Source: Psychrobacter faecalis | GTDB taxonomy: Bacteria > Pseudomonadota > Gammaproteobacteria > Pseudomonadales > Moraxellaceae | Length of the DNA: 64,000 bases | Direction: 5' to 3' | NCBI RefSeq assembly: GCF_016107575.1 | Contig: NZ_JABAST010000001.1 | Location: 124,001-188,000 of the forward strand | Program-made: the position numbers and the translations under genes | The notes under the pieces: generated by a model | Told to the model about the DNA's origin: nothing | Databases searched by the model: none | What the model saw: the letters and a program-made list of their open reading frames with translations, nothing else | In this document: in pieces, positions 1 to 64,000 of the stretch | Layout: every line of letters begins with the position of its first letter | Numbering within the stretch: the stretch's first letter is position 1

Positions 1-638
1 ATCAGACCTGCTGGCCCGATATTTTTTTGCGCACCGGCGTAAATCATGCCAAATTTAGAGACGTCAATGGGCTGTGACAAAATGCAAGAAGACATATCGG
101 CGATAATTGGCGCATCGACTTGTGGTGGCTCAAAAATCTGCAAACCATGAATGGTCTCATTAGCGCAGTAGTGAAAGTACGCCGCATCTTTACTCAGGTT
201 CCAGTCGCTTTGGGCTGGCACGTCGGTAAAATTACTGTCTTTACCCGTTGCCACCACATTAACCTCGCCTAAACCTAATTTAGCATAGCGCTGTGCTTCT
301 TTGACCGCTTTACCAGACCAAGTACCCGTCGTTAGATAGTCGGCGCGGCCACCATTTAACAGATTTAATGGAATCGCTGAAAACTGTAAGCTGGCACCGC
401 CTTGTAAAAACAGCACTTTATAGTTATCTGGAATGTCCATGAGCGAGCGCAACTTGGCTTCCGCTTTTTCGGTAATTGCGATGTATTCTTTACTACGGTG
501 ACTCACTTCCATGACCGACATACCGCGTCCCTGCCAATCAAGCAACTCTTCTTGAGCGCGTGATAAGACGGCGGTCGGTATGGTGGCAGGTCCCGCTGAA
601 AAATTAGGTACACGGTTAGGAGCGGCTTTAGTGGTCAT
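1..638 (-). CDS. serC: Phosphoserine aminotransferase, N-terminal 212 residues (3' end beyond the window)
   Basis: SerC transfers the amino group from glutamate to 3-phosphohydroxypyruvate in serine synthesis and also acts in the PLP pathway; it is cytosolic and PLP-dependent. The fragment opens with NFSAGPATIP (residues 12-21) and has the phosphate/PLP-binding LQGGASLQF (79-87). The family's PLP-lysine segment AGAQKNIGPAG puts the Schiff-base Lys near residue 205. The ATG at 638 has an upstream AGGATAA. The gene runs off the left edge, so about 40% of a usual ~360-residue protein is missing. It is an aminotransferase of this family with little doubt. The pdxA gene of the same B6 pathway lies about 35 kb away and is not linked. 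Confidence 0.96.
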   Translation of the reverse strand, partial: MTTKAAPNRVPNFSAGPATIPTAVLSRAQEELLDWQGRGMSVMEVSHRSKEYIAITEKAEAKLRSLMDIPDNYKVLFLQGGASLQFSAIPLNLLNGGRADYLTTGTWSGKAVKEAQRYAKLGLGEVNVVATGKDSNFTDVPAQSDWNLSKDAAYFHYCANETIHGLQIFEPPQVDAPIIADMSSCILSQPIDVSKFGMIYAGAQKNIGPAGL

Positions 639-785
639 AATTATTATCCTAAATATGATGAAATCATCGTGGTTATTAAAGGTTAACTGTTAAAGGTGAA
701 TGTTATCGTTATCTTTTACTCTCTGTCGTAGTAGTCGTAATAAGTCGTAGTAGTCGTAATAATAGTAAGTGGCAAGCCTTTAATT

Positions 786-1694
786 CTACTTTGATAACTG
801 CTCCCAAAGCTGACGTTTAAGTTTGCTATCTTTAAGCATCTCATCGAGTGTGGGCACAGTAGTCAAGTTCGGATGCTCAAGGCCGTCAGGTAATACGGTC
901 AATGCCGCCACTTTTATCTCTTCGCGACGACCAATCTTAAACACATATCCTGCAAGGCTGGCATTGGCAAGCTCAGCGGTATCCATACCTTCACAAATAG
1001 GAAATGAGGTCGTCTCACAGCTGATAGATAGCGCTTGGGTGATATTCTGCCACAGTTTTTGGCTGTCATTATTGAGCGCTTGGATATCAACCAAAATTAC
1101 CCAATCGCCATAGCGACCACCTTGTAAATCAAAGGGTGCTACCTTTTTAAAGCTTTCCTCTTGAAAGCCCTCTTTGTTCAAACCACTGTCTTTAAAACTG
1201 CCATCTTCAAAGCTTGCAGTATCATTTATGTCATCAAGAGCAGTTTGCTGAACGGCCTTATTTGCAAGTGAGGTAACGGCGGGCTTGGAGATATCAGAGG
1301 TAGTCGAGTCAAAATGATAGATGACGGGGCTTTGTTGGTCAGAATGACTTAAACCTGTCTCATTAGCGTCATCATAATAATGATTAAGAGGCTCATCATC
1401 TACCACATCGGCTATGGCATTAATATTTGGAGATGTAATATGAGAAGATTCATTATTCGAAAATTCTATGCTTGGCTGTTCAGTGCTTGTTGTAGAAGCA
1501 GTAGCATTAGAATGAGATGCAACAATGCTAGCGTTAGCTATAACCGCATCAGGCAAGGCAGGCGCAGAAATATCAGCGATACTCAATGTTTCAGAGCTCG
1601 GCTGCACCCACTGATTGATACCCATCATCGCTAAAATCTGGCGCTGCTGCATACGATGCTGCAATACAATTAGCGGGTCTTGGACATCACTCAT
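786..1694 (-). CDS. Divergent DNA polymerase III psi (HolD)-like protein with a long disordered linker
   Basis: A 302-residue protein with two ordered ends around a Ser/Thr/Asp/Asn-rich, low-complexity middle (about residues 40-185). The N-terminus reads QRQILAMMGINQWV, and E. coli psi begins with a similar QLQQLGITQW. The C-terminus has LDEMLKDSKLKRQLWEQL, close in pattern to the psi ending LTDLKANPTARAALWQQI; between them is a GDWVILVDIQ strand followed by two conserved-looking segments. In the family, psi binds chi (HolC) and SSB through its N-terminus and the clamp loader. Length is twice that of E. coli psi because of the linker. There is no rimI neighbour as in E. coli. The assignment is an inference from remembered motif patterns; a plain hypothetical is the alternative. 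Confidence 0.6.
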   Translation of the reverse strand: MSDVQDPLIVLQHRMQQRQILAMMGINQWVQPSSETLSIADISAPALPDAVIANASIVASHSNATASTTSTEQPSIEFSNNESSHITSPNINAIADVVDDEPLNHYYDDANETGLSHSDQQSPVIYHFDSTTSDISKPAVTSLANKAVQQTALDDINDTASFEDGSFKDSGLNKEGFQEESFKKVAPFDLQGGRYGDWVILVDIQALNNDSQKLWQNITQALSISCETTSFPICEGMDTAELANASLAGYVFKIGRREEIKVAALTVLPDGLEHPNLTTVPTLDEMLKDSKLKRQLWEQLSK

Positions 1695-1755
1695 GCTTAT
1701 TTACTATCCTACTTGTCTAAAATGGATTTACAGCTTTTATTGTCAATTAATCTGC

Positions 1756-4700
1756 TCAAAAAAGCTGCCGAACGCCTAGCCAATGATTGGCAAGCTCGGT
1801 CAAGCAATCATACTCATCTTGACTAACTATCGTATCGTGTAACATCACTGTATGCAACGTGCTCAGCCATTGCCGGTAATCATTATAACCATAAGGCTTA
1901 TTAGTAGTCGCATTATAATCTATTTGAGCGTCGCCCTGTTGTCTCTGTCGATAATTATCATCACCTTTGGCTTGAGAATCAGACGATTGACTGGCAGGCG
2001 CTATAAAAATAGGTACGGCTGCTATTAATGCTAATAATTGAATACTATTTAGATTTTGCGCAGTCAATAATAGCCATTGCAAATTTGCCTCACTAGCGGC
2101 AGCTAAATCAATATCAAGCAAACGTGCATGACGGCGTAAATCTACAAGATAATGAGCAACGCTAACACTATTATAGCTGAGCACTGAGCTATGTAATTCG
2201 CTATCTAGTGCGGATATTATCTGCCCTTTGGCATCCTTTGATAAACGATACGCCAATAAAGTAAGCATGGTTTTTGCGACAGCATCAAAACCATCAAATA
2301 CCTGTCCTGACGGGTCAAGCTGAGCATAAATATCATCCGTGCCAGCGTACAATACTTGCTGCCATTGATAGTATGGATATTGAGGGTGAAGATGCGACTG
2401 AACCTGTGTATCGTTTAATATGGCAGATAATATAGGCAACAATTGCTGCAGCTGTAGCGCCTGCCTTAACGCTAAAATCGAAGGCGACCGAGACAACCGA
2501 GAGCGCGTATTCTCTAAAGGATTTAATAATGATTGAGGCTTATCAATAGAATCATCATTATCTATAGTATCAGCAAATTTTTGGCTTAGATCAGCCGTAA
2601 GTAAGTTTTCAAACAGCTCAATGATACCTCGCTGATAGCGCACTAGCATCGTCCGACACTTTTTTTGCTGCACGTAATGTTGATGATCTTGATTACGATA
2701 ACTGGCTTCATATTTTAAGCGCAACTCATCGATAGCAATTTCTGATAAATTATGCTGGCGTAGTTGCTTTAGCGCCAATGCAATCAAAGCACTGTCTAAG
2801 CGCCGATCAAGATTTGCCACTGCCGTTAATAATTTGTGATCTATCGTATGCGGTAAAACTCGCGTGTCATTTATATCGACTTTAGTTTCAGCAGAAAACC
2901 TCTTATCCTCATCAAGCCCAAGCCAGATATCAGTTAAATCATAAGTTGCTGTTGTTGACAGCACAGAGCCCTGATGACAAAGTAGCACGGCTTCAATCAA
3001 AGCCTGCGCCCCTAGCGGGTGATAACTGTGATTGAGCACATACTGCGGTAGCGATACCTTTTGTATATCTTCGATACCAATCAAGGTATCTGATGGCAAA
3101 TCACTATCAGGTTTAGCTCGCCACGGCTTAAGCAGCTGATGAGTACCAATATCTTCTGCTTGCACCTGCAAACGCCCATCAATAACAATATCTTGCTCTA
3201 CAACAAACTCAAGCCCGTTATCGCCTTGCGATTCGTTCTGCATTTCACTAGTAGAAAAGGTAGCGATTTCTTTTTTAATAGCATCTTTTTTAATCGCATC
3301 TTCGTCAATAACATCATTGAATTTATTATTAATATCTTTATCAGCGAATTTATTTTTACTTAGGCTATTTGCTACTATCACACCCCAATCACCCAAGCAG
3401 CGCTGCTCATAAATTTCTTTTATCTTTTGCTGATTGAGGCGTTTTTCTTTAGCCACTTGCACAGCGAAATCATGATAAGCGTTGGCATTGATGGCACTCA
3501 TGCGCTCGCTTAAACTTGGATGCGTGGCAAACCATGATACGTCACCCAAATCGGCACCACTACTGGCAAAGAAAAAATGACTTAATCCATTGATATCGGC
3601 GATGGAAGTTAAGCGCGAACCAAGCGTATCTTGGTGAATGGCCTTTAAAGTTTCCATAATAGCCGGCGAACGTGTCAGCTGCACACTGGTCGCATCGGCA
3701 AGTAACTCGCGCTCACGATTAAAGCTGTGTTCAATCAGTTGCGCACTGGCCATACTAGAAAAACTCAATCCATGTATTAATAATGTCCAGATATTACGCG
3801 ACGCTTGACTATTGAACTTATCATTATGTTGTAGCCATCTTGACTGACTCTTAGCTGAAGATTGCTGGCTTTGCGACTGGTTTTGCCAGTAGGCGACCCA
3901 TTCGCTATGCGTGGTAAAGTTTGCTGTCTGCGCTTCAGTGCGACGCGCATGGCTATCGATTACTTTTTGCGGTAAAGGGTTGCTTTGATTGACCGCACTA
4001 TTAATAAAAGAGCCATCAAAATAGTTTTGCTGCTTGTTTTGCTGAGTGTTTTTATGACTGACTTTATAACCAGAACCAAAATTATTAATAGAATCACTCC
4101 AGTCATAGAGTAATTGCAATCCTGCTAACACCACCATTAGCTGTAAATTAAACGTCGCATCACCATGTAAGATATGGCCATACTCGTGCCCTATTAGCCC
4201 GTATAGCGCCTCATCAGATAGCTTATCGAGGGCGCCTTGGGTGACGACGAGTACCATATCTTGGCTATGGCGACCCGCCACAAAACCATTAATGCCTTGC
4301 TCATCAGGCAACACATATAAAATTGGCATTCGCAAACCTGAAGCAATGGCTAGCTGCTGGGCAATCTCATAATAACGCCGATAAACAGGCGGGAAATCCC
4401 GCTCATCACGCACGGCAATCTGGCGGGCACTAAAGCGAACTTTTGATACAGGCTGATGCTGATGGGCAACTCCTTGGCTATGCTCCCAAGTGTCTTGGCT
4501 GTGGTCGATAAACAAGCGCACTGCACCCACACGTTGGGCAATCGCCCGACCACCTGCTTTTAAGCGTCTATACTCTAAAAAACTACCAACGACAAAGCTA
4601 CCGATTGTCCAGACAGCAACCAGTATTAATACCCAATGATAAATGCCACCGGTAAATAGCGTGAGCAGCAGCGCCATAACCCCAAGTGCTACAGCAATAT

Positions 4701-4782
4701 GGGCAAAGACAATCAGAAAAAATAACCCATAAAGCAACAAGCTGCGCTGAGTACGGCTACGCTGTGCACCAAAAAAATCCAT
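1756..4782 (-). CDS. M48-family membrane zinc metalloprotease with a ~600-residue C-terminal extension
   Basis: 1008 residues. Two membrane segments lie at about residues 13-42 and 47-68. The zinc motif HEYGH (199-203, within LIGHEYGHILHGD) is followed by the third ligand Glu in NRERELLAD (about 359). This is the HtpX/Ste24-type M48 arrangement, expected to cleave membrane or periplasmic proteins. Everything after about residue 450 is an acidic linker and a long helical, Leu/Gln-rich region with no family I recognise, and a hydrophobic stretch near 915-935. The gene begins 50 bases after lemA on the same strand, the well-known LemA-M48 pairing, so the two are probably co-transcribed. The peptidase call is firm; the role of the tail is unknown. 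Confidence 0.9.
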   Translation of the reverse strand: MDFFGAQRSRTQRSLLLYGLFFLIVFAHIAVALGVMALLLTLFTGGIYHWVLILVAVWTIGSFVVGSFLEYRRLKAGGRAIAQRVGAVRLFIDHSQDTWEHSQGVAHQHQPVSKVRFSARQIAVRDERDFPPVYRRYYEIAQQLAIASGLRMPILYVLPDEQGINGFVAGRHSQDMVLVVTQGALDKLSDEALYGLIGHEYGHILHGDATFNLQLMVVLAGLQLLYDWSDSINNFGSGYKVSHKNTQQNKQQNYFDGSFINSAVNQSNPLPQKVIDSHARRTEAQTANFTTHSEWVAYWQNQSQSQQSSAKSQSRWLQHNDKFNSQASRNIWTLLIHGLSFSSMASAQLIEHSFNRERELLADATSVQLTRSPAIMETLKAIHQDTLGSRLTSIADINGLSHFFFASSGADLGDVSWFATHPSLSERMSAINANAYHDFAVQVAKEKRLNQQKIKEIYEQRCLGDWGVIVANSLSKNKFADKDINNKFNDVIDEDAIKKDAIKKEIATFSTSEMQNESQGDNGLEFVVEQDIVIDGRLQVQAEDIGTHQLLKPWRAKPDSDLPSDTLIGIEDIQKVSLPQYVLNHSYHPLGAQALIEAVLLCHQGSVLSTTATYDLTDIWLGLDEDKRFSAETKVDINDTRVLPHTIDHKLLTAVANLDRRLDSALIALALKQLRQHNLSEIAIDELRLKYEASYRNQDHQHYVQQKKCRTMLVRYQRGIIELFENLLTADLSQKFADTIDNDDSIDKPQSLLNPLENTRSRLSRSPSILALRQALQLQQLLPILSAILNDTQVQSHLHPQYPYYQWQQVLYAGTDDIYAQLDPSGQVFDGFDAVAKTMLTLLAYRLSKDAKGQIISALDSELHSSVLSYNSVSVAHYLVDLRRHARLLDIDLAAASEANLQWLLLTAQNLNSIQLLALIAAVPIFIAPASQSSDSQAKGDDNYRQRQQGDAQIDYNATTNKPYGYNDYRQWLSTLHTVMLHDTIVSQDEYDCLTELANHWLGVRQLF

Positions 4783-4832
4783 CTATGTATTTTACCTAAC
4801 CATAACTAACTGCATTTAATATGATACAAATA

Positions 4833-5429
4833 TCAGCCCATATCGACGACAGGTGCTTGAGCAATGAGTTTTCTATCTTCAAAGACCAATGGGCTAAGTG
4901 GACGAAAGCCAAAGGTTGTGCTGACAAGATTATTGGGAAATACTTCGCGATCATTGTTATAAAACATCACGCTGTCATTATAATGCTGACGGGCAAAGCC
5001 TATGCGGTTTTCGGTGTTGGTGAGCTCATCCATCAGCTCTTTAATCATACTGTCCGCTTTTAACTCAGGATAGGCTTCTACGACCGCTGAGAATTTCCCC
5101 AAGGCTTTTGACAACATACCCTCTGCTTTGGCAAACAACGCCATATGTTCAAGCGAATCTGGCTGATGCTTAGTAGAATCTTGCAGACTCTGAGCATGAT
5201 TACGCGCATTAATCACACGGGTCAGCGTTTCTTCTTCATGGCTCAGATAACGCTTGGCGGTTTCGACCAAATTTGGAATCAGATCGTGACGGCGCTTGAG
5301 CTGCACATCGATTTGCGCAAAGCCATTTTTTGCTTGGTTGCGGGCACGTACCAGCTTATTAAATACCGACACCCCAAACACCACGATCAATACCACCACT
5401 GCAATGAATAGCCAAACGAACATTTTCAT
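4833..5429 (-). CDS. lemA: LemA family membrane protein
   Basis: 198 residues. One N-terminal membrane helix (about 4-22) is followed by NKLVRARNQAKNGFAQIDVQ and LKRRHDLIPNLVETAKRYL, the hallmark of LemA proteins, then a helical body with ELMDELTNTENRIGFARQHYND and the closing VFPNNLVSTTFGF. LemA is anchored by its N-terminus with the helical bundle outside the cytoplasm; its biochemical function is not settled. It is first gene of a two-gene unit with the M48 protease, 50 bases apart, which supports a partnership in envelope protein turnover. The ATG at 5429 is preceded by a purine-rich GGAGTCTG-like site. Confidence 0.93.
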   Translation of the reverse strand: MKMFVWLFIAVVVLIVVFGVSVFNKLVRARNQAKNGFAQIDVQLKRRHDLIPNLVETAKRYLSHEEETLTRVINARNHAQSLQDSTKHQPDSLEHMALFAKAEGMLSKALGKFSAVVEAYPELKADSMIKELMDELTNTENRIGFARQHYNDSVMFYNNDREVFPNNLVSTTFGFRPLSPLVFEDRKLIAQAPVVDMG

Positions 5430-5539
5430 TATCAGACTCCAAAAGGTTTTTTGTTCACAATATTGTTATTAAAGGTTACTACATTGTATTTTAACCCATA
5501 TATTTTGTTTGAAGTTTAAAATCAGACGAAATGCAGGCG

Positions 5540-5568
5540 AAAAAAAAGCCCTTTACAATGAAGGGCTT
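5540..5568 (-). terminator. Rho-independent terminator downstream of ffs
   Basis: On the minus strand, AAGCCCTT and AAGGGCTT (5561-5568 with 5546-5553) pair around a 7-base loop and are followed by a run of U's (complement of A 5541-5547). It lies about 70 bases after the 4.5S RNA 3' end and could end that transcript. Confidence 0.8.
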
Positions 5569-5635
5569 ATTATGAGGTTTGACTCGTTTAAAGCGATATA
5601 GCAGGACTATCAGCAAATTTTAGGCAAAAAAAAGC

Positions 5636-5739
5636 GACTCCATCAGCACATCCTCGGCACACATTATAACTATTACCGTTGCTACCTTCCGGTCCTGGCG
5701 GGATTCATAGAACAATGTTGCGAGGCTACCAATGGAGCC
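5636..5739 (-). ncRNA. ffs: 4.5S RNA, small bacterial signal recognition particle RNA
   Basis: The minus strand carries CCAGGACCGGAAGGUAGCAA, the conserved apical domain of SRP RNA that binds Ffh and contacts FtsY. The ends GGCUCCAU (5739-5732) and AUGGAGUC (5643-5636) pair as an 8-bp closing helix, giving a hairpin of about 104 nt, the usual size of gammaproteobacterial 4.5S RNA. A U-run follows directly (complement of 5623-5633), and a hairpin terminator lies further on. The FtsY receptor is encoded near 59 kb. Exact ends are inferred from the closing helix. Confidence 0.93.
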
Positions 5740-5750
5740 ACCAGTTGCAG

Positions 5751-5778
5751 ATTATACAAGATTTTTTTATTATTACAA
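5751..5778 (-). promoter_or_regulatory. Promoter of ffs
   Basis: On the minus strand a TTGTAA -35 (5773-5778) and a perfect TATAAT -10 (5751-5756) are 16 bases apart. The predicted start falls near 5743, just before the 5' end of the SRP RNA. Confidence 0.75.
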
Positions 5779-6031
5779 CCCCCATTGTCAAACTGTTTGC
5801 TTTAGGCGATAAACAACCTTATCAGTACTACGTGCAAGCGACGATGCGGCCAAATCTAAACAGCAACTTAAATCACAAAATTCTCATAGCAAATTGTTGA
5901 TTTTTTGCTATTTTAGTCAGGGTATGTTGCATAAAAAACAATACAAAAAATACTCATATGAGAATGAGTTTTCTGATCATATCCCTCATACGACTATGAT
6001 GACCATTACGAGCAATAATTAGGAGATAACC

Positions 6032-6748
6032 ATGAAAAACACTTGGATGAACAAAGCCGCACTTGCTACGGGTACCGCCGCCCTACTAACAGCGATGATG
6101 GGTAGCGCCCATGCAGAACCCACAGGTTATGATCAGCTGACCTTTCAGACAGAAGTCAAAGAGGAAGTCCAGAACGACGAAGTTCGCGCCACTATGTATA
6201 AAAAAGCGCAAGCATCAGATGCTAAAAAGCTAGCGACCACGCTTAATACTTCGATCAATAACGCGATGAAAATCGCCAAACGCTACCCGAGCGTGACAGT
6301 CAGTACTGGCCAGCAGCGCACCTATCCGCGCTACGACAAAAATGACAAAATCATTGGTTGGACAGGACAAGCAAGTATCGACTTAAAGAGTACGGACTTT
6401 GTCGCCACCAGCCAGCTGATTGCAGACTTACAGCAAACCTTAGTCATGGAGAATCTAAACTTTGGGGTTTCAGATGCTAAAAAAGATGCGCTCGAACAAA
6501 AGCTTATGACCGATGCTTCACGCGCCTTTCAGCAGCAGGCTAAAAACCTGACCCGTGCATGGGATGCGCGCGGCTATCGTGTGGTAAACGTTAACTTAAA
6601 TACCAACAATAATAATTACCCTCGCCCTATGTATAGCATGAGAGCCGAATCAGCTGCTATGGATAGCGCTGTCCCAAGCCAAAATTTTGAATCGGGCAAT
6701 AGTACCATTTCAGTCACTGCCAATGGCACGATTGAGTTGTCTAAATAA
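6032..6748 (+). CDS. SIMPL-domain (DUF541) periplasmic protein
   Basis: 238 residues. A signal peptide with cleavage expected after AHA (residue 28) precedes a domain with YDQLTFQTEVKEEVQNDEV, TTLNTSINNAMKIAKRYPSV and VSTGQQRTYPRYDKNDKIIG, then WTGQASIDLKSTDF and a C-terminal ISVTANGTIEL strand. This is the SIMPL/DUF541 pattern; members are exported, and no biochemical activity is firmly assigned. AGGAG at 6021-6025 sets the ATG. The gene is monocistronic, ended by a strong hairpin. It lies divergent from ffs. Confidence 0.85.
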   Translation: MKNTWMNKAALATGTAALLTAMMGSAHAEPTGYDQLTFQTEVKEEVQNDEVRATMYKKAQASDAKKLATTLNTSINNAMKIAKRYPSVTVSTGQQRTYPRYDKNDKIIGWTGQASIDLKSTDFVATSQLIADLQQTLVMENLNFGVSDAKKDALEQKLMTDASRAFQQQAKNLTRAWDARGYRVVNVNLNTNNNNYPRPMYSMRAESAAMDSAVPSQNFESGNSTISVTANGTIELSK

Positions 6749-6780
6749 GATAACGACGGTTATAAAAAATGGTTTTTAAC

Positions 6781-6817
6781 AATAAGGGCAGCCACTGATT
6801 CAGCGACTGCCCTTATT
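6781..6817. terminator. Bidirectional Rho-independent terminator
   Basis: AATAAGGGCAG (6781-6791) pairs with CTGCCCTTATT (6807-6817); an inner CTGA/TCAG extends it. It is A-rich before and T-rich after, and sits between two convergent genes, so it can serve both. Confidence 0.88.
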
Positions 6818-6863
6818 TTACAGCTATATTTTTATTATTAACACTTAATCAAGAGATTCAAGG

Positions 6864-7688
6864 TTATTTCTTTATCGGTTCTTCAAGGGTCATGGGTTTA
6901 TCAGCTATTGGCTTAGTAAATGACAACATATTGGGCTGCTTGCCATCTTGACGCAGTTTTAATAACACTTTTTGGTGCCAAGGTAGGCGCTGATACGCCA
7001 ACAGCTGCTCTGCTAATTTCTTCTTTTTTTGCAAGGTTTGGGTATTTTGAATGACATAAACGGTACGCTCGACCTGTTTTGCTACCTGCCCTTTTTTATT
7101 TTTTATCACCGCTTTGATATTATGCGCACCCGGTAGAATATCAACGGTGGCAATCGAAGCGCTCAAACCCTGCGCCACTTCGTTACCATCTAAGTAAATG
7201 CTCACGCTATCGCCTGCTTGTAGTGCTGGTTTTACTTGCACCTTGACATCGATGCTTTGTACCGGACGATGATACGCCCGCTCTTCGCTAGGCTCTGTTA
7301 TCGTCAGCTGATAATTAATGGGCGCTTTATTAGCGGTTGTGTCACTATTAGCAGTGGTGCCAGTTGTGTTAGCAGCAGGTGCTTGAGTAGTATTGACAGG
7401 CTGATTGTTGGCATTGTTGGTTTGACTAGAACTATTTGCACCCACACTGTCGCTGCCAGTCATGACGCTGGTTTGGCTAATTTGTTTGCCAGCCTGCTGT
7501 TCGTAGTTTTGCGGACGGTCGGTAAAGGTCACTTGACCGGTCTTTTCATCGACAACTTTATAAATAGCAGCGGCATTTGTCATCGGCGCGTAAAGACTGG
7601 CGGTGCTGATAATCAAACCTGTTAATAGGCTTAGCGACAACCCTTTATTTAAAAAAACAGTACTTTTTAATGATGAGCTCATAGTCAA
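6864..7688 (-). CDS. DUF4124-domain exported protein
   Basis: 274 residues. A signal sequence (about 1-39, ending TNAAA) is followed by IYKVVDEKTGQVTFTDRP, the typical DUF4124 start. A Ser/Asn/Thr-rich linker (about 75-125) leads to a beta-sandwich-like region: YQLTITEPSEERAYHRP, VKVQVKPALQAGDSVSIYLDGNEV and HNIKAVIKNKKGQVAKQVERTVYV, resembling an Ig-like periplasmic module. A Lys-rich C-terminal end completes it. Function is unknown for the family. It follows glnA on the same strand after a terminator-like hairpin, an arrangement I recall from other gammaproteobacteria. Confidence 0.78.
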   Translation of the reverse strand: MTMSSSLKSTVFLNKGLSLSLLTGLIISTASLYAPMTNAAAIYKVVDEKTGQVTFTDRPQNYEQQAGKQISQTSVMTGSDSVGANSSSQTNNANNQPVNTTQAPAANTTGTTANSDTTANKAPINYQLTITEPSEERAYHRPVQSIDVKVQVKPALQAGDSVSIYLDGNEVAQGLSASIATVDILPGAHNIKAVIKNKKGQVAKQVERTVYVIQNTQTLQKKKKLAEQLLAYQRLPWHQKVLLKLRQDGKQPNMLSFTKPIADKPMTLEEPIKK

Positions 7689-7808
7689 TCAGCCTAAAGC
7701 AATTTGTTATTAATATATAGATGCAACCATTATGCGATATTTTTGCCATTAAATCAGCAATGACTACACACTAAATTTAACAATTAAACGTCCACTTTAA
7801 TTACCCGC

Positions 7809-7843
7809 AAAAAACCAGCTAAATATAATTTAGCTGGTTTTTC
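7809..7843. terminator. Terminator after glnA
   Basis: AAAAACCAGCTAAA (7810-7823) and TTTAGCTGGTTTTT (7829-7842) form a perfect 14-bp stem around a 5-base loop, with T-runs in both directions. It follows the glnA stop on the minus strand. Confidence 0.9.
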
Positions 7844-7876
7844 TTATTTAAAACAATTGAGCCTATTAATTATTAA

Positions 7877-9286
7877 TTAGCAGCTATAGTACAAATCAAA
7901 CTCAACAGGATGTACGGTGATATTGACGCGCTGCACTTCTTCTTGTTTCAGCGCGATGTAAGCTTCTAGCATCTCTTTAGTAAACACATCGCCTTTTAAT
8001 AAGAACTCATGGTCATCTTTTAACGCTTGTAGTGCCACCTCTAAGTTTTCAGCAACCGTTGGAATGAGTGCTTCTTCTTCTGGCGGTAAGTCATATAAGT
8101 TTTTATCAGCGGCTTCGCCTGGATGCATTTTGTTTTGAATACCGTCAAGACCTGCCATCAATAACGCCGCAAACGCTAGGTATGGATTGGCTGCTGGGTC
8201 AGGGAAACGCGCTTCAACACGTACCGCTTTTGGGCTACTAACGTGCGGGATACGGATAGACGCCGAGCGGTTAGACGCTGAGTACGCAAGCTTGATAGGC
8301 GCTTCATAATGCGGCACAAGACGCTTATAGCTGTTGGTCGATGGGTTGGTAATGGCATTTAAAGCACGGGCATGTTTGATAATACCACCGATAAAGTATA
8401 GTGCGGTTTCTGACAAGCCCGCATATTCATCACCTGAGAAAGTATTGACGCCGTCTTTTGAGATAGAAATATGCACGTGCATACCAGAACCGTTATCACC
8501 AACGATAGGTTTTGGCATAAAGGTGGCGGTTTTGCCAAATTGATGGGCGACGTTATGGACGGCATACTTTAGCTTTTGTACTTCGTCTGCTTTACGAACC
8601 AAGGTATTAAAAGCCACGCCAATCTCTAACTGGCAAGGAGTCACTTCATGATGATGGACTTCGATACAACCTTCGCCAATCATATCTTCGATACGCTCGC
8701 ACATCACTGCACGCATGTCTTGTGAGCTATCAACCGGTGGTACTGGTACATAGCCGCCTTTGACGCGTGGACGGTGCCCCATGTTGCCCCATTCATAGGC
8801 TTTATTGGTTGACCAAGCGGCTTCTTCAGCGACGATTTCATGGCTAACACCAGACATATTAACCGACCATTTTACTTCGTCAAAAACAAAGAACTCAGGC
8901 TCAGGACCAAAAAAAGCGGTATCACCAATACCCGTTGATTTTAAGTATTCTTCGGCACGGCGAGCAATAGAGCGCGGATCACGGTCGTAGCCTTGTAGCG
9001 TTGATGGCTCGATGATGTCACAAGTCACCACCACAGTAACTGCGTCAAAGAATGGGTCGATAAAGGCAGTTTCTGGGTCAGGACGCAAAATCATATCTGA
9101 GGCTTCAATACCCTTCCAGCCAGCAATCGATGAGCCGTCGAACATTTTGCCATCTTCCATCACTTCTTCATCAACGCTGTGCGCTGGGAAAGTCATGTGT
9201 TGCTCTTTACCGCGGGTATCAGTAAAACGAAAATCAACCCATTTAGCGTTGGATGATTCGATAAGATCAAGTAATTTGTTCGACAT
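7877..9286 (-). CDS. glnA: Glutamine synthetase, type I (adenylylated class)
   Basis: 469 residues, the standard GSI length. It makes glutamine from glutamate, ammonia and ATP as a cytosolic dodecamer. Visible motifs are FDGSSIAGW (49-57), the metal ligands in [11 protein letters not shown] (125-135), [15 protein letters not shown] (265-279), the ATP/glutamate segment [17 protein letters not shown] (314-330) and the adenylylation loop [10 protein letters not shown] with Tyr398. The last points to the GlnE-regulated GSI-beta class. AGGAAA stands before the ATG. No clean sigma-54 site was found upstream, so NtrC control cannot be claimed from this sequence. Confidence 0.98.
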
Positions 9287-9959
9287 GGAAAGTTTCCTTT
9301 ATGGTTATCGTGGTAATAAAATTGAAACGTGGAATGAAAATTTTAGACGGAAAGTTTTTTTAAAAGTTATTTTTTGCTTAAAGCGCAGCTGATTTTCTGG
9401 CGTTAAGCTTTAAGTATTTTTATGAGCCAAATAAATGCAGGTGCTATTTTAGCAACATCTGGCCGATAATGCTGAACTCTTCAAATGCATCTTGGTAAAT
9501 AATATTACATCGCTTTAATAGCGAGCTATTCACACCTATAAGAATTGCAGCTACCATGCCAACTCATCTTCGAGCCATCAAGTTTTTAAAACTTCCAAAA
9601 GCTGAAAGTAATAATTATTTATAATAAATACAAACATTTACATAATATAAATCTTTTATATTAAAGCGTTATTTGCATAGCAATTATTATGTCTAGCTAG
9701 CAAACTCAAAGATTAATATATTAAATAACGTCCCATAACAGTGCAAACTTTAGAAGTTTTAACTTAGTAATGCACCTCTATAGGGCATTTATTGCTATCA
9801 GCGTGCAACGGCGCTACGTTTGATAGATAACGAAATAGTGTTAAGATAACAGCGTTTAAAATCACATCGCTGTTGAACCTATTAAGTCAAAGATACTAAG
9901 CTAAAAACACCAAGCTCAAGACACTAAGTTAAAGTTAAAAAGACTAAGTTGAACAAATA
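9287..9959. other. 673-base divergent intergenic region between glnA and trpG
   Basis: AT-rich, with no open frame of note on either strand. It must hold the glnA and trpG promoters. Its trpG-proximal end carries degenerate ACTAAG repeats (separate entry). Nothing else recognisable. Confidence 0.7.
9895..9948 (+). repeat. Degenerate ACTAAG repeats upstream of trpG
   Basis: ACTAAG or ACCAAG occurs at 9895, 9909, 9923 and 9943, each followed by a TTRAA/CTMAA-like stretch; the first three are spaced exactly 14 bases. The last ends 11 bases before the trpG ATG, where no clear ribosome site is seen. Confidence 0.6.
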
Positions 9960-10583
9960 ATGATTTTGATGATCGATAATTACGACAGCTTTACCTACAA
10001 TATTGTACAGTACTTCGGTGAATTGCAGCAGGACATCAGAGTTTGGCACAACGATGAAATCAGTATTGATGAGATTAAAGCACTTGCGCCAGATGCCATT
10101 GTTATTGGTCCCGGCCCCTGTGACCCTGACAGTGCTGGTATCTCGCTAGAGGTGATTGCGACCTTTAAAGGCATTATCCCGATATTAGGCATTTGCTTGG
10201 GTCATCAGGCAATCGGCCAAGCCTTTGGCGGTAAAATCGTCAAAGCAAGTGCAGTCATGCATGGGCGGTTATCGGCTATTTATCATAATGGTCAAGGCGC
10301 TTTTACCAACTTGCCAAATCCAGCCCAGTTTACCCGTTATCACTCATTGGTGATTGAGCAGGCAAGCTTACCCGACTGCTTTGAAGTTAGCGCTTGGACT
10401 CAAAATGCTGATGGCAATATCGAAGAAATTATGGGCATTCGTCACCGCGAGTTTGCAATTGAGGGCGTACAGTTTCATCCTGAGTCGATTTTAAGCGAAG
10501 CGGGTTATCAGCTACTGAATAACTTTTTACAAACGCATCAATTAGCAGTTTTGTCCTCAGATAATTTACCAAAAGTAGGATAA
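9960..10583 (+). CDS. trpG: Anthranilate synthase component II (glutamine amidotransferase)
   Basis: 207 residues, class I glutamine amidotransferase. It releases ammonia from glutamine for anthranilate synthase (TrpE), and in many gammaproteobacteria for PabB as well. The N-terminus [18 protein letters not shown], the oxyanion motif [11 protein letters not shown], nucleophile Cys79 in GICLGHQ, and His173/Glu175 in FHPESIL complete the triad. It heads trpG-trpD-trpC; trpE is not in the window. There is no clear Shine-Dalgarno sequence before the ATG. pabA function is possible and cannot be told apart by sequence. Confidence 0.95.
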
Positions 10584-10667
10584 GCGCTTTAAAAGACGAA
10601 CCCACTTTTTAATCCAATGAATGTATTTAAACGACAACTATAAAAGATAATAATAAGTGAGAATATT

Positions 10668-11822
10668 ATGACCGCTGCCGCTATGCAGGACAAAAAATCA
10701 ATCATGAATCAAGATAAGCAAAGCCTGCAAAATGCTGAGAGCATCAATCAGCTGCCAGATGAGAGTATTCATAAGCTTCTGACCACCGCATTAGGCAGGA
10801 TTTTTCAGCATATTGATTTGACCTTTGATGAGATGTATCAAGTCATGCTCATCATCATGCAAGGCAGATGCAGCGATGCCATGATGGGCGCGATTTTGAC
10901 GGGCCTGCGGATGAAAGGCGAATCCATCGATGAGATTACGGCTTCAGCCAGTGCGATGCGTGACTTAGCTGCCAATATCAGCCCAAAAGACTGTCATTAT
11001 ATGGTCGATATCGTCGGTACTGGCGGCGATGGCGCTAACTTATTTAACGTATCGACAGCCGCTGCCTTGGTCGCAGCCGCAGCAGGGGCACAAGTTGCGA
11101 AGCATGGTAACCGCGGCGTTTCGACCAAATCTGGTAGCTCAGACTTACTTGAGCAAGCCGGTATTAGCCTAACCTTGACACCAGAGCAAGCGCAGCAGTG
11201 TATTGAGAATCAAGGGATTGGCTTCTTATTTGCACCCAACCACCATAGCGCAATGCGTTACGCCAATCCGGTACGCCGTGAGTTAAAAGCGCGGACGATT
11301 TTTAATATCTTAGGTCCACTGACCAACCCTGCTGGCACGCCAAATCTGGTCATCGGCGTCTTTACCGCCCAGTTATGTGAGCCTTTGGCAAAAGTGATGA
11401 AAAATCTGGGCGCGCGTCATGTAATGGTGGTCGGTGCCAAAGATGGTTTGGATGAAATCAGTCTTGCAACTTCAACCACGGTAGCCGAGTTAAAAGACGG
11501 TGAAATCTCTGTTTATGAGATGATGCCAGAAGATGCGGGTGTCGAGTCACAAACCTTAATTGGCCTTGATGTCGATTCCCCATCACAGAGTCTTGAGCTG
11601 ATTCGTGCCGCTTTATCAGGTGAAGATACTAATGACCGCGCTGTTCTAAAAGCCCGTGATATGATTGCCTTAAATGCCGGAGCTGCGATATATACCGCAG
11701 GACTTGCCAGCAACTATCCGAATGGCGTGAGCCGCGCCCAAAAAGTCATTCAAAATGGTGACGCTTTGATTAAGCTTGATGACTTAGCCAAATATACGCA
11801 GCAATTAGCTGACCAAGCTTAA
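10668..11822 (+). CDS. trpD: Anthranilate phosphoribosyltransferase
   Basis: 384 residues; adds the phosphoribosyl group of PRPP to anthranilate. The PRPP loop VGTGGDGANLFNVST (116-130), KHGNRGVSTKSGSSDLLE and the anthranilate-site AMRYANPVRRELKARTIFN identify the family. An N-terminal extension of about 30 residues (Gln/Lys/Asn-rich) precedes the family start near IHKLLTTALGRI, so an internal Met13 start is possible. It lies 84 bases after trpG on the same strand, consistent with one operon. Confidence 0.96.
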   Translation: MTAAAMQDKKSIMNQDKQSLQNAESINQLPDESIHKLLTTALGRIFQHIDLTFDEMYQVMLIIMQGRCSDAMMGAILTGLRMKGESIDEITASASAMRDLAANISPKDCHYMVDIVGTGGDGANLFNVSTAAALVAAAAGAQVAKHGNRGVSTKSGSSDLLEQAGISLTLTPEQAQQCIENQGIGFLFAPNHHSAMRYANPVRRELKARTIFNILGPLTNPAGTPNLVIGVFTAQLCEPLAKVMKNLGARHVMVVGAKDGLDEISLATSTTVAELKDGEISVYEMMPEDAGVESQTLIGLDVDSPSQSLELIRAALSGEDTNDRAVLKARDMIALNAGAAIYTAGLASNYPNGVSRAQKVIQNGDALIKLDDLAKYTQQLADQA

Positions 11823-11939
11823 TAAGCTAAATGCCTAAAATTAATAAGAAATACGTGGCTCATAACCTTATTAATCGCAACTATGTATGCAGCCTTAATT
11901 TATTACCCTAATTTTTTTACCAAATAACGGAATATAGCC

Positions 11940-12827
11940 ATGACCGCCAAGCCAAAATCAGACACCGCGATTCCTTCAGTGTTGCAGCGTATCGTCGCCA
12001 CCAAACATGAGGAAGTTGCTGCTGCTCGGGCGGCAGTATCGCTTGAGGCATTAAAGTCTCAAGTTGCTGCTGATACAAAGCCCCGTCGCGGTTTTGCCAA
12101 TGCTTTACGCAGCGCCGATATTGGTGTCATTGCGGAGATTAAGAAAGCCTCGCCGTCTAAAGGAATTATTAATCATAACTTTGCGCCTGCAGAATTTGCT
12201 AAGCAATACGAACAAGCGGGAGCCAGTTGTCTGTCGGTGCTCACCGACCGTGATTATTTCCAAGGAGATGACAGCTACTTAATCCAAGCGCGCGAATCTT
12301 GCAGCTTGCCGATATTGCGCAAAGATTTTATGGTAGATATTTATCAGATTTACCAATCTTACTTAATGGGCGCTGATTGTATTTTATTGATTATGGCCTG
12401 TCTTGATGACGCGCAAGTACAAGAGCTGCATGCGCTAAGCATTGAGCTGGGTATGGATGTGTTGATTGAAGTTCATACAGCAGATGAGCTTGAGCGTGCG
12501 CTACAGTTGCCACGTTCAGCGCATAATATTTACGGTATTAATAATCGCGATTTAAATACCTTTTATGTCGACTTACAAACGACGCTTGATTTAAAAAACA
12601 CCCTGCTGCGCGAATTAGCTATCGATGATGCCCTCGCTGCCAATCCTAATGACCGTCTAGAACGGCCGCTTATTGTCACCGAAAGTGGCATTCATAGCAG
12701 CCATGATATTCGTCTGATGCTCAATCATGATATTCAGCACTTTTTAATCGGCGAGCAGTTTATGAAGACCGAGCATCCAGGGCAAGCGTTACAATCCTTA
12801 CTTGCGAGCGTCGCAGCACAGGCGTAA
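11940..12827 (+). CDS. trpC: Indole-3-glycerol-phosphate synthase
   Basis: 295 residues, a monofunctional TrpC (not fused to TrpF). It closes the indole ring from CdRP. Catalytic Lys is in VIAEIKKASPSKG (63-75); SVLTDRDYFQGDDSYL, LRKDFMVDIYQIYQS, LIEVHTADELERAL, YGINNRDLNTF and VTESGIHS follow in the usual barrel order. It is 117 bases after trpD and probably the last trp gene of the group. Confidence 0.97.
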   Translation: MTAKPKSDTAIPSVLQRIVATKHEEVAAARAAVSLEALKSQVAADTKPRRGFANALRSADIGVIAEIKKASPSKGIINHNFAPAEFAKQYEQAGASCLSVLTDRDYFQGDDSYLIQARESCSLPILRKDFMVDIYQIYQSYLMGADCILLIMACLDDAQVQELHALSIELGMDVLIEVHTADELERALQLPRSAHNIYGINNRDLNTFYVDLQTTLDLKNTLLRELAIDDALAANPNDRLERPLIVTESGIHSSHDIRLMLNHDIQHFLIGEQFMKTEHPGQALQSLLASVAAQA

Positions 12828-12903
12828 AGTAAACCACATCTATTTTATGTACGATATAAATCATTAAATCACTCATTCACTCACCAACGATACGTTAATT
12901 ATT

Positions 12904-13635
12904 ATGTCAAACTCTCTATTTTCAAAAGAAATGCAAGACCAATTAAAAGAACTTAAAGGGCAACTGAGTAAAGGTCGCGATACCAATTCACCAGAAGGTG
13001 AAAATGAAAAGCCAACCGAACCTGTCTCACTCTTGACCCAAAAACAAGTCAAAAAAACGGTCAAGCAATTAGATAGCGAACATATCGACGACGATAAAGT
13101 GCTATTTATGCAAGCGATGCATGGCGTCAACCAGCTAAAAGACAAAAACGTGCGCACACCTGCCAACGCCTCTAAAGCAGGTAAGCCTGACGCTGCAACG
13201 CTTTCAAAACGTGCGGCTGCTCAAGGGAGCGAAGCTGGTGATTTGGGCGCAGGCTTGTCAGATATGCAAGCGCTATTAAATCCTGTCGCCGGCGAAGCTT
13301 ATTTGTCTTATAAGCAGCCGACCTTACAAAACAAAATCTTTGATCAGCTTAAAAAAGGTAAGCTACGCTGGTATGATGCGGTAGACATCCATGGTTGCAC
13401 CATTGAAGAAGCGCGCGATGCAATGACCCAACTGCTCAGCCAAGCCAAGCAAAACAATGAAACTGTGGTAAAAATCGTCCATGGTAAAGGTTCTGAGGCT
13501 ATTTTAAAAACCTGCGTCAATGGTTGGTTACGTCAACTGCCAGAAGTACTGGCATTTTGCTCGGCTCCGCCGAAAGATGGTGGCAATGGTGCGGTACTGG
13601 TACTACTTAAAAAGACCAAGACCGATAAAGAATAA
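12904..13635 (+). CDS. Smr-domain protein
   Basis: 243 residues. A charged, mostly disordered N-terminal half (about 1-120) precedes a C-terminal Smr domain: VDIHGCTIEEARDAM, VKIVHGKGSEAILK, LRQLPEVLAFCSAPPKDGG and NGAVLVLLKK. DxHG, HGKG and GGxGA are the Smr signature; stand-alone Smr proteins can be nucleases acting on RNA or DNA. The ATG at 12904 is the only reasonable start. A strong terminator follows 13 bases after the stop. Confidence 0.92.
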   Translation: MSNSLFSKEMQDQLKELKGQLSKGRDTNSPEGENEKPTEPVSLLTQKQVKKTVKQLDSEHIDDDKVLFMQAMHGVNQLKDKNVRTPANASKAGKPDAATLSKRAAAQGSEAGDLGAGLSDMQALLNPVAGEAYLSYKQPTLQNKIFDQLKKGKLRWYDAVDIHGCTIEEARDAMTQLLSQAKQNNETVVKIVHGKGSEAILKTCVNGWLRQLPEVLAFCSAPPKDGGNGAVLVLLKKTKTDKE

Positions 13636-13647
13636 AATTATAGATCG

Positions 13648-13680
13648 AAAAAAAGGACTGCCACCATGCAGTCCTTTTTT
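13648..13680 (+). terminator. Terminator after the Smr-domain gene
   Basis: AAAAAAGGACTG (13649-13660) pairs with CAGTCCTTTTTT (13669-13680) around an 8-base loop, ending in T's. Confidence 0.92.
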
Positions 13681-13770
13681 ATATCAAAGGTTCACCCTCT
13701 CGTTTTGTAGTCGCGCTTTGATAAATCTTCCTATCATTTTGCTGCATATTTTTTAGTAAGTGATTTCTCT

Positions 13771-14403
13771 ATGAATATACAAATCATCGAAAACAAACAA
13801 GAATTAAAAGCACATATCAACGCTTTGATTGCTCTCGAACCAAGATTTGCGCCTGTTTATGAGCAAGTGGGTGTGCCTGATTTACGCCATAACGCGGGCG
13901 GCTTTACGCAAATAATGAGAGCGATGGTTGGACAGCAGTTATCAGTCGCAGCGGCAGCCAGTATATGGCAACGCTTGGTAGAGGCAGGTTTGACGACGCC
14001 ATCAGCGATTCGGGCAGCGACAGACGAGGATTTACGGGCGCAGGGGCTCTCTAAGCAAAAAATTCGTTATACGCGCTCTTTGGTCGAGCACGATATAGAT
14101 TTTGCTGCCTTAACAACCCTACCCGACGACGACGTTATCGATACCCTGACTGCTGTGGTTGGCATTGGACGCTGGACCGCTGAGATGTATCTGCTATTTT
14201 CGTTACAGCGCGCTGATGTGCTGGCAGTTGATGATCTAGCCATTAAAGTCGCAGCGATGGAATTGTTAGATTTAGAAGAGCGCCCAACGCCAAAACAATT
14301 AAAAAACCTGACCCAAGATTGGTCACCGCACCGTAGCGCTGCCAGCTTATTGTTATGGCAATATTATGGTTTTTTACGTCAAAAAACTGCTATCCCTTTA
14401 TAA
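13771..14403 (+). CDS. DNA-3-methyladenine glycosylase II-like (HhH-GPD)
   Basis: 210 residues. It has the helix-hairpin-helix GPD fold: MVGQQLSVAAAASIWQRL, LRAQGLSKQKIRYTRSL, the hairpin VVGIGRWTAEMYLLFSL and the catalytic Asp in VLAVDDLAIK. Lacking the N-terminal AlkA domain and Ada domain, it matches the short AlkA/MAG class that removes alkylated purines such as 3-methyladenine. No Fe-S cysteine cluster is present, which excludes Nth/MutY. It stands alone between two terminator-bounded units. Ogt, another alkylation-repair protein, is near 58 kb. Confidence 0.9.
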   Translation: MNIQIIENKQELKAHINALIALEPRFAPVYEQVGVPDLRHNAGGFTQIMRAMVGQQLSVAAAASIWQRLVEAGLTTPSAIRAATDEDLRAQGLSKQKIRYTRSLVEHDIDFAALTTLPDDDVIDTLTAVVGIGRWTAEMYLLFSLQRADVLAVDDLAIKVAAMELLDLEERPTPKQLKNLTQDWSPHRSAASLLLWQYYGFLRQKTAIPL

Positions 14404-14462
14404 GCCATAGCTTTATAAATAAAACGTTCAATAAACCTTAAGCAAAATAACCACACAAAATA

Positions 14463-16421
14463 TTAAGGCTGATTCCATATAGAAAAACCAAATTTCTTTT
14501 TGGCGTGTTTAAACTTACCTTTTTTTAACAGACGATGTTTATGCCTTTGTAGTTTTTGCTTTTTAGTGGTGTCTTTACGAGCCTCTTTTTCACTCGTCGC
14601 ACTGTCAGCGTTTTTATTTAAATCAAGCGCCTTTTGCTCATCAGCAGGATGGGTATTGGCATCAGTGTCTGCTTCACTCGCATCACTTGCGTCCACTACT
14701 TCGTTTATCGAATCATCAGTCACGGTTTCTAGCTGAGGTTGTGGCTCAAGCTCGGCTTGATTGACAATCAGCTGCTGCGTTGGCAGCGCATGCTCGACAT
14801 CGTATTTTTTAACCAGGGTCAACACGTCGACCAACAAGTCATCTTGCTTACGATAAAACTCTATCGAGTCGACAGCATTAATATAAGCGCGCAGTTGAAT
14901 GACGTAGCAGTCTTGGCGCAGCTCTGAAATATTGGCCTGATTCCACTCCTGATTGGTCAGCTCGTGCTCGTCCAAAAATTGATCTAATTTTTTGACCATC
15001 TTAAAGACCACATCGATATCCGCATTGCGTTTGATATATAAGTTATGCAAAAAGTGAAACATATCCCGCGAGGTATAGTTTTCAATTTGCATCGATGAAA
15101 AATCACTGTTAGGCACCGTCACAATCGTCCGGTTCAGTGTGCGCACCCGTGATGAACGAATACCAATATCAATCACCGTACCTGCTTGGTTGCCGAAGCT
15201 ACAATAGTCGCCGATGCGTACTGGCGAATCTGCCACCACCACCACACTGCCGACCAAGTTCTCAATCGTCTTTTGCGCACCTAGTGCCAAGGCTAAACCA
15301 CCGACCCCTAATGCGGCAATCCCTGTGGTCAAATCAAATCCTAAATTTCCAAAAATGACAATAACCGCAAAGATTAATAATAGCGCTTTGACCACCTTGC
15401 GCATCAAACCCAAGATAGAAACTCGCTCGGTATAGTTTTTCTTATAACTTAAATTGACCGCACGGGTAAATATAGAATCAATAACCCGCAGTAATAGCCA
15501 TGTCGTCGCTACCCAAGAGGCAATGTCGGTAAAGCGCTTAATTGGTTCACGCAGTGTCACTGATATACCGGCATATACCATCACCTCGGCCAATATCAGC
15601 GCCGTGATAACGACGGTCAGTGGCAATATCACATTATTAGGTAAAGGTAACGTCTCACCTCGTAGGCGAGGATAAATCAGTTTTAATAAATAATAGAGCA
15701 GCCAAACCACGATGTAAGTAAAAATAAAACTACTGACTATAATGGCTAATGCCGCCAATATATCAGAAATCTGATAACCAAATAGCTTTTTACCATCTAA
15801 TGAGTCAATGGTGTAGCGCGAAACCAGCGTCGGCTGATAATTCTCTATCACTTCTGGTATCGAGCTTAGGGTATCGTTTGAAAACTGCCAATATTGCTCG
15901 CCTTGCTTAGAGGCTACTCTTTCGAGCACCAGCGGCACGCTCTTATCACCCACATTAATCACGCCGACGTTTTCTTGGCTTGGCGGTAGCTGATCGCTTA
16001 AATTTCCCTCAGGCGTATTGTTAATTTGCAAATCAGGCTGAAAACGCCCGCCCGCATCGAGTGCTTGCTTAAATTGGCGCACCACAGTGGTTGGATTATC
16101 AGACTTGGATAAATTTAGATAATTACTGGCCAGCAGATAGTCGTTATCGCCCAATGCTTTAATAAAGCCTTGTACAGTATGGCGCGGCGTGTCACGTCCG
16201 AAAGAATCAGGGGTCGAAGTGTTGGCCACCTCTTCAGTTTGACCACCCACGCCCAATATACTGGCTTCGGCAGCAAGCGCACCATGTGAAAAAATGGCGC
16301 TTAATGCACTCACTATCATCGCAAACAAAAACACCGTTATCATGAGCGGCGTTTTTGTTTTTGAAGATGTAAATGATGAAGATGTCGCAGTACGAGCACT
16401 CAGATGACGCTGAATAGACAA
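14463..16421 (-). CDS. Mechanosensitive channel, MscS family, with exported N-terminal domain
   Basis: 652 residues from the start used here. A signal-like stretch (MITVFLFAMIVSALSAIF then HGALAAEA), a soluble domain of about 170 residues, several membrane helices and the MscS core GVGGLALALGAQKTIENLVG followed by VADSPVRIGDYCSFG and RTLNRTIVTVPNSDF are visible. The last ~100 residues are acidic, then strongly basic (KKQKLQRHKHRLLKKGKFK). It should open under membrane tension during osmotic downshock. Start is uncertain: a TTG at 16421 has AAGAGG six bases upstream; GTG at 16499 and ATG at 16343 lack a ribosome site. Confidence 0.9.
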   Translation of the reverse strand: MSIQRHLSARTATSSSFTSSKTKTPLMITVFLFAMIVSALSAIFSHGALAAEASILGVGGQTEEVANTSTPDSFGRDTPRHTVQGFIKALGDNDYLLASNYLNLSKSDNPTTVVRQFKQALDAGGRFQPDLQINNTPEGNLSDQLPPSQENVGVINVGDKSVPLVLERVASKQGEQYWQFSNDTLSSIPEVIENYQPTLVSRYTIDSLDGKKLFGYQISDILAALAIIVSSFIFTYIVVWLLYYLLKLIYPRLRGETLPLPNNVILPLTVVITALILAEVMVYAGISVTLREPIKRFTDIASWVATTWLLLRVIDSIFTRAVNLSYKKNYTERVSILGLMRKVVKALLLIFAVIVIFGNLGFDLTTGIAALGVGGLALALGAQKTIENLVGSVVVVADSPVRIGDYCSFGNQAGTVIDIGIRSSRVRTLNRTIVTVPNSDFSSMQIENYTSRDMFHFLHNLYIKRNADIDVVFKMVKKLDQFLDEHELTNQEWNQANISELRQDCYVIQLRAYINAVDSIEFYRKQDDLLVDVLTLVKKYDVEHALPTQQLIVNQAELEPQPQLETVTDDSINEVVDASDASEADTDANTHPADEQKALDLNKNADSATSEKEARKDTTKKQKLQRHKHRLLKKGKFKHAKKKFGFSIWNQP

Positions 16422-16714
16422 AACAAACCTCTTAACTTTATGAATGGCAGCACAAAAAAATAAATGAAATTTGCCACTATAATAGCAATTATTAATCACA
16501 GCAATGCGTTTGATTGCATGTTTTTATTACCGTTTAGAATAGGACCTGCTTTTAATGCAGTTGATGCTCATTGAAAGAGCTAAAAAAATACTAGAGATAG
16601 CGAAGCAACCTAGACAAACTCCTCGTTCATCATGAGCACCACTCAGCGTATGCTGAATAAATATTAGGACAAAGTAGTTTATAAATGTGCTGGTTTTATA
16701 GATAATAACCTTAT

Positions 16715-16730
16715 GTAATATTCGTATTAC
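16715..16730. promoter_or_regulatory. Perfect inverted repeat, candidate operator
   Basis: GTAATA-TTCG-TATTAC is a 6-bp perfect inverted repeat; the right arm also pairs with GTAAT at 16736-16740. Size and AT-richness suit a Fur/Zur-type or other dimeric repressor, but no consensus is matched closely. Confidence 0.4.
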
Positions 16731-16734
16731 TTTT

Positions 16735-16780
16735 TGTAATTTTTTACTTTTAGGCTCTCGCTTCTGTAACTTTTTACTTT
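16735..16780 (+). repeat. Two 16-base direct repeats 30 bases apart
   Basis: TGTAATTTTTTACTTT (16735-16750) and TGTAACTTTTTACTTT (16765-16780) differ at one base and are offset by exactly 30 bases, about three helix turns. They end 32 bases before the receptor ATG. Confidence 0.7.
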
Positions 16781-16812
16781 GTTCAACTTGTCATTCAATT
16801 TTGGAATTCAAT

Positions 16813-18747
16813 ATGGCTTTATCACGTTCATCTTCGACCACCTATCTGCGGTTATGTATCTTAAGTGCTTTAGGCGTATATGCTATGAGTGCCACAGCAG
16901 CGACTGTTGATAGTAGCGTTATCAATCACAGCGAGCTGCCACAAGTTGAGCTTGATAAAATTGTCGTGACGGCGACGCGGACGCCAACTAAGACCAGTAA
17001 TGTCATTGCCCAAACTCGCGTGATTGATAAAGAAGAGCTACAACGTTATCAAGGTCAGACAGTATTAGAAGTTTTAAAGCGCCAGCCTGGTTTTAGTATT
17101 AAGCAAGATGGTGGCATGGGTAGCAGTAGTAACTTTTATGTGCGTGGTTATGATAGCAAACGTGTACTGATATTACTTGATGGCGTACGCTATGGCTCAA
17201 TGTCCACAGGTCAGCCTGCTTTAGCATTATTACCAACAAGCCAGATTGATCGCATTGAAATACTATACGGAGCATCAGGCTCTAGTATTTATGGCTCTGA
17301 TGCCATGGGCGGAGTTGTTCAAATTTTCACTAAAGGTAGCGATGTTCAACAAAGCAACTTTTCTGTCATTGCTGGCGTTGGTTCACACGATCATTACGTT
17401 TACGGTGCTAGTGCACAGTTTGCAAGTGCTCAAGGCAGCAAACTTAGCCTATCGGCTAGTCGTAACCAAACTAAGGGAATTAGTGCCCTTGAATACCAAT
17501 CTGGTAATAATAAAGATGATGATGGCTTTAAAAGCAATAACTTTGCACTAAATGCAAGCATTCCTCTAACACAAAATATTAGCATTGGTGCAACAGGTCT
17601 TTTTGCCAAATCAACGACTGAATTTGATGATTTTAATAATAGCGCCGATGCAGAAATCGAGCAGGAAAACGGTGCTGTATCCGCATTTTCACAATACGAA
17701 AACGATAAGCTGACAGTACGCTTATCAGCAGGTCAGAGTTTGGATAAGTTGGATAATAAAGTTGGTGATGAATTTGAAACCAAACAGAAACAGGTTAACT
17801 TGTTAACCACCTATCAGTTACCTATAGGACAAGTACAGGCTGGTGGGGAATGGCTAAAGCAAGAAGTAGACATCAATGATAATACGCCTGCTAACGGAGT
17901 CGATAGCTATAAAATTAATGAACGTAAAATAAATAGTGGTTTTTTGGGCTATCAAGTTAATGAAAGTAGACACGACTTTCAAGCGAATGTACGTTTTGAT
18001 GATAATTCTCAATTTGATGATGAAACCACGTTTGGTTTAGGCTATGCTTTTAAACTAATGCCTAACCTGCGTATTGGTACAAGCTTCGCTACGGGATATA
18101 AATCACCTTCTTTAAATGACTTATACGTTGAAAGCTCATATTATGTACCGAATGAAGATTTAAAAGTTGAGAAAAGCAAAAACATAGAGTTATTTGTTGA
18201 ATCAAACACCAATTTTCAAAATACACGGTTAACTGGCTTTAATGGTGATGTTGATAATCTCATTAACAATGAATTTGACGAAGCTACTGGAAAATTCCAA
18301 GCACGTAACGTGGATGAAGCTAAACTGTCAGGCTATAGCTTCACCTCGGACTGGCAATTGAGTAATGTTCTATTTGGTGGACATTATACATATACAAATG
18401 CCGAAAATCGTTCGGAAGTCAATAAAGGTAAACAGTTAGTATTTCGTCCTGAGCATACTGGGCTTATTTACGTAGGCTATCAAGCAACTGATTTCGATAT
18501 TCGTACCGAAGCCGAGTATATTGGCAAGATACATAACTCAGCAGACAATAGTACTTTTATGGATGACTATACACTACTTAATATTAGTGGTAATTATTAC
18601 CTTAGCCCAAATCTAACATGGACAAGCCGCATCAACAACTTAACTAACGTAGATTACTCAACTAATGAAATTTTTGGGGAATATGGTTCACGTTACAACC
18701 AAGATGGTATCAACTTCTTCACCTCACTCACCTATAACTGGTTTTAA
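16813..18747 (+). CDS. TonB-dependent outer-membrane receptor, BtuB-like
   Basis: 644 residues. Signal peptide (to about AMSATAA), TonB box region LDKIVVTATR, plug domain with QTVLEVLKRQPGFSIKQDGG, YVRGYDSKRVLILLDGVRYG and IEILYGASGSSIYGSDAMGG (the conserved plug end), then a 22-strand-type barrel ending in aromatic Phe (FFTSLTYNWF). The plug is closest in pattern to BtuB, the cobalamin receptor, but haem, zinc or siderophore receptors share it. The ATG at 16813 is chosen because GGAA lies 6 bases upstream; an in-frame TTG at 16801 is the alternative. Repeats upstream suggest metal or cofactor regulation. Confidence 0.87.
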   Translation: MALSRSSSTTYLRLCILSALGVYAMSATAATVDSSVINHSELPQVELDKIVVTATRTPTKTSNVIAQTRVIDKEELQRYQGQTVLEVLKRQPGFSIKQDGGMGSSSNFYVRGYDSKRVLILLDGVRYGSMSTGQPALALLPTSQIDRIEILYGASGSSIYGSDAMGGVVQIFTKGSDVQQSNFSVIAGVGSHDHYVYGASAQFASAQGSKLSLSASRNQTKGISALEYQSGNNKDDDGFKSNNFALNASIPLTQNISIGATGLFAKSTTEFDDFNNSADAEIEQENGAVSAFSQYENDKLTVRLSAGQSLDKLDNKVGDEFETKQKQVNLLTTYQLPIGQVQAGGEWLKQEVDINDNTPANGVDSYKINERKINSGFLGYQVNESRHDFQANVRFDDNSQFDDETTFGLGYAFKLMPNLRIGTSFATGYKSPSLNDLYVESSYYVPNEDLKVEKSKNIELFVESNTNFQNTRLTGFNGDVDNLINNEFDEATGKFQARNVDEAKLSGYSFTSDWQLSNVLFGGHYTYTNAENRSEVNKGKQLVFRPEHTGLIYVGYQATDFDIRTEAEYIGKIHNSADNSTFMDDYTLLNISGNYYLSPNLTWTSRINNLTNVDYSTNEIFGEYGSRYNQDGINFFTSLTYNWF

Positions 18748-18786
18748 GCTTATTTGGTAAGAACCAGAACTTATATATAAATAATC

Positions 18787-18814
18787 AAGGCTATCGATCG
18801 ATGGCCTTTTTTAT
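18787..18814 (+). terminator. Terminator after the TonB receptor
   Basis: AAGGCTATCG (18787-18796) folds on CGATGGCCTT (18799-18808) in a near-perfect palindrome with one G-T pair and a T-run after it. It insulates the receptor from the ahcY leader. Confidence 0.88.
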
Positions 18815-18848
18815 GACGCAAGCACTTACGATTTTCCGCAGCCAATAG

Positions 18849-18877
18849 GTGACAAATTAATCACCATCAATTACAAT
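18849..18877 (+). promoter_or_regulatory. Promoter of the ahcY leader
   Basis: GTGACA (18849-18854, one base off TTGACA) and TACAAT (18872-18877) are 17 bases apart. The predicted start, about 18884, coincides with the first paired base of the SAH riboswitch. An inverted repeat GGTGA/TCACC (18848-18852, 18861-18865) overlaps the -35. Confidence 0.65.
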
Positions 18878-18885
18878 AACGACCT

Positions 18886-19016
18886 CCGAGAGGTGTTGCA
18901 CCATAATAAATCTTATTGCATATAAGCTTTATCGCTTTGCAAATCATTTGTTATGTTAGGCTCGGTTAACTGTTTATGACCATTTTGGGTTACGAACAGC
19001 GCAAATAACGGCACCT
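18886..19016 (+). promoter_or_regulatory. S-adenosylhomocysteine (SAH) riboswitch
   Basis: CCGAG (18886-18890) pairs with CUCGG (18961-18965) as P1. The joining CCGAG-AGGUGUUGC and GUUAGG-CUCGG line up with the known aptamer's CGAG-GAGCGCUGC and CCAGG-CUCG. P2 is a 10-bp helix, 18902-18911 with 18946-18955. The pseudoknot P4 pairs AGGUGUU (18891-18897) with GGCACCU (19010-19016), where the known class has GAGCGCU/GGCGCUC: different bases, pairing kept. A hairpin CUGUU/AACAG (18970-18974, 18995-18999) fills the P1-P4 gap. It sits 42 bases before ahcY, the class's usual target, which it turns on when SAH builds up. Confidence 0.88.
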
Positions 19017-19058
19017 GCGTTTTTATTCTTTTTATCTATTAACTGATAGGAGCATATT

Positions 19059-20483
19059 ATGGACGCAGTGTCTAACACCCCATCTGCCCATATGATCGAC
19101 CCCTCTTTCACTGACTATAAAGTCGCCGACATTAGCCTTGCTGATTACGGTCGCCGTGAAATAACCCTAGCTGAAGCCGAAATGCCTGCCCTGATGGGTT
19201 TACGTCGTCGCTACGAAGCCGACCAGCCGCTTAAAGGCGCAAAAATCGCTGGCTGTATCCACATGACTATTCAGACGGCTGTTCTCATCGAGACGCTTGT
19301 CGCGCTAGGTGCAGAAGTACGCTGGACCTCATGTAACATCTTCTCAACCCAAGACCATGCTGCGGCAGCAATTGCTGCTGCTGGTATCTCTGTTTATGCT
19401 TGGAAAGGCGAAACCGAAGAAGAGTACGAGTGGTGCTTGCGTCAACAAATTCACGTTGGCGGTGAAGCGTCCGGTCAGCTTTGGGATGCAAACTTAATCT
19501 TGGACGACGGCGGTGATTTGACTGCTTTGATTCATAATGATTATGCCCAAATGCTTGATAATATCCATGGTATCTCCGAAGAAACTACTACAGGTGTCCA
19601 TCGTTTGGTTGAAATGCTGGGTAAAGGTACGCTAAAAGTACCGGCTATCAACGTCAACGATGCGGTTACCAAGTCTAAAAATGACAACAAATACGGCTGC
19701 CGTCATAGCTTAAATGACGCCATCAAACGTGCTACCGATATGTTCCTTGCCGGTCGCCGCGCTTTAGTCATCGGTTATGGCGATGTGGGTAAAGGCTCTA
19801 CCCAAAGCTTACGTCAAGAAGGCATGATTGTCCGTGTATCAGAAGTTGATCCTATCTGTGCTATGCAAGCCTGTATGGACGGCTATGAAGTATTGTCACC
19901 TTATATCAATGGCGATAACACTGGCGGCGCAGAAAACATCAACACTCGTCTATTAGAAGATACTGACTTAATTGTTACCACTACCGGTAACTATCACGTT
20001 TGTGACAAACATATGTTAGCCGCGCTAAAACCGGGTGCGGTCGTCTGTAATATCGGTCACTTCGATACCGAAATTGATACGCAATTTATGCGTGACAATT
20101 GGCGCTGGGTTGAGATTAAGCCACAAGTGCATCAAGTGTTCCGCTCGGATGACGAAAACGATTATTTGATTTTGCTTGCTGAAGGTCGCTTGGTGAACTT
20201 AGGTAATGCTACTGGTCACCCATCGCGCGTGATGGATGGCTCATTTGCTAACCAAGTATTGGCACAAATGTACTTGTTTGAAGAAAAATTCGCTGAGCTG
20301 CCAGTCGATGAGCGCTTTGATAATTTATACGTTAAAGTGTTACCGAAAAAACTCGATGAAGAAGTTGCGGCGGCAATGGTTGCAGGCTTTAACGGTACAT
20401 TGACGAAACTGACTGAAAAACAAGCCGAGTATCTAGGCGTACCTGTCGAAGGTCCGTTTAAGCCTGACGCTTATAAATACTAA
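19059..20483 (+). CDS. ahcY: Adenosylhomocysteinase
   Basis: 474 residues. It hydrolyses S-adenosylhomocysteine to adenosine and homocysteine, relieving inhibition of methyltransferases; cytosolic, NAD-dependent. [50 protein letters not shown], the NAD loop [15 protein letters not shown] and [10 protein letters not shown] are all intact, with C-terminal PFKPDAYKY matching the family's PxxYRY-like end. TAGGAG lies 5 bases before the ATG. It is followed 13 bases later by metF, so the two are co-transcribed behind the SAH riboswitch. Confidence 0.98.
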
Positions 20484-20496
20484 TAGGAGTCAGACT

Positions 20497-21345
20497 GTGA
20501 CTAAGCCTGCTTTCTCCTTCGAGTTTTTCCCAGCCAAAACCGAGCAAGGCCAAGAAAAGCTCCTCAGTACTTATGATGAGCTCAATAAGCTATCACCTGC
20601 GTATTTTTCGGTGACCTATGGGGCTGGCGGTTCAACCCGTGGCCGCACGCTTGATATCGTGCAAGCGTTGTGCGCGCGCGGTGACACAGATATTGCGCCG
20701 CATATGTCTTGTATTGGCGATGACAAAAGTCAAATCGCTGAACTACTCGATCTTTATAAAAGTTTGGGCATCACACGCTTGGTTGCCTTGCGTGGTGATT
20801 TACCGTCAGGTCAGGTCGGTATGGGAGAACTGCCGTTTGCCTTAGACTTAGTAAAGTTTATCCGCGAATATTCAGGCGATCACTTCCGTATCGAGGTCGC
20901 AGCCTACCCTGAGATGCATCCGCAAGCACGTAGCTTTGAATTTGATGTCGACAATTTGGTGAATAAATATCAGGCGGGCGCCAATGCGTCGATTACCCAG
21001 TTTTTCTATAATGCCGATAGCTATTTATATCTGCGTGACACCTTAGAAAAACGTGGTATTGACACGGTAGCGCAGCCTTTGGTCGCTGGCATCATGCCGA
21101 TTACCAACTCAAGCAATCTCGTACGCTTTGCTGATAGCTGTGGCGCTGATATCCCACGTTACGTGCGTAAGCGCTTGGCAGATTTTGGCGATGACCGTAC
21201 TGCTATCCGAGAGTTCGGCTTTGATGTCGTTTATCGTTTGTGCGAGCGTCTAATCTCTGAGGGCGTACCTGCCATGCATTTTTATAGCATGAATAAGGTT
21301 GAGCCAAATAAACGCTTAGTCGAAGCTTTAGGCTTGATTGCTTAA
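20497..21345 (+). CDS. metF: 5,10-Methylenetetrahydrofolate reductase
   Basis: 282 residues, normal length. It reduces methylene-THF to methyl-THF for methionine synthesis, FAD-dependent. FSFEFFPAKTEQG with its catalytic Glu, SVTYGAGGSTRGRTLD, VALRGDLP, VAAYPEMHPQARS and ASITQFFYNADSYLYL are the MetF landmarks. The start is GTG at 20497, set by AGGAG immediately after the ahcY stop. Sharing a transcript with ahcY places the methyl donor supply under SAH control. The terminator at 21371 ends the unit. Confidence 0.97.
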   Translation: MTKPAFSFEFFPAKTEQGQEKLLSTYDELNKLSPAYFSVTYGAGGSTRGRTLDIVQALCARGDTDIAPHMSCIGDDKSQIAELLDLYKSLGITRLVALRGDLPSGQVGMGELPFALDLVKFIREYSGDHFRIEVAAYPEMHPQARSFEFDVDNLVNKYQAGANASITQFFYNADSYLYLRDTLEKRGIDTVAQPLVAGIMPITNSSNLVRFADSCGADIPRYVRKRLADFGDDRTAIREFGFDVVYRLCERLISEGVPAMHFYSMNKVEPNKRLVEALGLIA

Positions 21346-21370
21346 ATATTTATCGAATGTATTGCTGAAT

Positions 21371-21402
21371 GACTGGCGTTCTTAGGGGCGCCGGTCTTTT
21401 TT
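21371..21402 (+). terminator. Terminator of ahcY-metF
   Basis: GACTGGCG (21371-21378) pairs with CGCCGGTC (21389-21396), one G-T pair, followed by TTTTTT. Confidence 0.9.
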
Positions 21403-21518
21403 GGTATGGGAATTGCATTTATGCCAATTCTACTTATGACAATCCCTTTACCCACCCAAATGATATTCTGCTAAGATATTGAAAAATATCATGACTCCCA
21501 TTATAGGAATAAGTAATT

Positions 21519-22409
21519 TTGCGACGTTTCTTTTATGCCACCAGTAGCGATAGCAGTGATAAAAATGCCCCAACCTGGCCACAACTGAGCACCTTAGCTA
21601 TCGGTGCTAACGTCGAGTTGACCGAAAGTATTGTCCATCATTGGTGCCGTGTACTGCGCGCCAATAACGGCGACACAGGTATTTTATTTGACGGTTTTGG
21701 CGGTGAATATCAGGTACAGCTGAATAGCATCAGTAAAAAACACGCCACTGCGACGTTATTATCACACCTAGAAACTGACCGTAACGCCGCTATTTTAACT
21801 AAAATCGGACTGGTGATGAGTCGCGGCGAGCGCATGGATTACGCCATTCAAAAATCCACTGAGCTTGGTGTCACCGCTATTCAACTGCTCGCCAGCCACC
21901 ACGGTGAGGTCAACCTAAAACCTGCGCAAGTGGAGAAAAAACTGGCACATTGGCAGCAAGTGGCGATTGCTGCCTGTGAGCAATGCGGCCTTAATCGCCC
22001 GCCCCTTATTCTCGCGCCATTATCGATTGATGATTGGCTGTCAAATATAGCGGCCAACAAAAACGACAAAGAGATGGCAGTTAGCCCAATCATCGCTGAG
22101 CTAAGTAAAGATGCCTACTATCAAGCATTACAGCAACCAGCAGATTTACGTCTGCAGCTAAGCGTGCCAGCAGCAGGACAGCCGCTGATGCCTGAGGCGC
22201 TGCCCGTCGTTTTGAAACAACAGACGCCTTATGTTGAATTACTAATCGGACCTGAGGGCGGGCTCAGCGCTGATGAATGCGCCAAAGCTGCTGACGTTGG
22301 TTTTGCAGCGTGGCAAATTGGACCAAGGGTGCTGCGTACCGAAACTGCGCCTGTCGTTGCCTTAGCGACATTGGGCTCATTGGCAACCCTGCACACCTTA
22401 CATATTTAG
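21519..22409 (+). CDS. rsmE: 16S rRNA m3U1498 methyltransferase
   Basis: 296 residues, SPOUT-class methyltransferase that modifies U1498 of 16S rRNA with SAM. N-terminal RRFFYAT, ESIVHHWCRVLRANNGD, LVMSRGERMDYAIQKSTELGV, AACEQCGLNRPP, and the knot LLIGPEGGLSADE and GPRVLRTETAPVVAL are diagnostic. The start is TTG at 21519, preceded by AGGAATAA and matching the family N-terminus. An insertion of about 40 residues (near VPAAGQPLMPEAL) lengthens it beyond the usual 240-250. Confidence 0.95.
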   Translation: MRRFFYATSSDSSDKNAPTWPQLSTLAIGANVELTESIVHHWCRVLRANNGDTGILFDGFGGEYQVQLNSISKKHATATLLSHLETDRNAAILTKIGLVMSRGERMDYAIQKSTELGVTAIQLLASHHGEVNLKPAQVEKKLAHWQQVAIAACEQCGLNRPPLILAPLSIDDWLSNIAANKNDKEMAVSPIIAELSKDAYYQALQQPADLRLQLSVPAAGQPLMPEALPVVLKQQTPYVELLIGPEGGLSADECAKAADVGFAAWQIGPRVLRTETAPVVALATLGSLATLHTLHI

Positions 22410-22421
22410 GCATCAAATTGC

Positions 22422-22453
22422 CATCGCTACATCGCTACATCGCTACATCGCCA
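22422..22453 (+). repeat. 8-base tandem repeat CATCGCTA, four copies
   Basis: Three perfect copies (22422-22445) and a fourth with one change (CATCGCCA, 22446-22453) lie between the rsmE stop and the start of the next gene. The unit is not a multiple of three. The tract is open in the frame of the downstream gene. Confidence 0.9.
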
Positions 22454-22474
22454 TTTATTATTCAATTTGATGTT

Positions 22475-24211
22475 ATGAGTCCTATTATGACCGATTTTAC
22501 CCCTATGCCAATATCGGATAAACAGCAATTATTGGTCAAGCTGTGCGAGCAATTTGAAGACGCTATCTTCATACTGGACGACAAACTGCGCTATCTATCC
22601 GTTAATGCGAACTATGAGCTGATGCTTGGCTATACAGAAAAATTTTTGCTTGGCCGTCCGCTTGGTATCTATGCAGCCGAGTTTTTGTCTGAAGAAGAGC
22701 AAGGTGTGCTTAGAAATCTGATTAACAGTTTAGACAGTACAGGATTTTGTGAAATTGATTTTTCGATGGCAAATCGCTATGGCGAAATACTTGACTGTCA
22801 TATCACCTATCGCAAAATTTACTTAGAAGACACCCCTTATTACGTTGGTACCATACGTAATATGGCGACGCTGGCTAAAAACAGAAAAAAGGTCGCCCAT
22901 CTGTTAAATTATGACCAGCTAACTGGACTGCCAAACCGTAAAGTATTTTTAAGTCAAACCAGTGAGTTGTTAATAGAAAGCTACCAAGAAGTGGTGATCG
23001 TGCGTTTTAACATTGACCGTTATCGCAACCTTGCTATCTTATTGGGACCAGATGGCATCAACAAACTGGTAGAAAATTTTGTTTTACGTATCACCGAGTT
23101 AGAGCTGGACAATTTACGCTGCTTTTCGCATTTTGGTGGTGACGACTTTGCTTTATTATTCGAATGTAATGATGCCAACATGGTGCGCCATCAATTAGAC
23201 AGTTTAATGCAAATGTGCGAGCGCCCTTTTTTCTTAAATGACAGTATGGCAAAAGAAGCACAAGTCTATTGTCACATTTCGGTTGGGGTCAGCTATTTTC
23301 CTGAAAACGGCAATGAGTTCATCGGCTTATTGACCAAGGCTGAAAAAGCGTTGAATTACGTCAAGCAGCAAGGCGGCGATGATGTCTGTTGGTATCATAA
23401 ATCGATTAACGAGAGGAATGCACACGATATACAGTTAGAGTCTGAGCTTAGGACGGCCAGCAACGAATGTCAATTTGTGCCTTATTACCAACCAAAATTC
23501 GCCTTAGATACGGGTGTGATTAGCGGTTTTGAGGCGTTGGTGCGCTGGCAACATCCTACTCGCGGCTTACTAAGACCCATAGACTTTATGGATGCCGTCA
23601 TTTCTCATAAATTATCGTTTGAGTTGTTTTCACAAATGGCGAACCAAATTGCCAAGCAATTGACCGTTTGGCAAGATTTGGGCTTTGAGCAGCACATCTG
23701 TATCAACGCCGATGCGGCCGAGTTTAGCCATCCTGATTTTTTTGACTTGGTCAGTAACTTGTTAGACAGCCATAAACTTGCCGCTCACCAACTGCACATA
23801 GAGGTGACCGAATCTTCATTGATACAGCGCCATGCCAATGTCAAAAAACAACTGGATTTACTTAAAGAACTTGGCATCTGTCTGGCGCTCGATGACTTTG
23901 GTACAGGTTTTGCCTCGTTAAGCTATTTACAAGAATATCCGTTTGATTTTATCAAAATTGACAAAAGCTTTATCTCTAAGATTACCAATGACCGTACGCA
24001 GCGCGCCATTGTTAAAGCGATTTTGGATTTAGCAGAAGCGCTTGATATGCACGTTATCGCCGAAGGTATTGAAAACGAGCAGCAACGCGATTTACTGCTT
24101 AGTATGGGTTGTCAGTACGGTCAAGGTTATTGGTTTGGTAAACCGATGACGGCGGACGAGGCAACTAAGATGCTTACGCAGCAACATTTGTCTAAAAATG
24201 ACCGTCCTTAG
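22475..24211 (+). CDS. PAS-GGDEF-EAL protein, probable c-di-GMP phosphodiesterase
   Basis: 578 residues. PAS domain (about 15-125: FEDAIFILDDKLRYLSVNAN, ELMLGYTEKFLLGRPL), GGDEF domain (about 140-300: YDQLTGLPNRKVFL, active-site loop FGGDDFALLF) and EAL domain (about 315-570: GFEALVRWQHPTRG, VTESSL, LALDDFGTGFASL, FIKIDKSFI, AEGIEN). The EAL catalytic residues are intact. The GGDEF loop reads GGDDF, so cyclase activity is doubtful and phosphodiesterase is favoured. No ribosome site is obvious; ATGs at 22475 and 22487 are both possible, and the open frame reaches back over the 8-base repeat. Confidence 0.9.
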   Translation: MSPIMTDFTPMPISDKQQLLVKLCEQFEDAIFILDDKLRYLSVNANYELMLGYTEKFLLGRPLGIYAAEFLSEEEQGVLRNLINSLDSTGFCEIDFSMANRYGEILDCHITYRKIYLEDTPYYVGTIRNMATLAKNRKKVAHLLNYDQLTGLPNRKVFLSQTSELLIESYQEVVIVRFNIDRYRNLAILLGPDGINKLVENFVLRITELELDNLRCFSHFGGDDFALLFECNDANMVRHQLDSLMQMCERPFFLNDSMAKEAQVYCHISVGVSYFPENGNEFIGLLTKAEKALNYVKQQGGDDVCWYHKSINERNAHDIQLESELRTASNECQFVPYYQPKFALDTGVISGFEALVRWQHPTRGLLRPIDFMDAVISHKLSFELFSQMANQIAKQLTVWQDLGFEQHICINADAAEFSHPDFFDLVSNLLDSHKLAAHQLHIEVTESSLIQRHANVKKQLDLLKELGICLALDDFGTGFASLSYLQEYPFDFIKIDKSFISKITNDRTQRAIVKAILDLAEALDMHVIAEGIENEQQRDLLLSMGCQYGQGYWFGKPMTADEATKMLTQQHLSKNDRP

Positions 24212-24584
24212 GATTATCTATCAAAGCGAGATTTATTAAAGCGATATTGTTTGAATTTTTCTACCCTTATTGTTAAATAATGCTTAAGTTTTTGGCGTAT
24301 AAGCTCGATGATATATAGGATGCAATACAGGTTGATGACTTATCAGTATTGTCACCAAACTTGTATATTTGTCAGTGAACGCCTATCTTTTACCAAGAAT
24401 TTACGAATACAATCATAATTCTTTTTCACTCTTCTCAATTTATTTCATATGATCGGTGTTGTTGTCCGTTATTGATACAGACAAACCCTTTAACAGTAAA
24501 CAGTTGGCAACTCAGACTATTCATAATAGTCGATGACAGTTGCTGTTTTACTGCCGGTCGCATCCTAAAAAAGGACAGGAAGTT
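24212..24584. other. 373-base intergenic region before the first acyl-CoA dehydrogenase
   Basis: AT-rich and without a credible reading frame or strong hairpin. It should carry the promoter of the acyl-CoA dehydrogenase gene; no FadR- or PsrA-like palindrome could be recognised. Confidence 0.6.
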
Positions 24585-26378
24585 ATGCAATATAAAGCGC
24601 CCCTACGTGATATCCAATTCGTGATGCATGAGTTACTTGACAGCGAAAGTCACTACAAAACCTTACCTGCGTTCCAAGAAGCGGATCGTGAGTTGATGGA
24701 CAGTCTGTTTGAGATGGCGGCAAGCTTTGCGGAAAATGAGCTGTCTCCATTAAACCAAAGCGGCGACGCGGAAGGCTGTCATTTTGACAACGGTACTGTC
24801 ACTACGCCAAAAGGTTTTAAAGAAGCTTATAAAGCCTACTGCGAGCTTGGCTTCCCAGCCTTGTCTGCTGAAGAGGCATTCGGCGGTCAAAACATGCCGT
24901 TCTCATTATCAACAGTTATCAATGAGATGGTTGGCACGGCGAACTGGTCATTTTCTATGTATCCTGGCCTATCACATGGCGCGATTCAAACCATCGAGCA
25001 CCATGGTACTGAAGAGCAAAAACAAACTTACCTTGAAAAAATGGTCACCGGCGAATGGTCAGGTACTATGTGTTTGACTGAAGCGCATGCGGGTTCTGAC
25101 TTAGGTATTATTCGCACCAAAGCTGAGCCAAACGATGACGGCACTTATAGCATCACTGGTCAAAAAATCTTTATCTCAGCGGGCGAGCATGACCTAACCG
25201 ACAATATCATTCATATCGTCCTAGCCCGTCTACCAGGCGCGCCTGCTGGCACCAAAGGCATCTCGCTGTTTATCGTGCCTAAAGTCATGGTCAACGCAGA
25301 CAGCAGCCTTGGTGAAAACAACAACGTCGTTTGTGGTTCTATCGAGCACAAAATGGGTATCAAAGCGTCAGCGACTTGCGTGATGAACTTTGATGGCGCC
25401 ACTGGTTATTTGATTGGCCCAGAAAACCGCGGTCTACAGTGTATGTTTACCTTTATGAACGTGGCCCGTATCGGTACCGCCGTTCAAGGTTTAACGGCAG
25501 CAGAGTATGCGTTCCAAGGCTCATTAACCTATGCCAAAGACCGCTTAGCGATGCGCTCACTATCAGGTGCTAAAGCACCAGAAAAAGTCGCTGATCCTAT
25601 CATCGTTCACCCAGCCGTTCGTAACATGCTATTGACCGAAAAAGCCTTTGCTGAAGGCGGTCGTGCCCTCGTTTATTACCTCTCACACTTTGCGGATACT
25701 GTAGCAAAAGGCGAAGGCGATGATCTTAAATTTGCTGACCAAATGCTGTCACTATTGACACCGATTGCTAAAGCATTCTTGACTGAAACTGGTCTAGAGG
25801 CGGCTAACCATGGCGTACAGGTTTATGGCGGTCACGGCTTTATCAGTGAGTGGGGCATGGAGCAAAACGTCCGTGATACCCGTATTGCTTGCCTCTACGA
25901 AGGTACCACTGAAATCCAAGCGCTTGACCTACTCGGCCGTAAAGTATTGGGCTCACAAGGTAAAATGCTTGCCAACTTTGTCAAAGTCATCCAAACTTTC
26001 TGCGAAGAGAACAAAGACAACGATCAAATGGGTCAATTTATCCGCCCACTTGCCAAACACGTCAAAGAATGGGGCGATTTGACCGCGCGTATCGGTATGC
26101 AAGCGACTGAAAACCCAGATGCGGTTGGCGGTGCAGCAGTTGACTACTTATACTTCAGCGGTTATGTCACATTAGCTTATTTATGGGCGCGTATGGCCTT
26201 GGTTGCGCAAACTGCATTGGCGGACGGTACTGGCGAAAAAGCCTTTTACGATGCCAAAATCAAAACCGCGCAATTCTACTTTGCAAAATTATTGCCACGT
26301 ACCACCACGCACGTACAGCGCATCAGCACTGGTGTTGAGCCGTACATGACCATGGACGTTGATCAATTTGCGTTTTAA
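24585..26378 (+). CDS. Acyl-CoA dehydrogenase (first paralogue)
   Basis: 597 residues, an FAD-dependent dehydrogenase of fatty acyl-CoA with an extra C-terminal domain, as in the ~600-residue AcdA/DmdC-like class. Visible are MCLTEAHAGSDLGIIRTKA (FAD/substrate loop), ITGQKIFISAGEHDLT, HKMGIKASATCVMNFDGA, and the C-terminal base in RIACLYEGTTEIQALDLLGRK. The ATG at 24585 is chosen because AGGAAG is just upstream and the N-terminus MQYKAPLRDIQFVMHELL matches its paralogue; the extra 15 codons upstream are discarded. The substrate chain length cannot be read. Confidence 0.95.
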   Translation: MQYKAPLRDIQFVMHELLDSESHYKTLPAFQEADRELMDSLFEMAASFAENELSPLNQSGDAEGCHFDNGTVTTPKGFKEAYKAYCELGFPALSAEEAFGGQNMPFSLSTVINEMVGTANWSFSMYPGLSHGAIQTIEHHGTEEQKQTYLEKMVTGEWSGTMCLTEAHAGSDLGIIRTKAEPNDDGTYSITGQKIFISAGEHDLTDNIIHIVLARLPGAPAGTKGISLFIVPKVMVNADSSLGENNNVVCGSIEHKMGIKASATCVMNFDGATGYLIGPENRGLQCMFTFMNVARIGTAVQGLTAAEYAFQGSLTYAKDRLAMRSLSGAKAPEKVADPIIVHPAVRNMLLTEKAFAEGGRALVYYLSHFADTVAKGEGDDLKFADQMLSLLTPIAKAFLTETGLEAANHGVQVYGGHGFISEWGMEQNVRDTRIACLYEGTTEIQALDLLGRKVLGSQGKMLANFVKVIQTFCEENKDNDQMGQFIRPLAKHVKEWGDLTARIGMQATENPDAVGGAAVDYLYFSGYVTLAYLWARMALVAQTALADGTGEKAFYDAKIKTAQFYFAKLLPRTTTHVQRISTGVEPYMTMDVDQFAF

Positions 26379-26424
26379 CGTATAGAACGTTGCAAGTGTA
26401 GTATCTATTTTAATAAGCAGTTCC

Positions 26425-26458
26425 TATCGGCAACATACTTAGGTGTGTTGCCGATTTT
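26425..26458 (+). terminator. Terminator between the acyl-CoA dehydrogenase genes
   Basis: ATCGGCAACA (26426-26435) pairs perfectly with TGTTGCCGAT (26446-26455), then TTTT. The two paralogues are therefore likely separate transcripts. Confidence 0.85.
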
Positions 26459-26629
26459 CTTAGCGGCTTTATTGCTAATAGTTTTTGGTGGACGCACAAT
26501 TCACGAAGAAAACCACCCGTCGTTACGCTAATTTGCTAAAATTTAACTATCTATGTTTAAGCTGCACTCACAAGAAAATTGAACGCTTTGCCCTACTCAC
26601 TTTTATTTATTTAAACCAAAGGAATGTTT

Positions 26630-28414
26630 ATGGCTGTTTATAATGCCCCTCTTAACGACATGCGCTTTATCCTAAACGACGTATTTAAGGCGCCTGAATT
26701 TTGGCAAAACAACGAAAACCTTGCTCATGTCGATATGGAAACTGTCGATATGATTTTGGAAGAAATGGCAAAATTGTCAAAAAACGTCTTATTACCTATC
26801 AATCGTAGCGGTGATGAAGAAGGCGCAACCTTTGAAGGTAATGGCGTTGTCACCACCCCTACTGGCTTTAAAGACGCCTATAAGCAGTATGCCGAATCAG
26901 GTTGGGTTGGCTTAAGTGGTAACTCTGAGTACGGCGGTCAAGGTTTCCCAAAAATGGTCACTATGTTGACCGAAGAGATGGTATTTACCGCCAACCAGTC
27001 ATTTGCTCTATATCCAAACCTAACCGTAGGCGCAACGCTTTGCTTAAATGCGGCGGCGTCTGAAGAGCAAAAGCAAACTTACTTAGAGAAAATGTACAAT
27101 GGTGAATGGTCGGGTACTATGTGCTTGACTGAGCCGCATGCTGGTACTGACTTAGGTATTATCAAAACCAAAGCCGTGCCAAACGACGATGGTAGCTATA
27201 ACATCTCTGGTACCAAAATCTTTATCACCGGCGGTGAGCACGACCTCACAGAAAATATCATTCATTTGGTATTGGCAAAAACCCCAAATGCGCCAGAAGG
27301 CTCAAAAGGCATTTCGCTGTTTGTGGTACCAAAATTCTTGGTTAATGAAGATGGTAGCTTAGGCGAGCGCAACACTTTAGCAGTTGGCTCTATTGAGCAC
27401 AAAATGGGCATCAAAGCCTCTGCCACTTGTGTGATGAACTTTGACAACGCCAAAGGCTGGATGGTTGGTGCAGAAAATACCGGTCTGTCTTCAATGTTCA
27501 TTATGATGAACTATGAGCGCGTAACCATGGGTCTACAGGGCCTAGGTGGTTCTGAGCTTGCTTATCAAAACGCTGCTTTATATGCTAATGACCGAGGTCA
27601 AGGCCGTAGCGACACGCAAATTCAAAGCCCAGAAAAACCAGCCGATGCCATCATTCATCATGCCGATGTACGTCGCATGCTGTTAAATGCTAAAGCCAAT
27701 ACTGAAGCGTCACGTTGTTTTGCGATGTATGTTGCCAAAAACCTTGATCAAGAGAAATTTAGTACCGATCCTGAGGCCGCTCAAGCAGCAGCAGCGCGCG
27801 TTGCCCTCCTGACGCCAGTTGCTAAAGCGTTCTTGACCGATAAAGCATTAGAAGCGACCATTGATTGCCAGCAAGTATTTGGCGGTCACGGCTATATCCG
27901 CGAATGGGGTATGGAGCAAATCGTTCGTGATACTCGTATTGCCCAGATTTATGAAGGCACCAACGGTATTCAAGCGCTTGACCTATTAGGTCGTAAAGTG
28001 GCGAAAAATAATGGCAAATACGTCACTCATTTCTTAGGTGAGATTCGTGACTTTGTCAATAATATGCAAGCAGATCATGGTATTAAGCAAGCAACGCTAA
28101 ACGCTGCTGATACGATTGAAGAGTTAACCACCACGGTACTTAGCAATATTGGCGCACGTAAGAGTGAAATTAATGGCTGTGCCGTTGATTACATGCATGC
28201 GTTTGGCTACCTTGCCTACTCGTATATGTTTGCACTCATGGTCGAAGCTGCGAATGGTAAAGAAGGTGAGTTCTACACCAATAAAGCCAAGCTTGCCGAT
28301 TATTTCGTCGGTCGTATCTTGCCACGTATCGACGCTCACGCGCAGATGGTAAAAGCTGGCAGTGATCCAATGATGAACTTTGATCTTAGTTACTTTGATG
28401 TACCTGCTAGCTAA
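26630..28414 (+). CDS. Acyl-CoA dehydrogenase (second paralogue)
   Basis: 594 residues, clearly homologous along its whole length to the gene just upstream: MAVYNAPLNDMRFILNDVF versus MQYKAPLRDIQFVMHELL, and near-identical EWSGTMCLTEPHAGTDLGII, HKMGIKASATCVMNFD and RIAQIYEGTNGIQALDLLGRK with the catalytic Glu. The FadE-like C-terminal domain is present (YMHAFGYLAYSYMFALM). The ATG at 26630 has AAAGGAA at 7-base spacing; ATG at 26624 is too close to it. Different substrate range from the first copy is an inference. Confidence 0.95.
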   Translation: MAVYNAPLNDMRFILNDVFKAPEFWQNNENLAHVDMETVDMILEEMAKLSKNVLLPINRSGDEEGATFEGNGVVTTPTGFKDAYKQYAESGWVGLSGNSEYGGQGFPKMVTMLTEEMVFTANQSFALYPNLTVGATLCLNAAASEEQKQTYLEKMYNGEWSGTMCLTEPHAGTDLGIIKTKAVPNDDGSYNISGTKIFITGGEHDLTENIIHLVLAKTPNAPEGSKGISLFVVPKFLVNEDGSLGERNTLAVGSIEHKMGIKASATCVMNFDNAKGWMVGAENTGLSSMFIMMNYERVTMGLQGLGGSELAYQNAALYANDRGQGRSDTQIQSPEKPADAIIHHADVRRMLLNAKANTEASRCFAMYVAKNLDQEKFSTDPEAAQAAAARVALLTPVAKAFLTDKALEATIDCQQVFGGHGYIREWGMEQIVRDTRIAQIYEGTNGIQALDLLGRKVAKNNGKYVTHFLGEIRDFVNNMQADHGIKQATLNAADTIEELTTTVLSNIGARKSEINGCAVDYMHAFGYLAYSYMFALMVEAANGKEGEFYTNKAKLADYFVGRILPRIDAHAQMVKAGSDPMMNFDLSYFDVPAS

Positions 28415-28821
28415 TTGTTTACTTTTATAATAAAGTAAACCATACCGTACAACGATAAAAGGGACAGTCACGCTACTGTCCCTTTTTTTGCCAAAAATAT
28501 TGTGGCAGCCATTAAAGAAATTAGACGAATTAAAGAAAGAAGAGAAATCAGCATAGTAAAGGTCAGAATAACTGCTAACAAAATAATTAAGCGCCGAGAG
28601 ATGGTTACGATTAAAATAACGCAGAGCTAAGCGTATTAACTTTAATAAGGGTTTTTTAGTTTTAAACAGTGAAATGATGCATTGGCACGCTAAAAATTAA
28701 CACTCAAAAACTCCCCTCACTTATTGCAATATTGATAAACACAGCATTTGCTAAAAAAAATATCTCCTTGCCCATACTCAATAATAACAATGATTGAAAT
28801 AACTACCATAAGGGATGCAAT
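28415..28821. other. 407-base intergenic region
   Basis: Apart from the terminator at 28457 nothing is recognisable; no frame of note on either strand. Confidence 0.6.
28457..28489 (+). terminator. Terminator after the second acyl-CoA dehydrogenase
   Basis: GGGACAGT (28461-28468) and ACTGTCCC (28475-28482) pair around a 6-base loop, extended by A4/T4, with seven T's. Confidence 0.93.
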
Positions 28822-31263
28822 GTGTCAGAAATAAAACACATTTTACAACAGATTACTGCCTTAAGTGATGTACCAGATCCTGCGGTACTCAAGCGCTTAA
28901 TCGATGAGCTACGTGTCAGCGACAAAGAGCCGGCATTGGCCAATCAAAAGATGCAAGATTTGATTGATATTTTACGTCAGCATCCAGAATATGCCGATGG
29001 ACTGTCAAGCTTCGTTTTAAAACTCATCATTGAATATCGCCAAATTGCGTTATATACCGATACGGGCATCATGTCGGATCAAGGCTTTTTTAATAGTCTG
29101 CGTCGCCTTGTCGGTCATCGTTTTTTGCCCTTGTTGCCACAAGAAGATTCCGTTATAGAATTGGTCGGTTATTTATTTGACAGACGCTCGGATGAGCGCT
29201 GGCTTGCCAATATTGACAAAGACAAATGGGATGAGATGGTCGGCCTACTCAAGGTCAATGAGCAGCATTTAAACTTGGTCGCAACGGCAAAAAACAGTAT
29301 TTTGAACGCGATTATCATTTTATCGTATCGGATTAGCGGCATCGGCTTGCATCCAGATTTGATGGAATTTTATCCGCAAATGCTCAATTACTCGGCGTCA
29401 TTTGTGGCACAAAACCAAGAAGCAGTCCTCTACGTCAATCAATACCGAGAAGCGCATGAGCTCGACACTCTGACCGATATTATCCCTGACAAAGCGGTCG
29501 ATCCTGCGCCATTACTAGTGATGATTGAGCAATGTGAAGATATCGTTGCCACTATCCGTAAACGTATCTATAAAACGGGTATTTCAATCCGCCTAACCAA
29601 CATGATGCTGCGTTTGGATCAAAGCCTACAACGGATGCGTATTTTAACTGAGCTGGTAGCAGACAACTACGATAAGCGTGATCAGGCTATTATTGAGCTT
29701 ATTCAAGCGCTGATTACGAGTGCCAGTCGCCGCTATAGTATTGGTTATTTGATTGATAATAATACCAAGCTGCTATCGCGCAAAGTTACCGAAAACGCCA
29801 GCCGCGTCGGTGAGCATTATATTAGTACCGACAAGGCTGGCTACCAGAAAATGTTTAAAAAAGCTTCCATCGGTGGCTTTATCATTGCTTTTATGGCAAC
29901 TACTAAGATACTGGCCTACCATCTGGCGCTGGCGCCGATGGGACGCGCCTTTATCAATAGTATGATTTATGGTTTAGGCTTTGTATTTATTCACATCGTC
30001 CACGGTACGGTCGCTACCAAACAGCCGGCTATGACAGCGGCGGCAATCGCCTCTACCATCTCTGACGGTTCTGGTAAGAAATCGCACCAATTAAACAAGT
30101 TATCAGAGCTGGTGGTCGATATTTTACGTACCCAGTTTGTTGCGATTATGGGTAACGTCATGTTGGCGATACCTGTTGCCCTGATTATCTCGTTTGCGTG
30201 GTTACAGTATACTGGTACTCCGATGATCAATACTGACAAGGCCGCACACTTATTGCATGACCTTGACCCCTTTCACTCACTAGCACTTCCTCATGCGGCT
30301 ATCGCTGGCGTGTATTTATTTTTAGCCGGTCTTATCGCAGGTTACTATGATAATTTGGCGGTTTATAATCAGATCGGCGCCCGTATTCAGCGTCATAAGC
30401 TTTTGCAATACTTATTACCCAAAGCTTGGCTTCAGCGTTTAGGCGGCTTTATCGAAGCCAATCTCGGCGCCATTATGGGCAACTTTTTATTCGGAGTGTT
30501 CTTAGGCAGTACGGCTACCATAGGTTTTATATTTGGCTTACCGATTGACATACGTCATATCGCTTTTGCCTCGGCGAATCTGGCGCATGGGTTATTTCAC
30601 ATACCTGCCAATCAATGGGATTGGACGGTTTTTTTCATCTCTATTTTGGGCGTTGCCCTTATCGGTATGGTCAACCTCATGGTCAGTTTTTCGCTGGCAT
30701 TGTTTGTCGCCCTGCGCTCTAAAGAAGTCAAGTTTATGGAATGGAGCCGTTTAACTAAGCAGCTTTTTAGTCATATGCTAACCCACCCGTCCGACTTTTT
30801 TTGGCCACGTGACAAACCTATGAAGTACGCACGTATCGACAGCCAAGGTCATATGATTTTTGATGATACCAATGCTCATAAAGGCGGACAGACCATACCG
30901 CATAACTATGTGGTACGCCGTTTATCGGATGTCAAAATTCTGCCCAAATCTAAGCAAAAAAGCATGCAAAATGAGCAGGCGATTACTGATATAGATTATG
31001 ATAATAATATATCGGATAGTCATGCCGACGCGGCGCTAAAAAGTCGAGAAACGCACAGTACTACTAAGCCAGTAAGCGCCAAAAAAACGATCGACCTCGA
31101 TGATGGACTAATAGATGAGGAGCTAAATAGCGTCCCTTATAGTAATGACATCCAATACGATAAGTCGTATAAAGACGACGACAGCAATCCTGATAGTAAA
31201 GCTGCTGGCGATGCCAAAACGCCCTTGCCTAAACCAAAAAAACCACCAAACCTACCCAGTTAA
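28822..31263 (+). CDS. Gcr / 'site-specific recombinase' family polytopic membrane protein
   Basis: 813 residues. The N-terminal half is helical and soluble (FFNSLRRLVGHRFLPLLPQ, SDERWLANIDKDKWDEMV). From about 350 come six or so membrane helices: FIIAFMATTKILAYHLALAP, FINSMIYGLGFVFIHIVHG, VMLAIPVALIISFAW, IAGVYLFLAGLIAGYYDNLA, GNFLFGVFLGSTATIGFIFG and VFFISILGVALIGMVNLMV. An acidic tail ends in a Lys/Pro segment. The N-terminal motifs fit the Pfam family called SpecificRecomb (Gcr), but no Tyr- or Ser-recombinase catalytic signature is seen. Start GTG at 28822 with AAGGG upstream. Role unknown; a membrane function is more likely than recombination. Confidence 0.85.
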   Translation: MSEIKHILQQITALSDVPDPAVLKRLIDELRVSDKEPALANQKMQDLIDILRQHPEYADGLSSFVLKLIIEYRQIALYTDTGIMSDQGFFNSLRRLVGHRFLPLLPQEDSVIELVGYLFDRRSDERWLANIDKDKWDEMVGLLKVNEQHLNLVATAKNSILNAIIILSYRISGIGLHPDLMEFYPQMLNYSASFVAQNQEAVLYVNQYREAHELDTLTDIIPDKAVDPAPLLVMIEQCEDIVATIRKRIYKTGISIRLTNMMLRLDQSLQRMRILTELVADNYDKRDQAIIELIQALITSASRRYSIGYLIDNNTKLLSRKVTENASRVGEHYISTDKAGYQKMFKKASIGGFIIAFMATTKILAYHLALAPMGRAFINSMIYGLGFVFIHIVHGTVATKQPAMTAAAIASTISDGSGKKSHQLNKLSELVVDILRTQFVAIMGNVMLAIPVALIISFAWLQYTGTPMINTDKAAHLLHDLDPFHSLALPHAAIAGVYLFLAGLIAGYYDNLAVYNQIGARIQRHKLLQYLLPKAWLQRLGGFIEANLGAIMGNFLFGVFLGSTATIGFIFGLPIDIRHIAFASANLAHGLFHIPANQWDWTVFFISILGVALIGMVNLMVSFSLALFVALRSKEVKFMEWSRLTKQLFSHMLTHPSDFFWPRDKPMKYARIDSQGHMIFDDTNAHKGGQTIPHNYVVRRLSDVKILPKSKQKSMQNEQAITDIDYDNNISDSHADAALKSRETHSTTKPVSAKKTIDLDDGLIDEELNSVPYSNDIQYDKSYKDDDSNPDSKAAGDAKTPLPKPKKPPNLPS

Positions 31264-31448
31264 GGGGACGGTGTTGGTGGCTTAAATACCGCTTAACTAA
31301 CGGTTTTTTTGATTTACGAATTAAATGATAAATTAGTTTTTTACAGATTTTATATCAGACAATATAGTCAAAATAACCTAAAAACGCTACGGTATTGCTG
31401 ATGTATCGATATTACTTTTCACTCACTATAGCATATAAAGTGGCATGA

Positions 31449-32294
31449 CTATTTTTCTGTTGGTGGTAGGCAGTGAGCACTTGAGGTGATGGCTTTGCCG
31501 TCGCCCAAGCGATAAGCAAATAAATAATTACCCCAAACACAGCCACCATCAAGTGCACGCGCATGCGGCAAATCAACCTCAGCTTTAAGCGCCGCCCAAT
31601 GACCAAATAAAATCTTGCGTGCTCGTGGTACCTGCCATTCAAACCAAGGCAAAAAATCCTTTGGCATTGGCTCATCTAATCCTGCTGAAAAATCAAATTC
31701 AAGCGTGCCATCTTGTTTGCATAAGCGCATACGGGTGAAATAATTAGCAATTGCTCGCATTTTGGTATAGCCATGAATGTCTGCATGCCACTCATCGGCA
31801 GTTTTGCTATATAGATTCGGCAATAAGCGATCAAGCTGTTCTAAGCTGCCTTTTAGTTGGGCCTCTAACTGCTGTGCATATTTCGCCGCCGCCTTAATCG
31901 TCCAATGCGGTGGGATACCCGCATGTACCAATACCGTCTGCTCATCAGGATAAGCCAGTAGTGGCTGATGGCGTAGCCATTCTAACAATTCATCGCAATC
32001 ATCAGCAGCAAAGATAGGTGCGGTCTTATCTTTTTTCTTGAGCGCTGTTGCCCCGCGCCAAACCGCAATTAAATTGATATCGTGATTGCCCAATACCGTT
32101 GCTGCAGCCCCTTGTTCACATAGTGCTTTGACATGACGTAGGGTACTTAACGAATCTTCGCCGCGTGCCACCAAGTCGCCGGCAAACCATAACTTATCTT
32201 GCGCTGGGTCAAAATCTAAAGTTTCAAGTAATTGCAGGTAGGCCGCATAGCAACCTTGCAAATCACCGATGACATATTGATGGCGAAAACTCAT
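31449..32294 (-). CDS. apaH: Diadenosine tetraphosphatase (symmetrical Ap4A hydrolase)
   Basis: 281 residues, a metallophosphatase that splits Ap4A into two ADP and has been linked to RNA decapping. YVIGDLQGCY, LWFAGDLVARGEDSL, TVLGNHDINL, VLVHAGIPPHW and KILFGHWAAL carry the metal ligands in order. It follows ksgA by 44 bases on the same strand. In E. coli apaG lies between the two; it is absent here. Confidence 0.97.
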   Translation of the reverse strand: MSFRHQYVIGDLQGCYAAYLQLLETLDFDPAQDKLWFAGDLVARGEDSLSTLRHVKALCEQGAAATVLGNHDINLIAVWRGATALKKKDKTAPIFAADDCDELLEWLRHQPLLAYPDEQTVLVHAGIPPHWTIKAAAKYAQQLEAQLKGSLEQLDRLLPNLYSKTADEWHADIHGYTKMRAIANYFTRMRLCKQDGTLEFDFSAGLDEPMPKDFLPWFEWQVPRARKILFGHWAALKAEVDLPHARALDGGCVWGNYLFAYRLGDGKAITSSAHCLPPTEK

Positions 32295-32338
32295 AAACCC
32301 TCTATCATTTTTGTTTGATAAATTAAGCGTCTAATAAA

Positions 32339-33202
32339 TTAAGACGCTAAGTGACGCGCTTGATTGCTTAAATTGACAAAATCTTTCACACTTAACACTT
32401 CCGGACGCGCTTGTGGATCGATGTCGCAAGCGGCGAAATCGGCTTCGCTCAGCGTCGGCAATAACGTAGAATTTTTAAAAATAGCGCGTAGTGTCTTACG
32501 GCGATGGTTAAAGGTCTCACGTACCACAAGTGCGAAATATTCCTCATCTTCTGCTACGATTGGTTTATTGATATGCGGCGTCAAGCGAAAAACCGCACTG
32601 GTGACTTTTGGCGGCGGATTAAAGGCGCCGCGCGGTACGGTCAATAAATAATCGGTATCGCAATGATATTGCATGATGACCGATAGACGACCATAGGTTT
32701 TGCTGCCAACTTCAGCGGTGATACGCTCAACCACTTCTTTTTGCAGCATAAAATGCATGTCTTGAATGACATCAGCATAACTGAGCAAATGAAAGAGTAT
32801 CGGCGTAGAAATATTATACGGTAGATTGCCCACCACGCGCAGCTTGCCGCGCTCAGGACTATATAGCTGACGATAATCAACATGCATGGCATTGTCTTTG
32901 ATAATCGTAAAGTTTGGATGGCTATTAGCCCCAATACGAATGCGCAAACTATCTGCCAAATCACGATCCAGCTCGACCACGGTCATCGCATCGACTTCTG
33001 CTAATAGCGGCTCTGTTAGCGCGCCCATACCGGGTCCAATCTCGACCAAATTATCGTCACGCTCTAAACGAATGCTCTCAACAATCTCACGTATAACACT
33101 ACGGTCATGTAAGAAGTTTTGACCAAAGCGTTTACGCGGTTGGTGTTTGGCAGCGCGTAGGCTGTTAGAAATAGATTGAGCATCAAACGTAGTTTTGGAC
33201 AT
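32339..33202 (-). CDS. rsmA: 16S rRNA dimethyladenosine methyltransferase (KsgA/RsmA)
   Basis: 287 residues; dimethylates A1518 and A1519 of 16S rRNA late in 30S assembly. [18 protein letters not shown], the SAM site [24 protein letters not shown] and the catalytic [17 protein letters not shown] are intact. C-terminal [12 protein letters not shown] matches the family. The minus-strand ATG at 33202 has a weak AGACC-type site. It is usually downstream of pdxA; here 2 kb of AT-rich DNA separates them. Confidence 0.97.
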
Positions 33203-33606
33203 AAAAAGGTCTTAATCGATAAAAGATAAATGGACTATAGCGCTATGGCAGCAATGTGCTGGATTTATATGCGCTTTTATTTGCTGGCTTTGTAATACAA
33301 AATTATAGCACAGCTCATAATTACACTGTATTTTTGAGACATTATTATTAATAAACTACCCATACCTTATCACAACCGACACAGTGCCTTATTTTTGTTC
33401 TAAAATCCTTTATTATAATGACGATTATGAGAATGAGCATGGTACCCTAGTGAGGACTTGAACACTAAGCTGTGGGCTAATGGTATCAACGTTTTAACTC
33501 GCTGAGATAGTCTCAGTGTACTTCATGGTGTACAAAACGTTAGATTATCAAGCTTAAAAAGCCTTGGATAGAACTATTGCTGAAGTTTTAAGTGCCACTA
33601 TGGAGG
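33203..33606. other. 404-base intergenic region with structured repeats
   Basis: No reading frame. The right part (33445-33541) has two hairpins, described separately. The ksgA promoter must also be here. Confidence 0.6.
33445..33541. repeat. Hairpin-rich element, two nested or adjacent inverted repeats
   Basis: CCTAGTG (33446-33452) pairs with CACTAAG (33463-33469). Then AACGTTTT (33488-33495) pairs with AAAACGTT (33534-33541), enclosing CGCTGAGA-TAG-TCTCAGTG (33500-33518). The GTGTAC repeat occurs twice between. It lies at the 3' side of an unknown AT-rich gene. It could be a structured RNA or a mobile-element remnant. Confidence 0.5.
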
Positions 33607-34101
33607 TTATTTTACCAACTGATAAAAATCCTTCTTTAAAGTTTCCTCAAAATCCCAACATGGGGATGATTTACTAAATTCTATAGTTACAAAAGTAGAG
33701 TCTCTATTCTCCCCAAGTGCTAACCCATACTTATCTTTACAGAATAAATATCGCCCTTTCTCCTGATAATCTTTTTTATACTGTATCCAACCATCGGCTT
33801 TGATTTTACTTATATTATCGTCAGTTATACCATCACTATCTTCAAACATTATTCCGTAACGTAACGAACTACTACCCCTGCTCGTTCGACCTTCAGATAT
33901 TGAGTTACTCTTAAAAATCTCCTTTAAAGAGGGTGCAAGCTTTTCTCGAGCAATAATTTCACTTTTTTTGACGTTTTCAAGATAATTTTCAGGTGTTTCT
34001 AATTTTTCTTTGAACATCATAGCCATAATGAAAACAAATACTCCAGAGAAAAATATGTTAAATGTGCGTTGACTAAAAAAACCTTTATTATTTTCTTTCA
34101 T
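33607..34101 (-). CDS. Hypothetical membrane-anchored protein
   Basis: 164 residues, not recognised. A basic N-terminus MKENNKGFFSQR precedes one membrane helix (about 13-30, FNIFFSGVFVFIMAMMF). A Lys/Glu-rich segment (31-65) and a small soluble domain with SSSLRYGIMFEDSDG, DGWIQYKKDY, YLFCKDKYGLALGE and STFVTIEFSKSSPCWDF follow; two Cys might pair. Base composition is clearly more AT-rich than in the neighbours, as for the next gene upstream, suggesting acquisition. The exported topology would be N-in, C-out by the basic N-terminus. No function is proposed. Confidence 0.7.
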   Translation of the reverse strand: MKENNKGFFSQRTFNIFFSGVFVFIMAMMFKEKLETPENYLENVKKSEIIAREKLAPSLKEIFKSNSISEGRTSRGSSSLRYGIMFEDSDGITDDNISKIKADGWIQYKKDYQEKGRYLFCKDKYGLALGENRDSTFVTIEFSKSSPCWDFEETLKKDFYQLVK

Positions 34102-34146
34102 GCCTTTCTCTCGTTAGCGGTAAGGCTTTTTAATATATAGCCGACG

Positions 34147-34173
34147 GTTCGATGCTCTATACAGGCACCGAAC
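34147..34173. repeat. 9-bp hairpin between the two AT-rich genes
   Basis: GTTCGATGC (34147-34155) and GCACCGAAC (34165-34173) pair with one wobble around a 9-base loop. Neither side has a convincing T-run for the minus-strand gene upstream of it, so a simple terminator is uncertain. Confidence 0.5.
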
Positions 34174-34244
34174 AGGTTTTATCATAAATAGGCTTTAGCT
34201 GATTTTAAATGGTTTATCTAGATAATTGAGATACGCTACCGTAT

Positions 34245-34886
34245 TTACTTTTTGTCAGCCAAATATCTTTTGACAATTTCGGGTAAAAGAAAGTAATAAT
34301 ACTGTTTAAAAAACATTGGCATGTTCACGTAACTTCCATATCTCCTAAATATTGTTTGCCAACCTTCAACGCCAATATTTTCACGAATATACCCATGACT
34401 ATCTATAATATCGTGTTTATATCCAATAATTTGAAGCGGTAAATCAAAATCAATTAATAGAAATAAATCTTGAGTATTATCAAAAATAATAAAAGGCGTG
34501 TTTATATGAATCTGCCCTAATTGATAGATCACACTTTCGTTTACAGTAGAGCATTGTATAAAGCAACATTTATCTCTATCCGTTGATGCTATCAAAATAT
34601 CACCCTTCAAGTTCTCTTCAATAATTTTCATGCAAATGTCGCCAGCATCTAAGCCATTATCTAGTTCATCTCCTAATTCATAAGGCAATGTGAAATAATT
34701 AAAATTTTGATTAGGTGTAGGTTTAATATCGTTATTACCTTTAACAAAAAAATGCTCCAAATTAAATTGATTCGCTTGCTCTACTTTAAGTAAATCACAA
34801 TTCTCTTTTACTAGCATTTGCCTATCTGTAGCCCACTCATCAGATTCAAGATAGTATTCGTCACTATTAGGTTCATAAAAGTTCAT
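34245..34886 (-). CDS. Hypothetical protein, AT-rich gene
   Basis: 213 residues, not recognised. Acidic N-terminus MNFYEPNSDEYYLESDEWAT; soluble, no signal or membrane segment except the weak hydrophobic FIIFDNTQDLFLLIDFDLPL. The C-terminus FFKQYYYFLLPEIVKRYLADK is aromatic-rich. Codon use is strongly AT-biased compared with ksgA and pdxA. The make-up recalls small cytosolic immunity or SMI1-like proteins, but no motif allows that call. With the gene at 33607 it makes a two-gene minus-strand set inserted between pdxA and ksgA. Confidence 0.65.
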   Translation of the reverse strand: MNFYEPNSDEYYLESDEWATDRQMLVKENCDLLKVEQANQFNLEHFFVKGNNDIKPTPNQNFNYFTLPYELGDELDNGLDAGDICMKIIEENLKGDILIASTDRDKCCFIQCSTVNESVIYQLGQIHINTPFIIFDNTQDLFLLIDFDLPLQIIGYKHDIIDSHGYIRENIGVEGWQTIFRRYGSYVNMPMFFKQYYYFLLPEIVKRYLADKK

Positions 34887-35244
34887 TAGATTTATTTCCT
34901 ACAATGTATAACTATTGATTAACAATTTTACCTATTCTCTTAATACTGTAAACATCAACTTAGCACACTTTGTTCAACCAGCTCGAAGGAAAATAATAAT
35001 CAAACGATATTTGTTTCAGCGTATTCATACCGAAACTCATTTGAACTTTCGTTTAACTATCTAACAGCAGGGTATACCCTAGCGGAACCAGCAATTTCAC
35101 CCTTAAAACCTATTAACAGACCACTTAAAACAGACTGCTATAATGGAACCGCTTATATTAGACCGTGTTTGATGATTCATAAATAGCCGTTATTCACAAC
35201 AAAGTTACCCAGTACTGCGTGACAAATGCCACTAGGGCACTAAC
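34887..35244. other. 358-base intergenic region, right edge of the AT-rich insertion
   Basis: No gene. TACCCTAG at 35075-35082 repeats the same 8 bases at 33443-33450 beyond the other end of the AT-rich pair. AGCGG and CCGCT arms (35081-35085 and near 35150) could pair. Confidence 0.5.
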
Positions 35245-36336
35245 TTATGCAAGAAGTCCATTAACAAGCGATTTATCTGCCATCTCATTGGCCATCAGGA
35301 GTGCTTGGTATAAGCTGGTCGCACTTGCGCCGCCGCGCCCTGCTAAATCAAGCGCCGTACCGTGATCAACTGAGGTACGAATATACGGCAACCCCAAGGT
35401 AAGATTGACTGTATCGCCAAAGCCGTGCGATTTGAGCACTGGTAAACCTTGGTCATGATACATAGCAATGACCGCGTCACAGTTGGCTAAATGTCTTGGG
35501 GTAAATAAGGTATCCGCTGGCATTGCTTCTGATATATCGACGCCTACGTCGATAAACTCACGCAATACGGGATTGATAATCTCAATCTCTTCAACGCCCA
35601 AATGACCGCCCTCACCTGCATGCGGATTAAGACCGCAAACCAAAATACGTGGCTGCGTTAAGCCGAACTTCTCGCGCATATCGTCAATGACAATTTGTAC
35701 CGTTTGGCGTACATTATCAGCAGTGATAGCCGCAGGTATGTCTTTTAATGCTAAATGCGTGGTAACAAGCGCCACTTTCATGGCTTGATTGGCGAGCATC
35801 ATCACGACTTTCTCACAGCCACTTTGCTGCATAAAAAACTCGGTATGACCGCTAAACATGGTGCCATCGAGCAGTTTAATATCAGCATCTATTAAGGCAG
35901 ATTTTTGCAATGGCCCTGTGACGATGGCAGCGACTGTTTTGTTGGTCGCTAACTGATGGGCGATATCCAACTGCTTGGCAACCATGGCCGAATTGCGAGT
36001 ATTAATTTTTCCGCAGACAACGGGTTCAGCACAAGGCGTATTTAACAAAATAAACGCATTATCATCATTGTCATCAATAATTTGCTGTGACATTTGATTT
36101 AAAAATTCATCGGCCTCTATTTCCAAATCGACAATTTGCCAAAATGGACAGCTCTCGAGCACGCCTGCTGTTACCAGCATATCAGCGCGCTTTTGCATTG
36201 CGGTGCTATCGGCAGTAACCCAGATTGGACGCTTAAAATCGTGCAATTTACCCTCAGCTGCTAATAGCAGCACGATATCCATACCAATACCAGCAGGCTC
36301 ACCGGTTGTGATTAATAATGGTAGTCTTTTTTGCAT
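35245..36336 (-). CDS. pdxA: 4-Hydroxythreonine-4-phosphate dehydrogenase
   Basis: 363 residues, somewhat longer than the usual 330. It oxidises 4-phosphohydroxythreonine in vitamin B6 synthesis, NAD- and metal-dependent. TTGEPAGIGMDI at the N-terminus, DGTMFSGHTEFFMQQS, VTTHLALKDIP, NPHAGEGGHLGVEE, PADTLF, VIAMYHDQGLPVLK and LPYIRTSVDHGTALDLAG hold the metal and substrate residues. The longer length comes from an insert about residues 60-105. It is normally in an operon with ksgA; here the intervening insertion breaks that. Confidence 0.97.
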   Translation of the reverse strand: MQKRLPLLITTGEPAGIGMDIVLLLAAEGKLHDFKRPIWVTADSTAMQKRADMLVTAGVLESCPFWQIVDLEIEADEFLNQMSQQIIDDNDDNAFILLNTPCAEPVVCGKINTRNSAMVAKQLDIAHQLATNKTVAAIVTGPLQKSALIDADIKLLDGTMFSGHTEFFMQQSGCEKVVMMLANQAMKVALVTTHLALKDIPAAITADNVRQTVQIVIDDMREKFGLTQPRILVCGLNPHAGEGGHLGVEEIEIINPVLREFIDVGVDISEAMPADTLFTPRHLANCDAVIAMYHDQGLPVLKSHGFGDTVNLTLGLPYIRTSVDHGTALDLAGRGGASATSLYQALLMANEMADKSLVNGLLA

Positions 36337-36695
36337 AGTAAAATATCCTAGTTTGATATTAAGAATGTGTTTTTATTGGATTTATTATTATGAAAACGAG
36401 CGTTTAAGAGGGTCTAAGCCGGCGTAAATTTTATATCATAGCAGATGGCATTTTTATAGATAATTACTGATAGCAGCCGAAAAAACGCTAGAATGTGTTA
36501 AACTTTCGCCTTTCATTGTAGCATTTACCAGCAAGCGCTGAGACCACCTTTTGGTACTTCTCTCGTAGAGCTATGCCGCGCTTGCGTGACGGTATCACTC
36601 CTAAAATAAATACTGATAGCACATAGCTATTTATACTCTTATATAATTAATTTTATACCGACTTTTGAAACTGACTTTTAAGACACTGGGCACCC
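36337..36695. other. 359-base divergent region between pdxA and dnaB
   Basis: Must contain promoters for both genes. No clear -35/-10 pair, operator or small gene could be singled out. Confidence 0.55.
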
Positions 36696-38099
36696 ATGGC
36701 AGACAACGAAAAAACCGACGACTTACTCAATCAGACACCGCCGCACAATATTGATATTGAAAAGGCCTTACTGGCGTCTTTGATGAGTATCGAAGAGGCA
36801 TACGATAAGATTGCAGATATCGTCACCAAAGACGATTTTTATGCGGGGCGTCACCAGTATATTTTTGATGCGATTGCGCATTTGGCAGCGGTCAACGAGC
36901 CTTACGATACGGTCATGGTGCATGATTGGTTGGAAGCACAGAAACTGCTTAAAGGTGCCGGCGGTGACAGCTACTTGGCCGATATTTTAAGCCAAAGTCC
37001 TGCTACCTTGTTTAATCTCACCGCTTATGCGCAGCGCGTGCGAGAGCTATCGACCTTACGTCAGCTCATTACCACGGGCAATGACATGCTGACCCTTGCC
37101 TATAATCCCAAAGACCAAACGGTAAGCGATATCTTGGACAATGTTGAGGCAAAAATATTTAGTATCAATGAGCAGCATAATAAACGCGCAGAGCAACGCG
37201 GCCCCGTTGGTATTACCTCAGTATTGACCAATGTCATTGATAAGATTCAAGAGTTAAAGTCTAATCCTGACGGCATGATAGGTTTACAAACGCCATTCGT
37301 CGAGCTAAATAACAAAACCCAAGGCTTACAAGCCGGCGATTTAATCATTGTAGCGGCGCGTCCGTCTATGGGTAAAACCACCTTTGCTATGAACTTAGCA
37401 GAAGGCGTTTTGTTTAATGAAGATTTGCCCGTGGTGGTATTTTCGATGGAAATGCCAGCGGAGTCCATCGTCATGCGTTTGCTGTCGTCTTGGGGTGCGA
37501 TTAATCAGACGCACTTGCGCTCTGGGCAAATGAATGAAGATGAATGGGCAAAAATGATGAATGCCATTCAGCATTTGCAATCTAAGCATTTATATATCGA
37601 TGACAGTACCGCCCTGCCGCCCTCTGAGCTGCGTTCGCGCTGTCGCCGTATTGCTAAAAATCATGATGGTAAACTTGGCGCTATCGTCGTCGATTACCTA
37701 CAGCTAATGAAAGTACCTAGTCTTGACGGCAACCGTGTGGGCGAAATCTCGGAAATTTCTCGTAGTTTAAAAGCCTTGGCTCGTGAGCTTGAATGTCCGG
37801 TTATTGCGCTGTCCCAGCTTAACCGCAGTCTAGAAAACCGTCCAAATAAGCGCCCTATCATGTCGGATTTGCGTGAGTCGGGTGCGATTGAGCAGGATGC
37901 CGATTTGATTATGTTTATTTATCGCGATGAGGTTTATAATGAAAACTCAGACCACAAAGGTGTGGCTGAAATCATCATCGGTAAACAGCGTAACGGCCCT
38001 ATCGGCACCGTCCGCTTAGGCTTTGAAGGGCAATTTACCCGCTTTATTAACCTGACACCAGAATACTATCAAAACGTCAGCTTTGAGAATGATGAATAA
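36696..38099 (+). CDS. dnaB: Replicative DNA helicase
   Basis: 467 residues, hexameric 5'-3' helicase at the replication fork. N-terminal DnaB domain NIDIEKALLASLMSIEEAYD, Walker A in IVAARPSMGKTTFAMNLAE, VVVFSMEMPAESIVMRLLSS, Walker B in AIVVDYLQLMKVP, LKALARELECPVIALSQLNR and DLRESGAIEQDADLIMF are in order. No intein. The ATG at 36696 gives the family N-terminus. It is followed by a strong terminator, then alr, an order I associate with Acinetobacter-type genomes. Confidence 0.98.
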   Translation: MADNEKTDDLLNQTPPHNIDIEKALLASLMSIEEAYDKIADIVTKDDFYAGRHQYIFDAIAHLAAVNEPYDTVMVHDWLEAQKLLKGAGGDSYLADILSQSPATLFNLTAYAQRVRELSTLRQLITTGNDMLTLAYNPKDQTVSDILDNVEAKIFSINEQHNKRAEQRGPVGITSVLTNVIDKIQELKSNPDGMIGLQTPFVELNNKTQGLQAGDLIIVAARPSMGKTTFAMNLAEGVLFNEDLPVVVFSMEMPAESIVMRLLSSWGAINQTHLRSGQMNEDEWAKMMNAIQHLQSKHLYIDDSTALPPSELRSRCRRIAKNHDGKLGAIVVDYLQLMKVPSLDGNRVGEISEISRSLKALARELECPVIALSQLNRSLENRPNKRPIMSDLRESGAIEQDADLIMFIYRDEVYNENSDHKGVAEIIIGKQRNGPIGTVRLGFEGQFTRFINLTPEYYQNVSFENDE

Positions 38100-38158
38100 T
38101 CGGCTGACTAAACAATACATATAATAAGCTTTAACTTTAAAACGACTATGAATAAAAC

Positions 38159-38203
38159 TAGCCAGTGCGTCATCAGCCAAATTGATGACGCACTGGCTTT
38201 ATT
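38159..38203 (+). terminator. Terminator after dnaB
   Basis: AGCCAGTGCGTCATCA (38160-38175) pairs perfectly over 16 bp with its complement at 38183-38198, followed by TTATT. It is one of the longest stems in the window. Confidence 0.85.
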
Positions 38204-38287
38204 GCTTTACCCCATTATTAATAACATCATTTGTTTAATGAAATCGTTTTACTAATAAAAATAACTTTGTCAATAAAGAAGGCAATT

Positions 38288-39412
38288 ATGCGCACTATCA
38301 CAATTAATCCAGCCGCCATTACTCATAATTTGGCGCAAGTTAAAAAACTGGCACCGACGGCAAAAATCCTTGCTATGGTCAAGGCCAATGCTTATGGCCA
38401 CGGCGTCGCTGCTGTCCTACCAGCATTGCAACAAGGCGAGCAACAGGCTGATGGTATAGGCGTTGCAACCTTGATAGAAGCTTTAGAAGCCCGTCAATTA
38501 GGTTGGGATAAAACCATTGGTCTCATCGAAGGCGCATTTACCGCCAAGGAATGGCAGCTAACGATAGAGCATGATATCAGCTGCGTGATTCATCATGAGC
38601 CGCAATTAATGTGGGCATTAGAAAAAACCCCACCGACTACCAGCGCCACTCGAGTGGTTTGGCTAAAATATAATACTGGCATGAACCGCTTAGGTTTTAA
38701 TGACCAAACGCTGATTCCAGCAGCCAAACGTTTGCATAAAGCCGGTTATCAGCTGATTTTAACCACTCACTTTGCCAATGCCGACGACCGCGCTCATCCT
38801 CTAAATGCCATTCAAATCCAGCGCTTTAACGACATGCTACAGACGTTACGAGAAACGGTGAGCAGCGATGTAAAAGGCTCATTGTGCAACTCAGCAGGTA
38901 TCGTCAATTTCCCCGAGCATCATCACGATTGGGTACGTCCGGGCATCATGCTTTACGGTAGTACGCCTGTCACTGATAAAAGTGCGCGTGATTTGGACTT
39001 ACAGCCAGCAATGGAATTTAGCGCCCAAATCATCGCGCTACAAACAGTCAACGCAGGTGACGGCATTGGTTATGGCAGCCGCTGGACTGCGATGCAAGAT
39101 ACCAAAACAGCGTTAGTCAGCATCGGTTATGGTGACGGCTATCCACGCGTGGTGAGTGCTGATGCCTATGTTTCTGTTATTGACGATACCAACAACCAAA
39201 GCTACCCATGTGCGGTCATCGGACGCGTAGCCATGGATATGATTGTCATTGACGTCAGCGCTGTGCCAAACAGCGTGGCGTTAAATAGTAAAGTATTACT
39301 GTGGGGTGACGCGCCGCACGTCGATGAAGTCGCCGCCCATGCTGAAACCATTAGCTATGAGCTGCTATGCCGCCTAAGCGCGCGCCCAACTCGAAACATA
39401 ACAGAATCCTAA
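38288..39412 (+). CDS. alr: Alanine racemase
   Basis: 374 residues, PLP enzyme making D-alanine for peptidoglycan. The PLP Lys is Lys32 in MVKANAYGHG; LKYNTGMNRLGF, LCNSAGIVNFP, VRPGIMLYGSTP, the second catalytic residue Tyr in GIGYGSRW and GRVAMDMIVIDV follow. The ATG at 38288 with AGAAGG upstream gives the family N-terminus MRTITINPAAI; the 19 upstream codons are an artefact. D-alanine branches to cell wall along with murB near 46 kb. Confidence 0.97.
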   Translation: MRTITINPAAITHNLAQVKKLAPTAKILAMVKANAYGHGVAAVLPALQQGEQQADGIGVATLIEALEARQLGWDKTIGLIEGAFTAKEWQLTIEHDISCVIHHEPQLMWALEKTPPTTSATRVVWLKYNTGMNRLGFNDQTLIPAAKRLHKAGYQLILTTHFANADDRAHPLNAIQIQRFNDMLQTLRETVSSDVKGSLCNSAGIVNFPEHHHDWVRPGIMLYGSTPVTDKSARDLDLQPAMEFSAQIIALQTVNAGDGIGYGSRWTAMQDTKTALVSIGYGDGYPRVVSADAYVSVIDDTNNQSYPCAVIGRVAMDMIVIDVSAVPNSVALNSKVLLWGDAPHVDEVAAHAETISYELLCRLSARPTRNITES

Positions 39413-39619
39413 TCGTTAGATATGAACATCATGACAGTTTGCCAGATAAAAGAGACAGCGCCAAATCATGGCAAATTGAACATTTACATTAAGCCCAATT
39501 GCGCTATACTAAAAGTTTGTTGTCACCACAGTATACGCACTGACGCGATATGATTACTGACTGACAACGTAACATTTTTATCGATTTTTTATCGATTGTG
39601 ATCGACTGCTAGGATTACT

Positions 39620-40543
39620 ATGAGTTTGCGCCATTTTTTGACCCTATCTGATTTAACCAAACAAGAACTAGAAAACCTCATCAAACGCGCTTGTGAATTG
39701 CGCAAAATGCAACATGCCGGCGAGATCTATCAGCCGTTTGTTGGGCGCACGCTTGGCATGATATTTGAGAAATCATCCACCCGTACGCGTATCTCATTTG
39801 AGACGGGCATGGGACAGTTTGGCGGCAGCGCTATCTTTTTATCGCCAAACGACACGCAGCTTGGGCGCGGTGAGCCGCTAGAAGATTCGGCGCGTGTTAT
39901 CTCAAGCATGGTCGATATCATTATGATTCGTACCTTTGGGCACGAAAAAGTTGAAACCTTTGCCGAATACTCTAGTGTGCCTATCATTAACGCCCTGACC
40001 GACGAATTTCATCCATGCCAGCTGCTTGCTGATATGCAAACGTATTATGAGCATCGTGGCAGTATCGAAAATAAAATCGTCACTTGGGTTGGCGATGGCA
40101 ACAATATGTGTGCCTCCTACATGCAAGCAGCCAATCAGTTTGGCTTTGAGCTGCGTGTTGCTGCCCCTTATGGTTTTGAGCCTGACCCTGAGCTGATGGA
40201 GCGCTTCTCACATTGCGTGAGCTTGGTCGAAGATGTGCAAGATGCAGCAAAAGATTCAAACTTAATCGTCACCGATGTCTGGGCGAGTATGGGACAAGAG
40301 TCTGAGCAAAACACTCGCGCACGCCGTTTTGCGCCCTATCAAGTTACGCCATCACTACTCGATAAAGCCGACCCCGAAGTGGTATTTATGCATTGCTTGC
40401 CTGCGCATCGCGGCGAAGAAATCTCTCACGATATGCTCGATGATCCGCGCTCAGTGGTCTGGGACGAAGCGGAAAACCGCTTACATGCGCAAAAAGCCTT
40501 GATGGAGTTTTTATTAAAAGACAAAATTAAGCTACCTGCCTAA
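39620..40543 (+). CDS. argF: Ornithine carbamoyltransferase
   Basis: 307 residues; makes citrulline from ornithine and carbamoyl phosphate in arginine synthesis. The carbamoyl-phosphate loop STRTR (53-57), [16 protein letters not shown], the [12 protein letters not shown] segment and [11 protein letters not shown] with its catalytic Cys are intact. The start ATG at 39620 is preceded by AGGAT. The terminator at 40611 is shared with the convergent rpiA. Catabolic ArcB is unlikely given the lack of arc genes nearby. Confidence 0.96.
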
Positions 40544-40609
40544 AAATAGGTTGTTAAAAACATATCGTGATATTTTGCTAAACCAGCAAGCGGCAGATGA
40601 ACAGATACG

Positions 40610-40646
40610 AAAAAGGCAGCGCATATTTTAATGCGCTGCCTTTTTA
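40610..40646. terminator. Bidirectional terminator between argF and rpiA
   Basis: AAAAGGCAGCGCAT (40611-40624) and ATGCGCTGCCTTTT (40631-40644) pair perfectly around ATTTTA. Confidence 0.93.
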
Positions 40647-40702
40647 TTGTTTATGACTTTATTTAGCGATAAGTTGTAGCATTAAATTCTGTCAATAATG
40701 CA

Positions 40703-41365
40703 TTAACGCGTCAAAGTCGTCACCCCATCACTGCCCGCTCTAAGCAGCACATCGGCTTGATTGGCAGCAAAGATACCATTACAGACAACACCAACGATAT
40801 TGTTTAACTCTTGTTCAAACGCCAACGGATTACTGACATCCAAATCATAGGTGTCTAAAATCACATTACCATAATCGGTGACAAAATCTTCACGATATAC
40901 TGGCTCACCGCCCAAACGCGCTAATTGCCTTGCTACATACGAGCGCGCTTGTGGCAGCACTTCTATCGGTACGGGAAATTCGCGCCCCAAGCATTGCACA
41001 CTTTTGCTTTCATCAACCATACAGACAAACTTGTTGGAAGCCGCAGCGACGATTTTTTCACGTGTGAGCGCGCCGCCGCCACCTTTAATCAATTGCAAAT
41101 GTTCATTTACCTCATCAGCGCCATCGATATAAACATCAAGCTGACCGGCAAAGTTTAAATCGACGATTTCGATACCCAAGGCGCGTAGTTTATCTTCGGT
41201 GACCTGTGAGCTTGCGACCGCCCCAGCAAGCCTTAACGTCGGCAATAACTCAATCAAACAATTTACCGTACTGCCTGTCCCTACGCCAAGTATCATGTCA
41301 TCTTCGATATAGCGGAGGGCAGCTTTGGCTGCGGCTTGCTTTTGTGCTTGCTGATCACTCATCAT
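40703..41365 (-). CDS. rpiA: Ribose-5-phosphate isomerase A
   Basis: 220 residues; interconverts ribose-5-P and ribulose-5-P in the pentose phosphate pathway. MILGVGTGSTVNCLIELL, the substrate loop DGADEVNEHLQLIKGGGGALTREKI, and VCMVDESK are the RpiA signatures. AGGAT lies upstream of tandem ATGs at 41365 and 41362. It is divergent from ilvA, an arrangement common in gammaproteobacteria. Its leader contains 17-base tandem repeats. Confidence 0.97.
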   Translation of the reverse strand: MMSDQQAQKQAAAKAALRYIEDDMILGVGTGSTVNCLIELLPTLRLAGAVASSQVTEDKLRALGIEIVDLNFAGQLDVYIDGADEVNEHLQLIKGGGGALTREKIVAAASNKFVCMVDESKSVQCLGREFPVPIEVLPQARSYVARQLARLGGEPVYREDFVTDYGNVILDTYDLDVSNPLAFEQELNNIVGVVCNGIFAANQADVLLRAGSDGVTTLTR

Positions 41366-41740
41366 AAATCCTTGGAAAAATAAACGTCTTACTCTAAAAG
41401 AGCTAAAATGATAAAAGAGGTAAAATGATAAAAGAAATAAAAGGCGCGCTTATTATAACCGATGGCTTTAAGCGATGTTAGCGTAAAACCTATTCTAAAT
41501 ACTCATTGAACCCTCTCATAGCGCATACTTACTTTAATATATTTATAAATGAGCATTTAACCTTTAATAAACTCTCGACGAAATTTGCAATTGTGTCTTG
41601 CAAGATAGTGAAAATCAGCATAGGCTAATCTATTTCGTTTTTGTGCTTATCTTTACTGGTTTATTGCTGTTTATTATCGAATACCAATTTATAACCATTT
41701 GCACTTCTTTTATTCATTTTCACTTTGTTTAGGAATCATT
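41366..41740. other. 375-base divergent region between rpiA and ilvA
   Basis: Holds the promoters of both genes and the 17-base repeats close to rpiA. No other feature recognisable. Confidence 0.55.
41396..41446. repeat. 17-base tandem repeat in the rpiA leader
   Basis: AAAAGAGCTAAAATGAT (41396-41412) and AAAAGAGGTAAAATGAT (41413-41429) differ by one base; a decayed third copy runs to 41446. They lie 30-80 bases before the rpiA start. Confidence 0.85.
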
Positions 41741-43294
41741 ATGCTGTCACATTGGGTACGAGCCATCTTGCAAGCCACCGTCTATGACGTCGCCATTCAA
41801 ACACCACTTGAAGCTGCACCGAAGCTGACCCAACGTTTTGCTAATGATATTCGATTTAAGCGTGAAGATTTGCAACCGGTTAAATCCTTTAAATTGCGCG
41901 GTGCTTATAACCGTATTAGCCAATTGAGCGATGCGCAAAAAGCACGCGGCGTCATTTGTGCCTCGGCAGGTAATCATGCGCAAGGCGTTGCCTACTCTGC
42001 TCGTAAGCTTGACTTGAATAACATTATCGTGATGCCAACCACCACACCGGATATCAAAGTCGATGCGGTACGCGCGCTTGGCGGTAATGTCGATTTGCAT
42101 GGCGACAGCTTTGATGAAGCCAACCGTTATGCAATTAATCGTGCTGAGACCGAGGGTTTAACCTTTATCCCGCCATATGATGATGAATTGGTGATTGCAG
42201 GGCAAGGGACTATTGGTCTGGAATTGACCCAGCAATGGCGCAACATGGATTATGTCTTCGTTGCCGTAGGCGGTGGTGGTTTGATTTCTGGCGTGGCAGC
42301 ATTTTTGGGTGAAGTGGCGCCGCATGTCAAAGTCATCGCCGTCGAAGCAGAACAATCAGCTTCACTAAAAGCGGCGCTTGAAGCGAATGAACGGGTTAAA
42401 CTCAAACAAGTCGGACTGTTTGTCGATGGTGTCGCCGTTGCTCAAATTGGCGAGCTGCCTTTTGATATCGTGCGTATGCAAAAGGGCGATGCGTCAGGTC
42501 CTTTAGTCGAGACTGACGTGGTCACTTGTACCAATGATGAAGTCTGCGCAGCGGTGAAAGATATCTTTGAAGAAAACCGTAGTATCGTTGAGCCTGCTGG
42601 TGCTTTATCCGTTGCAGGCATGAAAAAATATATCGAAGCCAACAATTTACAAGGCAAAAACTGCGTTGGTATCATCTGCGGTGCCAACATGAACTTTGAC
42701 CGCTTGCGCTATATCGCCGAGCGTACGGAGATTGGTGAGAAAAAAGAAGCCATCTTTGGCGTGACGATTCCTGAGCAAACCGGCGCGTTTTTAAACTTCT
42801 GCCGTAGCCTACATGGCCGTAATATCACCGAATTTAACTATCGTGCCGATAGCAAAAAATCACCCGACTCTATGGAACCTGCGTCTATTTTTGTCGGTAT
42901 CGCCTTAAAAGAAGGTGAGAAAGAGCGTCAAACGATTAGCAACCAATTGGCAGCCGATGGCTATGAAGCGCATGATTTAACCGATGATGACATCGCCAAA
43001 TCTCATATTCGTCATTTGATTGGCGGTCATGCCCATGTCGAAAATGAGCAATTATTAAGCGTAGTATTCCCAGAACGTCCGGGCGCTTTATTGACCTTTT
43101 TAGAAAAATTGGGCGATGACTTTAATATTACCTTATTCCATTATCGCAACCACGGTGCCGCTGAAGGTCGCGTATTGGTTGGCTTACAAGCTTCTGAGGG
43201 CAACTCTCGCCAGCTACAAGACGCGCTTCTTGATATTGGTTATGACTGCACCATGCTCAATGACAATATCGGCTATCAGTTATTTTTAAAGTAA
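41741..43294 (+). CDS. ilvA: Threonine ammonia-lyase (biosynthetic threonine deaminase)
   Basis: 517 residues. It deaminates threonine to 2-oxobutyrate, the first step to isoleucine. PLP Lys51 sits in PVKSFKLRGAYN; SAGNHAQGVAYSA, the PLP phosphate loop AVGGGGLISGVA and GIICGANMNFDRLRYI complete the catalytic domain. Two C-terminal ACT-like regulatory domains (about 330-420 and 425-510; LNFCRSLHGRNITEFNYR and LLTFLEKLGDDFNITLFHYR) indicate the isoleucine-inhibited form. The ATG at 41741 follows AGGAATC; the 14 codons upstream are dropped. Confidence 0.97.
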   Translation: MLSHWVRAILQATVYDVAIQTPLEAAPKLTQRFANDIRFKREDLQPVKSFKLRGAYNRISQLSDAQKARGVICASAGNHAQGVAYSARKLDLNNIIVMPTTTPDIKVDAVRALGGNVDLHGDSFDEANRYAINRAETEGLTFIPPYDDELVIAGQGTIGLELTQQWRNMDYVFVAVGGGGLISGVAAFLGEVAPHVKVIAVEAEQSASLKAALEANERVKLKQVGLFVDGVAVAQIGELPFDIVRMQKGDASGPLVETDVVTCTNDEVCAAVKDIFEENRSIVEPAGALSVAGMKKYIEANNLQGKNCVGIICGANMNFDRLRYIAERTEIGEKKEAIFGVTIPEQTGAFLNFCRSLHGRNITEFNYRADSKKSPDSMEPASIFVGIALKEGEKERQTISNQLAADGYEAHDLTDDDIAKSHIRHLIGGHAHVENEQLLSVVFPERPGALLTFLEKLGDDFNITLFHYRNHGAAEGRVLVGLQASEGNSRQLQDALLDIGYDCTMLNDNIGYQLFLK

Positions 43295-43334
43295 TTTTAG
43301 ATATAGTTTTAGCAAAAACAATAACAGCATATTT

Positions 43335-43367
43335 TAAGCGGCCTACCCCAATAGGATTGGCCGCTTA
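43335..43367. terminator. Possible terminator between ilvA and paiB
   Basis: TAAGCGGCC (43335-43343) pairs with GGCCGCTTA (43359-43367), with CCTA/TAGG inside. No T-run follows on the plus strand, so termination is uncertain; it overlaps the paiB leader. Confidence 0.5.
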
Positions 43368-43384
43368 CTAATATTGAGAACGCG

Positions 43385-44035
43385 ATGCATATCCCTACTA
43401 TTTTTGCCGAAGACAATTTTGACAATATTATTAAATTTATCGCCGTTAATCCGTTAGCAACTTTGATTGCCCAAACCAATGATGGTATGGAAGCCTGCCA
43501 TCTACCGTTATTTTGGTATAAAGATGATACGAACATCAATTTTCAATACGGCTACCTTTATGGTCATTTTGGTCGCAAAAACCCTATTTACCAACAGGCT
43601 TTAGCAGACAGCTCATGGTTAATTATCTTTCAAGATTCTGGACACTACATCAGCCCTAACTGGTATCCTAGCAAAGCCAAAACTCATAAAGAAGTGCCGA
43701 CATGGAACTATCAAAGCATCCATATTCAATCTAAAATTGAGCTGCTTGAAGACACTGATACCCTTAAATGGATATTAGCTAGCATGACCGCGCAACAAGA
43801 AGTAATAAACGATAATCCTTGGTCGTTAGATGACGCACCAGCTGCTTATATCGATGCCATGTGTCGCGGTATTATTGGCTTTAGATTGTCTATTAATTCG
43901 ATACAAGCCCAATTTAAATTAAGCCAAAATAAAACTGTAGAAAACATCACAGGGGTGATAAACGGCTTAGAGAATTTACGTACAAATGACGCTAAAGAAA
44001 TGGCTATTAAAGTTACACATCAGAATAAAGGCTAA
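43385..44035 (+). CDS. PaiB-type FMN-binding regulator
   Basis: 216 residues. FIAVNPLATLIAQTNDGMEACHLPL, YGHFGRKNPIYQ, HYISPNWYPSKA, VPTWNYQSIHI and the FRLSINSIQAQFKLSQNK ending, with a predicted split-barrel FMN-binding fold, identify the PaiB family. B. subtilis PaiB is called a negative regulator of sporulation and degradative enzymes; in Proteobacteria the role is unclear. No PaiA acetyltransferase is beside it. It follows ilvA with a hairpin between, so may be its own unit. Confidence 0.88.
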   Translation: MHIPTIFAEDNFDNIIKFIAVNPLATLIAQTNDGMEACHLPLFWYKDDTNINFQYGYLYGHFGRKNPIYQQALADSSWLIIFQDSGHYISPNWYPSKAKTHKEVPTWNYQSIHIQSKIELLEDTDTLKWILASMTAQQEVINDNPWSLDDAPAAYIDAMCRGIIGFRLSINSIQAQFKLSQNKTVENITGVINGLENLRTNDAKEMAIKVTHQNKG

Positions 44036-44152
44036 TTTTTTACTTATTCACCATAAAAACCCATTTTGAAAAACTTTAATCACTTATCACTCTTTTAATT
44101 CCCAAAAAAACCACCATTATTATCTTAGTTTATTGATATTTATGAGGTTTTG

Positions 44153-44593
44153 ATGAGTAAACATAACAAAAACCACAATCAGCCAAGCCATAGCCAGCCA
44201 GATACGGTACGTATGCGTCTTGATAAATGGTTATGGGCTGCGCGTTTTTATCGCACCCGCACTCTTGCCAAAGAAGCCATCGAAAGCGGTCGCGTCCATT
44301 ATGCAGGGAGCCGTGTCAAAACCAGTAAAGAGATTACGGTCGGAGATGAACTCAGTATTCGCCAAGGCTCAGCCACCGCCATGACTGAAAAAACCGTGAT
44401 TGTCGAAGCGCTAAGTGCCCAACGTGGTAATGCAACTGCCGCCCAAGCGCTGTATTCTGAAACTGAGGAAAGCGAAGAGCGCCGCGCCTACTATGCCGAA
44501 CAGCGCAAACTGGCCAATCTTGCCCGCCCTGATAATAAACCCAATAAAAAAGAGCGTCGTGATTTACAACGCTTTAAAAACAAGCAAGAATAA
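44153..44593 (+). CDS. hslR: Heat-shock protein 15-like S4-domain RNA-binding protein
   Basis: 146 residues. One S4 domain: MRLDKWLWAARFYRTRTLAKE, AIESGRVHYAGSRVKTSKEI and VGDELSIRQG. A basic tail (NKPNKKERRDLQRFKNK) follows. In E. coli Hsp15 binds the 50S subunit with a stalled nascent chain. The ATG at 44153 with TGAGG upstream is preferred over the in-frame TTG three bases earlier. An insertion of charged residues before the tail is typical of the family. Confidence 0.9.
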   Translation: MSKHNKNHNQPSHSQPDTVRMRLDKWLWAARFYRTRTLAKEAIESGRVHYAGSRVKTSKEITVGDELSIRQGSATAMTEKTVIVEALSAQRGNATAAQALYSETEESEERRAYYAEQRKLANLARPDNKPNKKERRDLQRFKNKQE

Positions 44594-44784
44594 AGGCTGC
44601 CAGTAACAGCAGTATTCTATTATTTATTGCCTAGCGTGACCCTATTGTTTACCTCTACTCTTGCCATTCAAGGTATTAACCGTTACGCTAACCACCAATT
44701 CATTTATTCGATAACATGCTAAGCAACCGCATTATCATGCTGGTCTTGATGGCATGTTTTTTTGTTGTGATAAAAGGTCTTTAT

Positions 44785-45282
44785 ATGCCAATCAAAGCGT
44801 CTACTCCTTCCTCTGTTCTAGTGGTTTGTTTGGGGAATATTTGCCGTTCACCGACTGCCGAAGAGATTTTCCGCCAGCAAGCAGCGATTGCAGGGCTGGC
44901 GATGAAAGTGGATTCAGCAGGTACGGGAGACTGGCATATTGGTCATGCGCCAGATGAGCGGGCACAGCGCCACGCCAAAGCCCATGGTTACAACATCAAT
45001 AAGCTGGTCGCGCGTCAAGTGAGCGCTGATGATTTTCGTAAGTTTGATTTGATTTTGGCGATGGATGCGCAAAACTTAGCTGACCTACAAGCCATAAAAG
45101 ACAGTATCAGCGATACAGATGGCAAGCTTGCCAAACTGGCATTATTTAGTGAAGAAGACCCAACTTACGGCGGCGACGATGTACCAGACCCTTATCAAGG
45201 GGACGCCGATGCTTTCGAAGAAGTAATTGAACGTATTGAATCCAGTTCACAAGCTTGGATTGAAAGTTGGAAAACTGCTTAG
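44785..45282 (+). CDS. Low-molecular-weight protein tyrosine phosphatase
   Basis: 165 residues. The signature VCLGNICRSP (CX5RS) lies near the N-terminus, and the general acid Asp in DVPDPY near the C-terminus; DSAGTGDWHIGHAPDERA is the family's usual segment. Such proteins dephosphorylate tyrosine-kinase (Wzc) systems in exopolysaccharide producers, but no capsule genes are adjacent, so the target is not known. The ATG at 44785 has AAAGG at 8 bases; the longer frame from 44716 would add a hydrophobic stretch that other members lack. Confidence 0.93.
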   Translation: MPIKASTPSSVLVVCLGNICRSPTAEEIFRQQAAIAGLAMKVDSAGTGDWHIGHAPDERAQRHAKAHGYNINKLVARQVSADDFRKFDLILAMDAQNLADLQAIKDSISDTDGKLAKLALFSEEDPTYGGDDVPDPYQGDADAFEEVIERIESSSQAWIESWKTA

Positions 45283-45425
45283 TTTAATAGTTCTTAGCGC
45301 TAAATGTTTAACCACACTTAATAATAGTTAGCGATAAAGTGCTATATTTCTGCTACTTTTATGCCGCTCATCCTTTATAATAAACACCGCATGATTTTTT
45401 GTTTATTTGCCCTATAGGCTATGTT

Positions 45426-46574
45426 ATGACCTCAGCTTTACGCCATGATTTCTGTGCTCAACCTGCGACATCAACCCATCTTGCAGTGAATATATCGCAG
45501 GATAATTTAGTCGATTTGTCGCATAGCAATACCATGGCATTAGCATCTGTAGCGGATGTGGTCGTCCCACTAACGGATGAGGCACAGCTTGATGCCTTTA
45601 TGGCAAATTATGAAAAAGAGGCAGCACCTACTAAGCCGTTATTCGTTCTTTCAGGCGGCAGTAACGTTTTATTGCCCGCACAGCTAAATGCGATTGTCTT
45701 GCGACCACAGATGCGCGGTATTAGCGTGACAGCGCAGACAGACAGTTATGTCGATATCGAAGTGATGGCTGGTGAAAATTGGCACGACTTGGTCATGCAT
45801 ACGGTTGCTCAAGGTTGGTATGGCCTAGAAAATTTGGCACTGATACCGGGTTTGACTGGCGCAGCGCCGGTACAAAATATCGGCGCTTACGGTGTGCAGT
45901 TAGAAGACTGTCTAGAGTACGTGCGTGCCTATCATCTCCCAACCCAAACTTGGCATCAGCTAACAGCAGCAGACTGCGAGTTTGGCTACCGCGACAGCCT
46001 CTTTAAGCGTACGCCCAATACTTGGCTGATTACGCGCGTTGGTTTTCGTCTGCATACCGATCCCAGCAAAATCCTTGCCAGCTACGGCGATGTGCAGACG
46101 GTCGCGCAGCGCTATGCCGAGCAGCGAGGACGCAGCCAGCCCAATCCTGCTGATGTCATGCAAGCGATTATAGATATTCGCCAGCAGAAGCTGCCCGACC
46201 CTAAGCAGCTACCCAATTGCGGCAGCTTTTTTCAAAATCCTATTATTTCTCAAGCGCAATTTATAGCGCTAAAAGCCATCCATCCTACCATCGTTGGCTA
46301 TCCAACGCCCGATGCCATGGTTAAGGTGGCAGCTGGCTGGTTAATTGAACAGGCTGGTCTAAAGGGGCATGGTTTAGCGCCAATACTCACCCATCAGCAG
46401 CAAGCGTTAGTGTTGACTAATCACAGCCCATATCAAGCGGCGCAAGCGGATGTGGCAAAAGCGCAGCAGCATATCGCTGACATTGTCCATGAGAAGTTTG
46501 CGATTGAATTGGCGCGCGAGCCGGTTTGGGTAAATGCTGACGGCTCTATTGGATTTGATGAGCATGTGGTCTAA
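45426..46574 (+). CDS. murB: UDP-N-acetylenolpyruvoylglucosamine reductase
   Basis: 382 residues; reduces enolpyruvyl-UDP-GlcNAc to UDP-MurNAc, FAD/NADPH. VLSGGSNVLLP is the FAD loop; YGLENLALIPGLTGAAPVQN, IGAYGVQLED, CEFGYRDSLFK, the catalytic Ser in LPNCGSFFQNPI and AAGWLIEQAGLKG follow, fitting type I MurB. An N-terminal extension (about 35 residues before LASVADVV) is present. The ATG at 45426 is used, as the TTG at 45399 lacks support. It overlaps the start of the next gene. Confidence 0.96.
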   Translation: MTSALRHDFCAQPATSTHLAVNISQDNLVDLSHSNTMALASVADVVVPLTDEAQLDAFMANYEKEAAPTKPLFVLSGGSNVLLPAQLNAIVLRPQMRGISVTAQTDSYVDIEVMAGENWHDLVMHTVAQGWYGLENLALIPGLTGAAPVQNIGAYGVQLEDCLEYVRAYHLPTQTWHQLTAADCEFGYRDSLFKRTPNTWLITRVGFRLHTDPSKILASYGDVQTVAQRYAEQRGRSQPNPADVMQAIIDIRQQKLPDPKQLPNCGSFFQNPIISQAQFIALKAIHPTIVGYPTPDAMVKVAAGWLIEQAGLKGHGLAPILTHQQQALVLTNHSPYQAAQADVAKAQQHIADIVHEKFAIELAREPVWVNADGSIGFDEHVV

Positions 46575-47340
46575 GCGATCATGGTCCAAGCGCTTATGGC
46601 GCTCTTATTTACGTTCAGCTGAGCGTATGATAAAGCTGTTTCGTATTATTAATGCCACTTTTTTGCTTGGCTCAACGGCCGTTATTCTCGTTCTTATCAG
46701 TTTGTTTACCCCGCTATTTTCGCAAGCGGTGGTTTATCTCTTAGCACATTTACCCTTACCAAAGATGCAACCTGCCGCCATGAGTTCTCCACCGACCGCT
46801 TATGTGGTGTTGGGCGGCGGCTTGACCAATGACAATAACAATCAAACTATTCTCAATAGTTATAGCCTTAATCGCGCCCGTACAGCAGCAACCGCTTATC
46901 ATGACTTGCCGCTACCTATCGTCCTGAGCGGCGCCGAAGCGCCTTGGCTTGGTCAATGGCTTATTGAACACGGTATTGACGGGCTTATCAGCGAAAATGC
47001 CAGTATGAATACCTGTGAAAATGCGCGTTTTACTGCCAAGCGCATTCCTCTGTATCATGTGTACCTTATCACCGACAGCTATCACATGGCGCGCGCGCGC
47101 AGACAGTTTGCTTTAAATGGCATTAATAGTACGCCAATTAACGCGCCCTTACCGGTACGGCGTGATTGGATGGAACCAGCGCAAAACTTAAGCCATTCGC
47201 GGCGGGCCGTTTATGAAGTTGCCGCTTACTTACGTGATGTCATTCGTCCGCAAGCAAACTGTCGCCAAGCAAATGATGTGACCTCGCAGCAACTATTAAC
47301 ACCAAGGGGTAATGTCGCTAAAAAACCTACTGAGCAATAG
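46558..47340 (+). CDS. DUF218/YdcF-ElyC family membrane protein
   Basis: 260 residues from the start used. One membrane helix (FLLGSTAVILVLISLFTPLF) then the DUF218 domain: AYVVLGGGLTNDN, SLNRARTAATAYHDLP, IVLSGAEAP, ISENASMNTCENARFTAK, VYLITDSYHMARARRQFA. E. coli relatives ElyC/SanA act in envelope integrity and peptidoglycan or lipid-carrier steps, which suits the murB neighbour. The start is uncertain: ATG 46558 overlaps the murB 3' end by 17 bases (translational coupling), with ATG 46564 and ATG 46627 as alternatives. Confidence 0.87.
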   Translation: MSMWSKRSWSKRLWRSYLRSAERMIKLFRIINATFLLGSTAVILVLISLFTPLFSQAVVYLLAHLPLPKMQPAAMSSPPTAYVVLGGGLTNDNNNQTILNSYSLNRARTAATAYHDLPLPIVLSGAEAPWLGQWLIEHGIDGLISENASMNTCENARFTAKRIPLYHVYLITDSYHMARARRQFALNGINSTPINAPLPVRRDWMEPAQNLSHSRRAVYEVAAYLRDVIRPQANCRQANDVTSQQLLTPRGNVAKKPTEQ

Positions 47341-47450
47341 CCAGCTGGCATTTACTGTCTTAATTTTACTTTTAGTCTTAATATCATTAGGTACCTATTA
47401 TTGCCCCATTATCCACTGTCTTATTTTTGAACTTTATAGAACATTTATAA

Positions 47451-47471
47451 CACTTGCAATAAGTGTATAAT
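47451..47471 (+). promoter_or_regulatory. Putative -10 with an inverted repeat, upstream of ccoS
   Basis: TATAAT at 47466-47471 follows CACTT-GCAAT-AAGTG (47451-47465), an inverted repeat where the promoter spacer would be. A convincing -35 is lacking. Confidence 0.4.
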
Positions 47472-47500
47472 ATAAGAAACTGCTATGAAAGAGGTTTGCC

Positions 47501-47740
47501 ATGCTCAGTATATTTTTATTAATTCCTTTAAGTTTAATGCTGTTCGTGGTGGCCATCTGGGCAATACGCTATGCGGTTCGATCAAACCAATTTGAAGATT
47601 TAGATAATGCATCGCAGCGTATCATCTTGGATGATCGCCAAGAGCGTCGCCAAACCATTCAAGCCCATGAGCCTAACGAGCATACCCCTCAAGCGCCGCA
47701 AACCAATGATCCAGCAGATTCTAACAAAACCGATGATTGA
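47501..47740 (+). CDS. ccoS: cbb3-type cytochrome oxidase assembly protein CcoS
   Basis: 79 residues. One N-terminal membrane helix (3-25) and the short conserved FEDLDNASQRIILDD, the CcoS signature. A polar, Gln/Asn/Pro-rich tail follows and is variable in the family. CcoS is needed for loading haem and copper cofactors into cbb3 oxidase. It stands upstream of a TauE/SafE-like membrane protein with a His/Met-rich tail, which agrees with a cofactor-insertion context. The main cco genes are not in the window. A purine-rich AGAGG precedes the ATG. Confidence 0.9.
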   Translation: MLSIFLLIPLSLMLFVVAIWAIRYAVRSNQFEDLDNASQRIILDDRQERRQTIQAHEPNEHTPQAPQTNDPADSNKTDD

Positions 47741-47909
47741 ATGCTAACGATGCGCTGCGTGCCGATATCGTCTTTATCATGCAAATAGCTATCAATAAAA
47801 CTCAATCCTTTAGCCTTTTATATCTCATTTATACCTAACTGATTTTATCATTTCTTTAGGGCAAGGATAAAAGCAGGCTCACCCTTTACCATTTTTAGGA
47901 GAGACCCCC

Positions 47910-48893
47910 ATGACCACAGCTTTACTCGTTGCGGCATTACTAATGGGATTTTTAGGTTCACCGCATTGCTTAGGCATGTGTGGTGGTTTGGTCGCGGCAT
48001 TTAGTTTATCGATGAAAGATGTCAGCCCTGCTAAGCGCCGTGCTTTGATAGCGACTTATCATTTCGGGCGTTTAAGCAGTTACGCATTTTTGGGCTTGGT
48101 TGCTGGACTTGTTGGCACCACTGTTTTAGCGCCGTTGATGACGGGCAACAGTATGCCTCGTATCCTATTAGGTTTGGTCTTGGTCTTTGTGGGCGTCACC
48201 ATGCTTGGCGCGCCATTTTTAGCCAAACTTGAGCGCGTCGGCATGCGTTTTTGGCAATTCCTTAGTCCGCTTCGCCAAAAAGTATTTCCACTTAATACCT
48301 TCCCGCGTGCTTTAGCGGCAGGGTTATTATGGGGATTTTTACCTTGCGGCTTGGTTTATGGTGCGCTACTTATCGCTGTCGTTGCTCATAACCCACTGGG
48401 CGGTGCGGTATTGATGTTTGTCTTTGGTTTGGGAACTGTGCCGATGTTGGTGGCTACCCACGAGACAGTTGGTTGGTTGCGTGAAAAAATTGGCCGTATG
48501 CGTTTAAGACAAATTAATGGCGCTATCATGGTGTTATCTGGCTTAGCGGTTGCTTTTGTTCCTATGATAATGGCTAGCATGCATGGTGGCCACGGCGGCG
48601 GTAATGGACATGGCGAGCATGCTCAAATGAATCATGGCAGCCACGCCGCTATGATGGCCGATAGCAATACTTCCTCTGAAGCGATAACGGCAACCACCGC
48701 CCATCATAATATGAACAATATGCAGCACGAGATGACGCCCGCTATGAATGGCTCGATGGATCATAGTATGCATGATATGCCGCATGATGCAGGTAATGCA
48801 GATAACGCTATGAATCACAATAAGCATAATATGATAGATGAGCAGCAAATGAATAGCCATCATCACGAAGCTATGCCAGAATCTTCTCGATAG
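47910..48893 (+). CDS. Sulfite exporter TauE/SafE-type (DsbD-like) membrane protein with His/Met-rich tail
   Basis: 327 residues. Six or so membrane helices (about 3-20, 45-65, 72-95, 130-155, 165-180, 200-222) with GSPHCLGMCGGLVAAF (Cys pair), LGLVLVFVGVTMLG and LLWGFLPCGLVYGALL. The last ~105 residues are hydrophilic, with dozens of His and Met in clusters (HGGHGGGNGHGEH, MNHGSHAAMM, MDHSMHDMPHDAG). This is a metal-binding tail, most likely for copper, by composition. Relatives near cco/fix genes are linked to oxidase biogenesis and copper. The tail side is probably periplasmic, an inference. AGGAGAG precedes the ATG. Confidence 0.85.
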   Translation: MTTALLVAALLMGFLGSPHCLGMCGGLVAAFSLSMKDVSPAKRRALIATYHFGRLSSYAFLGLVAGLVGTTVLAPLMTGNSMPRILLGLVLVFVGVTMLGAPFLAKLERVGMRFWQFLSPLRQKVFPLNTFPRALAAGLLWGFLPCGLVYGALLIAVVAHNPLGGAVLMFVFGLGTVPMLVATHETVGWLREKIGRMRLRQINGAIMVLSGLAVAFVPMIMASMHGGHGGGNGHGEHAQMNHGSHAAMMADSNTSSEAITATTAHHNMNNMQHEMTPAMNGSMDHSMHDMPHDAGNADNAMNHNKHNMIDEQQMNSHHHEAMPESSR

Positions 48894-48920
48894 CAGCATA
48901 AAAAATATTATGACCCTATA

Positions 48921-48959
48921 AAAAAGCCCTTAACATCATGATGACGTTAAGGGCTTTTT
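48921..48959. terminator. Bidirectional terminator
   Basis: AAAAAGCCCTTAAC (48921-48934) pairs with GTTAAGGGCTTTTT (48946-48959), with T-runs each way, between convergent genes. Confidence 0.93.
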
Positions 48960-49001
48960 TATGCAGCAATATTTATCAAAATAAAAGTTGTTTTAATAAA
49001 A

Positions 49002-50156
49002 TCATTCCTGCCATTGCTCAAGGTGAAACTTGGTATCCAAATGCTTCTCTAGCGCTGGGATATTAAAAGCATCGTCTTCGCTGACAAAGCTGATACTGAT
49101 ACCGGTTTGTCCGGCGCGTCCCGTACGCCCAATACGGTGCACGTAATCATCTGGCTGATCTGGTAAGGTATAATTAATCACATGGCTGACATCATCCACA
49201 TGGATGCCGCGTCCTGCCACATCAGTTGCGACCAACACAAAAGCATGACCATCTTTAAAGCGTTGCAGATATTTTTCACGCTTTTGCTGAATCACATCGC
49301 CTGATAACATGACGATTTTATGCGCTTGACGCAGCTTATGATACAAACGCTTCACTTGGTCTTTACGGTTGGCAAAAATTATCACCTTCTCTGCTGTCTC
49401 ATCAGTGATGAAACGCTCGACCGCGGCGAGCTTTTGATCTTCGGTTAATAAGTAAAAATGTTGATCGACCAACTCACTGGTTTTATGCTCAGGCTCAATC
49501 TCTACAAATTCTGGCTCATGTAACCAGCGATAGGCAAGATTCATCACATCTTGGTTAAAGGTGGCAGAAAACAGCAAACTTTGACGATCGGTATTGGGCG
49601 GCATACGACCAACCAAGCGTTTGATATCTGGGATAAAACCCATATCGAGCATACGATCTGCTTCATCTAATACCAACACTTCAACGCGATCGAGATAAAC
49701 CATGCCCTTGTGCATCAAGTCAATCAAACGCCCTGGAGTGGCAATTAAGATATCGACATATTGGCGCTCAAGCTCATGCTGCTGAGTTTCATAATTGGTA
49801 CCACCCATGATACAAACGCTGTGAAGCGAGGTATATTTGGTCAGAGCAATACAGTCATCAAATATCTGCTGGGCAAGCTCACGCGTTGGCGCCATAACCA
49901 CGGCTCTTGGCTCGCCCAAATAGCGTTTTTCATCGGCAGCAAAGGGACGCTTAAGCAGTGCTTCCATAATAGTCAATAAAAACGTTGCCGTCTTGCCAGT
50001 ACCGGTTTGCGCCTGTCCGATAGCGTCTTGATTTGCCAATGTATGCGGTAATATCTGTGCTTGAATGGGCGTCAATTCAGTGAAGCCTAAATCATTTACA
50101 GCTCGCAAAGTGGCATTTGATAACGGCAAATCGGTAAACGTCTTAAAAGTACTCAA
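49002..50156 (-). CDS. rhlB: DEAD-box RNA helicase, RhlB-like
   Basis: 384 residues. Q-motif LGFTELTPIQAQILPHTL, Walker A AIGQAQTGTGKTATF, VMAPTRELAQQI, DEAD at LDEADRMLDMGF, SATFNQDVMNLAY and the HRIGRTGRAGQTG motif VI. The overall layout matches RhlB, the helicase of the RNA degradosome, though other DEAD proteins are close. The start used is TTG at 50156 because AAAGGA lies 8 bases upstream and the family N-terminus TFKTFTDLPLS begins there. A longer frame to 50270 has a hydrophobic, non-conserved N-terminus. Confidence 0.92.
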   Translation of the reverse strand: MSTFKTFTDLPLSNATLRAVNDLGFTELTPIQAQILPHTLANQDAIGQAQTGTGKTATFLLTIMEALLKRPFAADEKRYLGEPRAVVMAPTRELAQQIFDDCIALTKYTSLHSVCIMGGTNYETQQHELERQYVDILIATPGRLIDLMHKGMVYLDRVEVLVLDEADRMLDMGFIPDIKRLVGRMPPNTDRQSLLFSATFNQDVMNLAYRWLHEPEFVEIEPEHKTSELVDQHFYLLTEDQKLAAVERFITDETAEKVIIFANRKDQVKRLYHKLRQAHKIVMLSGDVIQQKREKYLQRFKDGHAFVLVATDVAGRGIHVDDVSHVINYTLPDQPDDYVHRIGRTGRAGQTGISISFVSEDDAFNIPALEKHLDTKFHLEQWQE

Positions 50157-50340
50157 AAAAAATATCCTTTTGTATAATTTGCTTGCCATTAATAGCATAT
50201 CCGCGCTAAGCAGACAAACAATAAAACAAGCATGCATAAAAAAGCCAAGCCTAACATCTAAACTTACCAAATATGCTGCGTTTTATTCAACATAGGCAAG
50301 ACAGACGGGCTTGACTTAGTAGTATATCAGTAGTTTGTAA

Positions 50341-50370
50341 CGACATTATAGCCAAACGGCATTAATGTCG
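50341..50370 (-). terminator. Stem-loop downstream of the cold-shock gene
   Basis: CGACATTA (50341-50348) and TAATGTCG (50363-50370) plus GCC/GGC around AAAC give an 11-bp hairpin 7 bases after the minus-strand stop. A T-run is lacking. Confidence 0.45.
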
Positions 50371-50377
50371 GTAGCGA

Positions 50378-50593
50378 TTACTCTTCTACTTTTCTGACTT
50401 CTTCAGCTTGCAGGCCTTTTTCGCCTTCAACCACACTGAACTCAACTTTTTCGCCATCTTTTAAAGAGCGATAACCATCACCTTGGATCGCGCGGAAATG
50501 GACAAAAATATCTTCGCCGCTATCGCGTTGAATGAAACCAAAGCCTTTTGAGTCATTAAACCACTTAACGATACCTTGCTCACGAGCTGACAT
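50378..50593 (-). CDS. Cold-shock domain protein (CspA family)
   Basis: 71 residues, one OB-fold cold-shock domain. [20 protein letters not shown] (RNP1) and [18 protein letters not shown] (RNP2) are clear. It binds single-stranded RNA or DNA and can melt RNA structure. The ATG at 50593 has AGGAAG upstream; the longer frame to 50641 is not used. The long upstream region, as in cspA-type genes, may be a structured leader. Confidence 0.95.
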
Positions 50594-51103
50594 AATATTA
50601 CTTCCTAAAAAGTCACTTAACCCCAAATTCCTTTGCGACATTGCATATAAACGGGGTTGAAGATTATGAAATCAAAATGTAAGAGTACTACTCTACATAC
50701 CATCATCGCCTCATAAAGCCTGTTATTACTCTCTTTATGAATCAGCGTATAGTAAATTCGTCCTCACCAACATAAGCAGCTATCAAAATACTCTAAGCAT
50801 TATATTAATTGCTTATATCAGCGCTAGCAACAAACAAGTAATATTTGTTGCGTAAAAAATATCATAGCATGGGTTTTTGGCAACATAAAGACTTTTCACA
50901 TGATTTTTAGCCCTTATAGCAGTTTTTGCGGTTATTTTTATAACCATGCTGACAAACTGTTATGATAAAGGACTAAAACATCGTATATTTAATGTATTTT
51001 CTTTCTCAAAATTCCAAAAAAGCACCGTCATAAAAGTACGGCGCCGCTTATTTTTAATAATAGCAACCCACTTACCTTAATAATTGTAGAGCCAACTATA
51101 ACT
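50594..51103. other. 510-base divergent region between csp and aroQ
   Basis: No gene. Contains the inverted repeat at 50827-50851 and probably the csp leader. Promoters were not separable. Confidence 0.55.
50827..50851. repeat. Inverted repeat GCAACAAA / TTTGTTGC
   Basis: Perfect 8-base arms (50827-50834, 50844-50851) around a 9-base AT-rich spacer, 230 bases upstream of csp. Operator or hairpin. Confidence 0.6.
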
Positions 51104-51637
51104 ATGACAACCACTTCTCAGCCAATAAAAGCAAATAGCAATCTACAACAAAATGATAAGACGTTGACGCATAAATTATTGCTGATCAATGGCGTTAATC
51201 TTAACTTGCTCGGTAAACGTGAGCCGAAAATCTATGGCCATACGACCCTTGCTGATATTGAGAAAAATTTGATCGAGCGTGCCGCCAAATACGACATCGA
51301 GCTGATTTGTATCCAATCAAACCATGAGGGCAAGCTGGTCGATGAGATTCAATATTATGGTCTTTTAGCAGAAACCGCTGCACAAGTAGATGCGATTATT
51401 ATCAATCCTGCTGCTTTTACCCATACCTCAGTGGCGATACGCGACGCGCTATTGGCAACACAAAAACCCTTTATAGAGGTGCATTTATCCAATGTTCATG
51501 CTCGTGAGCCGTTTCGGCAGCATTCGTATTTAAGCGATATAGCCGTCGGCGTGATTTGCGGACTCGGGCATTTGGGTTATCAGATGGCATTGGATTATTG
51601 GCTAACCCATACTTATGCTTTAAAATTAGACGGTTAA
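51104..51637 (+). CDS. aroQ: 3-Dehydroquinate dehydratase, type II
   Basis: 177 residues; dehydrates 3-dehydroquinate in the shikimate pathway. The N-terminus extends by about 25 residues before [20 protein letters not shown], which contains the catalytic Tyr. [34 protein letters not shown] and [20 protein letters not shown] follow. No accB-accC pair downstream, unlike in many relatives. Supplies chorismate for the trp genes. Confidence 0.96.
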
Positions 51638-51804
51638 CGTAGAGATTATGACTTTATTTATATCAATAAAACGTCAAATAAGCACAAGACTATTAGCATT
51701 GAAGTTGCGATCAAGTTGCTTTTGGCACATTAGTCAAACAGCAATGATATGATGAAAGTAATAATATTAGCGCATGAAAAACAACCCACGATATGGTGAT
51801 ATGA

Positions 51805-53106
51805 ATGGCAAAATCGTCCGGAAAACGCTTTATGAAACTCGCTGGCATGACCGCAAGTATCGCCGGTAAAGCTGCTAAAAACTCATTAAAGCACCTCTCA
51901 AGTGACGAAGAAAAACGTCTAGAAGCGCGCTCAGCGCTGATGCAAGACGTCGGTGTGCAAATCGCTGAAACGCTTGGTGAAATGAAAGGCGCGGTGATGA
52001 AAGTGGGACAAATCGCCTCCCAATATAAAGACGTGTTTCCACCTGAAGTGGCGACCGCTTTAGAAAAACTCCAAAAAGACGCGCCGCCGATGCCTTATGG
52101 ACAAATACGCGCGCAAGTTGAGCGTGAATTAAAAGCGCCTATTGCTGAGTTATTTACCCAATTTGAAGAAGCGCCATTTGCCGCGGCGTCAATCGGACAA
52201 GTGCACAGAGCGGTTTTGCCGTCTGGACAAAGGGTGGTGGTAAAGGTGCAGTATCCTGATGTCGATGAAAACTGCGATAGCGATCTAAAACAAGTACGCA
52301 TGGCGCTAAAAATAGCTGGCGTACTCAATATGAGTAAGCAGTTACAAGAGCAGCTGTTTAATGAGATTCGCCAAAGTTTGCATGACGAGCTCGACTACGT
52401 TAAAGAGGCGCACAATCTACAGGTATTTGGCGCCTTTCATGCCGATGATGAAGGGCTAATTATCCCCAAAGTGATCAGTAGCCATTCATCCAAGCGCATT
52501 TTGACCTTGACTGAAGAGATGGGTGAGCCGCTTGCTGTTGCTGCGACATGGGATAACGACATTAAGCAAAAAATCGCTAAGCGCCTGTTTCATTTTAGCG
52601 CTGGACAGCTATTTGGTTTATACCGTATGCACTGCGACCCCCACCCTGGCAACTTTGCTTTTCGCACCGATGGTAGCGTTGTGGCTTATGATTTTGGTGG
52701 TATCCGCAGTTATAGTGACAGCGAAGTACAATTATTTCGCCGCTTTGCTAAGCATGCCTTAAAAGGTGATGTGACCGCGCTTGAGCAAGACTTGATTGCC
52801 CTTGATATCCGCCGCGATGATGATAAAGTTGTGCCGGGTGAATTTTATAAAGAGTGGTTAGAGATTGGACTTAAACCCTTATCCATAGAACCTTATCAGC
52901 AAGGCCCTTTTGATTTTGGCAGCAGCCAAACCCATCATGAAGCCATTGCCCAAATGCGCACCTCGTTAAAGTATTTTGGTCAGTTTCAGCCATCAGCAAC
53001 GACGATGATGCTTGACCGTACCATTTCAGGTCAGTATTGGAATTTGGTCAATCTAGGCGTGGTTATCGATTTATCGCCGCTGGTTGCAGAATATATAGAC
53101 TACTAA
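51805..53106 (+). CDS. ABC1/AarF/UbiB-family protein kinase-like protein
   Basis: 433 residues. The KxGQ motif MKVGQIASQYKDVFPPEVATAL, the alanine-rich loop AAASIGQVHRA, VVKVQYPDV, and the catalytic CDPHPGNFAF and VAYDFGGIRSYS characterise the UbiB/ADCK family, atypical kinases or ATPases supporting ubiquinone synthesis or lipid homeostasis. Unlike E. coli UbiB there are no C-terminal membrane helices, and it lies outside a ubi cluster, so it may be a second family member. Its stop overlaps the convergent K+ channel gene by 4 bases. Confidence 0.92.
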   Translation: MAKSSGKRFMKLAGMTASIAGKAAKNSLKHLSSDEEKRLEARSALMQDVGVQIAETLGEMKGAVMKVGQIASQYKDVFPPEVATALEKLQKDAPPMPYGQIRAQVERELKAPIAELFTQFEEAPFAAASIGQVHRAVLPSGQRVVVKVQYPDVDENCDSDLKQVRMALKIAGVLNMSKQLQEQLFNEIRQSLHDELDYVKEAHNLQVFGAFHADDEGLIIPKVISSHSSKRILTLTEEMGEPLAVAATWDNDIKQKIAKRLFHFSAGQLFGLYRMHCDPHPGNFAFRTDGSVVAYDFGGIRSYSDSEVQLFRRFAKHALKGDVTALEQDLIALDIRRDDDKVVPGEFYKEWLEIGLKPLSIEPYQQGPFDFGSSQTHHEAIAQMRTSLKYFGQFQPSATTMMLDRTISGQYWNLVNLGVVIDLSPLVAEYIDY

Positions 53107-53933
53107 ACATGCAGCGCATGACCGCAGCGATCGCAGAAATCCGCTCCTACGGCGTGACCGAATTTGCCGCAGTTTGGACAGGCAATCGGGTTTAGCTGCG
53201 GGCGCATGTTACGTGCCAGCTCGGCGGTAAAAATACCTGTCGGCACGGCAATAATCGCATAACCGGTGATCATCACCATCGATGCAATCGCTTGCCCGAT
53301 TGGCGTTTTTGGTGACATATCACCATAGCCCGTGGTCGTAACCGTCACCACTGCCCAATAAATAGAGATAGGAATACTGGTAAAACCATTTTCTGGCCCT
53401 TCTACCACGTAAACAACCGAACCAAAAATAGTCACTAGCAAAACGAGTGATAAGAAAAATACCGTGATTTTCTGTTGGCTGGTTTTAAGTGCTGAGGCAA
53501 GAAAGCCCGCTTGCTGCATGTAGGTATTGAGCTTGAGTACCCGAAATACCCGTAAGATACGCAGGATGCGAATGACGAGCAGATACTGGACGCCGCCAAA
53601 TACAAGGCTTAAATAGCTGGGTAATACCGACAATAAATCTACGATGCCAAAGAAACTAAACGCATAACGAAAGCGATTGGGCGCCGAAAACCACCTTAAA
53701 ATATACTCAATGGTAAATAAAATGGTAAAAAACCATTCTGCATAACGAAATAGCGTACCATATTGCAAACGCATATATAGCACACTATCGAGCATTACCA
53801 CGGCAACACTGGCCAAAATCGCAATCAATAATACAATATCAAACAGCTTACCCAAACGGGTATCCGTGCCTTCGATAATGATATGAATGCGGTTACGCAA
53901 ATGGGTAATGGCTTCGGCGGTTGGTTGCTTCAT
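53103..53933 (-). CDS. Voltage-gated-type potassium channel with C-terminal zinc ribbon
   Basis: 276 residues. Six-helix channel: S1 IVLLIAILASVAVVML, S4-like LVIRILRILRVFRVLKL with regular Arg, pore loop ITVFF... to VTTTGYGDMSPKTP (selectivity filter TTTGYGD). The S6 YAIIAVPTGIFTAEL follows. The C-terminus has two CxxC pairs: CPNCGKFGHAVGADFCDRCG, a zinc ribbon. The family is widespread, and channels with this ribbon are seen in proteobacteria. It exports or imports K+ across the inner membrane; the ribbon might assemble or regulate it. Confidence 0.93.
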   Translation of the reverse strand: MKQPTAEAITHLRNRIHIIIEGTDTRLGKLFDIVLLIAILASVAVVMLDSVLYMRLQYGTLFRYAEWFFTILFTIEYILRWFSAPNRFRYAFSFFGIVDLLSVLPSYLSLVFGGVQYLLVIRILRILRVFRVLKLNTYMQQAGFLASALKTSQQKITVFFLSLVLLVTIFGSVVYVVEGPENGFTSIPISIYWAVVTVTTTGYGDMSPKTPIGQAIASMVMITGYAIIAVPTGIFTAELARNMRPQLNPIACPNCGKFGHAVGADFCDRCGHALHV

Positions 53934-54289
53934 AAAGTCGGTATAGTCACAAAATCAATGGTTATAAAAAACCGAACGCTTTAAGCTGATATGGGCAAGC
54001 TAAGGTTGGTCAAAATGCGCTAAAGTGGTTTATAATACTGCCAATATTTTACTAGCGGTTTTCATCGCCTTAGGCAATAGTCGCTCAAGACAAAGAAGAT
54101 AGCAGTGTAGCAAAAAAGCGCGCCAAACGACATACATATCGTTAACTTGCCGATAGGTCTATTACACTGTATTAACCGCACAATCATATAATAACAATAC
54201 CTTATCAAGTATGAAAAGTTGTTAACAAGGCATAGCCTACTAACTTTTTATACGCACTATAAACAACCCGTAAAACGTAAGGACGTCAT
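53934..54289. other. 356-base intergenic region before yebC
   Basis: AT-rich, no frame or strong structure; promoters for the channel gene and yebC only by inference. Confidence 0.55.
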
Positions 54290-55039
54290 ATGGCAGGCCA
54301 TTCAAAATGGGCAAATATCAAACACCGTAAAGCCCGTCAGGATGCGGTAAAAGGTAAAATATTTACCAAGATTATTCGTGAAATTGTTTCTGCTGCCAAG
54401 CAAGGTGACCCCGACCCTGATAAAAACCCACGCTTGCGGGCGGTTATCGAAAAGGCTTTATCAGTCAATATGACTCGAGATACCATCAACCGCGCGGTTG
54501 CTCGTGGTACAGGCGGCGATGATAATGACAATATGGATGAAGTCAGCTACGAAGGCTATGGCGTCGGCGGCGTCGCGGTACTGGTAGAAACCATGACTGA
54601 CAATCTGAACCGTACGGTCAGTGAAGTGCGCCATGCCTTTACCAAAAATGAAGGCAACCTTGGCACCTCAGGCTCGGTCGCTTATTTGTTTACCAAACGC
54701 GGTGAAATCGTTTTTAACGATGTCAGCTTAGAAGAAGAAGTCATGCTCGCGGCTTTGGACGCTGGCGCGCTGGACATCGAAAACGATGGTGAAAGCTTGC
54801 TGGTTATTACTGAATGGGAAAATTTCGGTCGAGTAAAAGATGCGCTCAATGCAGCAGGGCTTGTCTCTGATAATGCCGAAGTCACTATGGCACCTGCCAC
54901 CAGCGCTGAGATTGATAATATCGACGACGCGCTAAAAGTGATGAAAATGATCGATATGCTAGAAGATATTGACGATGTGCAAGAAGTCTATAGTAATGTG
55001 AGCTTTACCGATGCAGTCATGGCGCAGCTTGAACAGTAG
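54290..55039 (+). CDS. yebC: YebC/PmpR-family protein
   Basis: 249 residues. [22 protein letters not shown] is the family signature, followed by the RGTGGDDND loop, [36 protein letters not shown] and a C-terminal [13 protein letters not shown]. It was described as a DNA-binding regulator (PmpR), and family members have also been shown to aid translation through difficult stretches. No ruvC neighbour is seen here, unlike in many genomes. The start ATG has AAGGACG upstream. Confidence 0.95.
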
Positions 55040-55136
55040 CCTAATGTGTCTGAGCTTAGTCTAAGATTTACTAGCAAAAAACCTTGGCAAATTTAACTAG
55101 CATACGTCAAAAACCATATTATCCGTAGCAAAAAAT

Positions 55137-55172
55137 AAAAACCAGACAGTGTCATACTCTCTGGTTTTTTTT
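55137..55172 (+). terminator. Terminator after yebC
   Basis: AAAACCAGA (55137-55145) pairs with TCTGGTTTT (55160-55168), loop of 14, then a T-run. Confidence 0.85.
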
Positions 55173-55198
55173 GTTATTTGCATCATCCTTTATAGGTA

Positions 55199-55227
55199 TT
55201 GTATCGTCAATAAGTGAGGCATATAAT
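55199..55227 (+). promoter_or_regulatory. Promoter of the feo operon
   Basis: TTGTAT (55199-55204) and perfect TATAAT (55222-55227) are 17 bases apart. Predicted start about 55234, just at the Fur box. Confidence 0.75.
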
Positions 55228-55238
55228 TCGATTTTAAC

Positions 55239-55257
55239 AGTAATAATTATCATTAAC
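55239..55257. promoter_or_regulatory. Fur box upstream of feoA
   Basis: AGTAATAATTATCATTAAC matches 14 of 19 bases of the consensus GATAATGATAATCATTATC. It lies just downstream of the -10, where a bound repressor would block transcription. Confidence 0.82.
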
Positions 55258-55282
55258 ATATAAGAATGGATAAGGATTCTTT

Positions 55283-55624
55283 ATGCGCACCTCCCTTCTG
55301 CCCTCTTATCCAGCCGCCACTGCCGTCAATATTCATACGCTTAACTCTAAAGCTACCCATCTGTGCTCGTTACTCGATTTGGCTAAGCATCAGCCTGCTA
55401 TTATTGATGATATCATCGCCAATGAGCGCTTTGGTGAAATGGATAACATTATCAGTCAACGACTCAAAGATTTAGGTTTTCTGCCTAATACCACTATTCA
55501 AATCGTTGCCAAAGGTCTGTTTGGCAAGCCGCCTTATGCGGTGCAACTGAGTACCGGTGCGCAGTTTAGCTTACGCGCCGATGAGCTCATAAAAATCAGT
55601 TGTATCGCTATAGATTCAAGGTAA
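55283..55624 (+). CDS. feoA: FeoA-domain protein
   Basis: 113 residues. An N-terminal region of about 45 residues unlike typical FeoA precedes the SH3-like domain: RLKDLGFLPNTTIQIVAKGL, FGKPPYAVQLSTGAQFSLRADEL. FeoA is a small cytosolic protein needed for FeoB ferrous iron transport. AAGGA precedes the ATG at 55283. It leads the operon under a Fur box. Confidence 0.92.
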   Translation: MRTSLLPSYPAATAVNIHTLNSKATHLCSLLDLAKHQPAIIDDIIANERFGEMDNIISQRLKDLGFLPNTTIQIVAKGLFGKPPYAVQLSTGAQFSLRADELIKISCIAIDSR

Positions 55625-55732
55625 GTATTCGGTCTAATTTACTAACTTGCTCCTGACTTACTGTATTAAGGCTGTTGTAGGTTGTAGCACCTTAATGACT
55701 GATAACTTAATAAATAAGCGATGTCTGACTAA

Positions 55733-57667
55733 ATGCCAAGTACGCAAACACAAGCCAAAACCCGCCCTATCAATCTTGCTTTAGTTGGCGCCCCTAATTG
55801 TGGTAAAACCGCTACTTTTAATGTGCTGACAGGCTCTAAAGCAAAGGTGGCCAATTATTCTGGCGTCACTGTCGATAAACGCAGTGCCACACTGCTGGGC
55901 ATGCTACGGTCAATATTATAGATTTGCCGGGTACTTATAGCCTAAAGACCACCAGCCTTGATGAAGAAGTTACGCGTCAAGTGCTCTTTGGCCAGATGGC
56001 GGGCGAGCCGATACCAGATGGGATAATTTTTGTGGCTGATGCGACCAACCTGCGGATGTCATTACGGATGTTGCTGGAACTCAAAAGCTTAAATTTGCCA
56101 ATCATAGTCGCGCTCAATCTGAGCGATGTAGCAGAAAGCCGAGGACTGATAGTTGACCAAGCCATACTATCAAAGGAGCTGGGCGTTGCTGTCGTCAAGA
56201 CGGTGGCAATCAAGCGTCAAGGCTGTGAGCAGTTGCTGGTTTTGGCAGATGAGTTTATTGAGCATATAAAGCATAAAGCTCAGCCCGTGCGTTTTTTCAA
56301 AGCTGATAGCAGTGGTAATCATATTGATAATGGCTTTAATAACATTAACCCTGATACGCAAGCGATGTATAAGAGTGCTGATGATATTTTGAGCCGAGCG
56401 GTGATAAGCGCACAACGTTTGCCAAAGTGGCATGAGCGCATAGATTATTTGGCATTGCATCCCGTCATTGGGGTCATTATTCTATTAACGATTCTTTTTG
56501 TTATCTTTCAAGCTGTCTACGCGTGGGCAGAGCCGCTGATGCAAGGCATTGAATGGCTGGTAGCAAGTCTTGGAGCGCTGTTAGTCGACTGGCTACCAGA
56601 TGGGATATTACAAAGCCTGCTCGTCAATGGCGTCGTTGCTGGCGTGGGTAGCGTCGTGGTGTTCTTACCACAAATCACCCTGCTATTTTTATTCTTATTA
56701 ATACTAGAGGACTCAGGTTATTTACCGCGCGCCGCTTTTTTACTGGACAACTTATTGTCTAAAGTAGGCTTATCTGGCCGCTCATTTATCCCTTTGTTGT
56801 CAGGTTTCGCTTGTACGGTGCCAGCGGTTATGTCGACCCGTACTATACCCAATCATAAAGAACGTTTTGTGGCGATTGCGGTATTGCCCATGCTGACGTG
56901 TTCGGCGCGTTTGCCGATTTATGCGCTGATTATTGCAGCGGTGATTCCCAATCAAACCGTCCTAGGTGTTTTCAACTTACAAGGTATGACCTTATTTGTA
57001 TTGTATATCGCCGGTATTTTTTCAGCGGCGTTTATATCGTGGCTATTCAAACGCTTTCATAGCTCGACGACAAAAGCGGCAGCCTTTCCCTTATTGATAG
57101 AGCTCCCTACTTATCGCCTGCCAAATATCAAACATATTGCCAGTGAGCTTTGGGATAAGGTAAGTGCTTTTTTAATGCGAGCCGGTACAGTCATTTTTGC
57201 GCTGACGGTAATATTGTGGGTATTGGTGACTTTTCCCGCAGCCCCGATTGGCGCGACGAACCCAGCGATTGATTATAGTTTTGCGGGCATGCTTGGGCAT
57301 ATGATTGAGCCAATTTTTGCGCCCATTGGTTTTACTTGGCAGATGTGTATTGCTTTAATCCCAGGGCTTGCCGCACGAGGTCGTCATTGCCGCGCTTGGC
57401 ACGGTATATGCGGTCGGTAGCATCGGCGATGAAGCGGTCAATCAGACGCTTATTCCTATTATTCATACGCAGTGGGGATTGGCTACTGCGTTTTCATTTT
57501 TGGCATTTTATGTTTACGCGCCGATGTGCTTGGCCACGCTAGCCGTTATTCGCCGCGAAACCAATTCTTTGAAACAAACCATCGCCATCGCCAGCTATTT
57601 ATTTATATTGGCTTATTTAATGGCGTGGCTAACCTATCGGGTGACAGGACAAATTTTCGGATTTTAG
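55733..57667 (+). pseudogene. feoB: Ferrous iron transporter FeoB, disrupted by two frameshifts
   Basis: FeoB imports Fe2+ across the inner membrane with a cytosolic G domain. The G1 motif VGAPNCGKTATFNVLTG is in frame from 55733. At about 55898 the frame slips: the intact continuation, HATVNIIDLPGTYSL, is read one base off, so the natural frame ends at a TAG at 55919. The second frame (to 57420) holds most G-domain motifs and helices (YLPRAAFLLDNLLSKVGLSG, LLSGFACTVPAVMSTRT). At about 57380 it slips again, in GLAAREVVIAALG; the last frame, 57368-57667, contains the final helices. Both ends are in one frame, the middle in another. Recent decay or sequencing errors at GGG and GAGA tracts are both possible. 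Confidence 0.88.
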
Positions 57668-57674
57668 AGAGCTA

Positions 57675-57803
57675 ATGATGAGTACATGGGTCGAGTATTT
57701 ATTGGTGTTTATGATGGTGGTTTTATCTATTTATTACGTATGGACCAAGGTGATATTTAAAAAGTCGAAGGATTGCAATGGCTGCGGCAAATGTTTTAAA
57801 TAG
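57675..57803 (+). CDS. FeoB-associated Cys-rich membrane protein (42 residues)
   Basis: A short frame 7 bases after feoB: one membrane helix (about 6-26, VEYLLVFMMVVLSIYYVW) then basic KKSK and a Cys-rich end DCNGCGKCFK. This fits the small FeoB-associated Cys-rich membrane protein family, thought to act with FeoB. There are two adjacent ATGs (57675, 57678) with AGAGAG upstream. It belongs to the feo operon and is intact although feoB is not. Confidence 0.85.
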   Translation: MMSTWVEYLLVFMMVVLSIYYVWTKVIFKKSKDCNGCGKCFK

Positions 57804-57833
57804 CCAAAAAACTTATAGTCAGAATTTTTGGCT
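57802..57833. terminator. Weak terminator-like hairpin between feo and ogt
   Basis: AGCCAAAAA (57802-57810) pairs with TTTTTGGCT (57825-57833). It includes the stop codon region of the small Feo gene and lacks a following T-run, so it is only a possible bidirectional end. Confidence 0.35.
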
Positions 57834-57848
57834 TAGTAAAGAAAAACC

Positions 57849-58421
57849 TTAGCGTTTAACCTCAACCCCTTCGAGCGTCAGCAAGTATGTTTTTTTATCC
57901 AAGCCGCCGGTATAACCACCCAATTTACCATCGCTCGCAATAACGCGGTGACAAGGAATGATGATACTAAAGGGGTTTTTGCCATTGGCATTGGCGACGG
58001 CGCGAAAGCCTTTGGGATTACCGACTCGCTGCGCCAGTGTGGCATAACTAATCGTTTCACCATGCGGTATCTGTTGCAGCTGTTGCCAGACGCATTGCTG
58101 AAAATCAGTGCCTAAGCTTATGTCTAATGGCAAGTCGAATGCTTGACGCTTACCTTTAAAATACGCTGCTAATTGCTCAAGCGCTTCTAGAAGTAACGCC
58201 TCAGCAGGCTCGCTTTTGCTCAGGTTATTTTGAGCGATAAAGGTGAAATCCTCATCGACAAGCCCATAATGCTTTTTAAGCTTGGGAATAGATTTTGAGC
58301 TGTGCCAAGAATCACCCACCTGCAGCCAATTGACTTCGACCAGCTTAGGGCTGCTATGCTCATGCGTACTGGCAATCAACGCCAACTGGTGCGACTCAAC
58401 CGCTGCGATGGTGACTATCAT
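57849..58421 (-). CDS. ogt: Methylated-DNA--protein-cysteine methyltransferase
   Basis: 190 residues; transfers the methyl group from O6-methylguanine to its own Cys in one suicide reaction. The N-terminal half is the RNase-H-like Ogt domain; the C-terminus has FQQCVWQQLQQIPHGETISY, RAVANANGKNPFSIIIPCHRV with the acceptor Cys in PCHRV and GGYTGGLDKK. It is not fused to Ada. It is 62 bases from ftsY on the same strand. Confidence 0.96.
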   Translation of the reverse strand: MIVTIAAVESHQLALIASTHEHSSPKLVEVNWLQVGDSWHSSKSIPKLKKHYGLVDEDFTFIAQNNLSKSEPAEALLLEALEQLAAYFKGKRQAFDLPLDISLGTDFQQCVWQQLQQIPHGETISYATLAQRVGNPKGFRAVANANGKNPFSIIIPCHRVIASDGKLGGYTGGLDKKTYLLTLEGVEVKR

Positions 58422-58483
58422 TATTCCTTCCTCTAAACACTCATAATTTTGACACTTACTTATTGTAAAAAACCTATAGAGCG

Positions 58484-59863
58484 CTACTCTTTATCGTCAG
58501 TCTCAAATAAAGCGGCGACAAACTGTTTTGGACTAAAGGCGCGCAAATCATCAATCGACTCACCGACCCCAATATAACGAATCGGCACATCCGTGGTTTC
58601 AGCGATATTGAACACCACACCACCTTTCGCCGTACCGTCTAGTTTGGTAATGGTAATACCGGTTAATGGCACGACTTCATTAAATAACTCGACCTGATTG
58701 ATGGCGTTTTGACCCGTGCCAGCGTCGAGGACAATCATGCCTTCATGCGGCGCGCTTGGATCAGCTTTACGCATCACGCGCACGACTTTTTCAAGCTCGG
58801 CCATCAAGTGGGTTTTATTTTGCAAGCGCCCTGCCGTATCAGCGATTAACACGTCGATATTTTTTGCTTTGGCAGATTGCATCGCATCAAAGATAACAGA
58901 GGCGCTATCAGAACCATGACCTTGAGCAACGACAGGAATGTGATTGCGCTCACCCCAAATTTGTAGCTGTTCAGTCGCCGCGGCACGGAACGTATCACCA
59001 GCCGCTAACATGACGGATTTTCCTTCACCTTGCAGGCGCTTAGCAAGTTTACCAATAGTCGTCGTTTTACCAACACCATTGACCCCCACTACCAAGATAA
59101 CAAAGGGCTTTTTACTGGTATCGATGACTAATGGCGCAACTTTTGGCGTTAAGATATCGACCAGCTCAGTTTGCAGTGCTTTATATAATGAATGGGCATA
59201 AATCAAATCGCCACGGGCAGTTTGTTCAGTCAGGCTCTTAATAATACGATTGGTTGCATTGACACCGATATCAGCCACCAACAGCTGGTCTTCCACTTCT
59301 TCTAAGAGCTCATCGTCAATCTCTTTACCACCGATAAGGATACTAACCATCCCTTCGGCAAGATTTTTACGTGACTTACTCAGCCCCGTCTTCATGCGAT
59401 TAAACCAGCTGCCTTTTTTCTTATTTTCCTCAGTCTGTTCTGACTGTTGCGACTCTTCTGGCGCTGTTGTCGGCTGCTGTAACTCAGTTTTTGCTTTATC
59501 AATAGCGCTGCTATCATTATTTTTAGAGGTGACGCTCGCACTATCGCCCAGATGATCTTGCAGAGGCATCGTAGGAATTGAAGTTGTAGACTGCGACGCA
59601 GCAGTATTTGTAGCACTTTTTGCCGTTGTTTCTACAGTACCCTCTATAATATTTGCAGCAGGGCTTTGTTTTTCTGTCTCAATAATCGGCGTCGCTAGTG
59701 GTAGGTCTGCCGCTATATCAGTAAGTGAAGTATCTTCAGACTCATCGATGATAGGCACCGATTGCGCTGGCAGACTGGGTAAGGTAATATCATCGTCATC
59801 CAAATCATCAAGACCGCCGTCGAGGTTGATGACCACACGATTGCTATTATTGGGATTATTCAT
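58484..59863 (-). CDS. ftsY: Signal recognition particle receptor FtsY
   Basis: 459 residues. Receives SRP-ribosome complexes at the membrane. A long acidic Ser/Thr/Glu-rich A domain (about 1-150) precedes the N and G domains: GLSKSRKNLAEGM, GVNGVGKTTTIGKLAKRL (G1), AAGDTFRAAATEQL, IADTAGRLQNK (G3), ITKLDGTAKGGV and the C-terminal IGVGESIDDLRAF. It works with the 4.5S RNA gene at 5.6 kb. It is probably transcribed together with ogt. Confidence 0.98.
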   Translation of the reverse strand: MNNPNNSNRVVINLDGGLDDLDDDDITLPSLPAQSVPIIDESEDTSLTDIAADLPLATPIIETEKQSPAANIIEGTVETTAKSATNTAASQSTTSIPTMPLQDHLGDSASVTSKNNDSSAIDKAKTELQQPTTAPEESQQSEQTEENKKKGSWFNRMKTGLSKSRKNLAEGMVSILIGGKEIDDELLEEVEDQLLVADIGVNATNRIIKSLTEQTARGDLIYAHSLYKALQTELVDILTPKVAPLVIDTSKKPFVILVVGVNGVGKTTTIGKLAKRLQGEGKSVMLAAGDTFRAAATEQLQIWGERNHIPVVAQGHGSDSASVIFDAMQSAKAKNIDVLIADTAGRLQNKTHLMAELEKVVRVMRKADPSAPHEGMIVLDAGTGQNAINQVELFNEVVPLTGITITKLDGTAKGGVVFNIAETTDVPIRYIGVGESIDDLRAFSPKQFVAALFETDDKE

Positions 59864-60224
59864 AAGCTTGCCCTAAAAGTTATCATTATCAGTAGTTTTT
59901 AAAATGATGTGCCGCCCGCCTTTAGTGTTTAACGGACGATTATTTTTAGCCTATTTTAGCATAATTCAAGCGACGCTTAGCCTTTAGCATCGCAGAGCAT
60001 GGTTAAATTATAAAAACTCATAAATTCATAGTAAAAACGTTTAGTAATTAAGAATAACCTTCCTAATGAGAGGTTTATAAATCCTATAACTAGCTAAGCA
60101 AGTTTCGCTTAAGGTTTGGACACAAAAATCTGACCCTTGATAGGGCAAACTTCGCCTACCCTTAGCATGATTATACCACCCTATTTCATTTGCTTTTTTT
60201 GTCCACTTATATTGGAAATGACCT
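59864..60224. other. 361-base divergent region between ftsY and the small lipoprotein
   Basis: No gene or strong repeat recognised. Confidence 0.55.
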
Positions 60225-60377
60225 ATGTTATCACTATCGAACGATTATAAAACAATGACCCAAATGGGCGCCGCCTTGCTTGTTGCTACTATCGCGTTGT
60301 CTTCAACTGGCTGTAGCACTACACAAGAATTCAAACCGACTGCTACCGTCATGGTGGGAGCACACAAGTCTTTATAA
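60225..60377 (+). CDS. Small lipoprotein (50 residues), unknown
   Basis: Frame from ATG 60225 to TAA 60377. A signal (GAALLVATIALSSTGC) with lipobox STGC at Cys30 gives a mature peptide of only 21 residues: CSTTQEFKPTATVMVGAHKS plus Leu. No family identified. GGAAATGACCT upstream is a weak ribosome site. It precedes two M16 peptidase genes by about 110 bases. It is below the usual length cut-off, so may be missed in automatic annotation. Confidence 0.65.
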   Translation: MLSLSNDYKTMTQMGAALLVATIALSSTGCSTTQEFKPTATVMVGAHKSL

Positions 60378-60487
60378 TAGCGTTATGTTTGCATAAATAG
60401 GCATATTCATCTAAGCATAAACATGCACCATTCTCATTTTATCACTCAGTCACTTATCAGCTACCTTTTATATAAGTAGAACCTATC

Positions 60488-62059
60488 ATGCCCTCATCTT
60501 TACCTACTATCTCTTTACGCTTTGCCTGCGCTTTAGCGATGGCGACCACCCTTGCGGCTTGCCAAACCAGCGCAATTTCTTCGACAAATGAAGTTGCTAC
60601 GACTAAAAATGCCGCAACAACACAGGTAGTGAATAAAAATCAAACGCTAGAAAATACCGAACAATCTTCAGCATTGACCATGGATATGTCTGGTCGCCAT
60701 GAATACCAGCTTGAAAATGGCTTAAAGATAGTGGTCAAAGAAGACCACCGCGCGCCTGTGGTCATGACCCAAATTTGGTATCGCGTCGGCTCAGCAGATG
60801 AACCTCTCGATAAAGGCGGCATATCACATGTGCTTGAGCATATGATGTTCAAAGGTACCGCTGATGTATCAAGCGACGATTATGAGCGTTTGATTGCCAA
60901 ATTTGGCGGCGTCAATAATGCCTTTACCAGTTACGATTTTACCGGTTATTACGAGCTATTCCCTGCCAATCGCTTGCCGTTAGCCTTAGAGCTAGAAGCA
61001 GATCGCATGACCAATTTGGTCTTTGATGATAAAGCGTTTGCCAAAGAGCATCAAGTGGTCATGGAAGAGCGTCGGCAGCGTACGGATGACAATCCGATTG
61101 CCAAAGCTTATGAGTCATTTCGCTTGCTGGCAATGCCAAACAGTCCAAAAGGCGAATCGGTCATTGGCCCTATGAATGAGCTAGCATCAATCACCCTTAG
61201 CGATTTAAAAGACTGGTACAAAACATGGTACGCACCTAATAATGCGACGTTGGTTATCGTCGGCGATGTCGAACCAACCGACGTATTAGCGCAGGTCAAA
61301 CGCTATTTTGGTGAGCTAAAACCGACCGCGCTACCTAAGCGTCCTGTGGTCACACAAAAGGGTTTTCGCGGTTATCAGCAGGTAGAGTCTGAGCAAGCGG
61401 TACAAGTGCCGGTTTTATTGATGGGTTATAACGTACCCAGTCTGGTAACAGCGGGCGCTAACAATGAGAAGCAAGCGTATGCGCTGTCGCTTGCGCAAGA
61501 TGTATTAGATGGTGGTTTATCAGCACGCCTTGAGAGCAGGCTGGTACGCGAGCAAGGACTGCTGACCACAGTTGGTACGTCTTACGATTTGCTCGATCGC
61601 GGCGATGGGCTGTTTTTGATACAAGCAACCCCGCGCGAAGGCGTCAGTTTAGCGCAGGCACAACAAGCCATTATCAATGAGATTAATAAGCTATCAACCG
61701 ACCCAATTTCTGCCGATGAAATCGAGCGCGCCAAAACCAATACTGTCACCGGCTTGATATACGCACAGGATAGCATGGAAGGTCAGGCGCGTATGATTGG
61801 CTCGCTGCAATCTATCGGACTTGATGACAGGCTACTGGCCAAATTGCCAACCAAGCTTGATAGCGTAACCATTGCGGATATCCAAGCGGCAAGTAAAAAG
61901 TATTTGGTCAAAGATAATTTAACGGTCATGCATATCATTCCGCCTAAAGAGACTGCTGCTAAAGATAACTTTAGCCAAAATAAGATGAGCAAAGATACCG
62001 TTAGTAAAAATGATGCTACTGATACCGCTACTAAAGAAACGGCTAGCAAAGCTAAATAA
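60488..62059 (+). CDS. M16 (pitrilysin/insulinase family) zinc peptidase, lipoprotein
   Basis: 523 residues. Lipobox LAAC (Cys25). Zinc/catalytic HVLEH at 114-118 and the downstream Glu in VMEERRQR (about 193-194) give the inverted HxxEH-x75-E motif, so this chain is catalytically competent. C-terminal M16 domain with ARLESRLVREQGL and LLDRGDGLFLIQ; the last ~30 residues are a Lys/Ser/Thr-rich tail. It works outside the cytoplasm. Its partner follows 51 bases later. Confidence 0.94.
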   Translation: MPSSLPTISLRFACALAMATTLAACQTSAISSTNEVATTKNAATTQVVNKNQTLENTEQSSALTMDMSGRHEYQLENGLKIVVKEDHRAPVVMTQIWYRVGSADEPLDKGGISHVLEHMMFKGTADVSSDDYERLIAKFGGVNNAFTSYDFTGYYELFPANRLPLALELEADRMTNLVFDDKAFAKEHQVVMEERRQRTDDNPIAKAYESFRLLAMPNSPKGESVIGPMNELASITLSDLKDWYKTWYAPNNATLVIVGDVEPTDVLAQVKRYFGELKPTALPKRPVVTQKGFRGYQQVESEQAVQVPVLLMGYNVPSLVTAGANNEKQAYALSLAQDVLDGGLSARLESRLVREQGLLTTVGTSYDLLDRGDGLFLIQATPREGVSLAQAQQAIINEINKLSTDPISADEIERAKTNTVTGLIYAQDSMEGQARMIGSLQSIGLDDRLLAKLPTKLDSVTIADIQAASKKYLVKDNLTVMHIIPPKETAAKDNFSQNKMSKDTVSKNDATDTATKETASKAK

Positions 62060-62110
62060 CATCAATGTGCTACCCAATTAACTTGGCAAAAACTCAATAC
62101 TGATGACCTT

Positions 62111-63664
62111 ATGAATAAGAAGAAAGACATGACGCAAATACATTTTTTCAAAAAAAATAATTTATCATCATATTTTAAGCAGCTGCCTTATGTAAGTGCT
62201 TGCGCCTTCTTTGGCATAATGAGCTTGACCACTGTAGCGCAGGCAGATATGGCAGGTGGCGAAGATGCTCGTACGCCAGCTGCTGCAGTCGATACCAGTG
62301 CGCCAATTGCCGCTCTGTCTAAGCTGAGTAGTCTTGAAAATGCCAAACCTTTAGAAGTCACGGTTCCAGACATACAGACCTTCAAGACCAAAGCCGGTAT
62401 TCCTGTGCTTTTCGTGCCGACCACCACCTTACCCATTGTCGATATTGATTTGCGCTTTAATGCCGGTAGCGCGCGTGATGGCAGTATCAGTGAATCAGGC
62501 TTTGGTATCGCCAATATGACCGCGACGATGCTTGAACAAGGCTCCAAACGCTTAGATGAAAACGCGTTCACGCGGGCGGTCGAAACCTTGGGTATCAGCT
62601 TAGGTAGTAGCGCCTATAAAGACATGTTTATTGTCTCGTTGCGCAGCTTATCTGATGACAAGCATTTGCTGCCTGCGGTTGATTTAATGACGCAAATGCT
62701 TACTGAACCGAGCTTTGATGAGCAAATCTTAGCCCGTAATAAAGCACGCTTATTGGTCGGTTTACAACAGCAAAAGCAAGACCCTGGCAGTCTTGCCAGT
62801 ATCGCCTTTAGTAAGGCATTGTATGACGACCACCCTTATGCGCATCCATCGGTTGGCACGCTTGAAAGCGTTCCTAATATTGATAGAAAACAGCTAATTG
62901 ATTTTAAAAATCGCTATCTAGTCGCTGCCAATGCGTCGCTTGCCATGACGGGTAATTTGACTTTGGCACAAGCGAAAAATTTGGCGGAAGAAATAACGGC
63001 AGACTTGCCAGCGGGTCAAGCGGCGGCGGCCCTGCCCGAACCAAAGCCACTAACCCAGCCTCAACATATTCATATTCCGTTTCCTAGCACCCAAACTACG
63101 GTATTGATGGGACAACTGGGCGAAAAGCGTGCCACCGACCCGCAAGCGCAGCAAAAGCAAACCAACTTTGCCGTCGGTAATGAAGTGCTAGCAGGGGGCG
63201 ATTTTAACGCGCGTCTGATGACCGAAGTCAGGCAAAACCTCGGCTATACTTATGGCATATCAGGTTCTATGAACCCGATGTTGGCGCGCGGTCCTTATCA
63301 AATTGGATTTTCAACCCGTAATGACAAAGCACGCGCAGCAATTGATGCTAGCTTAGCCGTGATTAATGAGACATTAGATAAAGGTATTACCAGCGATGAG
63401 ATGAAATTGACCACGGATAATTTAAAAAACAGCTTTCCGATGGGATTTGCCAGTAATGCTGGAATCAACAGCTTAATTGGTATGATGAATTTTTATCAGC
63501 TACCTAACAGCTACCTGACCAATTATGTCAATCGCATCGAACAGGTTAAACTCTCAGAAGTCAACCAAACCCTGCGCGACACTCTAAAGCCTGATAACTT
63601 TTTGATTGTGACTGTTGGTGAGGTCAATCCATGGGATGAGAAGAAAGCTAAGAAAGAGTCGTAG
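62111..63664 (+). CDS. M16-family protein lacking the zinc motif (non-catalytic subunit)
   Basis: 517 residues. A signal-like stretch (about 25-46, ending VAQA) is followed by two M16 domains. Where HxxEH is expected there is FGIANMTATMLEQGSKRL, so zinc ligands are missing. The C-terminal half keeps FNARLMTEVRQNLGYTYGISG, the Arg/Tyr pair that binds substrate in the active partner. This matches two-gene M16B systems in which one chain has the zinc site and the other the R/Y site. The two are inferred to form a heterodimer in the periplasm. Confidence 0.92.
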   Translation: MNKKKDMTQIHFFKKNNLSSYFKQLPYVSACAFFGIMSLTTVAQADMAGGEDARTPAAAVDTSAPIAALSKLSSLENAKPLEVTVPDIQTFKTKAGIPVLFVPTTTLPIVDIDLRFNAGSARDGSISESGFGIANMTATMLEQGSKRLDENAFTRAVETLGISLGSSAYKDMFIVSLRSLSDDKHLLPAVDLMTQMLTEPSFDEQILARNKARLLVGLQQQKQDPGSLASIAFSKALYDDHPYAHPSVGTLESVPNIDRKQLIDFKNRYLVAANASLAMTGNLTLAQAKNLAEEITADLPAGQAAAALPEPKPLTQPQHIHIPFPSTQTTVLMGQLGEKRATDPQAQQKQTNFAVGNEVLAGGDFNARLMTEVRQNLGYTYGISGSMNPMLARGPYQIGFSTRNDKARAAIDASLAVINETLDKGITSDEMKLTTDNLKNSFPMGFASNAGINSLIGMMNFYQLPNSYLTNYVNRIEQVKLSEVNQTLRDTLKPDNFLIVTVGEVNPWDEKKAKKES

Positions 63665-63707
63665 AATCCATCGCTTATTTTTACAGACGCTTAAAAAATA
63701 GCTCAAT

Positions 63708-63746
63708 AAAAAAGCTCAATCAGTAATCACTGGCTGAGCTTTTTTA
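63708..63746. terminator. Bidirectional terminator
   Basis: AGCTCA (63713-63718) with TGAGCT (63735-63740), A/T extension, and inner CAGT/ACTG around AATC. It lies between convergent genes. Confidence 0.88.
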
Positions 63747-63762
63747 ATTGAAGAGACTGCTT

Positions 63763-64000
63763 TTAATAGCGGCAAGCGGAGCTGCTACTGGCATGATTAA
63801 AGCCCCATTTGCGATAACCATCGGTATCAAGATGAATAGCACCAGTAGAATAGAGCCCTAAACCAAAGTTATGCGACTGCCCTTGATATTGCCAAAACTC
63901 GCAGAGACTATCTTGCATGCGACTGAGCTGCCATAAATTGCCTTCATATTCAGGCACCCAGATATCCATCGCGCCTGCGGTCATGTGCTTACTCGCACTC
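63763..64000 (-). CDS. M15-type peptidase (YcbK/DUF882-like), C-terminal part
   Basis: The last ~78 residues; the N-terminus lies beyond the right edge. SASKHMTAGAMDIWVP holds a zinc His and Asp, and GAIHLDTDGYRKWGFNH the second His-x-Asp motif, as in M15A/DUF882 D,D-carboxypeptidase- or endopeptidase-like proteins acting on peptidoglycan. One position of the HMxGxAxD consensus is changed (Gly to Ala, with Gly one further on), so activity is likely but not sure. LGLYSTGAIHLD is typical of the family. Confidence 0.85.
   Translation of the reverse strand, partial: SASKHMTAGAMDIWVPEYEGNLWQLSRMQDSLCEFWQYQGQSHNFGLGLYSTGAIHLDTDGYRKWGFNHASSSSACRY

Follow-up and report, generated by a model that had tools for sequence, protein, structure and literature searches.

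A divergent SAH-type aptamer before ahcY-metF in Psychrobacter faecalis and a helix joining its pseudoknot strand to the first ahcY codons

The ahcY-metF locus and its leader

The window analysed here is a stretch of 64,000 nucleotides from Psychrobacter faecalis. On its + strand lies ahcY, the gene for adenosylhomocysteinase (19059–20483; TIGR00936, 521.9 bits for a cut-off of 497.6), followed on the same strand by metF, the gene for methylenetetrahydrofolate reductase (20497–21345; TIGR00676, 286.8 bits, slightly below the cut-off of 293.7). The gap between the ahcY stop at 20483 and the metF start at 20497 is 13 bases. A motif scan places a terminator-like hairpin 3' of metF (21371–21396, + strand), of a kind that occurs 1.1 times on average in shuffled sequence. 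It sits between metF and a gene for the 16S rRNA methyltransferase RsmE (21519–22409, + strand; NF008692, 301.3 bits), which corresponds to COG1385. Because of this hairpin, co-transcription of rsmE with ahcY-metF is doubtful at this locus. Immediately upstream of the leader is the gene of a BtuB-like TonB receptor (16801–18747, + strand; TIGR01779, 334.8 bits, below the cut-off of 599.7), with a terminator-like hairpin downstream of it (18787–18808). That a B12 uptake gene adjoins methionine/SAH cycle genes may be meaningful. Elsewhere in the window there is a bacterial small SRP RNA (5638–5734, − strand, 71.7 bits).

The leader opens with a sigma-70-like promoter on the + strand (18849–18877), in which GTGACA (18849–18854) and TACAAT (18872–18877) are separated by 17 bases and together score 10 of 12 matches in a scan. 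A −35/−10 pair with this spacing had been proposed in an earlier sequence-only reading of the same DNA, and it is indeed present. Since shuffled versions of the region already contain a mean of 1.6 sites that score as well, the case for the promoter rests on conservation. TACAAT ends 5–8 bases 5' of the P1 block in 139 of the 175 distinct leaders described below, and some TANNAT stands at that position in 167. The 5' end of the transcript is predicted to lie at P1 (about 18884).

All parts of the aptamer follow on the + strand. Letters and pair counts define the 5' strand of P1 (18884–18890, with the CCGAG core at 18886–18890), the 5' strand of the P4 pseudoknot, AGGTGTT (18891–18897), the 3' strand of P1, CTCGG (18961–18965), and, together with a model match, the 3' strand of P4, GGCACCT (19010–19016). 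After the first P4 strand come the pocket bases G and C (18898–18899), which form part of an anchor expression, and a two-position junction under P2, whose 5' side (18900–18901, second position C) and 3' side (18956–18957, TT) were delimited by comparing leaders. P2 itself (18902–18955) is folded as an AU-rich stem of 10 pairs that encloses a further hairpin. The anchor letters AGG (18958–18960) begin with another pocket base, A 18958, and a predicted P3 hairpin of 6+5 pairs (11; 18970–18999) lies between P1 and P4. The anchor letters AAC (19007–19009) precede P4 and end with the pocket base C 19009. We take 18898, 18899, 18958 and 19009 to correspond to G15, C16, A29 and C46 of the R. solanacearum aptamer; the letters agree.

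P1 (CCGAG/CTCGG), a 10-pair P2 and P4 (AGGTGTT/GGCACCT) were all found where the sequence-only reading had put them. The same reading called the long P2 and the additional hairpin between P1 and P4 unusual, but within the lineage they are usual. The P2 region measures 10–107 nt (median 54) in 85 CTGC-type leaders and 10–21 nt in 32 canonical leaders, and the linker from P1 to P4 measures 22–256 nt (median 41) in the former and 6–27 nt in the latter. In nine Moraxella or Psychrobacter leaders (L050, L180–L185, L188 and L190), 138–266 bases extend from AGGCT to the AACG that precedes the P4 3' strand, which is very long for a pseudoknot linker.

Homology with the SAH riboswitch class

Our comparison draws on several sets of leaders. 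Within the genus, ahcY was found in 104 of 105 genomes, and 103 leaders were collected (30 loci and 73 regions), leaving out genome G098, where the ahcY start lies at a contig end; the three anchors, with their pocket letters, are present in 103/103. The named records are the best 80 of 589 confirmed. Among 185 ahcY loci, 40 that lack the three anchors were dropped (all within L079–L120, from other bacteria), and 20 of 129 further Moraxellaceae loci were left unparsed by the first expression. Removal of duplicates reduced 254 parsed leaders to 175 distinct ones with a start (L245 has none); only identical sequences were merged, and some genomes occur twice in the set. The anchor expressions fix the pocket letters, the innermost part of P1 and P4 pair 6. 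The start-region expression restricts codon 2 mostly to a final C and fixes the GC of codon 3. No constraint was placed on GCG in the leader, on base 19016 of P4 or on the third position of codon 3. Since these expressions were used to gather the leaders, conservation at the fixed letters is partly by construction. The canonical set holds the 35 loci parsed out of 48, of which three are low-scoring, possibly misread, and kept in the pocket and junction counts. Canonical loci are the 30 best-scoring of a 369-genome sample plus the Moraxellaceae over the cut-off, and are not a random sample. One record in the collection (L048, BMPS01000002.1) is titled Streptomyces cinereus JCM 3040, yet its ahcY and leader group with Moraxella and Psychrobacter; it is probably mislabelled or contaminated.

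The sequence-only reading suggested a search with Rfam model RF01057. That search gave a match to the leader of only 13.5 bits (E 6.1), below the gathering cut-off of 37, which is a listing rule and not a property of the RNA. With a score below the cut-off, we dropped RF01057 as sole evidence. At E ≤ 10 it matches 29 of 38 genomes of relatives, never above the cut-off, and most of these matches are noise, because 10 of 14 control genomes also give weak matches. Some of the weak matches directly precede ahcY, for example in G014, G011, G013, G015 and G007. Over the cut-off, RF01057 matches 27 of 299 Moraxellaceae genomes (136 at E ≤ 0.1, under strict filters), two of 16 mixed loci (Pseudomonas L117 and Alkanindiges L053) and none of 10 further Moraxellaceae loci. 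Five genomes (G191, G224, G236, G341 and G422) have two RF01057 matches each; in G191 (contig C3) and G422 (contig C1) the two lie about 1.3 kb apart on one contig.

A new covariance model was trained on 28 leaders, drawn from Acinetobacter, Alkanindiges, Moraxella and further Moraxellaceae, from Pseudomonas and from canonical members. It contains no Psychrobacter, although two of its 28 rows (L048 and L049) are Moraxella-type relatives of Psychrobacter. In the window it matches 18884–19016 with 33.9 bits (E 1.5e-6). Searched against the whole 3.08 Mb genome it returns this site at E 6.8e-5 and no second match at E ≤ 10. It detects 38 of the 38 held-out Psychrobacter loci tried (24.4–48.4 bits), which were picked from the 103 and leave out most of the leaders with very long linkers, and it matches none of 10 ahcY loci without anchors from other bacteria. 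A second window match of model R1 at 40177–40210 (E 1.4) was taken as chance. A second SAH switch in the genome was also considered and rejected: a one-mismatch site on contig C31 lacks the remaining anchors, and the model finds none. The SAM/SAH riboswitch RF01727, which binds SAH and precedes metK in Rhodobacterales (PMC2864571, in part), is absent from the 12 matches obtained at E ≤ 10 within 18700–19200.

In 175 of the 175 distinct leaders that carry the anchors all seven P4 pairs are standard, a count to be read with the fact that the anchors fix pair 6 and restrict the other pairs without forcing them. Pairs 0, 2, 3 and 5 change on both sides (A-U/G-C, G-C/A-U, U-A/C-G and U-A/C-G); mismatches at these four pairs were possible under the expressions, and none was seen. 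P1 also changes on both sides, with C-G in 90 leaders and U-A in 83 at one position, and C-G/U-A and G-C/A-U at two others; pairing is poor at the two outermost positions of P1. The sequence-only reading had named a lack of compensatory P4 changes in relatives as evidence against itself, and such changes are present at four of seven pairs. Its own comparison of the window's P4 with family sequences stood in part. It was right that every pair is kept (two of them as U.G), but both strands differ at only three of the seven pairs; one pair has changed on one side (C-G to U.G) and three are unchanged.

In the known aptamer, SAH is contacted by G15, C16 and A29, and C46 lies beside the ligand tail (PMC7057144, in part). 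These reported bases are present in the window and in 103/103 genus leaders, and the RF01057 consensus carries them too; their invariance across the wider leader set is partly by construction, because the anchors contain the pocket letters. The window also has the other features of RF01057, namely P1 and P2 with the conserved CCGAG / AGGCUCGG frame, a P4 pseudoknot that joins the strand following P1 to the distal AACGGC.. strand, and a position before SAH-cycle genes, here ahcY-metF. Taken together, the held-out model, the covariation of P1 and P4 in 175 distinct leaders and the pocket bases support the homology with SAH riboswitches that the sequence-only reading proposed, and 18849–19016 is best described as a promoter and a divergent SAH-type aptamer before ahcY-metF.

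How divergent it is can be seen beside RF01057. The two are alike in P1, P2, the P4 pseudoknot, the GC/AGG/AAC core, the position before ahcY and the predicted ON logic, whereas the leader scores below the Rfam cut-off, has a long AU-rich P2 and a long linker, and has its P4 sequence replaced. A further difference lies in the junction between pocket and P2, where the A.C/G.U of the class has given way to pyrimidine pairs. Canonical aptamers have A.C (26), G.U (5), A-U (3) or G-C (1) here (n = 35), with A or G at the second 5' position in 35/35; this position is C in the window, which forms C.U instead of the canonical pair. The canonical pair is not known to define the class. All CCGCG-type leaders (83/83) show A.C at the junction, and C.U (71) or U.U (10) accounts for 81 of the 85 leaders of the CTGC type.

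A helix between the pseudoknot strand and the first ahcY codons

The 3' strand of P4 and its four next bases, GGCACCUGCGU (19010–19020), are complementary to ACGCAGUGUC (19063–19072) with one bulged base. In the DNA, the two + strand segments read GGCACCTGCGT in the leader, where 19010–19016 are shared with P4, and ACGCAGTGTC inside ahcY codons 2–5. We refer to their pairing as the anti-start helix. It is included in the minimum-energy fold of the leader, where the Shine-Dalgarno AGGAG (19048–19052) is paired with a U run in an inner hairpin (19029–19052, + strand) and the AUG is enclosed as well. The predicted energies are −12.1 kcal/mol for the anti-start helix and −7.8 kcal/mol for P4. The hairpin alone reaches −19.5 kcal/mol, a modest gain over dinucleotide shuffles (z −1.83; 8 of 200 shuffles did as well).

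Stronger evidence comes from covariation across the start codon, at the pair 19016–19067. Leaders with CUGCG go with GCA as the Ala-3 codon in 83/83 distinct cases, and leaders with CCGCG go with GCG in another 83/83. Two CUGCU leaders (L171 and L172) have GCA and have lost the loop-side core pair; seven leaders without the CTGC or CCGCG motif use GCT (5), GCC (1) or GCA (1). A blind scan of 1488 window pairs in 167 leaders (L311 was too short and was dropped) found the anti-start pairing as the sole one kept in at least 90%, the next best being kept in 84 of 167. All five core positions are Watson-Crick in 165 of 167 leaders; permutations, which ignore relatedness, gave a mean of 123 and a maximum of 134.

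In an AhcY tree of 43 rows, supported branches force at least two changes of the pair between leader and codon 3. One change separates Psychrobacter and Moraxella from the rest and the other is in A. qingfengensis alone, so that two evolutionary events underlie the covariation of this pair. In A. qingfengensis codon 3 has the third base of the other clade, matching its own leader; the start pairing is matched, and a G.U remains at the first pair of P4. A search for similar cases with CATCTGCG..ATGARCGC matched 15 of 175 Acinetobacter genomes, and judged by the matched letters only the match in G659 is an ahcY leader; no further leader of the A. qingfengensis type came up in these genomes.

Codon 3 stands alone in having a third base that is fixed yet different between the clades, out of 294 conserved degenerate AhcY codon columns compared across 42 coding sequences. 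Codons 2, 3, 4 and 5 are without synonymous variation in 37 distinct Psychrobacter coding sequences, a behaviour seen in 43 of 424 conserved columns. In codon 5 the third base lies outside the helix, and it is variable elsewhere in the genus. These 37 sequences come from 38 Psychrobacter loci, beside 27 from 27 loci of the other clade, and the expression used to collect them demands a codon 2 ending in C and GCA or GCG as codon 3, with no leader evidently lost.

Sequence comparison shows that the ahcY-metF message has at its 5' end a homologue of the SAH riboswitch aptamer, together with a helix that joins 19010–19020 to ahcY codons 2–5. Acinetobacter leaders have the corresponding CCGCG/CGCGG pairing, and L058 also has GGCAU/AUGCU. 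In a set of 31 canonical leaders, the sequence downstream of P4 is likewise complementary to the Shine-Dalgarno or start region, so that the Moraxellaceae arrangement seems to elaborate on a design shared by the whole class. These are 31 of the 32 better canonical leaders, some of whose starts (L226, L232) look wrong. Their longest complementary run averages 5.26 bases against 4.49 when permuted (0 of 500 as good), none of 200 permutations equals the observed energies, and the best run overlaps the start codon in 16 of 31.

A proposed ON switch and its alternatives

The anti-start helix and P4 are mutually exclusive, because both need 19010–19016. We are fairly confident, judging from sequence and predicted structure, that the leader is a divergent SAH-responsive ON switch acting on the translation of ahcY. 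In the absence of SAH, the anti-start helix would form and bury the Shine-Dalgarno and the AUG. With SAH bound, the pseudoknot would be stabilised, P4 would keep its 3' strand, and the start region would be freed for AhcY to be made; SAH would therefore induce its own hydrolase. The ON direction follows from the shared strand, since a ligand that favours P4 would free the start, and a default OFF state fits the predicted energies, −12.1 for the anti-start helix against −7.8 for P4. Codons 2–5 of ahcY would serve as the switching strand, partly imitating the 5' strand of P4. The weakest step of this proposal concerns metF, which would come under the same control through translational coupling or message stability; its co-regulation would fit the gene order.

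One could also argue that the Psychrobacter aptamer has a shifted ligand balance, with codons 2–5 still acting as the switching strand. This reading is drawn from the junction: almost all of the CTGC group has moved to C.U or U.U there, with no change in the pocket. An altered junction beside the pocket could weaken binding. The aptamer might bind SAH with a different affinity, accept SAM or be adapted to low temperature, as a natural variant class. We regard such a shift as unlikely.

Another option is that SAH acts on transcription, the alternative fold being a terminator or a Rho-dependent stop and not a translation block. Many Psychrobacter leaders do have a U-rich TTTTTATTCTTTTT after the 3' strand of P4. 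However, in a consensus scan with loops of 3–8 the + strand from P4 to ahcY showed nothing terminator-like, and we dropped an intrinsic terminator as the platform. Moreover, Acinetobacter leaders keep the start-codon pairing without a U run directly after P4, and the covarying partner sits within the coding sequence, all of which makes a transcriptional switch quite unlikely.

About as improbable, in our view, is that the Psychrobacter aptamer has decayed or changed its ligand, with the start-codon hairpin left as a constitutive brake on ahcY. The altered junction in 81 of 85 CTGC-type leaders and the RF01057 score below the cut-off would fit this idea. It is at odds with the anchors and pocket bases kept in 103/103 genus leaders, with the unchanged gene context and with P1 and P4 themselves, because compensatory changes would not maintain these helices in a dead aptamer.

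The anti-start helix might instead be incidental, codons 2–5 being conserved through constraints on the protein or on translation initiation. Early codons are often constrained, and N termini of the MNAV or MDAV kind are frequent among the AhcY proteins compared. Yet codon 3 ends in the base that matches the leader in 166/166 YGCG leaders, the isolated A. qingfengensis case matches as well, and the seven leaders without either motif mostly use other Ala codons (GCT in five, GCC in one, GCA in one). Hence, we consider this explanation very unlikely. That the leader merely resembles a riboswitch by chance, as RF01057 alone might suggest with its E of 6.1 and its weak matches in 10 of 14 controls, has a negligible probability given the held-out model, the 103/103 genus leaders and the covariation.

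The proposed translational ON switch has parallels in known systems. The SAH riboswitch class was reportedly described by Wang and co-workers in 2008 and by Edwards and co-workers in 2010. ON logic has been predicted for it (PMC7057144, in part), and our proposal differs in a platform that extends into ahcY codons 2–5. In translational riboswitches such as V. vulnificus add, the ligand frees the ribosome-binding site and AUG from a sequester hairpin (PMC10907184, in part). The proposed release of RBS and AUG is alike, but in this leader the start would be sequestered by a strand of the aptamer's own pseudoknot, paired with coding sequence. Leyn et al. 2014 (PMC4239095, in part) described the core SAH regulon as consisting of ahcY and metF; for the Moraxellaceae, they reported SAH motifs in two of four genomes (Table 1) and COG1385 (rsmE) as a further member of the regulon. 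Co-regulation of metF, which the sequence-only reading had inferred, was therefore already on record. In the consulted parts of that paper, all main text, these switches are given no expression platform, and neither 'Psychrobacter' nor 'Acinetobacter' is mentioned in the main text.

Already known, as far as the main text of PMC4239095 goes, are thus the class, its place before ahcY-metF and its occurrence in Moraxellaceae with rsmE in the regulon. In the open-licence literature searched, no paper combines 'SAH riboswitch' with 'Psychrobacter', and no description of the anti-start helix was found. Within that literature, what appears to be new is the set of Psychrobacter members with their junction, along with a covarying helix that reaches into the coding sequence.

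Our study adds a large set of SAH switches that the Rfam model, with 27 of 299 Moraxellaceae genomes over the cut-off, mostly overlooks. The altered junction supplies a series of natural mutants in which SAH recognition can be studied. The covariation across the start codon suggests how SAH binding could be coupled to expression, namely by borrowing the pseudoknot strand to lock the first codons. If this is true, an RNA switch would exert selection on synonymous third bases in ahcY.
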